NCBI GenBank assembly: GCA_021325135.1
Contig: JAJPHT010000046.1
Span: forward strand, 1-64,000
Length of the DNA: 64,000 nucleotides
From: Pseudomonadota bacterium
Lineage (GTDB): Archaea > Thermoplasmatota > SW-10-69-26 > JACQPN01 > JAJPHT01
Direction: 5' to 3'
Position numbers and translations under genes: made by a program. Position 1 is the first letter of the stretch, and the number at the start of each line of letters is the position of its first letter. Positions 1-64,000 of the stretch are shown piece after piece. Under the pieces are notes generated by a model. It had not been told where the DNA came from, made no database searches, and saw nothing but the letters and a program-made list of their open reading frames with translations.

Positions 1-89
1 ACGCTGAGGTTCTTCGTCGCGCAGAAGGCCAGGATGCCGGTCATGTTGGAGAAGCCGGCGAGGGTGGAGGAGGGAACGTCGGGGTGCAT
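1..89 (-). CDS. N-terminus of a protein running off the window edge (MHPDVPSSTLAGFSNMTGILAFCATKNLS...)
   Basis: Open minus-strand frame from ATG (cat at 87-89) to the window edge; too short to assign a family. Confidence 0.35.
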   Translation of the reverse strand, partial: MHPDVPSSTLAGFSNMTGILAFCATKNLS

Positions 90-329
90 GAGACGGCCCT
101 CCTGGGGCCCCCTAGTTCCTGCTTGTTGAACGCGGGCTCTCAAGTCGGGCAACGCACGTTCTAGGGAGCGGACCCTGGGCCACGCCGGCCAGGCTGGGCG
201 CGCCCGGGCGAGCCTGACCCGAGGTCGGCGGAGGCGGCCCAAGCCGGGCTCACCTTTGCTCACCTGCGCCCACCTCCGCTCAGGTTCGAACAGGTCAAGC
301 CTCTTGGCCGGACCCTCTCCCGGCTGCGC

Positions 330-1724
330 CTACCTCAGCGCAGCCCCGTCGCTGAGCCCTCCGGCGTACACCGTGGCGGAGAGCATCCTCTCGTTGGCGT
401 CGCCGCTCCAGGTGGCGTGGGGCTGCCCGTCGGGGGCGATGGTGACCTCGAAGAAGTCGAGGAGGCTGCGGTCGCGGCCGGTGAGGCTGCACAGCAGGCC
501 GTCGGTGCAGATGGTGCCGATGTGGGTGGGCTGGCTGTTGAGGAGGGCGCCCTTCCAGGTGGGCTTCTCGGCGTCGCCGGTGGCGCTCTCGACGAGGTGG
601 ACGTTCCACAGGTCGGGGGCGACCTCGTTGGGGGCTCCGAGGGTGCCTTCGTACCAGGCGATGGCGATGCGGCCCGGCTTGCCGGCGGCGACCCAGGGGA
701 AGAGGGCGGTGTTGCCTTCGGGGGAGACGACGACGGGCTTGCTCCAGGTGGCGCCCTTGTCCTTGCTCACGAGGAGGTGGACGACGGCGCGGTTGGCGGC
801 CTTGACGGGGACGTTGTCGGGGAGGGTGTCGTCGCTGGCGTAGACGAGGTAGACGGTGCCGGCGCTGTCAACGGCGGCGACGGGGAAGATGCTGGTGGGG
901 AAGCCCAGGAGGAGAGTGCGGCTGATGGGGGCGGCGAGGACCTTGGTCCAGTTGTGGCCGAAGTCGTCGGTGCGGGCGACGACGATGCCCTTGCCGTCGT
1001 CGATGTAGGGGACGTAGATGGAGGACGAGCTGGGGTCGTGGACGATGGGGCCGGCGACGTGGTCGGACTCCCAGTATTGCAGCGAGTCCCAGGTCTTGCC
1101 GCCGTCGACGCTGTGGCGGAAGGCGAGCTTGCCGCCGTCCTTGGTGTCGCGCCAGTCGACGACGACGTGGCCGTTGCCCCAGGCGTCGATCCACTCGCGG
1201 TCGGAGCCGGTCTTGTTGGAGAGGTCCACGGGCTTGGTCCAGGTGACGCCCTTGTCGGTGGAGGCCTGGAAGGGGATGGGGCCGCTGCTGCCGCTCAGGC
1301 CGGCCCAGTAGATGCTGCCGTTGGCGTCGATGGCGATGTCGCCGTCGCCGCCGCCGTCGAGGCCGGGGTCCTTCTTCTCGAAGCCGGGCGGGCAGACGGG
1401 GGGCGTGGGGATGAGGCCCGTGTCGCAGGCGTCGCTGCCCAGGGCCTTCCACGACTTGCCGGAGTCGTCGCTGCGCCAGAGGTAGAGCGGCGTCGTGACG
1501 TAGAGCGTGCCGTCGGGGGCGGCGGCGATGTTGGGCTCGGCGCCGATCTGCGCGACCCCCAGCTTGACGTCGGGGAGGACCTTGAGGTCCTTCAGCTCGG
1601 GGCGCACGTCGGGCGCCGCGCTGGCGGAGGTGGAGGCGGTGCTGGCGGGCGTCTCCTGTTGGACGCAGCCGGGCACGAGGAGCGCGGCGGCGAGCGCCAG
1701 GGCGAAGGCGAGCCTGGGGACCAT
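330..1724 (-). CDS. BNR/sialidase-fold lipoprotein
   Basis: Lipobox LLVPGC; repeated Asp-box-like motifs (SDDSGKSWKAL, STDKGVTWTK, SVDGGKTWDS, SKDKGATWSK). Confidence 0.85.
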   Translation of the reverse strand: MVPRLAFALALAAALLVPGCVQQETPASTASTSASAAPDVRPELKDLKVLPDVKLGVAQIGAEPNIAAAPDGTLYVTTPLYLWRSDDSGKSWKALGSDACDTGLIPTPPVCPPGFEKKDPGLDGGGDGDIAIDANGSIYWAGLSGSSGPIPFQASTDKGVTWTKPVDLSNKTGSDREWIDAWGNGHVVVDWRDTKDGGKLAFRHSVDGGKTWDSLQYWESDHVAGPIVHDPSSSSIYVPYIDDGKGIVVARTDDFGHNWTKVLAAPISRTLLLGFPTSIFPVAAVDSAGTVYLVYASDDTLPDNVPVKAANRAVVHLLVSKDKGATWSKPVVVSPEGNTALFPWVAAGKPGRIAIAWYEGTLGAPNEVAPDLWNVHLVESATGDAEKPTWKGALLNSQPTHIGTICTDGLLCSLTGRDRSLLDFFEVTIAPDGQPHATWSGDANERMLSATVYAGGLSDGAALR

Positions 1725-1813
1725 GCGCCCTGGCCAGGCGGAGGTCGTCTTAAGGATTCACGCAGGCCCCGTGCCCAAGCGAGGCTTATGGGCCCCGTTC
1801 GCGATGCGCGGCC

Positions 1814-2980
1814 ATGCCTCGGGGCTTCGCCAGCCGCATGGGTCGCATGAGGGAGTCGGGGACCGTCAAGATCACCGACGCGGTGGGGAGGCTGCGCCGC
1901 GAGGGGCGCGAGATCGTCTCCTTCAGCGTGGGCGAGCCCGACTTCGACACGCCCGAGCCCGCGCGGGAGGCGCTGAAGGCCGCGGTGGACGCGGGGCACA
2001 CGCACTACGTCAGCGCGTGGGGCATTCCCGAGCTTCGCGAGGCCATCGCGCAGAAGTCGCAGAAGGAGAACGGCATCCCCGCCAAGGCGGCGAACGTGCT
2101 GGTGACGCCCGCGAAGCAGGCCATCTTCTACGCCATTCTCGCCACGGTGGAGGAGGGGGACGAGGTGCTGATCCCCGACCCCGCGTGGGTGAGCTACGAG
2201 CCCATCGTGTCGCTGGCGGGCGGCAAGGTCGTGCGCGTGCCGGCCACCCTGGAGACCGACTTCCGCATGACGCCCGAGGCGGTCGCGGAGCGCGTCACCG
2301 GGAAGACGAAGCTCCTCATCGCCAACAGCCCCAGCAACCCCACGGGGGGCGTGGCGACGCCGGAGGACGTGCGCGGCTGGTGCGACCTCGCCAAGGACCA
2401 CGACCTCTGGCTCCTCAGCGACGAATTGTACGAGAAGATCCTCTACGAGGGCTCGCACGTGAGCCCCGCGAGCCTGCCGGGCATGGCGGAGCGCACGCTC
2501 ACGGTGAACGGCTTCAGCAAGGCCTACGCCATGACGGGCTGGCGCATGGGCTGGCTCGTGGGCGACGCGCCCGTGATGAAGGAGATCGTGAAGCTCCAGC
2601 AGCACAGCCTCACGCACCCCGCGTCCTACTCGCAGCACGGCGCGCTGGAGGCCCTGCGCATGGACCAAACGCCGGTGCGGGAGATGGTGGAGGAGTTCCG
2701 CGCCCGCCGCGACCTCATGGTGAAGGGCCTGCGCGAGATCCCCGGCTGGGAGTGCAACGTGCCCAAGGGCGCGTTCTACGTCTTCGCGCGCTACCACCAC
2801 AAGCTCAGCAGCCTGGAGATGGCGGAGCGCCTCCTCTTCGACGGGGGCGTCGCGGTGACGCCCGGCATCGAGTTCGGGCCCCTGGGCGAGGGGCACGTGC
2901 GCATCTCGTACGCCAACTCGCGGGAGAACCTTGAGAAGGGGCTCGCGAGGATGGCCGAGGTGTCGGCCAAACTTCCTTGA
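1814..2980 (+). CDS. PLP-dependent class I aminotransferase (aspartate aminotransferase-like)
   Basis: SVGEPDFDTP, NSPSNPTGG, NGFSKAYAMTGWRMGW (PLP lysine region). Confidence 0.93.
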   Translation: MPRGFASRMGRMRESGTVKITDAVGRLRREGREIVSFSVGEPDFDTPEPAREALKAAVDAGHTHYVSAWGIPELREAIAQKSQKENGIPAKAANVLVTPAKQAIFYAILATVEEGDEVLIPDPAWVSYEPIVSLAGGKVVRVPATLETDFRMTPEAVAERVTGKTKLLIANSPSNPTGGVATPEDVRGWCDLAKDHDLWLLSDELYEKILYEGSHVSPASLPGMAERTLTVNGFSKAYAMTGWRMGWLVGDAPVMKEIVKLQQHSLTHPASYSQHGALEALRMDQTPVREMVEEFRARRDLMVKGLREIPGWECNVPKGAFYVFARYHHKLSSLEMAERLLFDGGVAVTPGIEFGPLGEGHVRISYANSRENLEKGLARMAEVSAKLP

Positions 2981-3038
2981 TGATCGCTTCGTCACGCTTC
3001 TCGATGCGACCAGCGAAGAGGGCATCCCTCGGGGGCCG

Positions 3039-4193
3039 CTACTCCAGCTTCTTCCCCGCGGCCAGCTCCTCGAAGGTGGAGTAGATGCGGCGCATGCCTT
3101 CGCGGATGTTGCTCTCGCTGGTGGCGTAGGAGAGGCGGATGTGCCCCGCGCCGAGGTCGCCGAACGCGCTGCCCGGCGTCACGACGACGTTGCGGCGCTT
3201 CAGCAGGTGCAGCGCGAGGTCGCCGCAGTCCACGTCGTGGTCGTAGGAGCAGAAGGCGTAGAACGCGCCCTCGGGCTTCACGATGTCCAGGCCGGGCACC
3301 TCCTTGACGAGCTTGGTGACGAGGTCGCGGCGCTCGCGGAAGGTCTGCACCATGCCGTGCACGAAGTCCTGGGGCCCCTCCAGCGCGGCGAGGCACGCGT
3401 ACTGCGTGGGCGTCGCGGGGCAGGCCACCAGGTGGTAGTTCATGCGCTTGATGGGCTCGGCCAGCGCGGGGTCGGCGACGATGTAGCCGATGCGCCACCC
3501 CGTCATGGCGTAGGCCTTGCTGAAGGTGTTGAGGTAGACGGTGCTCTCGTACTTGCCCAGGAAGCTCGCGTGGGGGCGGTCGTACGTGATGGTGTCGTAC
3601 GCCTCGTCGGTGATGAGGAGGAGGCCGTGCTCGCGGGCGAAGTCCACGATGTAGTCCACGTCCTTCTCGCGCAGGCACGCGCCCGTGGGGTTGCTGGGGG
3701 AGTTGACGATGATGGCCTTCGTCTTCTCGGTCACGAGCTGGCGCAGGTCGTCGACGCGCGGCCGGTAGTGGAACTCCTTGCGCAGCGGGTAGTAGACGGG
3801 CACGCCGCCCACGAGGACCGTGTGCGGGCGGTAGAGCACGAAGCCCGGGTTGGGCATCAGCACCTCGTCGCCCGGGTTGATGAACGACGCGATGGTGGCG
3901 TAGAGGCCGCTGGTGCTGCCCGTGGTGACGATGACGTGCGACGGGTCGATGGTGCGCAGGCGGCTGCGCTCCTTCTCCGCGATGGCGGCGCGAAGCTCGG
4001 GGATGCCGCTGCTGGGGCCGTAGTTGTTCTTCCCTTCGCGCATCGCGCGGGCGAACGCCTCGATGACGAAGTCGGGGGGCTGGAAGTCGGGCTCGCCGAT
4101 GCCGAAGTTGATCGCGTCCTTGCCCGCCATCTCGAACATCTTCCGGATGCCCGAGAGGGGCAGGTCGCGCATGCGTCGAGCCTGCTCCACCAT
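3039..4193 (-). CDS. PLP-dependent class I aminotransferase, paralogue of the convergent upstream gene
   Basis: GIGEPDFQPPDFV, NSPSNPTGAC, NTFSKAYAMTGWRIGY; start trimmed from the 993-aa ORF to MVEQARRMRDLPLSG. Confidence 0.92.
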   Translation of the reverse strand: MVEQARRMRDLPLSGIRKMFEMAGKDAINFGIGEPDFQPPDFVIEAFARAMREGKNNYGPSSGIPELRAAIAEKERSRLRTIDPSHVIVTTGSTSGLYATIASFINPGDEVLMPNPGFVLYRPHTVLVGGVPVYYPLRKEFHYRPRVDDLRQLVTEKTKAIIVNSPSNPTGACLREKDVDYIVDFAREHGLLLITDEAYDTITYDRPHASFLGKYESTVYLNTFSKAYAMTGWRIGYIVADPALAEPIKRMNYHLVACPATPTQYACLAALEGPQDFVHGMVQTFRERRDLVTKLVKEVPGLDIVKPEGAFYAFCSYDHDVDCGDLALHLLKRRNVVVTPGSAFGDLGAGHIRLSYATSESNIREGMRRIYSTFEELAAGKKLE

Positions 4194-4313
4194 GGGGCCC
4201 GCCACCCGTCGGGCCTCACTTCTGCCTTTCGTGCAAGGTCGTGACACGGCGCCGGCAAGGGCCGACAATCTGACGGCGCATGCCTTATCCGAGCCCCGCC
4301 GGTTCGCGCCGCC

Positions 4314-5597
4314 ATGAGCCGCGCCGACCTCCTGGTGAAGGGCCGCGTCCTCGCCGACGGCCGCATCGCGAGGGGGTCCTTCGGCGTGCGGGACGGACGC
4401 GTCGTTCCGGCCACGGAGGACGCGGCGCAGGTCTTGGACTTCGGCGACCTCCTCGTGGTCCCCGGCGCCATCGACCCCCACGTCCACTTCCGCGACCCCG
4501 GCGCTCCCCAGAAGGAGGACTTCGGCAGCGGCACCAGGGCTGCGGCGCTGGGCGGCGTGACGACGGTCATGGACATGCCCAACACGAATCCGCCTGTGTT
4601 CACGCGCGCTGCGCTGGAGGACAAGCTCGCCCGCGCCCGCGCCAAGGCGCACGTCGACTTCGGCCTCTACGCAGGCCTCGACGAGAAGGGCGAGGCGCTC
4701 TCCATCCTCCGCGAAGCCAGCGCGGTCAAGGTCTACCTGGGCGCCACCACCGGGCACCTCCTCGTGCGCGATCCCGACCTCGTGCGCCGCGCGCTGGTGG
4801 CGGCCGCCGCGGCGGGGCGCACGGTGGCGTTCCACGCCGAGAGCCAGGCGTGCCTGGAGCGCCACGCCCACGCGCTGGACGACTCGTACCCCAGCCACGC
4901 CCACGCGCGCCCCGCCGAGTGCGAGGCCGAGGCCATCCGCATGCTGGCGGCCGCCGCGGCGGGCACGGGCGCGCGCGTCCACATCGCGCACCTCTCCACG
5001 GCGAAGGGGCTCGCGGCCATGGGCGGCACGCCCTTCAGCGCCGAGGTCTGCCCTCACCACCTCCTGCTCACGCAGGACGCCCTGCGCGGCGGCGGCGCGT
5101 TCAAGATGAACCCGCCCCTGCGCGAGCAGGATGATATCAACGCCCTGTGGCGCGCGCTCGCGGAGGGCCGCGTCGCGTGCCTCGCCAGCGACCACGCGCC
5201 CCACACCCGGGAGGAGAAGGCGGCCCCGCGGCAGGGCGAATGCCCCGCGGGCGTGCCGGGCGTGCAGACGCTTCTGCCCGTGCTGCTGCCCTTCGCGAAG
5301 ACGGGGCGCATCGGCCTCGCGCGCCTCCTGGACGCCTCCGTCGCGGCGGCGCGCCTTTTCGGCCTCCCCCGCAAGGGCTCCCTGGCGCCGGGCATGGACG
5401 CCGACTTCGCGGTGTACGACCTGGACGAGGAGCGCCCCGTGCGCGGCGCGGAGATGGCGAGCCGCGCGGGGTGGACCCCCTTCGAGGGCATGCCCGCCGT
5501 CTTCCCGCGGCACGTCTTCCTGCGCGGCGCGCCCGTGGTGGAGGAGGGCCGCTTCGTGGGCTCGCCGGGCGCGGGCCGCTTCGTGGCGCCCCCCTAG
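4314..5597 (+). CDS. pyrC: Dihydroorotase
   Basis: DPHVHFRDPG metal site, HAESQ, HIAHLST, SDHAPH. Confidence 0.93.
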   Translation: MSRADLLVKGRVLADGRIARGSFGVRDGRVVPATEDAAQVLDFGDLLVVPGAIDPHVHFRDPGAPQKEDFGSGTRAAALGGVTTVMDMPNTNPPVFTRAALEDKLARARAKAHVDFGLYAGLDEKGEALSILREASAVKVYLGATTGHLLVRDPDLVRRALVAAAAAGRTVAFHAESQACLERHAHALDDSYPSHAHARPAECEAEAIRMLAAAAAGTGARVHIAHLSTAKGLAAMGGTPFSAEVCPHHLLLTQDALRGGGAFKMNPPLREQDDINALWRALAEGRVACLASDHAPHTREEKAAPRQGECPAGVPGVQTLLPVLLPFAKTGRIGLARLLDASVAAARLFGLPRKGSLAPGMDADFAVYDLDEERPVRGAEMASRAGWTPFEGMPAVFPRHVFLRGAPVVEEGRFVGSPGAGRFVAPP

Positions 5598-5980
5598 GGC
5601 CAACCGCTTCGCAGCGGGTCGCCCTCGTCCAGCGTGGGCACGGGCCGCGCGCCGCATCGCCTCGCGTGCTCGCGCCACGCCGGGCCGTGCCCCTCGTCCT
5701 CGTCGAAGAGGAGCGCCGCGGCGTGGGCGATCTCGTGGCGCACGGTCTCCAGGAGGAGATCGCCCCGCACGTGGGCCGAGAGGAGGAAAGGCTCCAGCAC
5801 GCGCCACGGCCCGGCGCCGCGCGTGTTCGTGGCCGCGAAGAGGTCGCGCCGGTCCACCACGTCGACGCCGGGGAAGGGCGGGAGCGCGCCCCCGTAGACC
5901 TCGCGGTTGATGCGCTCGTACTCCTGGCGGAACACCGCGGCCGCGTCCGGCACGGGGCGCCAAGGGCGCTCCTTCGTCAT
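5594..5980 (-). CDS. SprT-like zinc metalloprotease-domain protein
   Basis: RHEIAHAAALLFDEDEGHGPAWREHARRCG: HExxH plus distal H typical of SprT-like/WLM zincins; start at the shared CATG. Confidence 0.8.
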   Translation of the reverse strand: MTKERPWRPVPDAAAVFRQEYERINREVYGGALPPFPGVDVVDRRDLFAATNTRGAGPWRVLEPFLLSAHVRGDLLLETVRHEIAHAAALLFDEDEGHGPAWREHARRCGARPVPTLDEGDPLRSGWP

Positions 5981-6254
5981 GAAGACCGGCCCGATCGATC
6001 TTCGGGCCGTCAAGCTCCATGCTTTCGCGTTGGGACTCGCGGGCGTGGAGCGCAGGCGCGTGGACTCCTCGGCGGTCGCGTCGGTGGGCTACGACGCCGC
6101 GCGCCGCGTGCTGGAGGTGGAGTACCGGGGCGGCGGCGCCTACGCCTACGCGGGCGTGCCGCCGCGCACTTACGCCGCGCTCCTGGCCGCCTCCAGCAAG
6201 GGGGCGTTCGTCAACGCGCGCGTCAAGGGGCGATACCCCTTCAGGCGGCGATGA
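5979..6254 (+). CDS. KTSC-domain small protein
   Basis: VDSSAVASVGYDAARRVLEVEYRGGGAYAYAGVPPRTYAALLAASSKGAFVNARVKGRYPFRR resembles KTSC (SxxIxxVGYD...L.V.F..G..Y.Y..VP...Y..L..A.S.G.F.N..I). Confidence 0.8.
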   Translation: MKTGPIDLRAVKLHAFALGLAGVERRRVDSSAVASVGYDAARRVLEVEYRGGGAYAYAGVPPRTYAALLAASSKGAFVNARVKGRYPFRRR

Positions 6255-8556
6255 GGGGCAGCCGCGTCTGGCGCGGGCCCGGCGTCGTCTCCTCGGCGAG
6301 GCGCGCCTCGTCGTAGCCCAAGGGGAGCAGGATGGAGGCGAGGCCGCGCAGCACGAGGGCCTCGTAGGCGGCGCGGTCGTACTCCTCGTCCCCCTTCCAG
6401 AGGCGCTTCTCGCGCACGCGCGCCTCGGGGTCGCGGCTCTCCGCGTCGGTGACGACGACGCGCACCTCGTCGCCGGGCGGCACGCGGATGCCGCGCTTGC
6501 GAAGCTGCCGCAGCGCGGCGTGCGCGTGCCCCATGGCGCGGTACTGCTCCAATTCCTGCCCGACGCGCAGCGCGATCCACAGCTCGTCGCTCGCGCACTG
6601 GCCGGCGCGCACGCGCTCCAGCACGCGCGCCGCCTTCGCGAGGCCGCGCGGGACGGCCTCGCGGACCTCCTGCGCGGTGCGCGCCTCCGCCATGGTCTCC
6701 AGCAGGGCCTTTTGAGCCTCGCAGACGACGCCGGGCGCGCTGCCCTGGCGGAACTCGACGCCTCGCACCTTGAGGCGCCCGCTGGCCAGCACGTCGACGT
6801 CCTGCCCCATCTGGCTGCGGCTGGGCGCGTCGGGCGCCACGTCGAAGACGCCGTAGAAGCGGTTGGGCGCGCCGATCTGCCGCGCGCCCTGCGCCTGGTG
6901 CGCGCGCGTGGGGAGGAAGACGATCCAGTCGAAGCGTCCCACGGGGTCGAAGCGGATGCCCGTCTCGCGCTGCACCGCCGCGGCCAGCGCCTCGGGGGGC
7001 GAGACGACGGAGCGCGCGCGGCGCAGCCACAGGCTGTCCACGATGCCGTGCAGCACGTCCCAGCCGTGCTCCTGCGCGACCTCCGCCGCGGTGAGGAGCA
7101 CCTCGCGCCCCCACGCGCACGTCGCCTCGTGCGCCTCGATGCAGCCGAAGCGCGCGTTGCGGTACCCCTGGTAGCCGAACGAGACGACGTTGAGCCACTT
7201 CAGCGCGTCCACGCGCCCCTGGTACTCCTGGCGGCGGCTGGGGTCCGCCTTGCGCTTGCGCTTGAGGTCCTCGCGCCGCGCCACCAGGCGCTCCAGCACG
7301 CGGGGCACGAGGCCGCGCGTCGCGCACACGTGATAGCCCGTCTGCGGCACGAAGCTCGCGGGGGGCAGCGTCGCGGGGTCGCAGCAGGAGCAGAGGATCG
7401 CCTCGGAGCCCAGGTTGTGCCGCGCGATGAGCGAAGGGTAGAGCGACGCGAAGTCGAGCTCGATCACGTCCTCGTGCAGGCCCACCACGGGGTCGTAGAT
7501 GTAGCCGCCGCGGTCCGCCTTCACGAGGCTGCGCAGCGTCTTGGGCTTCTCGGGGAGGTTCTTCTTCCACGGGATGAGGCGCCCCTCGCGCTTCGCCTGG
7601 CCGATCTGGATGGCCGTGACCGCGGTGCCCGCCTCCAGGCGCGCGATCTCCTGGAGCGGGATGCCCGAGATGCGCGCCATGTCCACGACGCCCGAGAGGT
7701 CCGTCTCGGAGAAGAAGAAGCTCTCGTGGAGGTCCACGTGGATGCGCCCGGGGAGCGGCTGGCTCTGCGCGCGGTACTTGATCTTCCCGTAGGTGAAGAA
7801 GCTCCGCTCGCGCCGCGAGGGGAGGAAGCCCGCGTCGCGCCCCAGGCGCCAGCCCTCAAGGCCCAGCGCCTTCGCGCGCCCCGCCAGGTGGCGCAGCAGC
7901 CAGCGGTCGCCGCCCCGTGTGTAGACGACGTCGGGGTCGAGGCGCGCGACGCGCGCCGCCGCGTCGCGGAGCACGTCCTCCTCGCGGCCCGTGAAGGTGA
8001 TGTCATCCACCGTGACGCTCGCCACGGGGTCGTCGGGCGCGGTGCCGGGGCCCTCGCTGCGCGTCGTGGCGGAGAGGAGCGCCTCGCGGAGGTCGGGGGG
8101 CGGGTAGTCGAGGCTCCAGGCGTCCTCGCCCTCCACGAGGGAGAGGTCGGAGCGCACGCGGGCGAAGGGGAAGACGCCGCGGGCGATGAAGAAGCGCTGG
8201 CTCATGCGCAGGTCCACGTCGTAGAGGTCGAGGTCGCGGTGCTCGCCGCGGGCGTCCACCATCTGCGCGACGGGGAGGAGGCGCCGCGAGTCGAGCATGG
8301 GGACCTTGAGCACGCGGCGCGCGCCCGCCGAGAGGCCCAGCTTGTGCGACTCGAAGGCGGGCTCGCCGACGCCGGGCACGAGGGGGAGGTCGTGGGCGAG
8401 GCGCGACAATTCGCGGCGCGGGCCCGCGACGTAGAACTCGGGAGTGAAGGGCGCGCGCACCGCGCGGGCGGGGCGGCCGCCGCCCCCGATCCACGTCACC
8501 ATCTCGCGCCGCGCGGGGTCGGCGTAGCTGTCGAGGATGACGCCTTCACCGGGCAC
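6241..8556 (-). CDS. polB: Divergent family-B DNA polymerase with degenerate exonuclease motifs and altered motif C
   Basis: DFASLYPSLIARHN (motif A), LKWLNVVSFGYQGY (motif B-like), LHGIVDSLWL where YGDTDS is expected (motif C); GTG start. Confidence 0.85.
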   Translation of the reverse strand: MPGEGVILDSYADPARREMVTWIGGGGRPARAVRAPFTPEFYVAGPRRELSRLAHDLPLVPGVGEPAFESHKLGLSAGARRVLKVPMLDSRRLLPVAQMVDARGEHRDLDLYDVDLRMSQRFFIARGVFPFARVRSDLSLVEGEDAWSLDYPPPDLREALLSATTRSEGPGTAPDDPVASVTVDDITFTGREEDVLRDAAARVARLDPDVVYTRGGDRWLLRHLAGRAKALGLEGWRLGRDAGFLPSRRERSFFTYGKIKYRAQSQPLPGRIHVDLHESFFFSETDLSGVVDMARISGIPLQEIARLEAGTAVTAIQIGQAKREGRLIPWKKNLPEKPKTLRSLVKADRGGYIYDPVVGLHEDVIELDFASLYPSLIARHNLGSEAILCSCCDPATLPPASFVPQTGYHVCATRGLVPRVLERLVARREDLKRKRKADPSRRQEYQGRVDALKWLNVVSFGYQGYRNARFGCIEAHEATCAWGREVLLTAAEVAQEHGWDVLHGIVDSLWLRRARSVVSPPEALAAAVQRETGIRFDPVGRFDWIVFLPTRAHQAQGARQIGAPNRFYGVFDVAPDAPSRSQMGQDVDVLASGRLKVRGVEFRQGSAPGVVCEAQKALLETMAEARTAQEVREAVPRGLAKAARVLERVRAGQCASDELWIALRVGQELEQYRAMGHAHAALRQLRKRGIRVPPGDEVRVVVTDAESRDPEARVREKRLWKGDEEYDRAAYEALVLRGLASILLPLGYDEARLAEETTPGPRQTRLPLIAA

Positions 8557-8800
8557 GCGCGGCGGCCTCCCGGCGCAGGGCGGCGATCTCGCGCTCGTGC
8601 TCCAGCAGCACCGCGAGGAGGACCGCCTGCATGGGGTCCAGGGGGGACTGGTTCGCGGTGGCGCTGGCGTGCGAGCGCGCCTTCTGCCAGAGGGCGTCGA
8701 AGAGGCGCTGCTCCTCCTCGGTCAGGCCGCGGCGGAAGTCGCGCCACTCGAACTCCAGCGCGTCCAGGAGGCGGCGCGACGTGGGCAGCGTGCGGCCCAT
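8546..8800 (-). CDS. Small predicted helical protein (84 aa) between the RecA-like gene and the PolB gene
   Basis: MGRTLPTSRRLLDALEFEWRDFRRGLTEEEQRLFDALWQKARSHASATANQSPLDPMQAVLLAVLLEHEREIAALRREAAARAR; start/stop overlaps with both neighbours. Confidence 0.8.
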   Translation of the reverse strand: MGRTLPTSRRLLDALEFEWRDFRRGLTEEEQRLFDALWQKARSHASATANQSPLDPMQAVLLAVLLEHEREIAALRREAAARAR

Positions 8801-9432
8801 CAGGCCGCCTCCGGAAGCCGCGCCTGCTTCAGGACGGACGCAGGCGTCCGTCCTGAAGCAGGCGCGGCCATCTCGACGCGCTGCGCGCCGCACGCGCGCA
8901 CCTCGGCGAGGAGCGCCTCGGCGCGGGGGCCCGGCGCGGGGGAGAGCGTCGCGACCACGGGGAACGCGCTCTGCGCGGCCCACGCGTCCAGGCGGCGCAG
9001 GCTGCGGCGCAGGAGGACGCGGCTCTCCTGGAGCGCCACGTCCTCGTCGAGGAACATCTCCAGGAGGCCCGTCGCGAGGGCCACGCCCACGGGGCGGCCG
9101 CGCGCCATGGCGGGGAGCGTCTCCTCCAGGAGCGCCACCAGCTGGTGCACGGTGAAGGCGCGGGCGAGCCAGACGCCGTCGGCCATCTCCGATTCCAGCC
9201 CGCGGGCGCGCGCCTGGGCGAGGAGCCCGTAGGCGTCGAGGCGGTTGTCGCCGCAGACGAGCACGCCGTCGCGCCCCGAGGCCACGGCCTCCAGGAGGAG
9301 GCGCGCCACGAGGCCGTCGAGCCACGCGGGGGGCGCCAGAACGAGGCGCAGGCGGCCGGGCTCGGGCGCGCCGGGGAGGTCCAGGCCGGGCACGCCGAAG
9401 GCGGGCGCGGCGGGCGCTGCGATGCCGGACAT
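8800..9432 (-). CDS. RecA/RadA-superfamily-like protein lacking a recognisable Walker A motif
   Basis: Fold-like pattern GVPGLDLPGAPEPGRLRLVLAPP...VLVCGDNRLDAYGLLAQARARG...FTVHQLVALLEETLP; GxxGxGKT absent; start MSGIAAPAAP. Confidence 0.55.
   Translation of the reverse strand: MSGIAAPAAPAFGVPGLDLPGAPEPGRLRLVLAPPAWLDGLVARLLLEAVASGRDGVLVCGDNRLDAYGLLAQARARGLESEMADGVWLARAFTVHQLVALLEETLPAMARGRPVGVALATGLLEMFLDEDVALQESRVLLRRSLRRLDAWAAQSAFPVVATLSPAPGPRAEALLAEVRACGAQRVEMAAPASGRTPASVLKQARLPEAA
8817..8868. repeat. Perfect palindrome with 25-bp arms and 2-nt loop
   Basis: gccgcgcctgcttcaggacggacgc-ag-gcgtccgtcctgaagcaggcgcggc read directly. Confidence 0.97.
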
Positions 9433-9517
9433 GCGACCCCCAGGCGTGCGGCCTGCCGAAGAGGGGTTGGAGGTGGGTGCGCCGAAAGCGCTGGGCTCTT
9501 CCGTCAAGCTCCCCGAT

Positions 9518-9622
9518 GCAACCCGAACCCACGAACCACCGAACCGAGTAGGGCCGTGGTTCGTCGGTTCGGTGGTTCGGGTTGCGGCGGGGGAAAGGGG
9601 GCGCAGCCCCCAGCAAGGGAGA
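9518..9622 (-). repeat. Dispersed palindromic repeat family R1, copy a
   Basis: gcaacccgaacccacgaaccaccgaaccg...ggttcgtcggttcggtggttcgggttgc plus gggggaaagggggcgcagccccc; reverse complement matches 47711-47810. Confidence 0.9.
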
Positions 9623-9683
9623 CGCCCACGGAACGGCCGCGCCCCGCAAACGCTCATGCCCAAGCCGCGGCGTGGGGAAGGGC

Positions 9684-11567
9684 GTGCTCAAGGTCGACCT
9701 CGCCACGGTCCCCGAGGAGCCCGGCGTCTACCTGTTCAAGGACGACGCGGGGACCATCCTCTACGTGGGGAAGGCGGGGAGCCTCAAGGCGCGCCTCGCG
9801 AGCTACCGCGCCGGCAACCTCGACCCGCGCAAGGAGGCCATGCTGGAGAAGGCCACCAGGGTGGACCTCATCCTCACCACCTCCGAGAAGGAGGCGCTCC
9901 TCCTCGAAAGCTCGCTCATCAAGGCCAACCACCCGCGCTACAACGTCACGCTCACCGACGACAAGCGCTACCCGTTCATCCTGCTCACCGACCACCAGTA
10001 CCCGCGGGCGAGGATCGTGCGCGACACGCGCGCCAAGGGGCGCCTCTTCGGGCCCTTCCCCAACGCGGGCGCCGCGTGGCGGACGCTGAAGACCATGCAG
10101 GAGGTCTTCCGCATCCGCGACTGCAAGGAGCTGATCCCCGGCGGGTGCCTCAGCTACCAGATGCGCATGTGCTGGGGGCCGTGCATCAAGGACCCCGAGG
10201 AGCGGCGGCGCAAGACCGTGGACCGCGGCCTCTCCGACGTGGACCCCGAGGAACGATATCACGAGGCCGCGCAGCAGGCGGAGGCGTTCCTCAAGGGCGA
10301 CGCCGACCGCCTCGCCCGCGAATTGCAGCGCCAGATGGAGGAGGCCGCGAAGGGCGAGCAGTACGAGCGCGCCGCGCAGCTTCGCGACCGCCTCACCGCC
10401 ATCACGACCACGCTCCAGCACCAGGCCATCTTCGCGGGCGGCAAGGAGGACCGCGACGTCTTCACCGTCCACCGCGAAGGCCCCGCGTGGGTGGGCGTCG
10501 TCGTCCTCATGCGCCACGGCCAGGTGGCGGGCCAGGAGACGTTCTTCTTCCGCCAGGCGCAGGCCCACGAGGTGGGAGAGGTCCTGGCCGAGTTCATCCA
10601 GCGCTACTACGAGAACCTCCCCAGCGTGCCCCGCGAGGTGCTCGTCCCCGAGATGCCCCTGGGCCACGAGGGGCTCGCCGCGTGGCTCGCCGAGAAGCGC
10701 CAGGGCCCCGTGGACGTGCGCGTGCCGCAGAAGGGCGACCTCAGGCACGTCCTGGAGCACGCGCAGCGCAACGCCGAGTTCCGCCTGGGCCAGGAGCGCC
10801 TCAAGCGCGGCGAGGACGAGCACCGGAAGGAGCTTGTCGCGCTCCAGGCCGCGCTGAAGCTCCCCACGCTGCCGCGCCGGATCGAGTGCTTTGATATCTC
10901 GCACCTGGGCGGCACGGGCGTCGTCGCCAGCATGAGCGTGCTCCTGGACGGCCGCGCCGCGCCCTCCGAGTACCGCCGCTTCAAGGTGAGCACCGAGCGC
11001 AACGACGACTTCGCGGCCATGGAGGAGGTCGTCCGCCGCCGCTACTCGCGCCTTCAGAAGGAGGGGGGCGCCTTCCCGGACCTCGTCCTCATCGACGGCG
11101 GCATGGGGCAGCTCAACGCCGCGCGCGCCGCCCTCTCCGCGCTGGGCCTCGACGCGCAGCCCCTCGCCTCGCTGGCCAAGAAGGAGGAGGAGGTCTACCT
11201 TCCCAACCTGCTGCGGCCCCTCGCGCTGGGGCGCGCCAGCGACGCGCTGCTGCCCCTCATGCGCGTGCGCGACGAGGCCCACCGCTTCGCCGTGAGCTAT
11301 CAAAGGGCCAGCCGCAGGAAGCAGCTCCGCGAGAGCGCGCTGGACAGCGTGCCCGGCCTGGGCCCCGCCAAGAAGCGCGCCCTCCTCGCGCACTTCGGCA
11401 GCGTGGAGGACGTGCTGCGCGCCCGGGAGGAGGACCTCGCCCGCGTCCCCGGCATCGGGCCCAAGCTCGCCAAGGCCATCCTGGAGCCCGCCGCGGCCAG
11501 CAAGGCCGCCGAGTCCATCGCGCCCGCCGAGGAGGCCTCCTGGAAGCGCAAGCGCGACGCCGCGTGA
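9684..11567 (+). CDS. uvrC: Excinuclease ABC subunit C
   Basis: EEPGVYLFKDDAGTILYVGKAGSLKARLASY (GIY-YIG), UVR domain, IECFDISHLGGTGVVASMSV, helix-hairpin-helix C-terminus; GTG start proposed. Confidence 0.93.
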   Translation: MLKVDLATVPEEPGVYLFKDDAGTILYVGKAGSLKARLASYRAGNLDPRKEAMLEKATRVDLILTTSEKEALLLESSLIKANHPRYNVTLTDDKRYPFILLTDHQYPRARIVRDTRAKGRLFGPFPNAGAAWRTLKTMQEVFRIRDCKELIPGGCLSYQMRMCWGPCIKDPEERRRKTVDRGLSDVDPEERYHEAAQQAEAFLKGDADRLARELQRQMEEAAKGEQYERAAQLRDRLTAITTTLQHQAIFAGGKEDRDVFTVHREGPAWVGVVVLMRHGQVAGQETFFFRQAQAHEVGEVLAEFIQRYYENLPSVPREVLVPEMPLGHEGLAAWLAEKRQGPVDVRVPQKGDLRHVLEHAQRNAEFRLGQERLKRGEDEHRKELVALQAALKLPTLPRRIECFDISHLGGTGVVASMSVLLDGRAAPSEYRRFKVSTERNDDFAAMEEVVRRRYSRLQKEGGAFPDLVLIDGGMGQLNAARAALSALGLDAQPLASLAKKEEEVYLPNLLRPLALGRASDALLPLMRVRDEAHRFAVSYQRASRRKQLRESALDSVPGLGPAKKRALLAHFGSVEDVLRAREEDLARVPGIGPKLAKAILEPAAASKAAESIAPAEEASWKRKRDAA

Positions 11568-11572
11568 GCCGG

Positions 11573-13204
11573 TCAGCGCAGGAAGCGGAAGGTCGACCCG
11601 ATGAGGAGCGCGTGCAGGGCGCCCAGCGCCAGGACGGCCACGGTGAGCCAGGCGTGGAATTCCCGCGCCTCCTTCCAGCGCAGGGGCGCCCACTTCGCCA
11701 TGACGAGCCCGGAGGCGCCCAGGACGCCCAGCATCGCGAGCGCGAGATAGCCCGTCCAGACGCCGGCCGAGGCGTTGCCCGCGTAGGCCCCCGCCATGAG
11801 GACGGCGCCGTGGGTGAGCGCGACGAGGCTCGCGCCGACGGCGGGCAGGGCGTGGAGGTCGAGCCAGGCGGGCCAGCGCAGGCGCGGCGGGAGGCCCAGC
11901 AGCCGCCGGCGCCGCGCCTCCCAGCCCAGGTAGGCGGGCAGGAGCGTCAGCGGCACCGCGAGCCAGCCCAGCGCGCGGCCCCAGGTCGTGCCCAGCCCGC
12001 TCGTCTGCGAGCCCGCGAGGTCGAGCCTCCCCGCCGCGTGGCGCGCGGACGCGTTGACGATCCCCGCGCTGTGGTAGGGAAGGTCGTCGGGGGCGCCCCC
12101 GCCGTGGGCGAAGTGCGCCGTGGCGTCCAGCGAAAGGGGGAGCGCGCCGCCCGAGGGCACGAGAAAGCCCACCGTCGCGGTCTGGCCCGGGCGCAGCGTC
12201 GGGACGGGCCGCGTCTCGTTGCCCAGCTTCACCGTGGTCCCCGTCACGTCGTGATGCCACGGGTCGGCCACCGTGACGTTGACCCACGCCGTGCCGTCGG
12301 GGTTGGGCGCCACGTCCGTCGTCGCCTGGAAGGAGACGAAGCCCGCGTGGTGCGACTGGCAGTCGGCCTGCTCGGCCTTGCCCACGAGGTCCAGCGTGCT
12401 GCTGCCCGCCTCCACCTTGTCGACGTGGACCCGGACGCGCACGGTCTCCCCCGCCAGGGGCGGATTGAAGTCGACGCGCACCAAGGCGTCGTCCACCACC
12501 GTCACGCGCCCGTCCGAGGCCTGCCCGTCGTCCTCGACGTGCACGGGCGCGCCCACCGCGGGCTCGTGGCGGACGGTCACGGTCGCGTTGGTGAGGTTGA
12601 CCACCACCGAGGGCCAGTAGGGGTAGCGATGCACGGTCGCGTCAAGCGCGGGGTCCGCGCGGATCGTGACGGCGCGCGGGCCCACGGAGAGCACCGTCGC
12701 GGGCCACGCGGGCAGGTCGACCACGTCGCCGGGCGACGCGTCGTGGCCCAGGTAGCGCGCAAGCTGCTGGCGCGAGACCTGGCTCACGCGCTGGAGCGTC
12801 TCCACGCGGGAGACGTTCACGACGTCGCCCCACGACCAGCTGCCGAACGCGCCCGCGGGGCCCAGGGTCGCGTTGAGCGTCTCCCCCGCCGAGGCGTTGA
12901 CGAGCGCGTCCGCGAGGCCGGGCAGCACGTCGCCGGGCACGCCCGCCGTGAACCTCTCGGGCTGCGGCGTCGAGTAGACGAGCGTGCCATTCGCAGTGTC
13001 GAAGGCGTCGACGCTCGCCAGAACGATATCGCCGGGCTGCGCGACGTCCACGGTGACGCTCTGCGCGGGCGGCGCGAACGCGCCGAAGGGCACGCTCAGC
13101 GCGAGGGGCGCCAGGATGGCGAGCGCGGAGGCGGCGACCACGAGAAGGAGGCGCCAGCGCACGGGAGCGCGACTCCGCCCGCGCGGCCAAGGCGTTTCCG
13201 GCAC
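11573..13204 (-). CDS. Membrane protein with FKBP-type peptidyl-prolyl isomerase-like N-terminal domain and C-terminal multi-TM region
   Basis: AQPGDIVLASVDAFDTANGTLVYSTPQPERFTAGVPGDVLPGLADALVNASAGETLNATLGP resembles SlyD/archaeal FKBP; four C-terminal hydrophobic helices. Confidence 0.65.
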   Translation of the reverse strand: MPETPWPRGRSRAPVRWRLLLVVAASALAILAPLALSVPFGAFAPPAQSVTVDVAQPGDIVLASVDAFDTANGTLVYSTPQPERFTAGVPGDVLPGLADALVNASAGETLNATLGPAGAFGSWSWGDVVNVSRVETLQRVSQVSRQQLARYLGHDASPGDVVDLPAWPATVLSVGPRAVTIRADPALDATVHRYPYWPSVVVNLTNATVTVRHEPAVGAPVHVEDDGQASDGRVTVVDDALVRVDFNPPLAGETVRVRVHVDKVEAGSSTLDLVGKAEQADCQSHHAGFVSFQATTDVAPNPDGTAWVNVTVADPWHHDVTGTTVKLGNETRPVPTLRPGQTATVGFLVPSGGALPLSLDATAHFAHGGGAPDDLPYHSAGIVNASARHAAGRLDLAGSQTSGLGTTWGRALGWLAVPLTLLPAYLGWEARRRRLLGLPPRLRWPAWLDLHALPAVGASLVALTHGAVLMAGAYAGNASAGVWTGYLALAMLGVLGASGLVMAKWAPLRWKEAREFHAWLTVAVLALGALHALLIGSTFRFLR

Positions 13205-13256
13205 GAACCTTGCGTCCGCGCGAAAGGATGATCGCCTCCGGGCGGCATGGCGCCGC

Positions 13257-13547
13257 GTGGCCGAGCCCTACGAGTACGTCGCCCCGCTCATCACGGCGCT
13301 CCTGGCGCTGATCCCCCTGGTCGCGCTGGCGAGGGCGTGGCGCCGCACGCGCTCGACGCGCCTCCTGCTCGCGGCCGCGGCGTTCGCCACGTTCTTCGCC
13401 AGCGGCGTCGCCCTCTTCACCCTCGCGATCCTCGACCCCGCGACCTCGGACGCCGTGGAGTGGATCGAGTTCGCGAGCGACGTCGCCATCGTCGGCCTCT
13501 TCGCGCTCTCCTTCCTCTGGCCGCGGAATGAGCCGAATGCCGCCTGA
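13257..13547 (+). CDS. Small membrane protein
   Basis: GTG start VAEPYEYVAPLITALLALIPLVALARAWRR...; three hydrophobic segments; overlaps start of next gene. Confidence 0.6.
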   Translation: MAEPYEYVAPLITALLALIPLVALARAWRRTRSTRLLLAAAAFATFFASGVALFTLAILDPATSDAVEWIEFASDVAIVGLFALSFLWPRNEPNAA

Positions 13548-14049
13548 CCCCGTCGAGATCGGGCCGCGGCGCGACCTCTTGGCCCTGGTCCGCGCGCATC
13601 CGGGCATGCACCTGCGCGAGCTGGAGCGCGCGAGCGGGCTCGCCCTGGGCGCGCTGCGCCACCACCTGGACTACCTCCTGGCGGCGGGCCTGGTCAAGGA
13701 CGAGGAGGACGGGCGCCTGCGCCGCGTCTACCCGGCGGGCCTCGACCCCCCGCTGCGGAAGGCCCTCGCCGCGCTGCGCCCCCGCGCCCACCGCGCCGTC
13801 GTCCTGCACCTGCTCAACCATCCCGGCGGGACGACGCGGGACGTGGCCGCGGCGCTGGCGTTCCCCGAGACGACGGCGGGCCACTACCTGCGCGCGCTCG
13901 CGTCCGCGGGCATCGTCGTGCGCGAGCGCGCGGGGCACCGCCTCGCGGACCCGGAGGCCGTGGTGCGCGCGCTGGTCGCGTACCGGCCCAGCTTCGCGGA
14001 TCGGCTCGTGGACGCGGCCCTGGAGATCTGGTTCGAGACGGGGGACTAG
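13528..14049 (+). CDS. Double winged-helix transcriptional regulator
   Basis: HPGMHLRELERASGLALGALRHHLDYLLAAGLV...HPGGTTRDVAAALAFPETTAGHYLRALASAGIVVRE. Confidence 0.8.
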   Translation: MSRMPPDPVEIGPRRDLLALVRAHPGMHLRELERASGLALGALRHHLDYLLAAGLVKDEEDGRLRRVYPAGLDPPLRKALAALRPRAHRAVVLHLLNHPGGTTRDVAAALAFPETTAGHYLRALASAGIVVRERAGHRLADPEAVVRALVAYRPSFADRLVDAALEIWFETGD

Positions 14050-14111
14050 CGCCGGCAGGAAAGGTTCTTGACAGCCACCCGCTTTCCCGGCCCAATCAAG
14101 GGGACTTACCC

Positions 14112-15241
14112 ATGGCGAACGGCACGTGGAAGGCCGGCCTCGAGGGCGTGGTCGCCGGCAAGACGGCGCTGAGCATGGTGGACGGCCAGCAGGGCCGCCT
14201 CACGTACCGCGGCTTCGACATCGGCGACCTCGCGCGCAGCTCGTCGTTCGAGGAGGTCGCGCACCTCCTCTGGCACGGCAAGCTCCCCACCAAGGCCGAG
14301 CTGGCCGACACGCGGGAGCGCCTCGCCAAGGAGCGCGCGCTCCCCAACGACGTCGTCGCGCTGCTGAAGGTCCTCGCCGGCCGCAGCCCCCCATGGACGC
14401 GCTGCGCACCAGCGTCAGCGCCCTCTCCCCCTTCGACCCCGACGTGGAGAAGAACGACCCCGCTGGAAATCTGCGCAAGGCGCACCGCATCACGGCCAAG
14501 ACCGCCACCATCATCGCGTCCTACCACCGCCTCCGCGAGGGGCAGGACCCCATCGCGCCCCGCACGGACCTCAGCCACGCCGCGAACTTCCTCTACATGC
14601 TCTCGGGCAAGGAGCCCGACGCCGAGATCGCCCGCGACTTCGACGTGGCGCTGGTGCTGCACGCGGACCACGGGTTCAACGCCAGCACGTTCAGCGCGCG
14701 CGTCACCGCCAGCACGCTCAGCGACATGCACAGCGCCATCACCAGCGCCGTGGGCACGCTCAAGGGCCCCCTGCACGGCGGCGCCAACGAGGCCGTCATG
14801 CACATGCTGGAGGACATCGGCAGCGCGGACAAGGCCGAGAAGTACATCGTCGAGAAGCTGGGCGCCAAGGAGAAGATCCCCGGCTTCGGCCACCGCATCT
14901 ACAAGGTCCTCGACCCCCGCGCGCCCTACCTCAAGGACATGAGCCACCGCCTCGGCCAGCGCGGCGGCAACCTCCAGTGGTACGAGATGAGCACCAAGAT
15001 CCAGGCCAAGGTCAAGGCCATGAAGGGGCTCGACGCCAACGTGGACTTCTACAGCGCCTCCACGTACCACAGCATGAACATCCCCACGGACCTGTTCACG
15101 CCCATCTTCGCCCTCTCCCGGGTGGCCGGCTGGAGCGCCCACGTCATGGAGCAGCTCTCCGACAACCGCCTCTACCGACCCGACGCCGAGTACGTCGGGC
15201 CCGACCGGCAGGAGTACGTCCCCCTGGAGAAGCGGGGGTAG
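14112..15241 (+). CDS. gltA: Citrate synthase, interrupted by an apparent -1 nt frameshift at about 14387-14392
   Basis: MANGTWKAGLEGVVAGKTALSMVDGQQGRLTYRGFDIGDLA in one frame, then MDALRTSVSALS...LHADHGFNASTFSARVTASTLSDMHSAITSAVGTLKGPLHGGANEAV...IPGFGHRIYK in another. Confidence 0.92.
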
Positions 15242-15381
15242 ACATCTCCCCACCCTTGACACGAGGATGGGGGCCCGTTGCCTCCTGTGAACCTCCGGGA
15301 AGCGCCCGCCGAAAGGGTCATGGCAAGTAGGCGCAGAGCACGTCGGGCTTGTGTGGCCCCGAGGTCCCCTGGGACTGGCTG

Positions 15382-15594
15382 ATGATGGACATCAGCTTCG
15401 TCATGGTGCTGGTGGGTGGCGGGATGACGCTGCGCGTGCGGGGAGTGAGCCCGTTCACGTGGCTCGCCTTCGGCCTCCTGTCGACGTGCGTCGGCGGGTT
15501 CCTCTTCGCGGCCACGGCGGAAGCCAACGCCGCGCTGGTGGCGGGAGCGCAAACCGCTTCCAACGTGGCGATGCTCGCCGGCTGCTCCCCATGA
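15382..15594 (+). CDS. Small membrane protein (70 aa)
   Basis: MMDISFVMVLVGGGMTLRVRGVSPFTWLAFGLLSTCVGGFLFAATAEANAALVAGAQ; ATGA overlap with the next start. Confidence 0.45.
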   Translation: MMDISFVMVLVGGGMTLRVRGVSPFTWLAFGLLSTCVGGFLFAATAEANAALVAGAQTASNVAMLAGCSP

Positions 15595-16064
15595 CGTGGC
15601 AGGATCGCCTCCGGCGGGAAGGCGCGCTCCAGCGCTACCCGCACCACGACCTCGTGTACCACGTCGGGCTCGCCCCGCCCGTGCCTCCGGAGTACGCGGT
15701 GCCGGGCCTCGTCGGGCTGACGTTCCGCCTGGGGCGGCGCCCCGGCGGAGGGCCCCTCTACGCGACGCTCCTGGACGCCGCCGCGGCGGTGCGCCTGGGC
15801 CAGCGGCTCGGCCTCGGGGAGGCCGAGTCGGTGGCCATGGTGGACAGCCACGAGCGCGTGCACGTCGCGCTCCAGCTCGACTACGAGCGCCTGGACGAGG
15901 TGCCCCCCGAGACGGAGGAGCGCCACTCGCACGTCGCGGACGCCGCGTGGCTCTCCCTGCGCCACCCGCGCGCGGAGCGCCTCGTGGAGGAGTCCGGCGG
16001 CCGCATCCTCGACGTCATGGGGCGCGGCTTCTGGAGCCTCCTCGTGGACGAGGCGCAGGAATAG
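15591..16064 (+). CDS. Uncharacterised protein with HExxH motif
   Basis: MTWQDRLRREGALQRYPHHDLVYHVGLAPP...VAMVDSHERVHVALQLDYERL; ATGA-coupled to the upstream ORF. Confidence 0.65.
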   Translation: MTWQDRLRREGALQRYPHHDLVYHVGLAPPVPPEYAVPGLVGLTFRLGRRPGGGPLYATLLDAAAAVRLGQRLGLGEAESVAMVDSHERVHVALQLDYERLDEVPPETEERHSHVADAAWLSLRHPRAERLVEESGGRILDVMGRGFWSLLVDEAQE

Positions 16065-16168
16065 GGCACCCACCGGTGGTGGAACTGACGGCCGAGTGCC
16101 CCGGCCTGTGATGGGCCTTCCCGGCATGGACTCCCCGGCCAGCGCCGGTGCGCCCCAGCGGCGGGGCG

Positions 16169-16891
16169 CTAGGCCTGCTGGCGCCCCAGGTAGAAGCGCC
16201 GGTAGAGGCGCCCCCAGAAGGGGTTGGGGAAGAACGTGAGGAGGGGCACGGCGACGCAGATCACGAACCCCGCCACGGGGTTGACCAGGGCGACGACCAG
16301 CGCGACGGCGAAGAGGACGGGCCCCACGGCAATGGCGACGCGCGTGCCGCGGAAGATGCGCCGGTCGAACACCGGGTTGAGCATGAGCGGGTCCTTGGTC
16401 GCGTAGAGGAGCATCTGCTGGAGCGCGAGGCCGCAGAGGATGAGGTTCACGCAGTAGAGCAGGATGGCGAGGCGGTCGAAGGGGAAGCTGCCCAGGTAGT
16501 GCGTGGAGAAGGGGACGAGGCTCACGAAGAGGAGGTAGAGCACGGTGGAGACCATGAGCGGCCGGTCGGAGCGGATGATGTAGTGGAACGCGATGGCGTG
16601 GGCCACCCAGTACGTGCCCAGCAGGATGAACGACATCGCGTAGACCAGCAGCGGGATGTGGAAATCGGCCCAGAACTCGGCCGGCGTGAGGGCCGGGCGG
16701 TTGAAGTCCGCGATCATGGTGAACGCCAGGAGCGTCATGGCGATGCTGAACACGCCGTCGCTGAGGCTCTTGATGCGGGAGGTGTCGCTGTAGTGCGACT
16801 CGTGGTCCAGGTCGTGGACCTTCTCCGGGATGTGGGGGCGCAGGCGCTCGGCGCGCGACTCTTGGCGGGCCATGCTGCCGCAGCACGCCAC
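16169..16891 (-). CDS. TMEM175/DUF1211-family integral membrane (potassium channel-like) protein
   Basis: SRIKSLSDGVFSIAMTLLAFTM signature; multiple TM helices. Confidence 0.85.
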   Translation of the reverse strand: MACCGSMARQESRAERLRPHIPEKVHDLDHESHYSDTSRIKSLSDGVFSIAMTLLAFTMIADFNRPALTPAEFWADFHIPLLVYAMSFILLGTYWVAHAIAFHYIIRSDRPLMVSTVLYLLFVSLVPFSTHYLGSFPFDRLAILLYCVNLILCGLALQQMLLYATKDPLMLNPVFDRRIFRGTRVAIAVGPVLFAVALVVALVNPVAGFVICVAVPLLTFFPNPFWGRLYRRFYLGRQQA

Positions 16892-16922
16892 GCCCGCGGA
16901 TGAGGGCTTCCAAGGCGCGCGC

Positions 16923-17387
16923 TCAGCGCGGCAGGCCCAGGACCTCGACGTGGAGGCGCACGGAGCCGCTCCGCTGGGAGACGAGGAGCGCCTGGTGGCC
17001 CGCCGCCGCGGGGGAGCACTCGAACGAAAGGGTCTGCCCCTGGGCGGTGAGGTCGCCGAAGGAGTGGCCGCAGCCCAGGCCGTCGGCGCGCAGGCCCACG
17101 GTGGCGCCCTGGAGCAGCGTGACCGAGACGCGGACGCCGCTGAGGTTCGCGGGGACGTCCACGGGGACGGACACGCTGTCGTTCACCGGGCCCACGTCGG
17201 GGAGCGTCGCGTTGGCCAGGGGGAAGGGCGCGCGGGGGGAGGGCGCCAGGGCGGCCGGGGCGAGGGGCGCGCCCGTGGAGGCGAGGGCCGCCGGCTGGGG
17301 CGCGTCCGCGAAGAGGGCGATTGCGGCGAACGCGAGGAGGCTGCCCAGGGCGAACGCCGCCAGGAGCCCGAGTCCGAGCCTCCGCAT
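16923..17387 (-). CDS. Secreted/membrane-anchored protein of unknown function
   Basis: MRRLGLGLLAAFALGSLLAFAAIALFADAP signal/anchor, beta-rich Thr/Ser domain. Confidence 0.55.
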   Translation of the reverse strand: MRRLGLGLLAAFALGSLLAFAAIALFADAPQPAALASTGAPLAPAALAPSPRAPFPLANATLPDVGPVNDSVSVPVDVPANLSGVRVSVTLLQGATVGLRADGLGCGHSFGDLTAQGQTLSFECSPAAAGHQALLVSQRSGSVRLHVEVLGLPR

Positions 17388-17505
17388 GGCCCGGCCCAGG
17401 GGTGGGGGGAGCTTGACCGTTGTGGCGGCAGCGTCGTCCGGTGGCCGCGCAAGGCCGCGGCAGGAAAGCACTTGACCCGGCTCGGGCCTCGCCGGCCGAT
17501 CCGCG

Positions 17506-19032
17506 ATGCCCCGCGCCCTGCTCCTTGCCGCGCTGCTCCTCCTGCCCGCCCTGGCGGGGTGCCTGGGCGCCCAGCCCTCGGCCACCCCCGCGTCGGGCTC
17601 CGCCGCCTGCGTGGCGGGCTCCGCCGCGTGCGCCATCGTGGACGGCGCGTCCACCGTGGCGCCCAAGGAGCGGCAGGCCAACGAGCTCTCCATCGCGGTG
17701 AACCCGACGAACCCGCTCAACGTCATCGCGACGGGCAAGGACTACACGCCCGACGAGGCGGGCGACTGCACGTGGGCGGGCGTGTACGCGACGACGGACG
17801 GCGGCAAGACGTGGAAGGACCAGAACGTGCCGGGCTCCCCGTGGAAGATGCGCAGCGACCCCACGGCCGCGCAGGACCGCACTCCCTTCAGCACCTTCTG
17901 GTGCGCCACCGACCCCGTCGTGCGCTTCGGCCCCGACGGCACGGCGTACTGGGCCGTCATGCCCTACCAGTGCGACCCGGCCTCCGGCAGCAAGACCGGC
18001 GAGGGCACGCTCCCCCAGGGCGGGCTCAACGACTTCGCGTTCACGTGCAGCGCGATGTACATCCTCGTCTCCACCGACGGGGGCCTCACGTGGCCCTTGG
18101 ACAAGGCGCGGCAGATCAGCACGGGCGGCTACCTGGTCCACGACAAGGAGTGGATCGCCGTCTCGCAGGACGGCAACCGCCTCGTCTACTGCTGGGACTA
18201 CCAGGGGCTTGGCGCCACGACGCCCGACATGATGGTCCACGCGCCCGACCCCAACGAGAGCGGCGTCGTGTGCAGCGTCTCCAAGGACAAGGCCAACACG
18301 TGGAGCGACTTCGCCTTCGCGACCGCCGTGGGCGGCAGCCCCGAGGTGGACTTCGACGCCAAGGGCAAGGCGTGGATGGTCGTCACCGGCGCGGATGGCC
18401 ACTACGTGCTCTCCAGCGACGACGGCCTGAAGTGGAGCCAGCCCGTGAAGGCGGCCACGTTCAAGGACCCCAGCGCGCAGAACGCCCACGGCCGCAACGT
18501 GCTCAACGGCAGCGAGTTCCGCGTCTCCTCCTACGGCACCATCGCCGTGGACCGCGGCAACGGCACGCACGCCGGGCGCGTCTACGTGGCGTACTTCGAC
18601 TACAGCGCGGGCAACGGCGAGACGATGCTCGTCTGGAGCGACGACGGCAAGACGTGGAGCCAGCCCGTCCGCGTGAACGACGACGCGGGCAGCGCCGACC
18701 AGTTCCTCCCCGCCTTGAGCGTGGGCCCCGACGGCACGGTGGACGTCTCGTGGCAGGACCGCCGCGACGACCCCGCCAACCACCTCTTCGCGACGTACTA
18801 CGCGTACAGCCTCGACGGGGGCGCCACCTTCTCGCGCAACCAGCGCGTCAGCAGCGCGCTCTCGGACGAGCAGTACTCGCACCACCAGAACGGCGACGTC
18901 TTCCTGGGCGACTACCGCGACATGGGCTCCTCGCGCGGCTCCGCCACCATGGTGTGGGTCGACACGAGGAACCACAAGGCCGATGCCTTCGTGGCGACGG
19001 TGCCGCGGCCCTCGGCGGACGCCGCGCGGTGA
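17506..19032 (+). CDS. BNR/sialidase-fold lipoprotein (close paralogue of 51326-52858)
   Basis: LPALAGC lipobox; TTDGGKTWKD, STDGGLTWP, SDDGLKWSQ, SDDGKTWSQ; KDYTPDEAGDC shared with the paralogue. Confidence 0.88.
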   Translation: MPRALLLAALLLLPALAGCLGAQPSATPASGSAACVAGSAACAIVDGASTVAPKERQANELSIAVNPTNPLNVIATGKDYTPDEAGDCTWAGVYATTDGGKTWKDQNVPGSPWKMRSDPTAAQDRTPFSTFWCATDPVVRFGPDGTAYWAVMPYQCDPASGSKTGEGTLPQGGLNDFAFTCSAMYILVSTDGGLTWPLDKARQISTGGYLVHDKEWIAVSQDGNRLVYCWDYQGLGATTPDMMVHAPDPNESGVVCSVSKDKANTWSDFAFATAVGGSPEVDFDAKGKAWMVVTGADGHYVLSSDDGLKWSQPVKAATFKDPSAQNAHGRNVLNGSEFRVSSYGTIAVDRGNGTHAGRVYVAYFDYSAGNGETMLVWSDDGKTWSQPVRVNDDAGSADQFLPALSVGPDGTVDVSWQDRRDDPANHLFATYYAYSLDGGATFSRNQRVSSALSDEQYSHHQNGDVFLGDYRDMGSSRGSATMVWVDTRNHKADAFVATVPRPSADAAR

Positions 19033-19167
19033 GGGCCTCGCTCCGGATCGCCGCTGCCGGCTCGCGTGTGGTGAAGGACGAGCGCTCCACGGTCTCGCAT
19101 CCGCGGCCCCCTGAAACCCCGTTGCAGTCGGGTACCGTCCAACTGAATCAAGCGCATTGCGGGTTCT

Positions 19168-20472
19168 GTGTCCAAATCAGGTCGGACCGACCAGTCAAAT
19201 TCCCGCTCGGCACCCACTCAGGATACGCTTTGCGAGCAAGACGCGTTCCGTGGAGACGAAGAATCTCACCGAGTAGTTCCAGTGGAAGTTGAAGTTCTCC
19301 CTGCGCGCGAGAATTCTCTGCAAGAGTGGCCGACGATACCGGCAGAGCTTAAGGCGGAGGGCAAACCTTGGCTTAGAGTCCTGATGCCCGAGACTTTCAA
19401 CTCAGCGCTGCCTGGCGAGCAACAGTCGATTCGCCGCGGAGCTTGGGTGGACGCATTGCCGGAGCCTGGGTCCGTAGTAGTGCGCGTCGGCGACTCTGCT
19501 TCACTGCTTCGCGACCTCGCGCCGGAATCGGTCGATTGCGTGATTACCAGCCCCCCATATTGGGGTCATCGCGACTATTCGGCAGGTGGCATTGGACAGG
19601 AGCCGACCGTCCAGGGCTATGTGGAGGCATTGCTCTCAGTTTTCGAGCCGCTTCAGAAGGCGCTCAAACCGACGGGATCATTCTGGCTCAACCTCGGTGA
19701 CACATATCGAAGCAAGCGGCTGCAGGGGATACCTTGGCGAGTGGCCATAGCGATGGTGGATGAACAAGACTGGATTCTTCGCAACGATGTTATTTGGAAC
19801 AAGGTGAAAGGATCGCCAGACAACGCGAAGGACAAGCTTCGCAATCTGCACGAGCACATCTTTCATTTTGTGAAGGACCCAAAGAAAGCATACTACGACG
19901 TTGACGCAATTCGCAGGCCGCCTCGGGCGGCTACGGAGCGAAACGGCAAGGTTCAGTCCGCAACCGGCGTTAGTGGAACAAGATACCGTCGCCAAATCGA
20001 GCTCTCCACCGTCCTTTCGGAAACGGAGAAGGTGGCCGCGATGAGCGCTCTAGATGAGATGATGCAAAGCGTCAAAGCGGGGGAGATATCCGACTTTCGA
20101 ATGGTCATTCGTGGAGTCCATCGAGTCACTCACTCGGACTCGGTTCGGCTCTCAGGGCGCGCCAAGGAACTCGCCGACCGAGGTTTCTACTTCCTCAAGT
20201 ATCATCCAAAAGGAGCGAAACCATCGGACATCTGGGAGATTATTCCCGAAGACACACACGGAAGGGAAGCCCACTATGCTGCCTACCCCGAAGCGCTCTG
20301 CGAGATTCCAATTCAGGCAACGTGCCCTCCGGATGGCCTCGTGCTTGATCCCTTCCTCGGTACGGGTACAACACTTGTCGTAGCAAAGCGGTTGGGTCGC
20401 CGTGCGCTCGGTATTGACATCTCCAAAGAGTATGCAGCAATTGCAGAAGCCCGCATCAAAGAGGTTGCATGA
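19168..20472 (+). CDS. DNA methyltransferase (SPPY-type, N4-cytosine/N6-adenine class) of a type II RM system
   Basis: CVITSPPYWGHRDY catalytic motif; GTGTTLVVAKRLGRRALGIDISKEY SAM-binding region; GTG start; lower-GC region. Confidence 0.92.
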   Translation: MSKSGRTDQSNSRSAPTQDTLCEQDAFRGDEESHRVVPVEVEVLPARENSLQEWPTIPAELKAEGKPWLRVLMPETFNSALPGEQQSIRRGAWVDALPEPGSVVVRVGDSASLLRDLAPESVDCVITSPPYWGHRDYSAGGIGQEPTVQGYVEALLSVFEPLQKALKPTGSFWLNLGDTYRSKRLQGIPWRVAIAMVDEQDWILRNDVIWNKVKGSPDNAKDKLRNLHEHIFHFVKDPKKAYYDVDAIRRPPRAATERNGKVQSATGVSGTRYRRQIELSTVLSETEKVAAMSALDEMMQSVKAGEISDFRMVIRGVHRVTHSDSVRLSGRAKELADRGFYFLKYHPKGAKPSDIWEIIPEDTHGREAHYAAYPEALCEIPIQATCPPDGLVLDPFLGTGTTLVVAKRLGRRALGIDISKEYAAIAEARIKEVA

Positions 20473-21317
20473 GTCGCGTCCTCGAGCTCTTTGGTGAGCC
20501 TACGTCAAGGAGCGGCCCTCATTGGGCAGCCCTCACAACGGGGCAAATTTGCCCGTTCACGAGGACGAAGTGCTTTAAGGTCCGCAAGAGCGATCCGACA
20601 ATATCCATCGGTTCGTGCACAGTCGGCTACGGAGTGGATGAAAATCCCGGGATCGTTTGCCCCAACCGATTTCTTGAGAGAGATAGGATATTCCTGGACT
20701 CAATCCATCTGTTGACTTCGCATGAGCCAGGCAACGACTTGCACGTTATTCCTGAGACCGCTGTGCCCGGTGGGAGCATCGATTATTTCCTAGTTTCTGC
20801 TCGCCGCGGCAAAGTCCAGGATTTTGTCGGAATCGAAGTCCAAGGCCTCGACACAACCGGAACTGTCTGGCCCGAAAGAGAACGTTTCCTTCGGGACCTT
20901 GAACTACCGCATGACAAAGTCGCAGCCAAGAGCGACAAGCCGTTCGGTATCAATTGGAAGATGTCAGCGAAAACGATTCTAGTCCAGCTGCATCACAAAA
21001 TCGAAACTTTCGAACACATTGGCAAGAAGCTCGTCCTCGCCGATCAGGACATCCTTTATGATTACATGCGTCGAGAGTTCTCGTTTGACCATGTAGCCAA
21101 CGAGGCTCGTCTCGGTGACTCGATGCACTTCCACAATTATGCGCTCACAGTGCACCAAGGCGAATTCCGGCTAGAGTTGGCTTCTCGCAAGAGCACCGAC
21201 GCGGCGGGTGTAGCCAGGTGCCTTGGCCTTCAGAGTGAAGCTCGCGTTGAGCTTTCGTATTTCGTGGAAAAGCTCGAAGCGGCCTTAACTCCCCAGAACC
21301 GGTTATCGTTGCGATGA
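20469..21317 (+). CDS. NotI-like type II restriction endonuclease
   Basis: Four Cys arranged ICPFTRTKCFK...SIGSC...IVCPN (Cys4 site as in NotI); IDYFLVSAR...FVGIEVQ fits D-x(n)-ExQ; ATGA overlap with the methyltransferase. Confidence 0.78.
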   Translation: MSRVLELFGEPTSRSGPHWAALTTGQICPFTRTKCFKVRKSDPTISIGSCTVGYGVDENPGIVCPNRFLERDRIFLDSIHLLTSHEPGNDLHVIPETAVPGGSIDYFLVSARRGKVQDFVGIEVQGLDTTGTVWPERERFLRDLELPHDKVAAKSDKPFGINWKMSAKTILVQLHHKIETFEHIGKKLVLADQDILYDYMRREFSFDHVANEARLGDSMHFHNYALTVHQGEFRLELASRKSTDAAGVARCLGLQSEARVELSYFVEKLEAALTPQNRLSLR

Positions 21318-21587
21318 ATGATGGGCCATAATAACGCAAAATAGCTTGTCCATTCATGACTCCACAAAAATACGTCTCCGCAGGATTATTGGGCGGCGGT
21401 GTTTCACGGCAGTACGCGCAACTGGTCGCTGCTGCCCCTTCCTCCCTTTCTCCGTGCCAAACCACCAGATCCTCGGACCTCGGCACAACCGCCGGGGATT
21501 CGGCATGGACGGGGGGCCTCGGGCGAGGGGGATTCTGCAACACCGTCAAGCCCTGCGATCGCGCCAGGCCGGTCGCGCGCGGTCCCC

Positions 21588-22664
21588 TCACGACGCGCGC
21601 CGCGGGCTGGCGAAGAGGCGCACCTCGCGCCCCACGCGCTCGCGCTGCACCTGCCCCTCGCGGGCGAGGCGCGCGACGTGGTAGTGCACCAGCGTGGGGC
21701 GCTTCGCCAAGGCGTCCGCGATGGCGGCGTTGGTCATGCCGGGGTGCTCCTCGACGTACTGGAGCACCTGCGCGACCAGCGGGGGCTGCCCCGAGCGGGG
21801 GCGCGCGTCGGAGGCCCAGAAGCGGCGCAGGCGGCCGTCCGTCGTGGAGCGCACGTAGCCGTGCCGCTGGAGGACCGCCAGGTGGTGGAGGAGCGCGCCG
21901 TTGCGCAGGCCGGTGGCGCGCTTGAGGCCGGCGAGGTTCGCGCCGGGCTCGCGCTGCACCTCGCGGAACACGCGCAGCCGGCGCGCGTTGTCCAGCGCGT
22001 CGCCCGCCGCGAGGCGCGTGTAGAGCGGCGCGAGCAGCGCGGCGAGCCACCGGCGCAGGCGGGGCCACGCGTGGATCGCGGTGTGCGCGCCCGCGCCCAG
22101 GACCACCGTCGCGGCGAGGGCCGTCGTGACGGCGACCGCCTCGGGGCCGGGCCCAACGGGGGGAGGCGGCGCGACGGCCGACGGGGGCGCCGCCGCGGCG
22201 GGCGCGGAGACCTCGGGAGGGAGCGCCTCGGGCGGAGGGCGCGGCGTCCACGCCAGCGCGACGCCCGCAGCGCCGGGCGGGGGCGCAGGCTCGGAGGGGG
22301 ACGAGTCCGGCGGAGCGGCGAAGGGCGTCTCGGCCGGGAGCGCCTGCACAGGGGGCGCCTCGGTGGGGGGCCCCTCGACGGGGGGCTCGCCGGTGGTGGG
22401 GGCCGCGTCCACGAGGGCCTCCGGCTGCGCGACGGGGGCCGGAGCGGAGGGAACGGGAGCGGCGGGCGGAGGGGGCTCAGGGGGAAGCTGCGGGGGCGGG
22501 GCCTTGGAAGGAGGGGGGATCGGCGGCGGCGCGGGGTCGCCGTCGTGGAGGCGATGCCAGCCCCAGGCGTTTCCCTGGGGCTCCTTGGCCGGGGGCTGGT
22601 CCGCGAGGGCGAAGCCCGCCAGGGAGAGGCACGTCACGAGGATAAGGAGGGCCTGGGGACCCAC
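21588..22664 (-). CDS. Membrane-anchored, Pro-rich, double winged-helix regulator
   Basis: GTG start VGPQALLILVTCLSLAGFALA, about 100 aa Pro-rich stretch, second TM, C-terminal tandem wHTH (HHLAVLQRHGYVR..., HYHVARLAREGQVQRE). Confidence 0.75.
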   Translation of the reverse strand: MGPQALLILVTCLSLAGFALADQPPAKEPQGNAWGWHRLHDGDPAPPPIPPPSKAPPPQLPPEPPPPAAPVPSAPAPVAQPEALVDAAPTTGEPPVEGPPTEAPPVQALPAETPFAAPPDSSPSEPAPPPGAAGVALAWTPRPPPEALPPEVSAPAAAAPPSAVAPPPPVGPGPEAVAVTTALAATVVLGAGAHTAIHAWPRLRRWLAALLAPLYTRLAAGDALDNARRLRVFREVQREPGANLAGLKRATGLRNGALLHHLAVLQRHGYVRSTTDGRLRRFWASDARPRSGQPPLVAQVLQYVEEHPGMTNAAIADALAKRPTLVHYHVARLAREGQVQRERVGREVRLFASPRRAS

Positions 22665-22791
22665 GGGGCCCCCGATGCCACGCCCGGAGCATGACCGGCG
22701 CCGGTTTTCCGGAAGCGCACGCGGCGCCAGAAGGACCCCACGATCCAAGTCGCTCCAGCGAGGGTATGCCCCTCCGCGGCGAGGACCGCCC

Positions 22792-22983
22792 ATGCGCTCG
22801 ATCGTGGAGACCCTGCTCGTGGACGAGACCTTGAAGCACATGCCCCCCGAGGGCGGCAGCGGCGCCTACACCAACGCGCACCTGGAGCGCGTCGCGATCC
22901 GTCACCTGTTCGGGCAACGGGGGGCCGACTTCGCGGACGCGCTGATGCGCGCGGCGGAGGAGCGGCGGATCAGGCGATCTTGA
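22792..22983 (+). CDS. Small protein (63 aa)
   Basis: MRSIVETLLVDETLKHMPPEGGSGAYTNAHLERVAIRHLFGQRGADFADALMRAAEERRIRRS; 3' end overlaps carA 3' end. Confidence 0.5.
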   Translation: MRSIVETLLVDETLKHMPPEGGSGAYTNAHLERVAIRHLFGQRGADFADALMRAAEERRIRRS

Positions 22984-24112
22984 CGGCCCGGAACCCCGCG
23001 TCCGCGGATTCGGTGGGCGTGCCCTTGCCGCCGCGCTCCAGCCACATCTTGTAGCGGTCGAAGAGGAACTCGGTGTCCTTGGGGCCCGGGCACGCCTCGG
23101 GGTGATATTGGGAGGATAGCACCGGCAGCTTGCGGTGGCGCAGGCCCTCCACGGTGCCGTCGTTGGCGTTGACCTCGGTGATGAGCACGTCCGCGGGGCA
23201 GGAGGCGGGGTCCACCGCGAAGCCGTGGTTCTGCGAGGTGATGTAGACGCGGCCCGTCTCCAGGTTCTTCACGGGCTGGTTCGCGCCGCGGTGGCCGAAC
23301 TTCAGCTTGTACGTCTTGAGTCCGTAGGCCAGCGCGAGGAGCTGGTGGCCCAGGCAGATGCCCTGGGTGGGGTACTTCTCCATGAGGTCGCGCAGCGTGG
23401 GCAGCGTGTGGCGCACGATGTCCGGGTGCGCGGGGTCGCCGGGGCCGTTGGACATGAAGATGCCGTCGATGCGCAGCGCCTCGATCTCGCTGGCGGTCGC
23501 GTCCCACGGCACCTGGTAGACGGTGCCGAAGCGCGCCGCGAGGTTGCGCACGATGTTCTGCTTGACGCCGGTGTCCACCAGCGCGACCTTGCCTTCGCCG
23601 CGCCCCTTGACGGGCGTGATCTCCTTGACGCTCACGAGGTCGACGAGGTTCTCCTTGTCGGGGAACGGCATCGTCTGGACCTTGCGCAGGATCTCGCCGG
23701 TGCTGAGGGTGTCCTCGGTGGTGATGCAGGCGCGCAGGACGCCGCGGCTGCGCGTCTTGATGGTGAGCGCGCGCGTGTCGACGCCCTCGATGCCGGGGAT
23801 GCCGTGCTGCACGAGGAAGTCGTGGAGCGTCGTCCGGGACTGGCGGTGGCTGGGGTGGCGCGACCACTCGCGCACGACGCAGCCCCACGCCCACACCTTG
23901 TCCGACTCGTTGGCTTCGGCGCTGACGCCGTAGTTGCCGATGAGCGGGTAGGTGAACATGAGGATCTGGCCGGCGTAGGAGGGGTCCGTGAGGGCCTCCT
24001 GGTAGCCGGTCATCCCCGTGGTGAACACCAATTCTCCGAAGCGGGTGCCTCGGGCGCCGAACGCCTGGCCTTCGATCACGGTGCCGTCTTCGAGGATGAG
24101 GCGCGCCGTCAT
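22970..24112 (-). CDS. carA: Carbamoyl-phosphate synthase small subunit
   Basis: MTARLILEDGTVIEGQAFGA, FMSNGPGDPAHPDIV, GICLGHQLLALAYG. Confidence 0.96.
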   Translation of the reverse strand: MTARLILEDGTVIEGQAFGARGTRFGELVFTTGMTGYQEALTDPSYAGQILMFTYPLIGNYGVSAEANESDKVWAWGCVVREWSRHPSHRQSRTTLHDFLVQHGIPGIEGVDTRALTIKTRSRGVLRACITTEDTLSTGEILRKVQTMPFPDKENLVDLVSVKEITPVKGRGEGKVALVDTGVKQNIVRNLAARFGTVYQVPWDATASEIEALRIDGIFMSNGPGDPAHPDIVRHTLPTLRDLMEKYPTQGICLGHQLLALAYGLKTYKLKFGHRGANQPVKNLETGRVYITSQNHGFAVDPASCPADVLITEVNANDGTVEGLRHRKLPVLSSQYHPEACPGPKDTEFLFDRYKMWLERGGKGTPTESADAGFRAVKIA

Positions 24113-24228
24113 GTCCGGGGGACCCTGCGCCCATGAGGGGCACCCCTACTTGAGCGTATCCCGCGCGCTTCGTCTTCCTTCCACTGGAGGATCGACGGTT
24201 GGAGTCGCGCGTGTCCGGTTTTGGACAC
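24113..24228 (-). promoter_or_regulatory. carA promoter/operator region (GTGTCC-N6-GGACAC at 24211-24228; TATA-like element near 24143-24155)
   Basis: Ungapped similarity to the carB upstream region at identical distance from the start. Confidence 0.65.
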
Positions 24229-24263
24229 AGGCTCGTCGCGCGCGCCGCAGCGCGCGCACTCAT

Positions 24264-24350
24264 GGGGGTTTCAGGGGGCGAAGCCCCCTGACGTGAAGTC
24301 GTCTGACCAGAGAAACGAGACGTCAGGGGGCTTCGCCCCCTGAAACCCCC
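24264..24350. repeat. Dispersed palindromic repeat family R2, copy a (perfect 31-bp arms, 25-nt loop)
   Basis: gggggtttcagggggcgaagccccctgacgt / acgtcagggggcttcgccccctgaaaccccc; flanked by agggtcgccgcgctgcggcgcgg shared with copy b. Confidence 0.95.
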
Positions 24351-24399
24351 TAGGGTCGCCGCGCTGCGGCGCGGCGGAGACGACTCTCCATGGATCAGA

Positions 24400-24900
24400 T
24401 CACGAGATTACGACGCTCTTGATCCCGTGCCCTTCGCGGATCTCCGAGATGGCGTCCATGGGGACCTGCGCTTCGGTGATGACGTAGAGGCGGGGCTCCT
24501 CGACGAGGTCGGGGTCGTCGACGATGGCCTGGCGGATGCTGATGCCGCGCTTGGAGATGACGGTGGCGACGTGGGCGAGGATGCCCGGCTCGCGGGCGTC
24601 GCTGGGGACGATCTCGATGACGCCCCATTTCAGCGTGGGCGCGACGTCCTTGAGGAGGCCGGTGGGCTGGAGGCGGGAGTAGACCTTCTGCAGGTCGGGC
24701 TCGCGGCGGATGGTGTCCACCGTGGCGGCGATGATGCGGCGGTCCACGCCGCACGCGCGCGCGAGGGCCGTGTCGCTGATGGCGACGTTGCCGCTGTAGA
24801 CGCCGTCCTGCCGGACCGAGAGGCCTTGGGCGAGGAGCGTCTGCGCGACGCGGCTCTGGGCGGGGAAGCGTTGGAAATACCGCGTGAGAAGGTCCCACAT
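24400..24900 (-). CDS. HTH plus ACT-domain amino-acid-responsive regulator
   Basis: C-terminal SDAREPGILAHVATVISKRGISIRQAIVDDPDLVEEPRLYVITEAQVP (ACT); divergent from the aromatic operon. Confidence 0.75.
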   Translation of the reverse strand: MWDLLTRYFQRFPAQSRVAQTLLAQGLSVRQDGVYSGNVAISDTALARACGVDRRIIAATVDTIRREPDLQKVYSRLQPTGLLKDVAPTLKWGVIEIVPSDAREPGILAHVATVISKRGISIRQAIVDDPDLVEEPRLYVITEAQVPMDAISEIREGHGIKSVVIS

Positions 24901-25028
24901 GGCGCTGCCTGATTCTGCGCATCAGGGCATCAACCTTTTCCCAATTCCGCGTTTCTGTGGAATGCTGATGCCCAAGGTTGGGGAGCAATGCCTTGATATG
25001 GTGGAACACATACCGATCTCGACATTCC

Positions 25029-25829
25029 ATGACAGACCTTGGCAAGCGCCTGCGGCTGCGCCGTCTGCTGGGCCCCGACGGCAAGGGCGTCATCGTCCCC
25101 ATGGACCACGGCGTGAGCGACGGCCCCCTCCCCGGCCTGGAGCGCCCTTCGGACACCGCGGCCGCGGTGGCGCGCGGCGGGGCCGACAGCGTCGTTGTTC
25201 ACAAGGGGCTCGTGCGCGGCATCGCGGGCAGCCTCGCGGGCCTGGGCGTGTGGCTCCACGTGAGCGCGAGCACCGGCCTCAACCCGGACCCCAACGACAA
25301 GCGCGTCGTAGCCACGGTGGAGGAGGCGCTGCGCCTGGGCGCGGACGGCCTCTCCGTCCACGTCAACGTGGGGAGCCCGCAGGAGAGCCGCATGATCGAG
25401 GACATGGGGCGCCTCTCGGGCGAGTGCGACCGCCTCGGCCTCCCCCTTCTCGCCATGATGTACCCGCGCGGCCACGAGATCCGCGACCCCCACGACCTCA
25501 AGCTCGTGAAGAAGGTCGCGCGCCTGGGCTACGAGCTGGGCGCCGACGTGCTGAAGGTCCCCTACACGGGGAGCCCCGACACGTTCCGCGAGGTCGTCGC
25601 GTGCGTCGACGTGCCCGTGGTCATCAGCGGCGGCGCCAAGGCCGACACGGACCGCGCGTTCCTCCAGATGGTCGCGGGCTCGCTCGCGGCAGGGGGCTCG
25701 GGCGTCTCGGTGGGCCGGAACCTGTGGCAGCACCACGACCCCTCGGCCATGACCCGCGCGGTGACGAGCCTCGTGCACGGCAAGTCGACCCTGGACGACG
25801 CCCTCGCCGACTTGGGGAAGCCCCGTTGA
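25029..25829 (+). CDS. 2-amino-3,7-dideoxy-D-threo-hept-6-ulosonate (ADH) synthase, archaeal class I aldolase family
   Basis: VIVPMDHGVSDGPLPGL, LLAMMYPRG, VLKVPYTGS, GSGVSVGRNLWQHHDP. Confidence 0.9.
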   Translation: MTDLGKRLRLRRLLGPDGKGVIVPMDHGVSDGPLPGLERPSDTAAAVARGGADSVVVHKGLVRGIAGSLAGLGVWLHVSASTGLNPDPNDKRVVATVEEALRLGADGLSVHVNVGSPQESRMIEDMGRLSGECDRLGLPLLAMMYPRGHEIRDPHDLKLVKKVARLGYELGADVLKVPYTGSPDTFREVVACVDVPVVISGGAKADTDRAFLQMVAGSLAAGGSGVSVGRNLWQHHDPSAMTRAVTSLVHGKSTLDDALADLGKPR

Positions 25830-26827
25830 TAGAGCGCGTCTGGGTCCTCCTGCCCGCCAAGGGCGCCAAGCCCGCCATGACCGCGGCGCTGGAGGCGGGC
25901 TTCGCCACCTTCGTCGCGGAGGGCGAGGCGCCCGAAGGGCTCGCGCGCGTCCGCGTGCTGCGCCTCGACGGGTCGGGCCTCCACGAGGGCGATCGCCTGG
26001 TGGCGCCGCGCGTGGAGATCCGGACTCCCGAAGACCAGGCGAAGGCGCTCCAGATGGCCGGCCGCCACGAGGCGGTCTACGTCGATGCGCGCGACTGGCG
26101 CGTCATCCCCCACGAGAACCTCATCGCCGCGTACCGTCGCAAGGGCACGCGCCTCATCGCCCGCGCGGCCGACGCGCAGGACGCGAAGCTCCTCCTGGAG
26201 ACCTTGGAGTCGGGCGTCGACGCCGCGCTCCTCCCCGCCGAGCACGCCCGCGCCGCGGCCGACCTCCTCAGGGGCGCCAGCCAGGAGACGCTCGTGGAGG
26301 CGCGCGTCACCGCCGTCCGCCCCGTGGGCGTCGGCGACCGCGCGTGCCTCGACACCGCGAGCCTCCTGGCCGAGGACGAAGGGGTCCTCTGCGGCAACGC
26401 CAGCGGCGGCCTCTTCCTCGTCGCGTCCGAGGCGCGCGAGAGCGGCTACGTCGCGGCGCGCCCCTTCCGCGTGAACGCCGGCGCCGTCCACGCCTACGTG
26501 CTGTCACCCGGGGGCCGCACGCGATATCTTTCCGAATTGAAGGCCGGCGACGAGGTGCTTGCCGTGGGCCGCTCCGGCCACGCGCGCCGGGTCATCCTGG
26601 GCCGCGTCAAGATCGAGCGCCGCCCCCTCCTCCTGGTGGAGGCCGAGACGCCCGAGGGGCGCCGCGTCGCGACCCTGGTGCAGAACGCCGAGACCATCCG
26701 CCTCGTGGGGCCCCAGGGGACGAAGAGCGTCGTGGAGATCGCTCCGGGGGACGTCGTCCTGGTGCGGCTCGACACGGGCGGGCGCCACTTCGGCATGAGC
26801 GTGGACGAGACCGTCGTGGAGCGATAG
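25826..26827 (+). CDS. 3-dehydroquinate synthase II
   Basis: VYVDARDWRVIPHENLIA, GVLCGNASGGLFLVASEARESGYVAARPFRVNAGAVHAYVLSPGGRTRYLSEL; TTG start overlapping the previous stop. Confidence 0.92.
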   Translation: MIERVWVLLPAKGAKPAMTAALEAGFATFVAEGEAPEGLARVRVLRLDGSGLHEGDRLVAPRVEIRTPEDQAKALQMAGRHEAVYVDARDWRVIPHENLIAAYRRKGTRLIARAADAQDAKLLLETLESGVDAALLPAEHARAAADLLRGASQETLVEARVTAVRPVGVGDRACLDTASLLAEDEGVLCGNASGGLFLVASEARESGYVAARPFRVNAGAVHAYVLSPGGRTRYLSELKAGDEVLAVGRSGHARRVILGRVKIERRPLLLVEAETPEGRRVATLVQNAETIRLVGPQGTKSVVEIAPGDVVLVRLDTGGRHFGMSVDETVVER

Positions 26828-26828
26828 C

Positions 26829-28307
26829 ATGACCCTCCTCGTGGCCACCGCGCTGGGCGACACGCCCGACGAGCTGTACGCGCGCGCCCGCGCCGCGGAG
26901 CCCCATGCGGACTGGATCGAGGTCCGTCTCGACGGCCCCAGCGGGCTGCCTTGGGACCTGCGCGCGTTCTTCCAGTTCGCCAAGCCGTGCATCGCGACGG
27001 TGCGCCACGAGGACGACGGGGGCCGCAGCGGCGCGGACGACGCCACCCGGAATGGCATCCTGCGGCGCGCGCTGCTGGCGGGCGCCCGCGCCATCGACAT
27101 CGAGCTCTGGAACGCGGAGGCCAAGGCGCTCGTCCGCGAGGCGCACGCGGCGGGGGCGAAGGCCGTCGTCTCGCTCCACGACCTGTCGGGCACGCCGCGC
27201 GCGGAGGCGATCCTCGCGACGCTGCACGAGATGCGCGCGCTGGGCGCGGACTGGTGCAAGGTCGCGGCCACCGTGCAGGGCCCCGCCGACGCGGCCGCGC
27301 TGGTGGAGGCCGCCCGCGCCGCGAGCGAGGAGGGCCTCCCCTTCGCGCTCATGGCGGTGAACGATCCTTTCCTGCGCCTGCTCGCGGAGGACCTGGGCAT
27401 GGCGCTGGCGTATGGCTCGGTCCCGGGCGCGCCGGCCGCCGCGCCGGGGCAGGTCCCCCTCGACGCGCTGCGCCGCGCCCACTCTGGAAAGGCCCCTTCG
27501 GCGGTCTCGGCCGCGACGCGCGTCGCCTACGTGGTCGGGCACCCGGTCGCGCACTCCCTGAGCCCCGCGATGCAGAACGCGGCGTTCCGGGCCGCGGGCG
27601 TGGACGCCTGCTATCTCGCGCTGGACGTGGCGCCGCAGAACCTCGACGCCGCGCTGGCGGGCTTCCGGGCCTCCCCTCCCCTGGGCGTCAACCTCACCGT
27701 GCCCCACAAGGTGGCCGTGCTGGACCTGGTGGACTCCGTCGCGGGCTCGGCCAAGGCGTCGGGCGCCGCCAACACGCTGGTCTTCCGCGATGGGCGCGTC
27801 GAGGCGCACAACACCGACGGCGCGGGCGCGCTGGATGCGCTGGCCGAGGCCGGTGCGAAGGTCGCGGGCGGGCAGGCCCTCGTGCTGGGCGCGGGCGGCG
27901 CGGCGCGCGGCGTCGCGCACGCGCTCCACGAGGCGGGCGCCAAGGTGGTGCTCTCCAACCGCACGCTGGAGAAGGGGCAGGCCGTCGCGCGCGAGCTTGG
28001 CGTCCTCTGGCTCCCGTGGGCGGACCTCGGGAAGTCCCTCAAGGCCTTTGACCTCGTGGCGAACTGCACCACCATGGGCCTCCACTCCGACGAGACGCCG
28101 ATCGACGCCGCCCTCCTGGGCCCCAAGGCCGTCGTGCTCGACGCCGTGTACCGGCAGGGGGGCACGCGGCTCGTGCGCGAGGCGAAGGCGCGCGGCCACG
28201 TCGCGCTGGGGGGCGAGGCGATGCTCCTCCACCAGGGCGCCCGCGCGTTCTCCCTCTGGACGGGCCGGCCCGCGCCCCTGGAAGCCATGCGGAGGGTGCT
28301 ATCATGA
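26829..28307 (+). CDS. aroDE: Bifunctional type I 3-dehydroquinate dehydratase / shikimate dehydrogenase fusion
   Basis: N-terminal WIEVRLDGPSG, VVSLHDLSGTP, WCKVAATVQ; C-terminal GHPVAHSLSPAMQNAAF, GVNLTVPHKVA, NTDGAGALDAL, LGAGGAARGVAHAL. Confidence 0.93.
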   Translation: MTLLVATALGDTPDELYARARAAEPHADWIEVRLDGPSGLPWDLRAFFQFAKPCIATVRHEDDGGRSGADDATRNGILRRALLAGARAIDIELWNAEAKALVREAHAAGAKAVVSLHDLSGTPRAEAILATLHEMRALGADWCKVAATVQGPADAAALVEAARAASEEGLPFALMAVNDPFLRLLAEDLGMALAYGSVPGAPAAAPGQVPLDALRRAHSGKAPSAVSAATRVAYVVGHPVAHSLSPAMQNAAFRAAGVDACYLALDVAPQNLDAALAGFRASPPLGVNLTVPHKVAVLDLVDSVAGSAKASGAANTLVFRDGRVEAHNTDGAGALDALAEAGAKVAGGQALVLGAGGAARGVAHALHEAGAKVVLSNRTLEKGQAVARELGVLWLPWADLGKSLKAFDLVANCTTMGLHSDETPIDAALLGPKAVVLDAVYRQGGTRLVREAKARGHVALGGEAMLLHQGARAFSLWTGRPAPLEAMRRVLS

Positions 28308-29194
28308 GCGTCGGCCGCGCGTTCGCCCACGGGGCCATCAGCGTCGTCAACGCCATCGTGACGGGCCACGCGGGCGCGAGCCTCGCCATCGACCTGCGCG
28401 CCGAGGCCAAGGTCGCGCTGCTGGAGGACGTGCCCGAGGTGGAGGTCGTCATCAACGGGGAGGACGCGGAGGACCCCATGCTCGCGCGCCTCGTGGTGAA
28501 GGCCGTCGTCGCGCGCCTGGGCGAGCCCGACTGGGGCGGCCGCGTGGAGACGACCAGCGCGATCCCCGCCACCCGCGGATTGAAGAGCAGCAGCGCGGCG
28601 GCCAACGCCATCGCCCTGGCGACGAACCGCGCCTTCCAGCTCTACGAGGGGCGCGCGCTGGACCGCGCGACGCTCCTGGAGGCCGCCATCGAGGCCGCGC
28701 TGGACGCGGGCGTCACCATCACGGGCGCCTTCGACGACGCGACGGCCTCCCTGGCGGGCGGCCTCAGCGTCACCGACAACCGCGAGCGCAAGGTGCTCCA
28801 CCGCGAGAGCGTCGACGAGTCGCTGCGCGTCGTCCTCCTCGTGCCTCCGGGGAAGACGCCCACGCTCTCGGTGAAGGATTTGCCCTACGCGCCCTTCGCG
28901 CCCCTCTCGCTCACCGCGCACGCCCTCGCGCGCAACGGCCGCTGGGCCGAGGCCATGACCATGAACGGCCTCGTCTGCGGAGCCCTCTACGGCGTCGACC
29001 CCGCGTGGACGCGCGCCAGCCTCGCCGCGGGCGCCTTGGCCGCGGGCGTCTCCGGCAAGGGGCCCGCCTTCGCCGCGGTGGCCCGGGAGGCCGACGCCAA
29101 GGCCGTGGAGAGCGCGCTGCGCAGCCTCGCCCCCTCCGGCGCGAAGGTCCTCCTCGCGCGCCCCACCAACGCCCGCGCCGAGGTGCTATCATGA
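28304..29194 (+). CDS. aroK: Archaeal GHMP-superfamily shikimate kinase
   Basis: TSAIPATRGLKSSSAAANAIALATNRAF and ITGAFDDATASLAGGLSVTDN. Confidence 0.93.
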   Translation: MSVGRAFAHGAISVVNAIVTGHAGASLAIDLRAEAKVALLEDVPEVEVVINGEDAEDPMLARLVVKAVVARLGEPDWGGRVETTSAIPATRGLKSSSAAANAIALATNRAFQLYEGRALDRATLLEAAIEAALDAGVTITGAFDDATASLAGGLSVTDNRERKVLHRESVDESLRVVLLVPPGKTPTLSVKDLPYAPFAPLSLTAHALARNGRWAEAMTMNGLVCGALYGVDPAWTRASLAAGALAAGVSGKGPAFAAVAREADAKAVESALRSLAPSGAKVLLARPTNARAEVLS

Positions 29195-30441
29195 GCCTGC
29201 GCGTCCACCCCGGGAGCGTCCGCGGCTCGGCCAAGGCCCCGCCCTCCAAGTCCTACACGCACCGCGCGCTCCTCCTGGGGCTCCTCGCCGAGGGGACCAC
29301 CACCGTCCGCGACGCGCTGGCCTCGGAGGACCCCCGAGCCACGCTCCTCGCCGTGGAGGCCCTGGGCGCGCGCGTCCGGAAGGGCGACGTCATCGCCATC
29401 GAGAGCGACGGCATGGTCCGCGCGCCCGCGGGCGTCATCGACTGCCTCAACAGCGGCACGACGCTGCGCCTCCTCTCCGCCATCGCGGCGCTCTCGCCTG
29501 GCGAGGTGCGCCTCACCGGAGACGCGAGCCTGCGCAAGCGCCCCATGGGGCCCCTCCTCGCGGCGCTGGAGTCGCTGGGCGCCAAGACCGCCAGCGCCGA
29601 AGGGAAGGCGCCCGTCGCGATCCGCGGCCCGCTCCAGGGGGGCCGCGCGCGCCTGCCCGGCGACGTGAGCAGCCAGTTCGTGAGCGCGCTCCTGCTGGCG
29701 GGCGCGCGCACGCCCCAAGGCGTGGAGGTCGAGATCGAGGGTGCGCTCAAGAGCGAGCCCTACGTGGACATCACGCGCGAGATGATGGGGGACTTCGGCG
29801 TCCGCGTCGAGGGGCTCTCCGTCGCGGGGGGCCAGCGATATCAGGCGCGCGACTACCGCGTGCCCGGCGACTTCAGCACCGCCGCGTTCCCCCTGGCCGC
29901 GGGCGCGCTGGCGGGCGACGTCACGGTGGAGAACCTCCCCGAGCGCACGGCGCAGGGGGACAAGGCCATCGTGGACCTGCTGCGCCGCTTCGGCGCGCGC
30001 GTCGACGCCGAGGCGCGCCGCGTGCGCGTCCGCGAGGCGCCGCTGCGCGGCATCCACGCCGACCTCTCGGACACGCCCGACCTCTTCCCCGTCCTCTGCG
30101 CCGTCGCGGCGCACGCGCAGGGCGAGACGGTGCTATCAGGCGCGGCGCACCTGCGCTACAAGGAGAGCGACCGCATCGCCGCCATGGTGGCCAACCTGCG
30201 CCGCCTGGGCGTCGACGCGCAGGAGCGTCCCGACGGCGCGCGCATCGTGGGCGGCCCCGTGCGCGGCGCGGAAGGGCTCGTCACCGAAGGCGACCACCGC
30301 GTCCTCATGGCCCTCGCCGTCTGCGGCCTGCGCGCGGAGGGCCCGCTCGTCCTGGACGACCACGAGGCGCACGCCGTGAGCTACCCCTCCTTCCTGCACG
30401 ACTTCGCCGCCCTGGGCGCGCGCTTCGAGGTGGCGCCATGA
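29191..30441 (+). CDS. aroA: 5-enolpyruvylshikimate-3-phosphate synthase
   Basis: GSAKAPPSKSYTHRALLLG, NSGTTLRLL, DVSSQFVSALLLA, LRYKESDRI. Confidence 0.95.
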   Translation: MSLRVHPGSVRGSAKAPPSKSYTHRALLLGLLAEGTTTVRDALASEDPRATLLAVEALGARVRKGDVIAIESDGMVRAPAGVIDCLNSGTTLRLLSAIAALSPGEVRLTGDASLRKRPMGPLLAALESLGAKTASAEGKAPVAIRGPLQGGRARLPGDVSSQFVSALLLAGARTPQGVEVEIEGALKSEPYVDITREMMGDFGVRVEGLSVAGGQRYQARDYRVPGDFSTAAFPLAAGALAGDVTVENLPERTAQGDKAIVDLLRRFGARVDAEARRVRVREAPLRGIHADLSDTPDLFPVLCAVAAHAQGETVLSGAAHLRYKESDRIAAMVANLRRLGVDAQERPDGARIVGGPVRGAEGLVTEGDHRVLMALAVCGLRAEGPLVLDDHEAHAVSYPSFLHDFAALGARFEVAP

Positions 30442-31526
30442 ACTCCTTCGGCCGCCGCTTCCGGCTCACCCTCGTGGGCGAGAGCCACGGGGAGATGGTG
30501 GGCGTCGTCGTGGACGGCGTCCCCCCCGGCATCCCCTTCGGGCCCGAGGACGCGCAGCCCGCCCTCGACCGGCGCCGCCCCGGGCAGAGCCTCCTCGCCA
30601 CGCAGCGCCAGGAGGCGGACCTCGTGAAGATCCGCAGCGGCGTCTTCGAGGGGCGCACCACCGGCGCGCCCATCCTCATGGAGATCGCCAACTCCGACGC
30701 GCGCTCGCAGGACTACGCGGAACTGCGCGACAAGCCGCGCCCCGGGCACGCGGACCACACGGCGCGAGTCCATTATTCAGGACACAACGATCCGCGCGGC
30801 AGCGGCATGTTCAGCGGCCGCATGACGGCGTGCTGGGTCATGGCGGGCGCGCTCGCGCAGAAGGCCCTCGCCGCGCGGAGCGTCCAGATCGCCGCGCACG
30901 CCGTCCGCATCGGCCACGTCTGGACCGACGCCTCGCTCTCGGTGGCGGAAATCCGCAAGGGCGTCGAGGCGACGCCCGCCCGCTGCGCCGTCTACGGCGT
31001 CGCGCAGGACATGGTGGACGCCGTGGAGGCCGCGCGCAAGGCCGGCGACTCCGTCGGAGGGGTCGTCGAGTGCGTCGCCGAAGGGCTGCCCGCCGGCCTC
31101 GGGGACCCCCTCATGGACAGCGTGGAATCGCTCGTGGCGCACGCCCTCTTCGCGGTCCCGGCGGTGAAGGGCGTCGAGTTCGGCGACGGCTTCGCCATCA
31201 GCGCGAAGCGCGGCAGCGAGGTCCGGGACGAGTACGTCGTGGAGAACGGCGCGCTGCGCACGAAGGCCAACCACAACGGCGGCGCGCTGGGCGGGCTCAC
31301 CACGGGCATGCCGCTGCGCTTCCGCGCCGCGTTCAAGCCCACGAGCAGCATCCCCCTCACGCAGCAGACCGTCGACCTGCGCACGGGCGAGCCGGCCGAG
31401 CTTCGCGTGAAGGGGCGCCACGACCCGTGCATCGTGCCCCGCGCCGTGCCCGTCGTCGAGGCCGTCGCCGCGTGCGTCCTCCTGGACCTGCTCCTGGAGC
31501 GCGTCGGCATGGAGGGGTTCCGCTGA
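30438..31526 (+). CDS. aroC: Chorismate synthase
   Basis: LTLVGESHGEMVGVVVDGVPPG, RPGHADHTARVHYSGHNDPRGSGMFSGRMTA, RHDPCIVPRAVPVVEA. Confidence 0.95.
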   Translation: MNSFGRRFRLTLVGESHGEMVGVVVDGVPPGIPFGPEDAQPALDRRRPGQSLLATQRQEADLVKIRSGVFEGRTTGAPILMEIANSDARSQDYAELRDKPRPGHADHTARVHYSGHNDPRGSGMFSGRMTACWVMAGALAQKALAARSVQIAAHAVRIGHVWTDASLSVAEIRKGVEATPARCAVYGVAQDMVDAVEAARKAGDSVGGVVECVAEGLPAGLGDPLMDSVESLVAHALFAVPAVKGVEFGDGFAISAKRGSEVRDEYVVENGALRTKANHNGGALGGLTTGMPLRFRAAFKPTSSIPLTQQTVDLRTGEPAELRVKGRHDPCIVPRAVPVVEAVAACVLLDLLLERVGMEGFR

Positions 31527-32611
31527 GCGAGATCGACAAGCTCCGCGAGGAGATCCGCGCCATCGACCGGCAGCTCGTGGAGTTGACCGCGCGCCGCCTG
31601 GACCTCGCGCGGCGCGTGGGCGACATCAAGCGCGAGGCGCACCAGCCCATCCGCAACTACGTCGTCGAGGCCGAGGCCATCGCCCTGGTGCGCGACGCCG
31701 CGGCGCGGCTGCGCGTCGACCCCGACGTGGCGGAGGAGCTTCTCAAGCTGGAGATCCGCGAGAGCCTCCGCGTCCAAGAGAAGGACCGCGCGGGGCGCGT
31801 GAAGGCGGACGGCCACGCGGGCAAGGCGCTCGTGGTGGGCGGCGCGGGCAACATGGGGCGCTGGTTCGTCGAGTTCCTGGAGAGCATGGGGCACGACGTG
31901 GCGGTGTCCGATCCGCGCGGCGCGCCGCCGGGACGGCCCCGCGTAGAGGACGTTGCCGCGGCCGCCGGCTCGTTCGATCTCATCCTGCTGGCGACGCCGC
32001 CCAGCGCGACCGGCGACGTGCTGCGCTCGCTCCACGGGAAGACGCGCGGGCTCGTCGTGGACATCGCGTCGCTGAAGTCGCCCCACGCGGCGGAGCTTCG
32101 CGCGCTGGCGGCCTCGGGCGTGCGCGTGGCGAGCCTGCACCCCATGTGGGGCCCTTCGGCGGACCTGCTGGCGGGGCGCAACCTCGTGGTGTGCGACTGC
32201 GGGAGCGCGGAGGCGGCGCGCGCGGCGAAGGCGCTCTTCGCCCACACGGCGGCGAACGTCGTGGAGATGCCACTGGAGCAGCATGACGTCTACATGGGCC
32301 TCGTGCTGGGGCTGCCGCACGCGGTGAACCTCGCCTTCGGACACGCGCTGGCGTCGCAGCCCATCCCCTTCTCGCAGGTGCGCAGCCTGGGCGGGCCGAC
32401 GTTCCAGAAGCAGGTGGCGGTGAGCCGCGAGGTGGCGGGCGAGAACAAGGACCTCTACCACGAGATCCAGCGCCTCAACCCGCACACGGCCGAGGTCCTC
32501 GCCCGCCTGCGGCGAAGCCTTGATGAGCTGGAAGCGGCGGTGGCGGACCGCGCCGCCTTCCGCGCCTACATGGCGCGGGCCCAGGCGTTCTACGAAGGGG
32601 GCTCCCCATGA
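31523..32611 (+). CDS. tyrA: Chorismate mutase-prephenate dehydrogenase fusion
   Basis: EIDKLREEIRAIDRQLVELTARRLDLARRVGDIKR (AroQ) then ALVVGGAGNMGRWFVEFLESMGHDVAVSDP and SLHPMWGPS; no ATG/GTG/TTG at the expected position, CTG proposed. Confidence 0.9.
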   Translation: MSEIDKLREEIRAIDRQLVELTARRLDLARRVGDIKREAHQPIRNYVVEAEAIALVRDAAARLRVDPDVAEELLKLEIRESLRVQEKDRAGRVKADGHAGKALVVGGAGNMGRWFVEFLESMGHDVAVSDPRGAPPGRPRVEDVAAAAGSFDLILLATPPSATGDVLRSLHGKTRGLVVDIASLKSPHAAELRALAASGVRVASLHPMWGPSADLLAGRNLVVCDCGSAEAARAAKALFAHTAANVVEMPLEQHDVYMGLVLGLPHAVNLAFGHALASQPIPFSQVRSLGGPTFQKQVAVSREVAGENKDLYHEIQRLNPHTAEVLARLRRSLDELEAAVADRAAFRAYMARAQAFYEGGSP

Positions 32612-34020
32612 TCGTCATGAAGTTCGGCGGCACGAGCGTCGGGTCGGGCCCCATGCTGGTGCGCGTCTCCGACATCGTCTCCCGCGCGCCCGCGGAGCGC
32701 GTCGTCGTCATCAGCGCCATGGCGGGCGTGACCGACGCCATCCTCAACGTCCTGCCCCGCGTGCAGCGCGACGAGGGCGCCATCGAGCCCTTCCTGCGCG
32801 AGCTTCTCAACAAGCACCTCGCGGCGCTCCACGACGCGGGCGCCTCGGACGCGGAGGTCGTCAAGGTCACGCAGGAGATCGACGCGCTGCTCCAGCGCTT
32901 CGAGCGGCTGCTCTACGGCATCGCGTACACCGAGGAGCTGACCGCCAAGACGAAGGACCTCGCCGTCTCCTTCGGCGAGCGCCTCAGCGTGCGGCTCCTG
33001 GCGGGCGTCCTGCGCACGCGCGGCGTCCCCGCCGAGGCCGTGGACGCCGACGACGCGGGCATGCTCACCGACGGCTCCTTCGGCAACGCCACGCCCATCA
33101 TGAGCGCCATCGAGCGCAACCTGGAGCGCAGCCTCGTGGGCCGCCTCCGGAACGGCGTCACGCCCGTGCTCACCGGCTTCTTCGGCTGCGACGCCATGGG
33201 CCGCGTCACCACCTTCGGGCGCGGCGGCAGCGACTACGCGGCGGCCATCGTCGCGGCCGCGCTGCGCGCCAACCGCCTTGAGGTGTGGAAGGACGTGGAC
33301 GGCTTCCTCACGGCGGACCCGCGCATCCTCAAGGACGCGCAGCCCATTGCCGAGATGACCTACGACGAGGCCGCGGAATTGGCCGGCGTGGGCGCCAAGG
33401 TGCTGCACCCGCGCACCGTGGAGCCGCTCAAGGACCTCCACGTCCCCATCCTGGTGCGCAACACTCAGCAGCCCGAGGTGCAGGGCACGCTCATCACGGG
33501 CGTCGCCAGCGTGTCGCGCAACGCGCTGCGCAGCGCCGCCACCAAGGACGGCCTCGCGATCCTGAAGATCTACGGCCCCGGCATGGCGTACACGCCCGGC
33601 ATCGGCCAGAAGGTGTTCGACGCGCTGGCCAAGGCCAAGGTCAACGTCTACAACATGGCCGCCTCGCAGGCGAGCTTCGCGCTCCTCATCGAGGAGAGCG
33701 ACCTGGACCGCGGCCTCAAGGCGCTGGAGTCCATCCGCGAGGGCACCATCCAGAGCGTGGAAGGCATAACCGACATGACGCTCATCTGCGTCGTGGGCCG
33801 CGGCATCGGCAGCACCTTCGGCACCAGCGGCAAGATCTTCACCGCGGTGGGCAAGGCGGGCGTCAACATCGAGATGATCTCGGTGGGCGCCTCCGACATC
33901 GCGCTCAACTTCGTCGTGAAAAGGAAGGATCGCGATGCCTGCGTGCGGGCGATCCACCACGAGTTCCTCTTCGAGCGGCCCGCGCCGGGGCCCACCGAGC
34001 CGGCGCACTCCCCCCGGTGA
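32608..34020 (+). CDS. lysC: Aspartate kinase
   Basis: MIVMKFGGTSVGS, TTFGRGGSDYAAAIVAAAL, EVWKDVDGFLTADPR, C-terminal ACT domains. Confidence 0.95.
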   Translation: MIVMKFGGTSVGSGPMLVRVSDIVSRAPAERVVVISAMAGVTDAILNVLPRVQRDEGAIEPFLRELLNKHLAALHDAGASDAEVVKVTQEIDALLQRFERLLYGIAYTEELTAKTKDLAVSFGERLSVRLLAGVLRTRGVPAEAVDADDAGMLTDGSFGNATPIMSAIERNLERSLVGRLRNGVTPVLTGFFGCDAMGRVTTFGRGGSDYAAAIVAAALRANRLEVWKDVDGFLTADPRILKDAQPIAEMTYDEAAELAGVGAKVLHPRTVEPLKDLHVPILVRNTQQPEVQGTLITGVASVSRNALRSAATKDGLAILKIYGPGMAYTPGIGQKVFDALAKAKVNVYNMAASQASFALLIEESDLDRGLKALESIREGTIQSVEGITDMTLICVVGRGIGSTFGTSGKIFTAVGKAGVNIEMISVGASDIALNFVVKRKDRDACVRAIHHEFLFERPAPGPTEPAHSPR

Positions 34021-34035
34021 AGCCATGATCGACAA

Positions 34036-34135
34036 GGGTCCAAAGAACGCGACGAGCGCAAAGAGCGCGAAGGACGCGACGAAAGGAAACATCGCGACCT
34101 TGGCGCTCTTTGCGCTCGTCGCGTTCTTTGGACCC
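34036..34135. repeat. Perfect inverted repeat with 33-bp arms and 34-nt loop between lysC and asd
   Basis: gggtccaaagaacgcgacgagcgcaaagagcgc (34036-34068) / gcgctctttgcgctcgtcgcgttctttggaccc (34103-34135). Confidence 0.96.
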
Positions 34136-34155
34136 GAGCCAGCAGGTGACCCATC

Positions 34156-35193
34156 ATGACCCAGACCGTGAAGGTAGGAATCCTCGGCGCCACCGGCATG
34201 GTGGGCCAGCGCTTCGCGACGCTCCTGGACAACCACCCCTACTTCCGCGTGACCGAGGTCGTGGCCTCGGAGCGCAGCGCGGGGAAGCTCTACCGCGACG
34301 CCGCGACGTGGGTCGTGGACGACCCCATGCCCGCGTGGATCCGCGACATGCGCGTGAAGACGCCCGCGGACGACCTGGACGTGGACCTCGTCTTCAGCGC
34401 CATCCCCGGCGGCAAGGCGGGCCCGTTGGAGACCTCTCTGGCAGAGCGCGGCATCCACGTCTTCAGCAACGCCCGCGACCACCGCTGGGACGCCGACGTG
34501 CCGCTCCTCCTCCCCGAGGTCAACCCCGAGCACCTCTCGCTGGTGGAGCGCCAGAAGACGCCCGGCAAGATCGTCACCAACGGCAACTGCTCCACCATCA
34601 CCGCCGTCATGTCGCTGAAGCCCCTGCACGACGTGTTCGGGCTGCGGCGCGTCTTCTTCGCGACGTACCAGGCCGTGAGCGGCGCTGGCTACCCTGGCGT
34701 GCCCTCGCTGGCGATCATGAACAACGTGATCCCCTACATCGGGGGCGAGGAGGAGAAGATGGAGAAGGAGACGCGCCGGTTCCTGGGCTCCATCTCCCCC
34801 GAGGGCGTGGCGCTGGCGGACGTGGGCGTCTCCGCGACGTGCGTCCGCGTGCCCGTGCAGGAGGGGCACACCGTCGCCGTCACCGCGGAGTTCCGCAGCA
34901 AGCCCACGCCCGAGGAGGCCGCCGAGGCGCTCCGCACGTGGCAGGGCGTCCCGCAGAAGCTCAAGCTCCCCAGCGCGCCGCAGCGCCCCGTCATCGTGCG
35001 CGCCGAGGCCGACCGCCCCCAGCCTCGCAAGGACGTGTACGCCGAGAAGGGCATGGCCGTGAGCGTGGGCCGCCTGCGCGCGGACGCGCTGCTGGACCTC
35101 AAGTGGATCGCCAGCGGCAGCAACACCATCCGCGGCGCGGCGGGCTCCAACGTGCTTGGCGCGGAGCTCTTCGTCGCGGAGAAGCGGCTCTGA
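34156..35193 (+). CDS. asd: Aspartate-semialdehyde dehydrogenase
   Basis: VGILGATGMVGQRFATLLDNHPYF, NGNCSTITAVMSLKPL, QAVSGAGYPG. Confidence 0.94.
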   Translation: MTQTVKVGILGATGMVGQRFATLLDNHPYFRVTEVVASERSAGKLYRDAATWVVDDPMPAWIRDMRVKTPADDLDVDLVFSAIPGGKAGPLETSLAERGIHVFSNARDHRWDADVPLLLPEVNPEHLSLVERQKTPGKIVTNGNCSTITAVMSLKPLHDVFGLRRVFFATYQAVSGAGYPGVPSLAIMNNVIPYIGGEEEKMEKETRRFLGSISPEGVALADVGVSATCVRVPVQEGHTVAVTAEFRSKPTPEEAAEALRTWQGVPQKLKLPSAPQRPVIVRAEADRPQPRKDVYAEKGMAVSVGRLRADALLDLKWIASGSNTIRGAAGSNVLGAELFVAEKRL

Positions 35194-35199
35194 GGCGCC

Positions 35200-35688
35200 C
35201 TACGCGCCCTGGGCGCACGGGGAGGCGAGGACCTCGACCAGGCTGTTGACGCTGGCGATGCCGTAGTCGGCCGCGTTGTTCACGATGACGAAGGCGCCGG
35301 AGACGACGCCGCTGGTGTCGGTCACGACGGCGCTGGCGTCCGCCTGCGTCGCGGCCACCTCGTCGACGAAGAGCTGGTCCGTCGCCGCGAAGGGGCCCTC
35401 CTGCGCGACGTTCCCCGGGTAGGCCGCGACGTTCTGGCCGGTCGCGTCGCCCCACGCCGCCTGCTGGCTGACGTCGTACGTGGCGTGGCCCGCGACGTAC
35501 TCGGGGAGGGGGAGGAGGGACTGCGTGGTGGTGAGGATGCCGTTGGCCGTGGTGACGGCCCACTCGTCAAGGGCCAGGATGGTCCCCACCGTGCACGGGT
35601 TCACGACGGTGGGCGAGGCGCTGGCGGCGGGGACCGCGACGAAGGTGGCGGCGGCAAGCAGGATGAGCGCAGCAAGTGAAGCCTTCAT
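35200..35688 (-). CDS. Secreted protein of unknown function
   Basis: MKASLAALILLAAATFVAVPAASASPTV signal peptide. Confidence 0.7.
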   Translation of the reverse strand: MKASLAALILLAAATFVAVPAASASPTVVNPCTVGTILALDEWAVTTANGILTTTQSLLPLPEYVAGHATYDVSQQAAWGDATGQNVAAYPGNVAQEGPFAATDQLFVDEVAATQADASAVVTDTSGVVSGAFVIVNNAADYGIASVNSLVEVLASPCAQGA

Positions 35689-35834
35689 GGGTAGCACAAC
35701 CCGGCCCCGCCAGCGACCTGCGCGAGGATAGCCCTTTCGCGGGAGCGTCCCGGATGGAGGATTCCTGTGAATCCGGCCGGTCGATGCGGCCAGCCACAAC
35801 AACGGCTTTCTGGGGGTGGCGGCGGTGCGGAGGC

Positions 35835-37361
35835 ATGGCCCCCGTCCGCTTCGCCCTCGCCCTGGTCGCCCTTCTTCTCGCCGGGTGCGCCGCGCCCGCG
35901 GCCACTCCCGAGAAGACGGCCTCGGTGGCGTCGGGCTCGGCGCCCTCCACGCTGGGCGTCGTCCACGCGCTGGGCAACGCGACGCTCCCGCCCGACGCGG
36001 CCGCCAAGGCCATCCCCGCACGGGGGCTCCAGCTCTCCACGGGCGTGGGTGGCGGCGAGCCCACCATGGGCGTGGACAGCAAGGGGCGCCTCTTCGCGGA
36101 GGCGTTCAAGGACGGCGAGCCCACCATCATGCTCTCCCAGGACCACGGCTTCACGTGGAAGGACGTGGGCCCCACGCTCCCCACGGGCCAGCACCTCCCG
36201 CCCCAGACGTTCGATCCGTACATGTACCTCGACCCCACCACCGGCCGCGTCTACAAGAACGAGAACGACCTCCAGTGCGCGGTCCTCTCGTGGAGCGACG
36301 ACGCGGGCGCGTCGTGGACCACGAGCCCCGTGGGGTGCGGCGTCGGCGCGGGCGTCCCCATCGCGGACCACCAGAGCATGGTCGCCGCCAAGCCGCGGAT
36401 GCTCCCCGTGAGCCCGCTCTACCCCAACGTCGTCTATTCCTGCACCAACACGGGCGCCACCACCGAGTGCGCGACCTCGCTCAACGGCGGGTACACGTTC
36501 GGGCCCGTGGTGACGGTCTTCCCCCAGACGACCGACCCCAACGACTGCGCCGGCGACACGCTGGGCCACCCCGTCACCGACAAGGACGGGCGCGTCTTCG
36601 TGGCCCACGGCGGCTGCAACCGCTGGCCCACCATCGGCGTGACCGAGGACGACGGCCTCACCTGGACCTCCCACGTCATCACCAAGGACTCCGCGGTCAT
36701 CGACAGCCCCGTGGTCCACGACGTGAACCTCGCCGTGGACGACAACGGCACCGTCTACGCGGGCTGGATCAGCGACAAGGGCCTGCCCACCTACTCGTGG
36801 AGCGCGGACCACGGCGTCAAGTGGTCCCCCGCCACCGTCGTCTCGCCCCCCGACGTCACCGCCGCCGCGTTCCCCGCCCTCGCCGCGGGGGCCGACGGCC
36901 GCCTCGTCTTCGCCTACATCGCCACCACCATCCCCGGCGGGTACGAAGGCAAGGAGACCGGCCCCGCGGGCACCGTCACCGACATCGCCTCCCCCTCCCA
37001 GGACCCGCCCGAGTGGGCCAACGCCTCTTGGAACGCCTACCTCACCGTGCTCCCCAGCGCCAAGGACGCGAGCCCCGTGGCCACCACCGTCATCGCCAAC
37101 GACCCCAAGGACCCCCTCGCCCGCGGCGTCTGCGGCAAGACGCGCTGCGGCGGCATGGACGACTTCATCGACGCCGTCATCGACCCTGAGGGCCGCCCCT
37201 ACGCGGTCTTCGTCGACGCGTGCAACGAGAAGTGCTCCACCGACCCCACCGTCCACAAGATGGGCAACGTCCTCACCGTGGGCACCCTGGCGGAAGGGCC
37301 CGCGCTGCGCGGCGAGCTGAAGGCGCTTCTCCCCCTGGCGAAGCCTTCAACCCCCTCGTAA
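35835..37361 (+). CDS. BNR/sialidase-fold lipoprotein
   Basis: LLLAGCAAP lipobox; SQDHGFTWKDV, SDDAGASWTT, TEDDGLTWTS, SADHGVKWSP. Confidence 0.86.
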   Translation: MAPVRFALALVALLLAGCAAPAATPEKTASVASGSAPSTLGVVHALGNATLPPDAAAKAIPARGLQLSTGVGGGEPTMGVDSKGRLFAEAFKDGEPTIMLSQDHGFTWKDVGPTLPTGQHLPPQTFDPYMYLDPTTGRVYKNENDLQCAVLSWSDDAGASWTTSPVGCGVGAGVPIADHQSMVAAKPRMLPVSPLYPNVVYSCTNTGATTECATSLNGGYTFGPVVTVFPQTTDPNDCAGDTLGHPVTDKDGRVFVAHGGCNRWPTIGVTEDDGLTWTSHVITKDSAVIDSPVVHDVNLAVDDNGTVYAGWISDKGLPTYSWSADHGVKWSPATVVSPPDVTAAAFPALAAGADGRLVFAYIATTIPGGYEGKETGPAGTVTDIASPSQDPPEWANASWNAYLTVLPSAKDASPVATTVIANDPKDPLARGVCGKTRCGGMDDFIDAVIDPEGRPYAVFVDACNEKCSTDPTVHKMGNVLTVGTLAEGPALRGELKALLPLAKPSTPS

Positions 37362-37418
37362 CGAGGCCCCCGGGGCGCCGCGTAACACCCAAGTAGGGGC
37401 CCTGGAAGAAGGCATGGG

Positions 37419-38204
37419 GTGCGCGCGCTCCGCGTCGTCAGCTACAACGTCGGCGGCTCCTCCCGCTGGAAGGACCAGGGCGCGTGGACCCAGGCCATCT
37501 GCTCCGCCGTCGCGGAGGCCCGGCCCGACCTCCTGGCGATGCAGGAGATCCGCGCCCGCGTGGCTCCTGGCCTTGTGGCGGGCCTCGCGAGGATCGGCCT
37601 GGTCCCTGGCGATGGCGGCGCGCGCGAGCGCGTCTTCTATCGCCCCGGCTCCCTCAGGCCCCAGGGCCACCGGAGGGAGCGCGTCGACGCCCAGAGCGAG
37701 GACGGAGGAGAACGCTTCCTCAACTGGAGCCGCTGGGCCTCTTCGGAGGGGTTCTCGTTCTCCCTCTGCAACGTCCACCTCGTCGGGGCCGCGAACAAGG
37801 CCGCCGCTGCGAGGCAGATCGCGGACTCGGAGCCCTCCGAGGCGGCCATCATCGCGGGCGACTTCAACCTGCTCAGCTCGCACTACGTGCACGGCCACCT
37901 GAGCGCCGCGGGCTGGCAGGACGCTGCGCTCTCTGCCCTGGTGGGGGATGCGGGACCCACCATCCACCGCCACGGCGCCGCGAAGAGGAGGCGGGTGGAC
38001 TGGATTCTCGCCCCCTTCCCGTGGGCTCCGCGGGCGTATGGAGTCCGGCGCCTTGCCGACGTGGCCCTGGAGCCAAGCGACCATCACCCCATCTGGGCCG
38101 ACCTCGCCTGGGATCCTCTGGGGACGTGGAGCGCCCAAGGGCTCTCCTCTCCAGGAAACCCTGCGTTCTCTCCTAGGGGAAGGCCACCCGCAACCCCCAA
38201 GTAG
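37419..38204 (+). CDS. Endonuclease/exonuclease/phosphatase (EEP) family protein
   Basis: RVVSYNVGG, LLAMQEIRA, IIAGDFNLLSSH, RRRVDWILAP, PSDHHPIWADL. Confidence 0.8.
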   Translation: MRALRVVSYNVGGSSRWKDQGAWTQAICSAVAEARPDLLAMQEIRARVAPGLVAGLARIGLVPGDGGARERVFYRPGSLRPQGHRRERVDAQSEDGGERFLNWSRWASSEGFSFSLCNVHLVGAANKAAAARQIADSEPSEAAIIAGDFNLLSSHYVHGHLSAAGWQDAALSALVGDAGPTIHRHGAAKRRRVDWILAPFPWAPRAYGVRRLADVALEPSDHHPIWADLAWDPLGTWSAQGLSSPGNPAFSPRGRPPATPK

Positions 38205-38225
38205 CCAAGCCGGCTCTGCCCGCGC

Positions 38226-39548
38226 GTGCCGAAGGACCTGCGCGTGGCCACGGGCCCCGCCGCGCTCCGCGGGAAGCCCATCACGCTGCGCCTCGACGGT
38301 CGCGCCATCAGGGCCTTCGAAGGGGAGACCGTGGGCGCGGCGCTCCACGCCGCGGGCGAGCGCGTCCTCATGCGCTCCATCAAGTACCACCGCCCGCGGG
38401 GCCTCTTCTGCTGCACCGGCAAGTGCGCGGGTTGCCTCATGCGCGTGGACGGCACGCCCAACGTGCGCGCCTGCGTGACGCCCGCCCACGACGGCATGGT
38501 CGTCGAGACGCAGAACGCCTTCCCCAGCGCGCGGCGCGACCTCTTCGCCGTCGTGGACAAGGCGTACCCGCGCGTGCTGGACGTCCACGAGCAGCTCGCC
38601 CGCGCGCCGCTGCTGCGCCCGATCCACCACGCCATCGTGCGCCGCATGGCCGGCTTCGGCAAGCTCCCCGACCTCAAGCCCGTTCCCCCCCGGAGGCCCG
38701 CCATCCGCCCGCTGGAGGCCGACGTGCTCGTGGCCGGCGGCGGGCCCAGCGGCCTCGCCGCCGCGCTCGCCGCCGCAGAGGCGGGCGCCCGCGTCGCGCT
38801 GGTGGACGAGGGCGACCGCGTGGGCGGCTCGCTCCTCCTCACCTCCGACGACGAGGGGCGCCACGGCGCCGCCCGCGCCGAAGAGACGCTCCAGCGCCTC
38901 CGCGCCGCGGGCGCCACCGTGCTCCCGCGCTCCGTCGTCTTCGGCCTCTACGGCACCGACGGCCACGGCGACGCGCTCCCCGCCCCCGGCCTCGCCGCCA
39001 TCCTCACCCCCGAGCGCATCCTGGAATGCAGCCCCCGCACGGTCATCGTCGCGTCCGGCGCCCACGAGACGCCGCCCCTCTTCCCCGGCAACGATCTCCC
39101 AGGCGTGATGGGCGCCCGCGCGGCGCTGATCCTCCTCCACCGCCACGGCGTCCTCGCGGGGGAGCGCATCCTCGTCTCGGGCGAGAGCGCCTGGAGGCGC
39201 GCCGCCGCCGACGACCTTGCCAAGGCCGGCGCCGAGATCGTCTCCGCCCCCGGCGCGCGCGTCGCCGAGGCCCGCGGAGGCCGCCGCGTCGAGTCCGTCG
39301 CGCTATCAAAAGGGGAGGAGACGTGGAGCGAGGAGGTGGACTGCGTCCTGGCCGCCGGCAACGAGACGCCGCGCGTGGAGCTCGTGCAGCAGGCCGGAGG
39401 CCGCCTCGTCGCGCAGGGGTGGGCCTTGGCGCCCGAGGGCGAGCGCGCGGCGCCGCGCGTCTTCGCGTGCGGCAGCGTGCTCGGGCCCGCCACGCTGGCC
39501 GAGCGCCTCGCGCAGGGCGCGCGCGTGGGCCGGGAGGCGGCCCGATGA
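38226..39548 (+). CDS. Sarcosine/opine-oxidase alpha-like FAD protein with N-terminal 2Fe-2S domain
   Basis: RGLFCCTGKCAGCLMRVDGTPNVRAC ferredoxin-like N-terminus; VLVAGGGPSGLAAALAAAEAGARVALVDEGDRVGGSLL. Confidence 0.85.
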   Translation: MPKDLRVATGPAALRGKPITLRLDGRAIRAFEGETVGAALHAAGERVLMRSIKYHRPRGLFCCTGKCAGCLMRVDGTPNVRACVTPAHDGMVVETQNAFPSARRDLFAVVDKAYPRVLDVHEQLARAPLLRPIHHAIVRRMAGFGKLPDLKPVPPRRPAIRPLEADVLVAGGGPSGLAAALAAAEAGARVALVDEGDRVGGSLLLTSDDEGRHGAARAEETLQRLRAAGATVLPRSVVFGLYGTDGHGDALPAPGLAAILTPERILECSPRTVIVASGAHETPPLFPGNDLPGVMGARAALILLHRHGVLAGERILVSGESAWRRAAADDLAKAGAEIVSAPGARVAEARGGRRVESVALSKGEETWSEEVDCVLAAGNETPRVELVQQAGGRLVAQGWALAPEGERAAPRVFACGSVLGPATLAERLAQGARVGREAAR

Positions 39549-39826
39549 CCACGCCCAAGCGCATCGTCTGCGCCTGCGAGGACGTGAACGACGTCGAGCT
39601 TCGCGAGGCCATCGAGGCGGGCTGCGCGGACCTGGAGAGCCTCAAGCGCCTGACCGGCTTCGCCACCGGCCCCTGCCAGGGGAAGACGTGCCTGACGCTC
39701 GCGCGCCAGATGCTCGCCGAGGCCACCGGCGCCACGCCCGAGGCCGTGGGCGCCATCACCTTTCGCCCGCCCGTCCAGCCCATCCCCCTGCGCTACCTCG
39801 CGGGCCAGGAGGGGGACGAGGCGTGA
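39545..39826 (+). CDS. BFD-like [2Fe-2S]-binding protein
   Basis: RIVCACEDVNDVELREAIEAGCADLESLKRLTGFATGPCQGKTCL. Confidence 0.85.
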   Translation: MTTPKRIVCACEDVNDVELREAIEAGCADLESLKRLTGFATGPCQGKTCLTLARQMLAEATGATPEAVGAITFRPPVQPIPLRYLAGQEGDEA

Positions 39827-41046
39827 CGGGCCGCTTCAGCACCGAGGGGCCCCTCAAGGAACGATATCAGGTCGTCGTCGTGGGCGGCGGCGTCAACGGC
39901 TTGGGCGTCGCGCGGCACCTGGCCCTGGCGGGCGTCACCGACGTGCTGGTGCTGGAGAAGAGCTACCTCCTGCATGGCGCCAGCGGAAGGAACGGCGGCG
40001 GCGTGCGCGCCCAGTGGGGCACGATGGACAACCTCGTCCTGGCCCGCGACAGCATCCCCATGTTCCGCCACATGAGCGCGGAATTGGGGTTCAACGTCTG
40101 GTTCCGCCAAGGGGGCTATCTTTTCCTCGCGCACGACGAGGAGAAGGCCAAGGCCCTCGCGGACGTGGTGCGCTTCCACAACGCCAACGGCGTCAACAGC
40201 CGCCTCGTCGACCCCACCGAGGCGCACGTCCTCGTGCCCGACCTCAACGCCCAGGGCGTCGTCGCCGCGAGCTATCACCCTGGCGACGGCATCATCTTCC
40301 CGTGGGCCGTCGTGCAGGGGCTCGCGAAGCGCTGCGTCGAGCTTGGCGTGGACGTGCGCACCTTCACCGGCGCCACGGGCTTCGCCATGAAGGGGGGCCG
40401 CATCGTGGGCGTCGAGACGACGCGCGGCCGCGTCCACGGCGACAGCCGGGGACAGGACGGATCGGGGTCCGTCCGTGTCGAGTGCGAGACCGTCGTCAAC
40501 GCCGCGGGCTGCTGGAGCCGCGAGGTGGCCGCCCTCGCCGGCGTCGCGCTCCCCAACACGCCCGTGCGCCACGAGATCCTCGTCACCGAGGCGCTGAAGC
40601 CCTTCCTCGACCCCATGCTGGTGGACCTGCGCAACGGGCTCTACTGCAGCCAGGACATGCGGGGAGAGCTTGTCTGCGGCATCGGCATGCCCGGCGAGAA
40701 GCCCGGCGTCAGCTTCGCCAGCAGCTTCGCCTTCACGAAGCGCGTCGCCTCCGCGCTCCTGGACGTGCTCCCCTCGGTGGGCGACGTGAAGGTCATGCGC
40801 CAATGGGCGGGCGCCTACGACGTGACGCCCGACAACAAGCCCATCCTTGGCCCCTCGCCCGGCGTCGAGAACCTCGTGCAGCTCAACGGCGCGTCGGGCC
40901 ACGGCTTCATGATCTCGCCCATGACGACGCGCATCGTTGCGGACGTCATCCTGGGGCGCAAGCCGCCCGTGGACCTGGCGCCCTACCGCCTGGACCGCTT
41001 CGGCCCGGGGTGGCAGCCGGAGCCCGAGACCCTGGTCATCGGGTGA
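39823..41046 (+). CDS. Sarcosine/opine-oxidase beta-like FAD-dependent oxidoreductase (DAO family)
   Basis: YQVVVVGGGVNGLGVARHLALAG, GASGRNGGGVRAQWGT, GLYCSQDMRGELVCGI, NGASGHGFMISPMTTRIVADVI. Confidence 0.88.
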   Translation: MTGRFSTEGPLKERYQVVVVGGGVNGLGVARHLALAGVTDVLVLEKSYLLHGASGRNGGGVRAQWGTMDNLVLARDSIPMFRHMSAELGFNVWFRQGGYLFLAHDEEKAKALADVVRFHNANGVNSRLVDPTEAHVLVPDLNAQGVVAASYHPGDGIIFPWAVVQGLAKRCVELGVDVRTFTGATGFAMKGGRIVGVETTRGRVHGDSRGQDGSGSVRVECETVVNAAGCWSREVAALAGVALPNTPVRHEILVTEALKPFLDPMLVDLRNGLYCSQDMRGELVCGIGMPGEKPGVSFASSFAFTKRVASALLDVLPSVGDVKVMRQWAGAYDVTPDNKPILGPSPGVENLVQLNGASGHGFMISPMTTRIVADVILGRKPPVDLAPYRLDRFGPGWQPEPETLVIG

Positions 41047-41206
41047 GCCGCCGCGAGTGGATCATCTCCCCCACGGAGAGGGCGATGCCGCCGGCGGCGA
41101 GGCACGCGGCGGTGAAGGGGACGACGAACGCCGCGGCGAGGGCCACGGCGCCGGCCGCGAAGGCGGCTGCTTCGGTGCGCACCATGTCCATGCCAAGGCC
41201 TCGCAT
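41036..41206 (-). CDS. Small membrane protein (56 aa)
   Basis: MRGLGMDMVRTEAAAFAAGAVALAAAFVVPFTAACLAAGGIALSVGEMIHSRRLTR. Confidence 0.4.
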   Translation of the reverse strand: MRGLGMDMVRTEAAAFAAGAVALAAAFVVPFTAACLAAGGIALSVGEMIHSRRLTR

Positions 41207-41261
41207 GCGGCACCCGCGAAGGGGCGCATAACGGTTGGGGCGCACTTGTCGACGGGCGCCG

Positions 41262-41726
41262 TCAATCGGGGCCCCGGGGCGCCACCCGGGCGAAGAGGTC
41301 CACGTCGACAGGTCCGGCGTCCCGCCACGCGGCGGCGAGCCGCCCCTCCTTCCGGAAGCCCAGCGCCTCCAGCGCGTCCGCCGTCGCGCGGTCGTCCGCC
41401 CGCACGCGCGCCTCCAGCCGGTCCAGCGCAAGCTCCTCCCCTGCGTAGCGGACGACGAGAGCGAGCGCCTCGCGGGCCCTGGCGGCGTCGGCCCCCGGGG
41501 CGAGGGCGCCCACCAGCGCGGCGCGGCGCGCGATCCAGTCCACGTCCTTCAGGGCGAGGCTCCCCTCGGTGGCGCCCCCGTGCGCGGCGGCCCACACGAC
41601 GCCGATCTCCCCCTCCAGGTCCGCGCCCGCGGGGAGGAGCCACGCGCGGCGCGACGTCTCGAAGCCGGGGTCCGCCGCGTCGGGGGCCAGCACGTCGACG
41701 CGCGGCCCGCGCAGGAAGACGCTCAC
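41262..41726 (-). CDS. GNAT-like acetyltransferase
   Basis: GTG start; VVRYAGEELALDRLEARVRADDRATADALEALGFRKEGRLAAAWRDAG; overlaps an upstream GNAT. Confidence 0.65.
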   Translation of the reverse strand: MSVFLRGPRVDVLAPDAADPGFETSRRAWLLPAGADLEGEIGVVWAAAHGGATEGSLALKDVDWIARRAALVGALAPGADAARAREALALVVRYAGEELALDRLEARVRADDRATADALEALGFRKEGRLAAAWRDAGPVDVDLFARVAPRGPD

Positions 41727-42250
41727 CCGCGCCACTCCTCCCGCAGCAGGCCCATGATGATGCCGTCGCGCCACGCGCCGCGCTTGTGGTAGTGCCGCCT
41801 CAGGCGCCCCTCCTCGCGGAAGCCCAGGCGCGCGTAGAGTCGGCGCGCGGGGTTGTCCTCCACGACGTGGAGCCACACGCGCTGGAGGTTCAGGTCGACG
41901 AAGGCGTGGCGCAGCGCGAGGCGGACGGCCTCCTCGCCCACGCCGCGGCCGCGGTCGGCGGGGCTGAGGATGCCCAGCCCAAGCTCCGCGTGGCGCGCGA
42001 CGCGGTCCCACTCGGAGAGACCGAGGGTCCCCATGGCGCGGCCGTCCGCAGGGTCCGTCATGAGCCAGACGCGCTCGCGCTCCCCGTCGAGGCCGCGCAG
42101 CCAGCGCGACTCCATCTCCTCGGTGGTGGGGAACGCGAAGCGCAGCCAGCCGCGCAGGTCGGGGTCGTTGGCGAAGGCGAGCAGGAAGGGCACGTCGTCC
42201 TGGGTGGGCGCGCGCAGGACGACGCGCTGGCCGCGCAGGACGGGGAGCAT
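41723..42250 (-). CDS. GNAT-family acetyltransferase (RimJ/RimL-like)
   Basis: RVVLRAPTQDDVPFLLAFANDPDLRGW, ELGLGILSPADRGRGVGEEAVRLALRHAF, NPARRLYARLGFREEGRLRRHY. Confidence 0.9.
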   Translation of the reverse strand: MLPVLRGQRVVLRAPTQDDVPFLLAFANDPDLRGWLRFAFPTTEEMESRWLRGLDGERERVWLMTDPADGRAMGTLGLSEWDRVARHAELGLGILSPADRGRGVGEEAVRLALRHAFVDLNLQRVWLHVVEDNPARRLYARLGFREEGRLRRHYHKRGAWRDGIIMGLLREEWRG

Positions 42251-42251
42251 G

Positions 42252-43847
42252 CTACGGCGCGCTCCCGGCGGCCGCGGCGATGGCGCCCTCGTGGACCAGC
42301 GCGGTGAGCGCCGCCACGTCAGGAGCGAGCACGCGGTCCCTCTCCAGGAACGCGACGGCCTCGCGCACGCGGGCCAGCGCGCGTCGCGTGCCGGCGCCGG
42401 GCGTGAGCGGCCTGCGGAGGTCCAGCGCCTGGGCGGCGCAGAGAAGCTCGATGGCGACGACGCGCTCGGCGTTCTGGAGGATCTGCCGCGCGAGGAGCGC
42501 GCCCACGGCGCCGTTGCTCACGACGTCCTCCTGGTTCGCGCTGGTGGGGAGGCTGCCCACCACCGCCGGGTGCGCGAGCACCTGGTTCTCCAGCACCATG
42601 GCCGCGGCCACGTACTGCGGGATCATGAGGCCCGAGTTGAGGCCGCTCCTCTCCACGAGGAACGCGGGGAGCCCCTCCGAGAGGCGCGGGTCCACGAGGC
42701 GCGCGACGCGGCGCTCCGCCAGCGCGGCGACCTCCGCCAGGGCCGGCGCGAGGTACGCGCAGAGCAGGCCCAGGTTCTCGCCGTGGAAGTTGCCCCCCGA
42801 GACGGCGCCCTCCTCCAGGATGAGCGGGTTGTCGGTGGCGCTCCCCATCTCCACCTCCAGGCGCTCCTGCGCGTGGCGCAGCGCGTCGCGCACGGGGCCG
42901 AGGATCTGCGGCGCGCAGCGCAGCGAGTAGGCGTCCTGCACGCGGTCGCAGCCGGCGTGGCTCGCGACGACGCCCGAGTCCGCCAGGAGCGTGCGCAGGT
43001 GGGCCGCCGTCTCGGCCTGGCCCGGATGCGGGCGCGCGGCGTGGAGGCGCGGGTCGAAGGGCGCGACGCTGCCCAGGAGCGCCTCGATGCTCATGGCGGC
43101 GGCGACCTCGGCGGTGCGCACGAGGTTCCAGCCGTCGTGGACGAGGAGCGCCATCACGGCGCCCATCATCTGCGTGCCGTTGATGAGGGCGAGGCCCTCC
43201 TTGGGCTGCAGGACGAGGGGCGCGACGCCCGCGGCGCGCATGGCCTCGCGGCCGGGCACGACCTTGCCGTGGACGCGCGCCTCGCCCTCGCCGATGAGCA
43301 CCAGCGAGGCGTGGGCGAGGGGGACGAGGTCGCCCGAGGCGCCGAGGCTGCCGCGGCTGGGCACGACGGGCGTGATATCATGGTTGAGGAGGGCGAGGAT
43401 GGCCTCCACCGTCTCGACGCGCACGCCCGAGAGGCCCACGGCGAGGCTCGCGGCGCGAAGGAGCAGGAGGGCGCGGACGACCTCATCGGGAAGCGGCTCG
43501 CCGACGCCGCAGGCGTGGGAGAGGAGGAGATTGCGCTGGAGCGTCTCCAGGTCGCCCCGCGGGATGCGGACGCGCGCCAGCTCGCCGAAGCCGGTGGTGA
43601 CGCCGTAGGCGACGCGGCTCTCCTCGTCGTAGCGCTCCACCTGCATGCGCGAGACGGGGAGGCGCGCGTCGCTGGTCACGCCGAACTCGGGGGCGTGGCC
43701 CTCGCCCAGCATGGCGTCGACGCGGGCGCGGGAGAGGCCGATGCGCTCGCGGGCGGCGGGGGTGAGCGCGACGCGGCGGCCCCGGCGCGCGACGTCGACG
43801 ACGTCCTGCACGCGGAGCTTCTCCTCGCCCAGGCGGAAGGGCTGCAC
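42252..43847 (-). CDS. hutH: Histidine ammonia-lyase
   Basis: VVPSRGSLGASGDLVPLAHASLVLIGEGEA (MIO Ala-Ser-Gly), YGVTTGFGELA. Confidence 0.92.
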   Translation of the reverse strand: MQPFRLGEEKLRVQDVVDVARRGRRVALTPAARERIGLSRARVDAMLGEGHAPEFGVTSDARLPVSRMQVERYDEESRVAYGVTTGFGELARVRIPRGDLETLQRNLLLSHACGVGEPLPDEVVRALLLLRAASLAVGLSGVRVETVEAILALLNHDITPVVPSRGSLGASGDLVPLAHASLVLIGEGEARVHGKVVPGREAMRAAGVAPLVLQPKEGLALINGTQMMGAVMALLVHDGWNLVRTAEVAAAMSIEALLGSVAPFDPRLHAARPHPGQAETAAHLRTLLADSGVVASHAGCDRVQDAYSLRCAPQILGPVRDALRHAQERLEVEMGSATDNPLILEEGAVSGGNFHGENLGLLCAYLAPALAEVAALAERRVARLVDPRLSEGLPAFLVERSGLNSGLMIPQYVAAAMVLENQVLAHPAVVGSLPTSANQEDVVSNGAVGALLARQILQNAERVVAIELLCAAQALDLRRPLTPGAGTRRALARVREAVAFLERDRVLAPDVAALTALVHEGAIAAAAGSAP

Positions 43848-43883
43848 GGCGGCGCGAGGCGCGGCGCCCCGGATAAGCGCTTC

Positions 43884-45596
43884 TCAGGCGGGGGCGGGCG
43901 AGGCCGCGGGGGCCGCCTTGGCCGCGGGCGGCGGCGTCTCGGGAAGCTCCACGAGGAACGTCGCGCCCTTGCCGGGCCCGTCGCTCTCGCACCAGAGCCG
44001 GCCGCCGTGGCGCTCGACGATGGCGCGGCTGATGGAGAGGCCCAGCCCCGAGCCCTTGCTGCGCATCTCCGGATCGGGATGCACCTGCGAGAAGGGCTGG
44101 AAGAGCTTCGCCTGCTGCTCGGCGTCGAGCCCGGGCCCCTCGTCGCGGACGCGGAGCAGCGCGCGGCCGCCCGCGGACTCCAGCGAGACGTGGACGGCGC
44201 TTCCCTCGGGGGAGAACTTCACGGCGTTGGAGAGGAGGTTCGTGAGCACCTGCGTGAGGCGCCCCGCGTCGGCCTTCACCGGGTGGATGCCCGGGACGTC
44301 GGCCGCGAGGCAGATGCGGCGGCTCGCGGCGGGCTCGCGGAACGAGCGCACCGCGTCGAGCACCAGGGAGGAAAGCTCCGCGTCGCGCACGTCGAGGCGA
44401 AGCTGGCCCGCCTGGATGCGCGCGATGTCGCGGATGTCGTTGAGGAGGCGCTGCACCTGGTCGAGGCTGCGCAGGGCGGCGTGGCGCCTCGCCGGCGCCT
44501 CCTCGGGGTCCTCCGAGGCGACGATGCTCATGCCCACGATGGTGAGGGGGGTCATGAGGTCGTGGACGACGGCGTTGAGGTAGTGCGTGCGCGAGTCCTC
44601 CAGCTCCTTCTGGCGCGCGAGGGAGGCCTTCAGGTCGCGCGTGAGGCGGAGGTTGTCCAGGATCGTCGCCGACTGGCGCAGGCCCGAGAGGATCACGACG
44701 GCCGCGGAGCCCGCGCGCAGGAAGGGGTCCACGCGGCCGTCGCGGGCGATGGCGAAGGCGTCCACGGCAAGCAGGGCGGCCAGCGCGACGGAGGGGAGGA
44801 GCGCCGCGCGCCACGTGGGCTCGGGGGGCCGCTCGGGCGCGGCCAGCGCGCGGTCGGGGTGCGAGGCGGCCAGGGCCAGGAGCACGAAGGCCGCGAGCCA
44901 GCCCGCGTCGACGACGTTGCCCACCTCGTAGGTCCCGTCCAGGGTGAGGTAGGCGTAGCCCACGTCCGCGGCGGCGAGGCACGCGAAGGCCAGCGCGGCG
45001 AGGCGCAGCGGGGGCGACCGCCTATGGCGCGTCGCGACCATGACGCCCACGATGGTGGCCAGGAGCGCCACGTCGAAGACGGGGTAGGCGAGGCCGATGG
45101 CGCGGGCAAGCCAGCCCTGCGTGGAGTCGGCCGCCAGCGGCGCCAGGACGAAGACCCACGCGCCCAGGAGGAGCGAGACGCCCAGGAGGAGCCCGTCGAG
45201 GATCATGGAGACGCGCGCCCAGCGGGGCCACTGCCTGGGCGTGAAGAGGAGAAACCCCGCGGCGGCGAGGGGGTAGGTGGCGAGATAGCCCACGTCCGCG
45301 AGGGAGGGGAAGGGCACGTCGATGCCCAGGCCGAACTCGTACCACGTCCAGACGGCCTCGCCCGCCCCATAGGCGAGGGCCGCGAGGCCGATCATCGTCC
45401 ACGCGCGCCGCGCGGCGCCGCGGGAGAGCCACGCGGCGCGCAGGCACGCGGCGCCCGCGAAGAGCGCGGCCGCGATGGTGCCCCCGTCGCTGAGCGCGCG
45501 CGTCGCCGCGTCGCCCCACCAGTCGAAGCGCATCCAGAGGGCGAAGAGGGGCACGGCCACGGCGCCGACGGCCAGCGACGCGCGGAAGACCCTCAT
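43884..45596 (-). CDS. Membrane sensor histidine kinase
   Basis: Multiple N-terminal TM helices, H-box VVHDLMTPLTIVG, NLLSNAVKFSPEG, DEGPGL, GSGLGLSISRAIVERHGG. Confidence 0.92.
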   Translation of the reverse strand: MRVFRASLAVGAVAVPLFALWMRFDWWGDAATRALSDGGTIAAALFAGAACLRAAWLSRGAARRAWTMIGLAALAYGAGEAVWTWYEFGLGIDVPFPSLADVGYLATYPLAAAGFLLFTPRQWPRWARVSMILDGLLLGVSLLLGAWVFVLAPLAADSTQGWLARAIGLAYPVFDVALLATIVGVMVATRHRRSPPLRLAALAFACLAAADVGYAYLTLDGTYEVGNVVDAGWLAAFVLLALAASHPDRALAAPERPPEPTWRAALLPSVALAALLAVDAFAIARDGRVDPFLRAGSAAVVILSGLRQSATILDNLRLTRDLKASLARQKELEDSRTHYLNAVVHDLMTPLTIVGMSIVASEDPEEAPARRHAALRSLDQVQRLLNDIRDIARIQAGQLRLDVRDAELSSLVLDAVRSFREPAASRRICLAADVPGIHPVKADAGRLTQVLTNLLSNAVKFSPEGSAVHVSLESAGGRALLRVRDEGPGLDAEQQAKLFQPFSQVHPDPEMRSKGSGLGLSISRAIVERHGGRLWCESDGPGKGATFLVELPETPPPAAKAAPAASPAPA

Positions 45597-45672
45597 CGCC
45601 CCTGGCTGGGCGACCCGGCCTCTTCAAGGGGCGTCCGTCCCGGGAGGGCGGACTCGGCGCGTCCGCTGGGGG

Positions 45673-45713
45673 AAAAAAGGAGAAAAAAGGAGGGCCGCCC
45701 CCGGAGGGGCGGC
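45673..45713 (-). terminator. Hairpin followed by two T6 tracts downstream of 45726-47564
   Basis: Minus strand: GCCGCCCC-TCCG-GGGGCGGC then CCTCCTTTTTTCTCCTTTTTT. Confidence 0.65.
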
Positions 45714-45725
45714 GGAGCGCCGCGC

Positions 45726-47564
45726 TCAGGCGCAGCCGTGGGCGGGGTCCGACGCCGCGGCGACGCTGCGGCCGCCGACGTCCTGGCCCGTGGGGTTCAG
45801 GCTCGAGCCCGCGCCCACGAGCGTGGTGTCGTAGCAGTCCGTGTCGCGGAGGTTGTACGAGCCGCCCACGAGGCCGAGGAACCGCTCGTTCAGCTTCGCG
45901 CCGGTGGTGGGGTCGAGGTTCCAGTTGGCGGGGTCGCAGTTCCAGCCGTACACGTCGTGCGCGTTGCGGCCGATGCCCTGCGTGCACCACTCGGCGCCGT
46001 AGGTGCCCACGCCGCCGGGCGTGCGCAGGCCGGAGGCGGTGACGGTCGCGTAGAACGTGTAGTAGTCCGCGCGGAACGTGTCGGGCGCGACGCTGAGGCT
46101 GTCCTTCGTCTCCGCGTTGGGGGCGCCGACGCTGGGCTGCGTGCCCAGGTAGGTGACGCCGTTCCACCACTCGTCGGAGGTCAGCAGCAGGATGCCCACC
46201 GCGTGCACGGGCTGGCCGCCGTTGCTGGGCCGGCCGCACGTCAGGCCGCCGGAGCCGGGGACCGTGACGACGGGCAGCTCGGGCAGGGGGTCGCCGTTGG
46301 GGTCGATGGAGACGTCGTCGCAGGTGCTGCGGCCCATGACGCCCTGGAAGCCGAAGCTCATGTCGGCCTGGGTCTTGTCCGACGCGTAGGTGGCGCCGGA
46401 GTCGCTGGCCTCGAAGTTGCCGTAGAAGTCGCCGCCGCTGTCGTTGCTGGTGTCGCAGTCGCCCAGGAGCTCCTCGTTGGTCTCGTTGACCGTGGCGGGG
46501 ATCGTGCCCTGCGCGTTGGGCTGGAGGGTGCCGGGCGGGCGGACGGTCTGGATGTCGCCGGGGTCCGCGACGCCGCCCTCGGCGGGCGTGCCGGTGGCGG
46601 GGTCCGAGACGGTGATGGGGTCCGCGCTGCAGTCCTGCTCGCCCCAGACGATGCTGTTGCTGCCGCCGTGGCAGTCCTTCTCGGACACGTCCTGGCCGTC
46701 CTTGCAGCTCTGCTCGGTGCCGAAGGTGGGCTGGTCCAGGGGGCCGCCGGGCTGGTAGAGCGAGCGGGGGTCGGGGAGCGTCTGGACGATGCCGGTGGGG
46801 TCGTCCGCGACGCCCGTGTTGTAGAGGTCGTGCGGGGTGGGCGCGCGGGTGGACTCCACGCACACGAGGTGCTGGATGATGCCGCCCGTGTGGGACACGT
46901 CGCCGTGGCCGAAGGGGGGCACGATGCTCACCTGGCGGCAGTGGTCGCTGGGGACCAGGGGGCCGCCGGGGGTCACGGGCGCCGTGTGCAGGTCGCCCCA
47001 GACCTTGATGCCGGCGTCCGGGATGAGGCGGTAGTTGTTGGCGTTGGCCATGAGCTCGGTGGTGTCCGTGCCGCCGATGCTCGCGGGCGCGATGGGGATC
47101 AGCTCGGTGATCCAGCCGCCGTCGTTGTGGATGGTGCCCGCGTGCGCGGCGTCGTCAGGGGTGACGGGGCAGATGTCCGTGTTGACCGGGAAGCCGGCCG
47201 CGGCGCTGGCCTCGGCGCGGTACTCGATGAGCGCGCCGCCGGCGAAGCCGACGTAGCCGTCCTGGTTGCAGTCCGCCCAGACGCCCAGGACGGAGCGCCA
47301 GGCGCCCTCGCCCACGGTGCTGACGCGGCTCTGGAGGATCGCCGAGTTGGGGGCGACGCCGCCGTTGGTGCCTTCCGCGTTGTACACGTTGAAGTAGACC
47401 TGGGCGGTGGCGGTGCCCGGGGCGTCCGACCACATGAAGCCGTGGCCGACGTCGTAGCCCGAGTCGGGCTCGGCGCCGCCGACTGAGCCCCAGCCCGCCA
47501 GGGCCGAGGGGACAAGCATGGCCGTCGCCAGCGCGACAGCCGAAAGGGTGACGATGCGATTCAT
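45726..47564 (-). CDS. Large secreted Cys-containing protein of unknown function
   Basis: MNRIVTLSAVALATAMLVPSALAGWGSVGG signal peptide; many Cys; no family recognised. Confidence 0.75.
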   Translation of the reverse strand: MNRIVTLSAVALATAMLVPSALAGWGSVGGAEPDSGYDVGHGFMWSDAPGTATAQVYFNVYNAEGTNGGVAPNSAILQSRVSTVGEGAWRSVLGVWADCNQDGYVGFAGGALIEYRAEASAAAGFPVNTDICPVTPDDAAHAGTIHNDGGWITELIPIAPASIGGTDTTELMANANNYRLIPDAGIKVWGDLHTAPVTPGGPLVPSDHCRQVSIVPPFGHGDVSHTGGIIQHLVCVESTRAPTPHDLYNTGVADDPTGIVQTLPDPRSLYQPGGPLDQPTFGTEQSCKDGQDVSEKDCHGGSNSIVWGEQDCSADPITVSDPATGTPAEGGVADPGDIQTVRPPGTLQPNAQGTIPATVNETNEELLGDCDTSNDSGGDFYGNFEASDSGATYASDKTQADMSFGFQGVMGRSTCDDVSIDPNGDPLPELPVVTVPGSGGLTCGRPSNGGQPVHAVGILLLTSDEWWNGVTYLGTQPSVGAPNAETKDSLSVAPDTFRADYYTFYATVTASGLRTPGGVGTYGAEWCTQGIGRNAHDVYGWNCDPANWNLDPTTGAKLNERFLGLVGGSYNLRDTDCYDTTLVGAGSSLNPTGQDVGGRSVAAASDPAHGCA

Positions 47565-47710
47565 TGCTCCAACACTCCACGGGCTGGGATAGCCTCCTCC
47601 AAGCTCCGTGGGCCTCGCTATCGCTTGTCATGAGAAAAGAGTTGCCTGGCGGCAAGGCCGGGACAGCGCCGTTGTCACCCTGGGGGGCAACGCGAAGGGG
47701 CTGTCCTCCA

Positions 47711-47810
47711 TGGGCGCTCGCTAGGGGCTGCGCCCCCTTTCCCCCGCACAACCCGAACCACCGAACCCACGAACCACGGTTCCTACTGTGGTTCGTGGGT
47801 TCGGGTTGCC
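47711..47810 (+). repeat. Dispersed palindromic repeat family R1, copy b
   Basis: ggggctgcgccccctttcccccgcacaacccgaaccaccgaacccacgaaccacggttcctactgtggttcgtgggttcgggttg; matches the reverse complement of 9518-9622. Confidence 0.9.
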
Positions 47811-47876
47811 AGAGGGTCTGGGGGACGAAGTCTCCCAGGAAGAGCGCCAGCGATCAGGCGGGCCCCGGCTTGCCCT

Positions 47877-51125
<3,249 letters not shown>

Positions 51126-51241
51126 GGGGCTCGGACCTTGCGCCCATAGAGGGGGCCCGTATTTAGCCGTATCCCCGCAGCGGAACCTGCGTTTCTCCTG
51201 GGGAAACGGACGGAAGGACAGACGTGTCCGGAACGGGTCAC
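51126..51241 (-). promoter_or_regulatory. carB promoter/operator region (GTGTCC-N6-GGTCAC at 51224-51241; TATA-like GCTAAATAC near 51160)
   Basis: Same spacing and sequence elements as upstream of carA. Confidence 0.65.
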
Positions 51242-51325
51242 GGATGTCGTCCGGTGTCGGGAGCGGGACGGCGGGGCGCCCCAACGTTCATGGACCTTAG
51301 CAGGGCTCGCCGGAGCGATCCGCGA

Positions 51326-52858
51326 ATGAAGGCCCCGCTCCTCGCGCTGCTCCTGGCCATCCCCGCGCTGACGGGCTGCATTCAGCCCTCCACGCCGACG
51401 CCCGCGCCCGGCTCGTTCGGCGACTCGGCCGCGAAGCTGGCGTGCATCGATGGCGCGTGCAACTTCCAGGCGACGGCGTCGCCCTCGGGCCGCCAGGGGA
51501 ACGAGGTCTCCGTCGCGGTGAACCCCGCCGACCCCAAGGTCATCATCGCCACCGCCAAGGACTACACGCCCGACGAGGCGGGGGACTGCGTGTGGGCGGG
51601 CCTCTACAGCACGCAGGACGGCGGCAAGACGTGGCTGGACCAGAACGTGCCCGGCTCGCCGTGGAAGCACGAGAGCGATCCCACCACGCCCGTCACGGCG
51701 TTCACGAAGTTCTGGTGCGCCACCGATCCCGTGGTCGCGTGGAGCCCCGACGGCAAGACCGGCTACTGGGCCGTGATGCCCTACCAGTGCGATCCCGTCT
51801 CGGGGAGCAAGACGGGGCGCGGCACGGAGTCCAGGGGCGGGTTCAACGACTGGCTCTACACCTGCAGCAGCATGTTCGTCCTCGTCTCGCACGACGGGGG
51901 GAAGACGTGGCCCGCGGACGAGGCGCAGCAGGTGAGCCTCGGGCCTTTCATCGCCAACGACAAGGAGTGGATCAGCGTCTCGCCCGACGGCAAGAAGGTC
52001 CTCCTCTGCTGGGACTACGCGGGCGACACCGGCGGCGGGCCTGGCCTCCCCGGCGAGATCCCCGGGCTCCCCTTCGGGACGCCCAGCCCCAACGCGGCCG
52101 TCGTGTGCTCCGTCTCCGCGGACCAGGCCAAGACGTGGAGCAAGCCCGCGCCCGCCACCGACGCGGGCGGCTTCCCGTGGCTGGACTTCGACTCCACCGG
52201 CAAGGCGTGGATGGCCGTCGTCAACGACAGCGCGGTGCTGGTGCTCAGCAGCGCGGACGGCGTCTCGTGGAGCAAGCCCGTCGTGGCCGCCAGCTACGGC
52301 ATGCCCAGCGGCACCAACGAGTACGGCTGGCCCGTGCTCAACGGCAGCGCGTTCCGCATCGTGCCCTACGGCGCCCTCGCGGTGGACCGCACCTCGGGCC
52401 CGCACCACGGGCGCCTCTACGTCGCGTACTTCGACTTCGAGAACGGCACGGGCCACGCGATGCTCACGTGGAGCGACGACGGCAAGGCGTGGAGCGCGCC
52501 CGTGGACCTCTCCGACGCGCCGCAGTTCGACCAGTTCCTGCCCGCCGTGAGCGTGGGCCCCGACGGCACCGTGGACGCCTCGTGGCTCGACCGCCGCGAC
52601 GATCCCAGGCACCACCTCTACGACCTCTATTATTCGTACAGCCTGGACGGCGGCCTCTCGTGGGCGAAGAACCTGCGCGTGACCAACGTGAGCAGCGACG
52701 AGCAGTACTCGCACCACCAGAACGGCATGGTCTTCCTGGGCGACTACCGCGACATGCGCAGCGCGCGCGGGCAGGCCACCATGATCTGGGTCGACACGCG
52801 CAACCACAAGGCGGACGCCTTCGTCGCCACCGTGGATCGCCCCTCCGCGTCGTCGTAA
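51326..52858 (+). CDS. BNR/sialidase-fold lipoprotein (paralogue of 17506-19032)
   Basis: IPALTGC lipobox; STQDGGKTWLDQNVPGSPW, SHDGGKTWP, SDDGKAWSA; shared KDYTPDEAGDC and EQYSHHQNG segments. Confidence 0.88.
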   Translation: MKAPLLALLLAIPALTGCIQPSTPTPAPGSFGDSAAKLACIDGACNFQATASPSGRQGNEVSVAVNPADPKVIIATAKDYTPDEAGDCVWAGLYSTQDGGKTWLDQNVPGSPWKHESDPTTPVTAFTKFWCATDPVVAWSPDGKTGYWAVMPYQCDPVSGSKTGRGTESRGGFNDWLYTCSSMFVLVSHDGGKTWPADEAQQVSLGPFIANDKEWISVSPDGKKVLLCWDYAGDTGGGPGLPGEIPGLPFGTPSPNAAVVCSVSADQAKTWSKPAPATDAGGFPWLDFDSTGKAWMAVVNDSAVLVLSSADGVSWSKPVVAASYGMPSGTNEYGWPVLNGSAFRIVPYGALAVDRTSGPHHGRLYVAYFDFENGTGHAMLTWSDDGKAWSAPVDLSDAPQFDQFLPAVSVGPDGTVDASWLDRRDDPRHHLYDLYYSYSLDGGLSWAKNLRVTNVSSDEQYSHHQNGMVFLGDYRDMRSARGQATMIWVDTRNHKADAFVATVDRPSASS

Positions 52859-52867
52859 GGGGGCGCC

Positions 52868-53713
52868 ATGGGCCAGCTTGCCGACCGGTTCGCGGAGCTT
52901 TGCCGCGAGTACGGCAGCGACCCTTCGGCGCGCGCCTCGGACGTGCATGCGCTCGCCGCCCTGGAGGAGCGCGATCCCAAGGAGGCGCACGAGCGCTTCG
53001 TCGCGCTGCGCAAGGAGTTGGCCGTCACGCGGCGCGCCGAGCTTCTCCACGCGCTGAAGGGCTTCGCGTTCGTGCGCGACGTGCCCCCGCCCGACGTGCG
53101 CGGCATGGGACAGAAGGAGATCGACCGCGAGATCCGCTGGGCCGCCGCGTCGCTGCGCCGCGCGCGGGCCATCGTGGAGGCGTTGGCCGAGGAGGCCGCG
53201 CACCGCGCCGCGCTGGGGCTTCCCCAGGGGCCGCCCCTGGCGCCCGCGCCGTGGGACGACCTCGCGGCGCCGGAGGCCGAGGCGGAGGCGCGCCGAAGGA
53301 CCGCGGCGCGGGACGCGCGCCTCGCGCAGCGCGCCGCCGACGTGCGCCGCCGCGGCGCGAGGCACGGCCTCGACGTGCCTGCGGGCGCGGACCACGACGC
53401 GCTGGACGCCTTGGAGGCGCGCCTTGCCGAGGCGGAGGCGCTCTCGGAGGCGTTCGACGCCGTGTCGCGCGCCCTGCGCTCCCCCGACGTGGGCGAGTGG
53501 CGCCGCGAGTCGCGCCGCGCGCTGGAGCGCGAGGCCGACGCCCTGCGCGCCGCGGGCGACGCGGCGGGCCTGCGCGCGCTGGCGCCGCGGGCCGAGGCGC
53601 TGCGCGCAGAAGCGGCGCGCCTGGCCTCCGAGGCCGCGCGGGCCCGCCGCAGCGGCCGCGCCGCGCCCGCCCGCGAACGCCGCGCCGGCGACCCCCTCGA
53701 CCCCTACGGGTGA
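52868..53713 (+). CDS. Helical/coiled-coil protein of unknown function
   Basis: MGQLADRFAELCREYGSD..., Ala/Arg/Glu-rich heptad-like C-terminal half. Confidence 0.65.
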   Translation: MGQLADRFAELCREYGSDPSARASDVHALAALEERDPKEAHERFVALRKELAVTRRAELLHALKGFAFVRDVPPPDVRGMGQKEIDREIRWAAASLRRARAIVEALAEEAAHRAALGLPQGPPLAPAPWDDLAAPEAEAEARRRTAARDARLAQRAADVRRRGARHGLDVPAGADHDALDALEARLAEAEALSEAFDAVSRALRSPDVGEWRRESRRALEREADALRAAGDAAGLRALAPRAEALRAEAARLASEAARARRSGRAAPARERRAGDPLDPYG

Positions 53714-53944
53714 GCGGCGCGCGCCGCCGGCCTGCGCGGGCAGTCAGCCGGACGGCGGCGACGCCTTGTAACTTCCAGCAGCATTCCCATTCACACAATC
53801 CGTTGGTCCGTACTTTGATCCGATGAGGATCGGCTTGGATTTTCCCATGCTAGAATTGTGAATCACCTTGCAGCTTCGTGCAGGACGTCCCCAAGCTTGT
53901 TATCAATCGACAACACGATTATGCATCATGGAGGCTGTTAGCGG

Positions 53945-53962
53945 CATGGTGGAAACACCATG
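53945..53962 (+). promoter_or_regulatory. Perfect 7-bp stem / GAAA-tetraloop hairpin enclosing the ATG of 53960-54280
   Basis: catggtg-gaaa-caccatg. Confidence 0.8.
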
Positions 53963-54280
53963 AAGACACTCGGAATCGTCATCAGCGCAACCCTCGTCGC
54001 CATGCTCGCCGTCGGCTTCACGCCCGCCGCCAGCGCCGCCTCCTCCTGCACCGTCTTCGGCACCGGCACGTGCACGTTCACCTGCAGCCCCGGCGAGCAG
54101 GTGTTCGTCGGCGCCGCGGGCCCCGAGGCCGTCGTCGGCTCCTGCGGCGAGGGCACCACCGCCTGCGTCGCGCCCACCGGCTCCAGCCTCTGCCAGGGCA
54201 CCACGCTCCCCCTCCTCACGGGCGGCACGGGCACCTGCGTCGCCGTCGGCACCAACGTCGCGACCTGCGAAGCGCACTAA
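53960..54280 (+). CDS. Small secreted Cys-rich protein
   Basis: MKTLGIVISATLVAMLAVGFTPAASAASSCTVFGTGTCTFTCSPGEQ: signal peptide, regularly spaced Cys. Confidence 0.72.
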   Translation: MKTLGIVISATLVAMLAVGFTPAASAASSCTVFGTGTCTFTCSPGEQVFVGAAGPEAVVGSCGEGTTACVAPTGSSLCQGTTLPLLTGGTGTCVAVGTNVATCEAH

Positions 54281-54304
54281 GACGCGGGTTCACCCACGAC
54301 GCAA

Positions 54305-54458
54305 GTCGTCCGGCCGCGCCGCAGCGCGGCTACCCGAGGGGGTTCGGGGGGCGAAGTCCCCTGACGTTTGGATCGTCTGCTGGAACGGGACTTCACGTCA
54401 GGGGGCTTCGCCCCCTGAAACCCCCTCGGGTCGCCGCGCTGCGGCGCGGCCGGACGAC
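54305..54458. repeat. Dispersed palindromic repeat family R2, copy b (about 63-nt imperfect arms)
   Basis: gtcgtccggccgcgccgcagcgcggctacccgagggggttcgggg...gacgt / acgtcagggggcttcgccccctgaaaccccctcgggtcgccgcgctgcggcgcggccggacgac. Confidence 0.93.
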
Positions 54459-54536
54459 GATTGCTCCGGGGGGCTGCGCCCCCCGAACCCCCCTTTTGGC
54501 GCAAGCCTGAACCGGGGCGAGCCTCCTCGCCGCCGC

Positions 54537-55337
54537 GTGACCCGCGGCGCGTGGCTCGCCCTCCCTCTCCTTCTCCTCGCCGTCCTCCCGCAGCCGGCGC
54601 GCGCCGCGGACGCGATCCGCGTGGACCTCGTCGCCACGGAGGTCGATGGCGTGCCCACGTTCACCGACGCCTCGGGCGTGGCGAACCCCACGCTGCACGC
54701 GACGCCCGGCGCGCATCTCACGATCCATCTTGTGAATCGCGGCGCGCTGCGGCACAACCTCGTCCTTGACGCGCCGGTGCGCGCTGCCACCGCGTGCTGC
54801 CTTGCGCCGGGCCAGGAGGCGAACCTCACCGTGGACCTCCCCGCGGGCTTCACGGGGCAGATCGTCTACGAGTGCGCGATCCACGGCGGGGGCGGCATGC
54901 GCGGCGCGCTCCTGGTGGGCGCGCCGCCGCCCAGCGTGCGCCTCGTCTCGCCCGTCAACGGCACCACCCTCCACGGGCCCCCCGTTGCGCAGGTGGAGGT
55001 GGGCAACGCCACCCTGGGCCAGGGCTACGCGCTGCGCTACGTCGTGGACGGCGCGCTCCTCCCCAACGCGACGGGCGCGACCCAGCCCCTGGGCGACCTC
55101 CCGCGGGGGAGCCACATCGTGCAGGTCGAGCTGGTGAACGCCACCGGCGAGAGCCTCACGCCCCCCGTGAAGACGGAGGCCATCTTCTTCGAGGAGCCGA
55201 CACCCATCCCCACGCCGACGCCCGAGCCCACGACGGCGACGCCACCAGCCTCGTCGACGCCCGCGAAGACGCCGCTCCCGGCAGGGCTGGTCTTCGCCGC
55301 GGTCGCGATCGCGCTTCTCGTCAGGCGGTCGCGCTAG
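54537..55337 (+). CDS. Secreted, C-terminally anchored cupredoxin-domain protein
   Basis: Candidate Cu ligands in RHNLVLD...IVYECAIHGGGGMRGALLVG; C-terminal Thr/Pro linker plus TM and RRSR. Confidence 0.8.
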   Translation: MTRGAWLALPLLLLAVLPQPARAADAIRVDLVATEVDGVPTFTDASGVANPTLHATPGAHLTIHLVNRGALRHNLVLDAPVRAATACCLAPGQEANLTVDLPAGFTGQIVYECAIHGGGGMRGALLVGAPPPSVRLVSPVNGTTLHGPPVAQVEVGNATLGQGYALRYVVDGALLPNATGATQPLGDLPRGSHIVQVELVNATGESLTPPVKTEAIFFEEPTPIPTPTPEPTTATPPASSTPAKTPLPAGLVFAAVAIALLVRRSR

Positions 55338-55941
55338 CCGGGCCGCGCTGGAGGCACGCGGGGCAGACGCCGCAGGGGCCCTCGCCGTCCTCGTAGCAGC
55401 TCCACGTCGCGTCGATGGGCGCCTTCAGCTCCGCGCCCAGGGCGAGGACGCCCGCGCGGTCGAGGCCGAGGAGCGGCATCTCCAGGCGCGGCGCGGGGAC
55501 GCCGGGCGCGGTCCAGAGGCCGCGGTGCAGGAGCGACTCCAGGTCCGCGAAGAAGCGCCGGCTCGCGTCGGGGAAGCGCGCCGCGTCCTCCGCGTTGTGG
55601 CCGCCCACGACGGCCTCGCACCCCAGGACGTTGGCGTGATAGCACGCCGCCGCGTAGAAGAGGGCGTTGCGCGCGGGGATGTAGCCGGGCGGCGCGCCGC
55701 GGAAGCGCGACTGCCTGCGCGCCGCGTCGGCGTCGGACGCCTCGTGGAGGAAGGGCAGCTCCGCCTCGATGGCCTCCAGGCCCGCCAGCGCGACGATCTC
55801 CCGCGTCGCGCGCTTCTCCCCGCGGGGCCGGCCGGGGTAGTGGAAGGTCAGGGGCGCGACGTCGTACCCCTCCCGGCGCGCCCACCAGAGGGCCACCGTA
55901 GAGTCGAGGCCGCCCGAGGTGAGGACCAAGGCCCGCCGCAT
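55321..55941 (-). CDS. queC: 7-cyano-7-deazaguanine synthase
   Basis: ALVLTSGGLDSTVALWWA, GYIPARNALFYAAACYHA, VVGGHNAEDAARFPD, CYEDGEGPCGVCPACLQR. Confidence 0.94.
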   Translation of the reverse strand: MRRALVLTSGGLDSTVALWWARREGYDVAPLTFHYPGRPRGEKRATREIVALAGLEAIEAELPFLHEASDADAARRQSRFRGAPPGYIPARNALFYAAACYHANVLGCEAVVGGHNAEDAARFPDASRRFFADLESLLHRGLWTAPGVPAPRLEMPLLGLDRAGVLALGAELKAPIDATWSCYEDGEGPCGVCPACLQRGPASATA

Positions 55942-56051
55942 CAGAAGCGGACCTGCCGGGGGGTGGTATGAGTTTGCCGGCACCCGCAGGTGAGCGGATC
56001 ACCCGCGGCGGGGCAACTACATGAGACGGCCGCGCGGTGGCGCGGCTGCCC

Positions 56052-56507
56052 ATGGGCGAGATCCGGTGCGGGACCGCGCGCGTCGACGAGGCCCTTGCCC
56101 GCCGGCTCGCCGCGCTGGACCGCGAGGCCTTCCCCGCGCGCCTGGGCTACGACGCCGAGGAATACCTCCGGCGCGGACGCGCGGAAGGCGCGTGGCTTGC
56201 GCTTGCCGAGGACGAAGGCCGGCTCGTCGGCCTCTGCCTCGCGGCGCGGGACCTGGAGGAGCCGCGCGCGCTGTTCCTCGACGTGCTCGCGACCCTTCCC
56301 GGGTGGCGCCGTCGCGGCGTCGCGGCGCGGCTCGTGGAGATGTGCGTCGCCCACGCGCGACGCGAAGGGCATCGCATGGTGAGGCTCACCTGCGAGCCGC
56401 GCACCGAGGAGGGCGTCGACCTCGTGGAGGTCTACCGGCGCCTGGGCTTCCGCGTCGCGGCCGTGGAGCCCGACCACGTGGTCATGGCCCTCGACCTCAC
56501 GCCTTGA
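56052..56507 (+). CDS. GNAT-family acetyltransferase
   Basis: LFLDVLATLPGWRRRGVAARLVEMCVAHARREGHRMVRLTCEP...VEVYRRLGF. Confidence 0.88.
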   Translation: MGEIRCGTARVDEALARRLAALDREAFPARLGYDAEEYLRRGRAEGAWLALAEDEGRLVGLCLAARDLEEPRALFLDVLATLPGWRRRGVAARLVEMCVAHARREGHRMVRLTCEPRTEEGVDLVEVYRRLGFRVAAVEPDHVVMALDLTP

Positions 56508-57489
56508 GGCGCGAGATGGCGCTGGCCAGGATGGCGTCGATCACGTCCTGGAAGGTGCCGCCCCGCGCCTCGGCCAGGAGGCTGAACTCGCCGCGGATGC
56601 GCTGGAGCTGCGGGATCGGGTTCGCCTCCAGGAGGTAGGGCGTGCCGGCGCGGTCGATGCGGAAGTCGCAGCGGCAGAAGTCGCGCGCGCCCAGCGCCCG
56701 GCTGACGCGCTCGGCCGCGGCGCGCATCGTGGCCTCCACCTCCGCGGGAAGCCCCGAGGGGACGAGGCCGCGCGTGCGCTCGACGTGCCCCTTGAGCGCG
56801 CCCGTGAGGAAGCGCTCGCCAAGCTCCGCGTGCCCGTCGATGCCGACGCCCACGACGCCGAACGCGCGCAGCGGGTCCCCCAGGAGGCACACCGTGGCCT
56901 CGGAGCCCGCGATGAAACGCTCCACGAGAACGGGCTGCCGGTAGACCGACAGCACCTCGCGCACGCGCTCCGCGAGGGCGTCGCGGCTGCGCACGACGGA
57001 GCGCTCCGTGAGGCCGATGCTGCTCCCCTCGAAGTTGGGCTTCACGATGCAGGGGAAGGGCGGGAACGGGAGCGCGTCGAGGTCCGCCTCGTCCAGGACG
57101 AGCGCGGACTCCGCGGTGGAGACGCCCAGCCTCGCGGCCAGCGCCTTGGTCGCGTGCTTGTCGCTGGCCACGCCCAGGCAGAGGGCGTCGCCGCCCACGT
57201 AGGGCACGCCCGCCACGTCGAGGATCGCGGGGATCCACGTCTCTCGCGCGCGGCCGCCGTAGCCCACGCTGTAGTTGAAGACGAGGTCCACCTCCTTGCG
57301 CAGCGAGGCGCCCAGGGAGAGAAGCCGCGGCGCGGAGCCCAGCATGACGACCTCGTGGCCCGCGTTCCGGATGGCCTCCGCAAGCTCGTCGATGGTGTAG
57401 TCGGCCTCCATCTCGGCGTGCGCGTCGGGCGGCGCGCCGGGGGGCGGCGTGAAGTCGGACTTGCGCTCGAAGGTGAGGCCGATCCTCAA
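56497..57489 (-). CDS. D-alanine-D-alanine ligase-like ATP-grasp protein
   Basis: FPCIVKPNFEGSSIGLTE, PVLVERFIAG, FCRCDFRIDRAGTPYLLEANPIPQL; TTG start overlapping the upstream stop. Confidence 0.85.
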   Translation of the reverse strand: MRIGLTFERKSDFTPPPGAPPDAHAEMEADYTIDELAEAIRNAGHEVVMLGSAPRLLSLGASLRKEVDLVFNYSVGYGGRARETWIPAILDVAGVPYVGGDALCLGVASDKHATKALAARLGVSTAESALVLDEADLDALPFPPFPCIVKPNFEGSSIGLTERSVVRSRDALAERVREVLSVYRQPVLVERFIAGSEATVCLLGDPLRAFGVVGVGIDGHAELGERFLTGALKGHVERTRGLVPSGLPAEVEATMRAAAERVSRALGARDFCRCDFRIDRAGTPYLLEANPIPQLQRIRGEFSLLAEARGGTFQDVIDAILASAISRLKA

Positions 57490-59024
57490 GGCGACCGCTC
57501 CGCGGGCTGGAACTCCGCCGTCTCCCCCGCGCGCAGGCTCGCCTCGCGCAGGGCGTCGTGATAGCTTCCCGGCTCGCCGCGCAGAAGCCCCTCCACGGCG
57601 GGGGCGACGCTGGCGGCGACGTCGCGCTCGGTCTGGCTGAAGCGCCACTCGTGCCCCTTGAGGCCGCCCAGCGCCTGGAGGAAGGCGAGGCAGACGCCCT
57701 TCTGGCGGCCGGCGGAGGCGCGCTCCAGGGCGGCGCGCACGGCGGCCTCGTGCCCCTCCGCGCGGAAGGCGCGGGCCAGGGCGTCGGCGGCCGCGGCGGC
57801 GGGCGGCAGGTTTTGATAGCTCGGCAGGCTGGCGAGGCCCGCGCGGGAGGCGCCTTCGCGGCCGGCGCGGCGGACCAGCTCGGCGGCCTCGTCGGGGCCC
57901 GCGTTGGCCTTGTGCAGGTCGCGGGCGACCTCGGCGCTCTGCGCGGCGGCCTCCAGCATGGCGAGCCCGTGCTGGGGCCAAAGCTCCGCCAGGGCGCGCG
58001 CCACGGTGGGCTTGTCCAGCACGACGGGGCCCTCGTGCGCGGCCAGCGCGGCGCGCAGCGCGCGGGCCTCAGCGGGCGTGGGCGAGAGCGCCGCGAGGAG
58101 CGCGTCGGCGTCCTCGCCGAAGCTGCGCGGGCCCGCGACGTAGAGGCGGCGCGGGAGCGCCTTGAGCGCCGCGACTCGGGCGGCGCGCGCGGCCTCCAGC
58201 AGGGCGGCGTCGTGCATGGCGCCGGTGAGGTACGCCTTGCTGGACTCCTCGGGGACGTCCGCCGCGGCCTCCACCGGCGCGCCCTCCAGGGGCCTCAGGC
58301 GCGCGGAGACCTCGAAGCCCGCGAGGAGCTTCGGCCCCGCCATGTGGCGCAGCAGGCGCTCCAGCGTGGACTCGTCGCCCGCGCACGCCTCGCAGCGCGC
58401 GGCCTCGACGCCCGCGTCGCGCCAGCGCAGCACCAGCGCGTCCGCCTCGTCGTGGCCGCACGACCAGGCGCCCTGGCCGCGCTCCGCGAGGCCCAGCTCG
58501 TCCATCTCCTCCTCGACGAAGTCCTGGGGCGGCGCGGCGCGGCGGCCCGTGCAGACGAGGCCGCGGTCCGCGCTGAAGACGTGCAGGCCGCGCTTCTTCA
58601 CCCACGGCATGAGGGCCAGGAGGCGGAGCGCGCGGTCGTGATGGTTCTGGAGCCCCGCGAGGAAGAACGGCTTCGCCTTGCCCCGCACGACGTAGGGCGC
58701 GCTGCCGGTGGGCACGCGAAGCTCCGCGACGTAGGGGATCTTCTCCCCCTTGGCGACGAGGAGCGTGGCGGCGTAGGCGCGGGCCAGGTCGTTGCCGCGC
58801 TTCGCGAAGGCAAGGAGCTTGGCCTCGTCGTCGCGCGCCGCGTGGATGCGCGGGATCGCGCGCTGCGCGGCCTTGACGGGAGAGAAGAGGACGCAGGGCC
58901 CCTCGCAGATGGGGGTGGCCAGCGACGGGTCCTCGGCGAGGGCTCGTGCCCTCTCCAGGAGGTCCCCCTCGCGCACCTTGCCGGCGCTGCGCAGCGCCGC
59001 CTTCCGCCGGGCCTTGCGGGCCAT
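57486..59024 (-). CDS. Archaeal protein of unknown function (512 aa)
   Basis: MARKARRKAALRSAGKVREGDLLERARALAEDPSLATPICEG...; CGHDE and CEACAGDE Cys motifs; between rpl37e and the ddl-like gene. Confidence 0.75.
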   Translation of the reverse strand: MARKARRKAALRSAGKVREGDLLERARALAEDPSLATPICEGPCVLFSPVKAAQRAIPRIHAARDDEAKLLAFAKRGNDLARAYAATLLVAKGEKIPYVAELRVPTGSAPYVVRGKAKPFFLAGLQNHHDRALRLLALMPWVKKRGLHVFSADRGLVCTGRRAAPPQDFVEEEMDELGLAERGQGAWSCGHDEADALVLRWRDAGVEAARCEACAGDESTLERLLRHMAGPKLLAGFEVSARLRPLEGAPVEAAADVPEESSKAYLTGAMHDAALLEAARAARVAALKALPRRLYVAGPRSFGEDADALLAALSPTPAEARALRAALAAHEGPVVLDKPTVARALAELWPQHGLAMLEAAAQSAEVARDLHKANAGPDEAAELVRRAGREGASRAGLASLPSYQNLPPAAAAADALARAFRAEGHEAAVRAALERASAGRQKGVCLAFLQALGGLKGHEWRFSQTERDVAASVAPAVEGLLRGEPGSYHDALREASLRAGETAEFQPAERSP

Positions 59025-59030
59025 GGGGCC

Positions 59031-59198
59031 CTACTTCTTGAGCTTCGCCCAGGAGTACGAGCGCAGCTTGGCGGTGGCGCCGAAGCCGCACGAGGCGCAG
59101 CGGTGCTTCTGGACGTGGTAGGCGTGGCGGCCGCAGCGGCGGCAGCGCACGTGGTTCGGCGTGTGGAACTTACCCTTCGAGGAGGTTCCCTTGGACAT
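59031..59198 (-). CDS. rpl37e: Ribosomal protein L37e
   Basis: MSKGTSSKGKFHTPNHVRCRRCGRHAYHVQKHRCASCGFGATAKLRSYSWAKLKK with zinc ribbon. Confidence 0.95.
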   Translation of the reverse strand: MSKGTSSKGKFHTPNHVRCRRCGRHAYHVQKHRCASCGFGATAKLRSYSWAKLKK

Positions 59199-59237
59199 GG
59201 AATTCACCCGGGCGGATGGCGCGGCGAAGGGGAGCCT

Positions 59238-59250
59238 CCTATTTAACCAT
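59238..59250 (-). promoter_or_regulatory. TATA-box-like element (GGTTAAATAGG on minus strand) upstream of rpl37e
   Basis: AT-rich hexamer about 45 nt upstream of the ATG in an otherwise GC-rich context. Confidence 0.5.
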
Positions 59251-59270
59251 TGGGTGGGGCGGAGCCGACA

Positions 59271-59798
59271 TCAGAAGTCGAACACGGACCAGCAGAGCTC
59301 GTTGCGGACCCGCTGGTCGTCGAGCACGAGCGCCCGGATCTCCGGCGGGAGGCGCGCCCGCTGCCATCGGCACTCCTGCCAGCCGGCCTCGTCGGCCTCG
59401 CGGTCCGGGGCCGCCGCGCGGACAGCCTTGATGGCGTAGGCCGCCGCGCCGAGGTAGTGCGCCGCGACGTGGGGGACGGCCGCGGCCTGCCCCGCGGAGT
59501 GCGCGGCATGCCGCGGGGCGCCGGAAAGCTCCCTCGCGGCGTCGTTCGCCTCCCCCGCGGCCTCCCGCGCCTGGGTCATCTTGACCTCGCCGCGGGTCCA
59601 GGCGCGCGCGAGCGCGATCGCCCGGCGCGGCCGGGGGTCGTCAGGGCGAGCCTGCTCGAACAGGGGAAGGACGTGCTCCGTGCACTCGGCGGCCCAGAGC
59701 GCCAGCAGGCGATGATGCTCGTCGCTCAACGTCCCGCCTCGGCGCACCGTGGTGAGCCGGGGGTCGCGTTCGTAGGGGAGGATCATGCGGCGGCCCAT
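59271..59798 (-). CDS. Imm5-like putative immunity protein
   Basis: LSDEHHRLLALWAAECTEHVLPLFEQARPDDPRPRRAIALARAWTRGEVKMTQAREAAGEANDAARE...AAHSAGQAAAVPHVAAHYLGAAAYAIKAV...RNELCWSVFDF, recalled pattern of Imm-5-like proteins. Confidence 0.65.
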   Translation of the reverse strand: MGRRMILPYERDPRLTTVRRGGTLSDEHHRLLALWAAECTEHVLPLFEQARPDDPRPRRAIALARAWTRGEVKMTQAREAAGEANDAARELSGAPRHAAHSAGQAAAVPHVAAHYLGAAAYAIKAVRAAAPDREADEAGWQECRWQRARLPPEIRALVLDDQRVRNELCWSVFDF

Positions 59799-59857
59799 GG
59801 GATGCTCGGCCTGCTCGTCGTCCCGCGGGGACTCCCCGCGCCTTCGATAAGCGTTTT

Positions 59858-60090
59858 TCACGGGCCCGCTGAGGTCTGGATGAGGGAGCCCGCCTCCAGG
59901 TCCAGCGGGGAGCCGCGCTCCTGGAGGCGGGCCTTCACGCTCGTGCGGTGGGCGACCGAGCGGTTCCCTCCGAACTTGGCCTTCGCGCGGACGCGCTTGA
60001 CGCGCTCCCAGGGCGGTCGTCCTGGGTGAGGTGCGCGAGGATCCAGTCCTTCCCAGAGAGGACGAAGTGGCTCGGCACGATGGGCGGCAT
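59858..60090 (-). pseudogene. Small ORF interrupted by an apparent 1-nt deletion near 60009-60011
   Basis: MPPIVPSHFVLSGKDWILAHLTQDDR in one frame continues as PWERVKRVRAKAKFGGNRSVAHRTSVKARLQERGSPLDLEAGSLIQTSAGP in another; 233 nt, 234 with one added base. Confidence 0.5.
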
Positions 60091-60138
60091 CGCGGCTCCG
60101 TCGCCCGGCACGCCCCTCTTTCCTGCAATCCCCTGGCG

Positions 60139-60915
60139 TCACGCCTGCACGTGGAACAGCAGCCCCACGCCGTAGGTGATGAGGGCGGCGACCGCACCCA
60201 GGGCCAGCATCTCGAGGCCGCCGCGCCACCAGCGCAGGCCGGCGGTGACGTTCTTGATGGAGCCCGCGGTGAAGAGGCCCGCCAGCGCGAAGGCGGTGGA
60301 GACGGCGAGACCCGTCGTGCGCTCCGTGACGAAGAAGTAGGCCACCAGGGGCAGGAGGGCGCCCACGACGAAGGCGAGCATGACGAGGCCCATGGCGACG
60401 AAGGGGCTGCGGTCGCTCTCCTCGCCCACGCCGAACTCCTCGCGCATCATGAAGTCCACGAAGCGGTCCTCGTCCGCGACGACGTGGTCCGCGATGCGGG
60501 GGACGAGGTCCGCGGGGTAGTCCTTCTTGGCGAGCATGTCGTGGACCTCCTCCTTCTCCAGCTTGGGGTACTTGCGGATGTGCTCGCGCTCGCGCTGCGC
60601 CTCGCTGGCGTAGTACTCGCTCTGGCTCTTGGTGGAGAGGTACTCGCCCAGGCCCATGGAGAGGGCGCCCGCCACCGCCGCCGCCGTGCCCGCGATGGCG
60701 ATCTCGCGCGTGCCCAGCGCGGCGCCCGCGACGCCCGCCGTGATGGCGTACACCGAGACGAGGCCGTCGTTGAAGCCCAGGATCAGGTCGCGCACGTAGT
60801 TGCGCACGGCCGAGTGCTCGTCCGCCTCGCCGTGGGGCGCGTTGAGCCGGCTGCGCGGCACCGTCTTGTGCGTCGCCTGCAGCTCGGGCAGCGTGCGGGG
60901 CTCCTTCTTGGGCAC
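60139..60915 (-). CDS. VIT1/CCC1-family Fe/Mn transporter
   Basis: [62 protein letters not shown]. Confidence 0.92.
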   Translation of the reverse strand: MPKKEPRTLPELQATHKTVPRSRLNAPHGEADEHSAVRNYVRDLILGFNDGLVSVYAITAGVAGAALGTREIAIAGTAAAVAGALSMGLGEYLSTKSQSEYYASEAQREREHIRKYPKLEKEEVHDMLAKKDYPADLVPRIADHVVADEDRFVDFMMREEFGVGEESDRSPFVAMGLVMLAFVVGALLPLVAYFFVTERTTGLAVSTAFALAGLFTAGSIKNVTAGLRWWRGGLEMLALGAVAALITYGVGLLFHVQA

Positions 60916-61031
60916 GCCGCCGCGATGGCGGGGCGGGGGTAAGACGCTTGGGTCCCGAGGGGCCCCCGGTCCCCAGGGGCCCAGGTCCGAAACCGGCCAA
61001 CAGGAAGCCTGGGAGCGCGGTCAAGCCCTCG

Positions 61032-61223
61032 ATGGACGACCTCACCCCCGAGGCCCGGGCGCGCAGGCTGCTGCGCGAGGCGCAGGCGGACTACGACCAT
61101 GCGCGCCATTCCGCCCGAGAGATGGGCCTTCCGCCCGACGAGAGCGAGGCCCGCGTGCGCGACGCGGCGACGCGGCTGCACGAGGCGGCGCGGGCGCTGC
61201 GCGAGGCCCGGCGGCGCTCGTAG
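61032..61223 (+). CDS. Small helical protein (63 aa)
   Basis: MDDLTPEARARRLLREAQADYDHARHSAREMGLPPDESEARVRDAATRLHEAARALREARRRS. Confidence 0.5.
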   Translation: MDDLTPEARARRLLREAQADYDHARHSAREMGLPPDESEARVRDAATRLHEAARALREARRRS

Positions 61224-61228
61224 GCCGC

Positions 61229-63829
61229 CTACTCGTCCTCGGGCTCGTCGCTGCGCCGCGGCGCGTCGCCTTCCTGGGGGAGCGTGTCGATGGGCACGTG
61301 CCGCAGCGCCTCCTCGGTCGCGCGGACCTCCTCGCGCTCGACCTCGGCGGGGATGTCGTCCTTGGCGAGGCGCGCGAGGGCCATGACCTTGTCGCCCTCG
61401 TCGAGGCGCATGATGCGGTTGCCCTGCACGTTGCGGCCCAGCACGCTCACGGTGCTCACGGGGAGGCGGATCACCATGCCGCGCGTCGAGGTGACGATGA
61501 CCTCGTCGTCGTCCTTGACCTCGCGCACCGCGACGACCTTGCCGTTGCGGGTGGTGGTCTGGATGGTGATGATGCCGCTGCCGCCGCGCCCCTGGAGGCG
61601 GTACTCCGGGATGGGCGTGCGCTTGCCGTAGCCGTTCTCGGTGACGGTGAGCAATTGGCCGTTCTTGTCGTGGACGATGGCCAGCGAGACGACCTCGTCG
61701 TCCCCTTCGAGGCTGACGCCTCGCACGCCGGTCGCGGGGCGGCCCATGGGGCGCACGTCGGCCTCGTGGAAGCGGATGCTGGTGCCGTGGCTCTTGGCGA
61801 GGATGATCTCGTCGTCGCCTCCGGTGACGCCCACGCCGATCAGCTCGTCGCCCTCGTCCATGCCCACGGCGATGATGCCGGTGACGCGGGGGCGCGAGTA
61901 TTCCGCGAGGGCGGTCTTCTTGACGGTGCCCTTCCGGGTGGCGAAGAAGAGGAACTTGTCCTCCGCGAACGCCTTCACGGGCAGCGCGGCCTGGATCTTC
62001 TCGCCGGGCGCCAGCCCTTCGAGGAGGTTCACGATGGCCTTGCCTTTGCTTTGCCGGTTGCCTTCGGGGATGTCGTAGCCCTTCAGCCAGTAGACGCGGC
62101 CCGTGTTGGTGAAGAAGAGGACGTACTGGTGCGTCGTCGTGGGGAAGAGGTCCACGACGAAGTCCGTCTCCTTGGTCTCCATGCCCACGAGCCCCTTGCC
62201 GCCGCGGCGCTGCGTGCGGTACGCGTCCACGGGGATGCGCTTGATGTAGCCGTCGTTGGTGATGAGGATGACGACGTGCTCGTCGGGGACGAGGTCCTCC
62301 ATGCTGATCTCGCCCGCGGCCTCGACGATCTGCGTGCGGCGCTCGTCGCCGAACGTCTCGGCAAGCTCGTCCAGCTCGCGCACGATGATCTTGAGCACCT
62401 CGTCGCGGCTGGCGAGGATCTCCTCATAGCGGCGGATCTTGCCCGAAAGCTCGACGATCTCGTCCTTGAGCGCCTGCGTCTCCAGGCCCGTGAGCTTGCT
62501 GAGGCGCAGCTCCAGGATGGCCTTGGCCTGCACCTCGTCGAGGCGCCCCGCCTCGATGGGCGGGAACCCGGGCACCTGGATGGCGGCGAAGTCCATCTGC
62601 ATGAGGGAGGCGCGCGCCTCCTCGGAGTCGCGGCTCTGCCGGATGCGGTGGATGACCTCGTCGACGTTGCTCACGGCGCGCAGCAGGCCGCCCACGACGT
62701 GGGCGCGCTCCTGGGCCTTGCGCAGGTCGAAGGCGGTGCGGCGGCGCACGACCTCCTCGCGATGCTTGAGGTAGTTCTCGAAGAAGCCTGGGAGCGTGAG
62801 CACGCGGGGCTGGTTGTCCACCAGCGCCAGGTTGAGGACGCCGAAGGAGGTCTCCATCTGCGTCGTCTTGTAGAGGTTGTTGAGCACGACGTCGGGGATG
62901 GCGTCGCGCTTCAGCTCGATGACGATGCGCATGCCGTCGCGGTCGCTCTCGTCGCGCAGGTCGCTGATGCCATCGATCTTCTTCTCCTTCACGAGGTCCG
63001 CGATGCTGGAGAGAAGATTGCTCTTGTTGACCATGTAGGGGATCTCGGTGACGATGATCCGGTGGCGGTCCTTCTTCTCCTCCATCTCGGCCTTCGCGCG
63101 GACCTTGATCACGCCGCGGCCCGTGGAGTACGCGTCCACGATGCCCTGGCGCCCGTAGATGCTTCCGCCGGTGGGGAAGTCGGGGCCCGGCATGACCTTG
63201 AGGAACTCCGCGATGGGCGTGTTGGGGTCGGCGACGTAGAGCTTCAGCGCGGTCGCGACCTCGCGCAGGTTGTGGGGCGGGATGTTGGTCGCCATGCCCA
63301 CCGCGATGCCGCTGCTGCCATTGACCAGGAGGTTGGGGAGCTTCGCCGGCATGACGCTGGGCTCCTTGCGGGAGGCGTCGTAGTTGTCGACGAAGTCGAC
63401 CGTCTCGCGGTCGATGTCCTCCAGCATCTCCATGGCGATCTTGCTGAGGCGGCACTCGGTGTAGCGCATGGCCGCCGCGCCGTCGCCGTCCACGCTTCCG
63501 AAGTTGCCCTGGCCGTCGATGAGCTCGTAGCGCAGCGAGAAGTCCTGCGCCATGCGCACCAGCGAGTCGTAGACCGCGGTGTCGCCGTGGGGGTGGTACT
63601 TGCCCAGCACCTCGCCCACCACCAGCGCGCTCTTGCGGTAGGCCTTGTCGGGCGAGAGGCCCAATTCCCCCATGGCGTAGAGGATGCGGCGGTGGACGGG
63701 CTTCAGCCCATCCCGCACGTCGGGCAGCGCGCGCCCGACGATGACGCTCATGGCGTAGTCGATGTAGCTCGTGCGCATCTCATCGCTGAGGGGGCGCTCG
63801 ACGACGGTTCCGTGGTTCTCCATGCCCAT
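61229..63829 (-). CDS. gyrA: DNA gyrase subunit A
   Basis: [81 protein letters not shown]; GyrA-box-like QRRGGKG; C-terminal pinwheel repeats. Confidence 0.97.
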
Positions 63830-63835
63830 TCCCCC

Positions 63836-64000
63836 TTACACGTCGATGTTCTTGGCGTTGCGCGCCTGCTCCATGATGAAGTCCCTGCGCGGCTCGACCG
63901 CGTCCCCCATGAGGACGTCGAAGAGCGCGGAAGCCCCCGCGGCGTCGTCCACGCTGACGCGCGCCAGCGTGCGGGTCTCGGGGTCCATGGTGGTTTCCCA
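63836..64000 (-). CDS. gyrB: DNA gyrase subunit B, C-terminal end only (partial)
   Basis: ...[54 protein letters not shown]. Confidence 0.95.

Follow-up and report, generated by a model that had tools for sequence, protein, structure and literature searches.

Does the stretch of low GC content within an otherwise GC-rich archaeal contig carry a NotI-like restriction-modification system acquired from elsewhere, and, if so, does this system read GCGGCCGC, the target of the classic rare cutter NotI? The first-pass annotation of the window (the whole 64,000-nucleotide stretch that was analysed) had proposed such a system on the basis of two ATGA-coupled open reading frames, one encoding an SPPY-type methyltransferase and the other a 282-aa protein. 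Our computations covered gene structure, family, conserved residues, whether the pairing of the two genes is kept across phyla, how foreign the composition is and how patchy the distribution. Both open reading frames are found as claimed, and the locus has the following features.

19168..20472, + strand: M, gene for a DNA amino-methyltransferase (beta class, SPPY motif), GTG start, 434 aa
20469..21317, + strand: R, gene for a predicted NotI-family Type II restriction endonuclease, 282 aa
20469..20472, + strand: ATGA stop/start overlap of 4 nt joining M to R, read from the sequence
20550..20660, + strand: putative Cys4 metal-site array of R (C28, C35, C50, C64), aligned with the Cys region of NotI
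20781..20843, + strand: predicted catalytic D105 ... E123-x-Q125 of R, aligned with NotI
19101..21400, no strand: low-GC island, approximate limits taken from composition

Because relatives of M have 341-384 aa, the true start of M is probably the ATG at 19384, giving a protein of 362 aa, with the GTG at 19168 overextended. In the numbering of this shorter form, TSPPYW (55) precedes DPFLGTGTT (322), which is the motif order of the beta class, and the Pfam family N6_N4_Mtase matches M with 164 bits. A profile match shows that the catalytic domain is common to M and beta-class DNA cytosine-N4 methyltransferases (8s9n, PvuII 1boo); PvuII has an SPPY/SPPF-type motif IV and a motif order like that of M. 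Since the solved structures nearest to M include the DNA cytosine-N4 methyltransferases 8s9n and 8s9m, N4-methylcytosine is the likely product, although m6A is possible given that m6A enzymes match too and that the SPPY motif is compatible with either modification. Two more SPPY-type amino-methyltransferase genes are present in the same genome, at C40:132880-133590 (L051) and C29:11321-12043 (L075).

R itself matches the NotI family of Pfam, PF12183, modestly (24.8 bits, cut-off 22). Neither a single-sequence phmmer search of R against the PDB nor a five-member clade profile recovered NotI, and diverse family profiles were needed; with profiles in which R was combined with diverse relatives, NotI (3bvq/3c25) is the sole PDB match (E 1.7e-13 and 1.1e-15). 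An AlphaFold model of R based on 11 sequences reached moderate confidence (pLDDT 72, pTM 0.73), an earlier model from 5 sequences having been discarded at pLDDT 43. Foldseek aligns the retained model with NotI (3c25/3bvq) with probability 1.00, E 2.6e-4 and TM 0.53, and returned no credible match besides NotI. As the rmsd is large, this alignment supports a NotI fold for R and not its details. The four cysteines together with D105, E123 and Q125 are invariant over 15 NotI-family members, and the last three align with D160, E182 and Q184 of NotI, the NotI numbers being counted from the family-profile alignment. In NotI itself an iron Cys4 site is present and glutamine replaces the catalytic lysine (review, PMC4081073). 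R shares with this Type II restriction enzyme (PDB 3bvq, 3c25; PF12183) the fold, the Cys4 region and the D...E-x-Q active site, but is shorter (282 vs 383 aa), is only about 16% identical in the fold alignment and lacks the longer stretch that separates the Cys4 part of NotI from its catalytic Asp. On profile and model evidence, R is a NotI-family enzyme. The Cys4 array and D...ExQ motif on which the first-pass annotation had based this assignment are both present, and the PF12183 comparison that it suggested as a check gave a family match, so that the first of the two outcomes that were to refute its reading, absence of any NotI-family hit, did not arise. R is the single NotI-family nuclease in the host genome. 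The profile library of a recent archaeal survey is without NotI-family nucleases (PMC10609329).

The two genes belong together. M and R overlap or nearly overlap in all ten loci compared, with the identical 4-nt overlap in five, and the M-R order is kept in these ten loci and in two more, which bears out the earlier description of a restriction-modification pair. We consider it very probable that the locus forms a complete Type II restriction-modification cassette of two genes, horizontally acquired by the archaeon, in which M marks a site and R cuts that site when it is unmarked. In host DNA, M would modify the recognition site, N4-methylcytosine being the most likely mark, and R, a translationally coupled nuclease of the PD-(D/E)xK type whose active site is E-x-Q, would cleave the same site on incoming DNA. 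The N-terminal part of R is predicted to be stabilised by a Cys4-bound metal, and the enzyme may well act as a dimer that leaves 4-nt 5' overhangs, as NotI does; the role of the pair would be defence or selfish addiction. Alternatively, the locus might be a decayed or silent remnant in which only the methyltransferase is active, leaving an epigenetic mark. In favour of this, a stop interrupts the R gene in a viral-contig relative (L073, 4068-5138) and an Oscillatoria plasmid has only a fragment, but both frames are intact in the window and every invariant residue is retained, making a remnant most improbable here.

That the cassette is foreign to its host was examined from composition and from the identity of the host. 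The lower-GC island noted at first reading is the lowest stretch of the contig, with a GC content of 0.553 over 19168-21317 (55%) against a contig mean of 0.720 (72%; sd 0.031, 2.15-kb windows), which is the deepest dip in 224 kb. In a 300-bp profile, GC stays below 0.62 from about 19.1 to 21.35 kb and is back at about 0.70 or higher on either side; GC3 is 0.59-0.60 in M and R compared with 0.92-0.99 in neighbouring genes. No integrase or transposase adjoins the pair, as had been remarked previously, nor does a tRNA; the flanking genes are of chromosomal type, and no flanking repeats of note were found at the island. Comparison with relatives for an empty site gave no insertion boundaries, these genomes lacking synteny at this spot. 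That the host is archaeal follows from ribosomal protein L21e, present in its genome and confined among our controls to archaea, and from carA on the contig, which is 77% identical at the DNA level to a same-family genome. L21e was used as the archaeal marker because no archaeal SSU rRNA was found in this incomplete assembly. As for the surroundings of the island, BNR-repeat (sialidase-like) paralogues with 74% DNA identity lie at window positions 17506-19032 and 51480-52849, the former flanking the island, and next to it, at 21588-22841 on the minus strand, is the gene of a long protein that has a proline-rich stretch and ends in two winged-helix domains.

At about 50-60% identity, the same M-R pair is found in Gammaproteobacteria, Bacteroidota and Deinococcota (including Prevotella, Deinococcales and Thiosymbion), and M is 55-59% identical to the partner methyltransferases in other phyla. 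Plasmids of Acinetobacter, Klebsiella, Enterobacter and Serratia carry the pair. The pairs on pBspH9 and pTR3_4 (Acinetobacter), pTK421_3 (Klebsiella) and pOkiPb01696_6 (E. coli) have the same two genes, order and overlap as the archaeal copy, at 50-59% identity, but are bacterial and plasmid-borne whereas the archaeal copy belongs to a genome of 72% GC and lies there in a large contig. The E. coli plasmid (L020), of 3625 bp, is annotated with RepL, M and R only, and on a viral-collection contig (L025, 1094-6631) the pair is island cargo, with a tyrosine integrase on one side and an OLD-like ATPase gene on the other. Strong matches are rare: 2 of the 369 genomes sampled from Gammaproteobacteria and 2 of the 247 from Bacteroidia have them, where each count includes the genome on which the search was centred. 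Two genomes have matches in the sample of the archaeal phylum, and in a second archaeon of this phylum R is seen alone, at a contig start. In the tree of the whole NotI family, the archaeal members need 5 changes for 5 rows, the same as with shuffled labels, and the inner forks of the R clade, including the placement of the archaeal sequence, are weakly supported. Low GC and GC3, the occurrence of the same pair in distant bacteria and on plasmids, and the scattered archaeal rows of the tree all agree with the horizontal acquisition first proposed from the sequence. The pair is therefore a widely travelled addition to known NotI-type restriction-modification and not a new kind of system.

Whether the cassette shares the specificity of NotI is a separate matter. 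As the first-pass annotation had stated, GCGGCCGC occurs several times in the window; there are 24 sites, those it cited among them, compared with 21.7 +/- 4.7 expected. If the pair were a true NotI isoschizomer, the archaeon would have to methylate its many NotI sites, and the fold family and active site common to R and NotI, together with 24 sites in need of protection, are what recommend this idea. The 224 kb contig, however, has 74 sites against 87 expected, which is no clear depletion and would fit an irrelevant site equally well; the site counts neither favour nor oppose NotI specificity. What argues against it is the setting of close relatives of R, which reside in Acinetobacter of about 35% GC with almost no targets of this kind. 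The sequence is absent from 133 kb of plasmid sequence of Acinetobacter NEB 394, where 0.5 sites are expected. An 8-bp target composed entirely of G and C is unlikely because the relatives live in AT-rich bacteria in which such a site is almost never present. With sequence identity to NotI at the low level given above, and with family members known that are paired with other methyltransferase classes, NotI isoschizomery is very unlikely, and the earlier link of the pair to GCGGCCGC is not upheld by chance-level counts, the lack of clear avoidance and AT-rich hosts. The recognition sequence of the pair is probably another one.

The partners of NotI-family nucleases bear on this question more broadly. 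At least three methyltransferase classes are found beside them, namely m5C, D12-class adenine and, in the present clade, SPPY amino-methyltransferases, and because the partner classes differ, a uniform specificity across the family appears unlikely. Enzymes accompanied by m5C methyltransferases, as in Xanthomonas citri, on Sphingobium and Sedimenticola plasmids and at the archaeal locus L006, have the nuclease family and invariant residues in common with R but are only 22-25% identical to it, have an unrelated class of methyltransferase and fall on a separate side of the tree. An archaeal genome of the same phylum (G317) contains two NotI-family nucleases on different branches, L006 and L008, the first of which adjoins an m5C-type methyltransferase gene.

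A candidate target is suggested by one relative. The name BspH is given to the systems of Acinetobacter NEB 394, the strain known as "Bacillus species H" (PMC8259958). This strain carries a relative of R on pBspH9, in the pair HUK62_RS18830 and RS18835, and if that relative were BspHI, the clade would read TCATGA and the archaeal enzyme would share, or nearly share, its specificity. The target of BspHI is TCATGA, and its cleavage gives a 4-nt 5' overhang, which is the geometry of NotI. Of the other named NEB 394 systems, two are Type III (AGCACC, CGCCC) and one is BREX (GTAGAT), and the system on pBspH5 is of the PstI family, which would give 3' overhangs. Assignment of BspHI by elimination nevertheless failed, since pBspH1 carries another candidate, an unassigned methyltransferase beside an uncharacterised protein, so that BspHI could equally be another system of the strain; the elimination, which covered plasmid sequence and took in only part of pBspH2 and pBspH3, is incomplete. 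Neither the NEB 394 plasmids nor the archaeal contig is depleted in TCATGA, and at 51% identity to the pBspH9 relative the archaeal specificity may have changed. We regard TCATGA as a lead for the clade, with perhaps a minor chance of being correct, albeit a better one than GCGGCCGC. Literature searches for a methylome of a NotI-family system found nothing.

Taken more generally, we give about even chances to the view that this NotI-fold clade is tied to m4C, reads a site other than GCGGCCGC and has spread as a minimal mobile cassette among Archaea and no fewer than three bacterial phyla. The clade, comprising natural relatives of NotI with a different type of methyltransferase, raises the useful question of whether the iron-Cys4 fold of NotI can read other sequences, and it documents the spread of one restriction-modification cassette across bacteria and archaea. 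Depletion of palindromes was also considered as a clue to specificity and set aside, the strongest cases (CTCGAG and AGCGCT) having no link to the pair and perhaps reflecting general bias. CTAG is strongly depleted in the 224 kb contig as well, with 40 sites against 231 expected.
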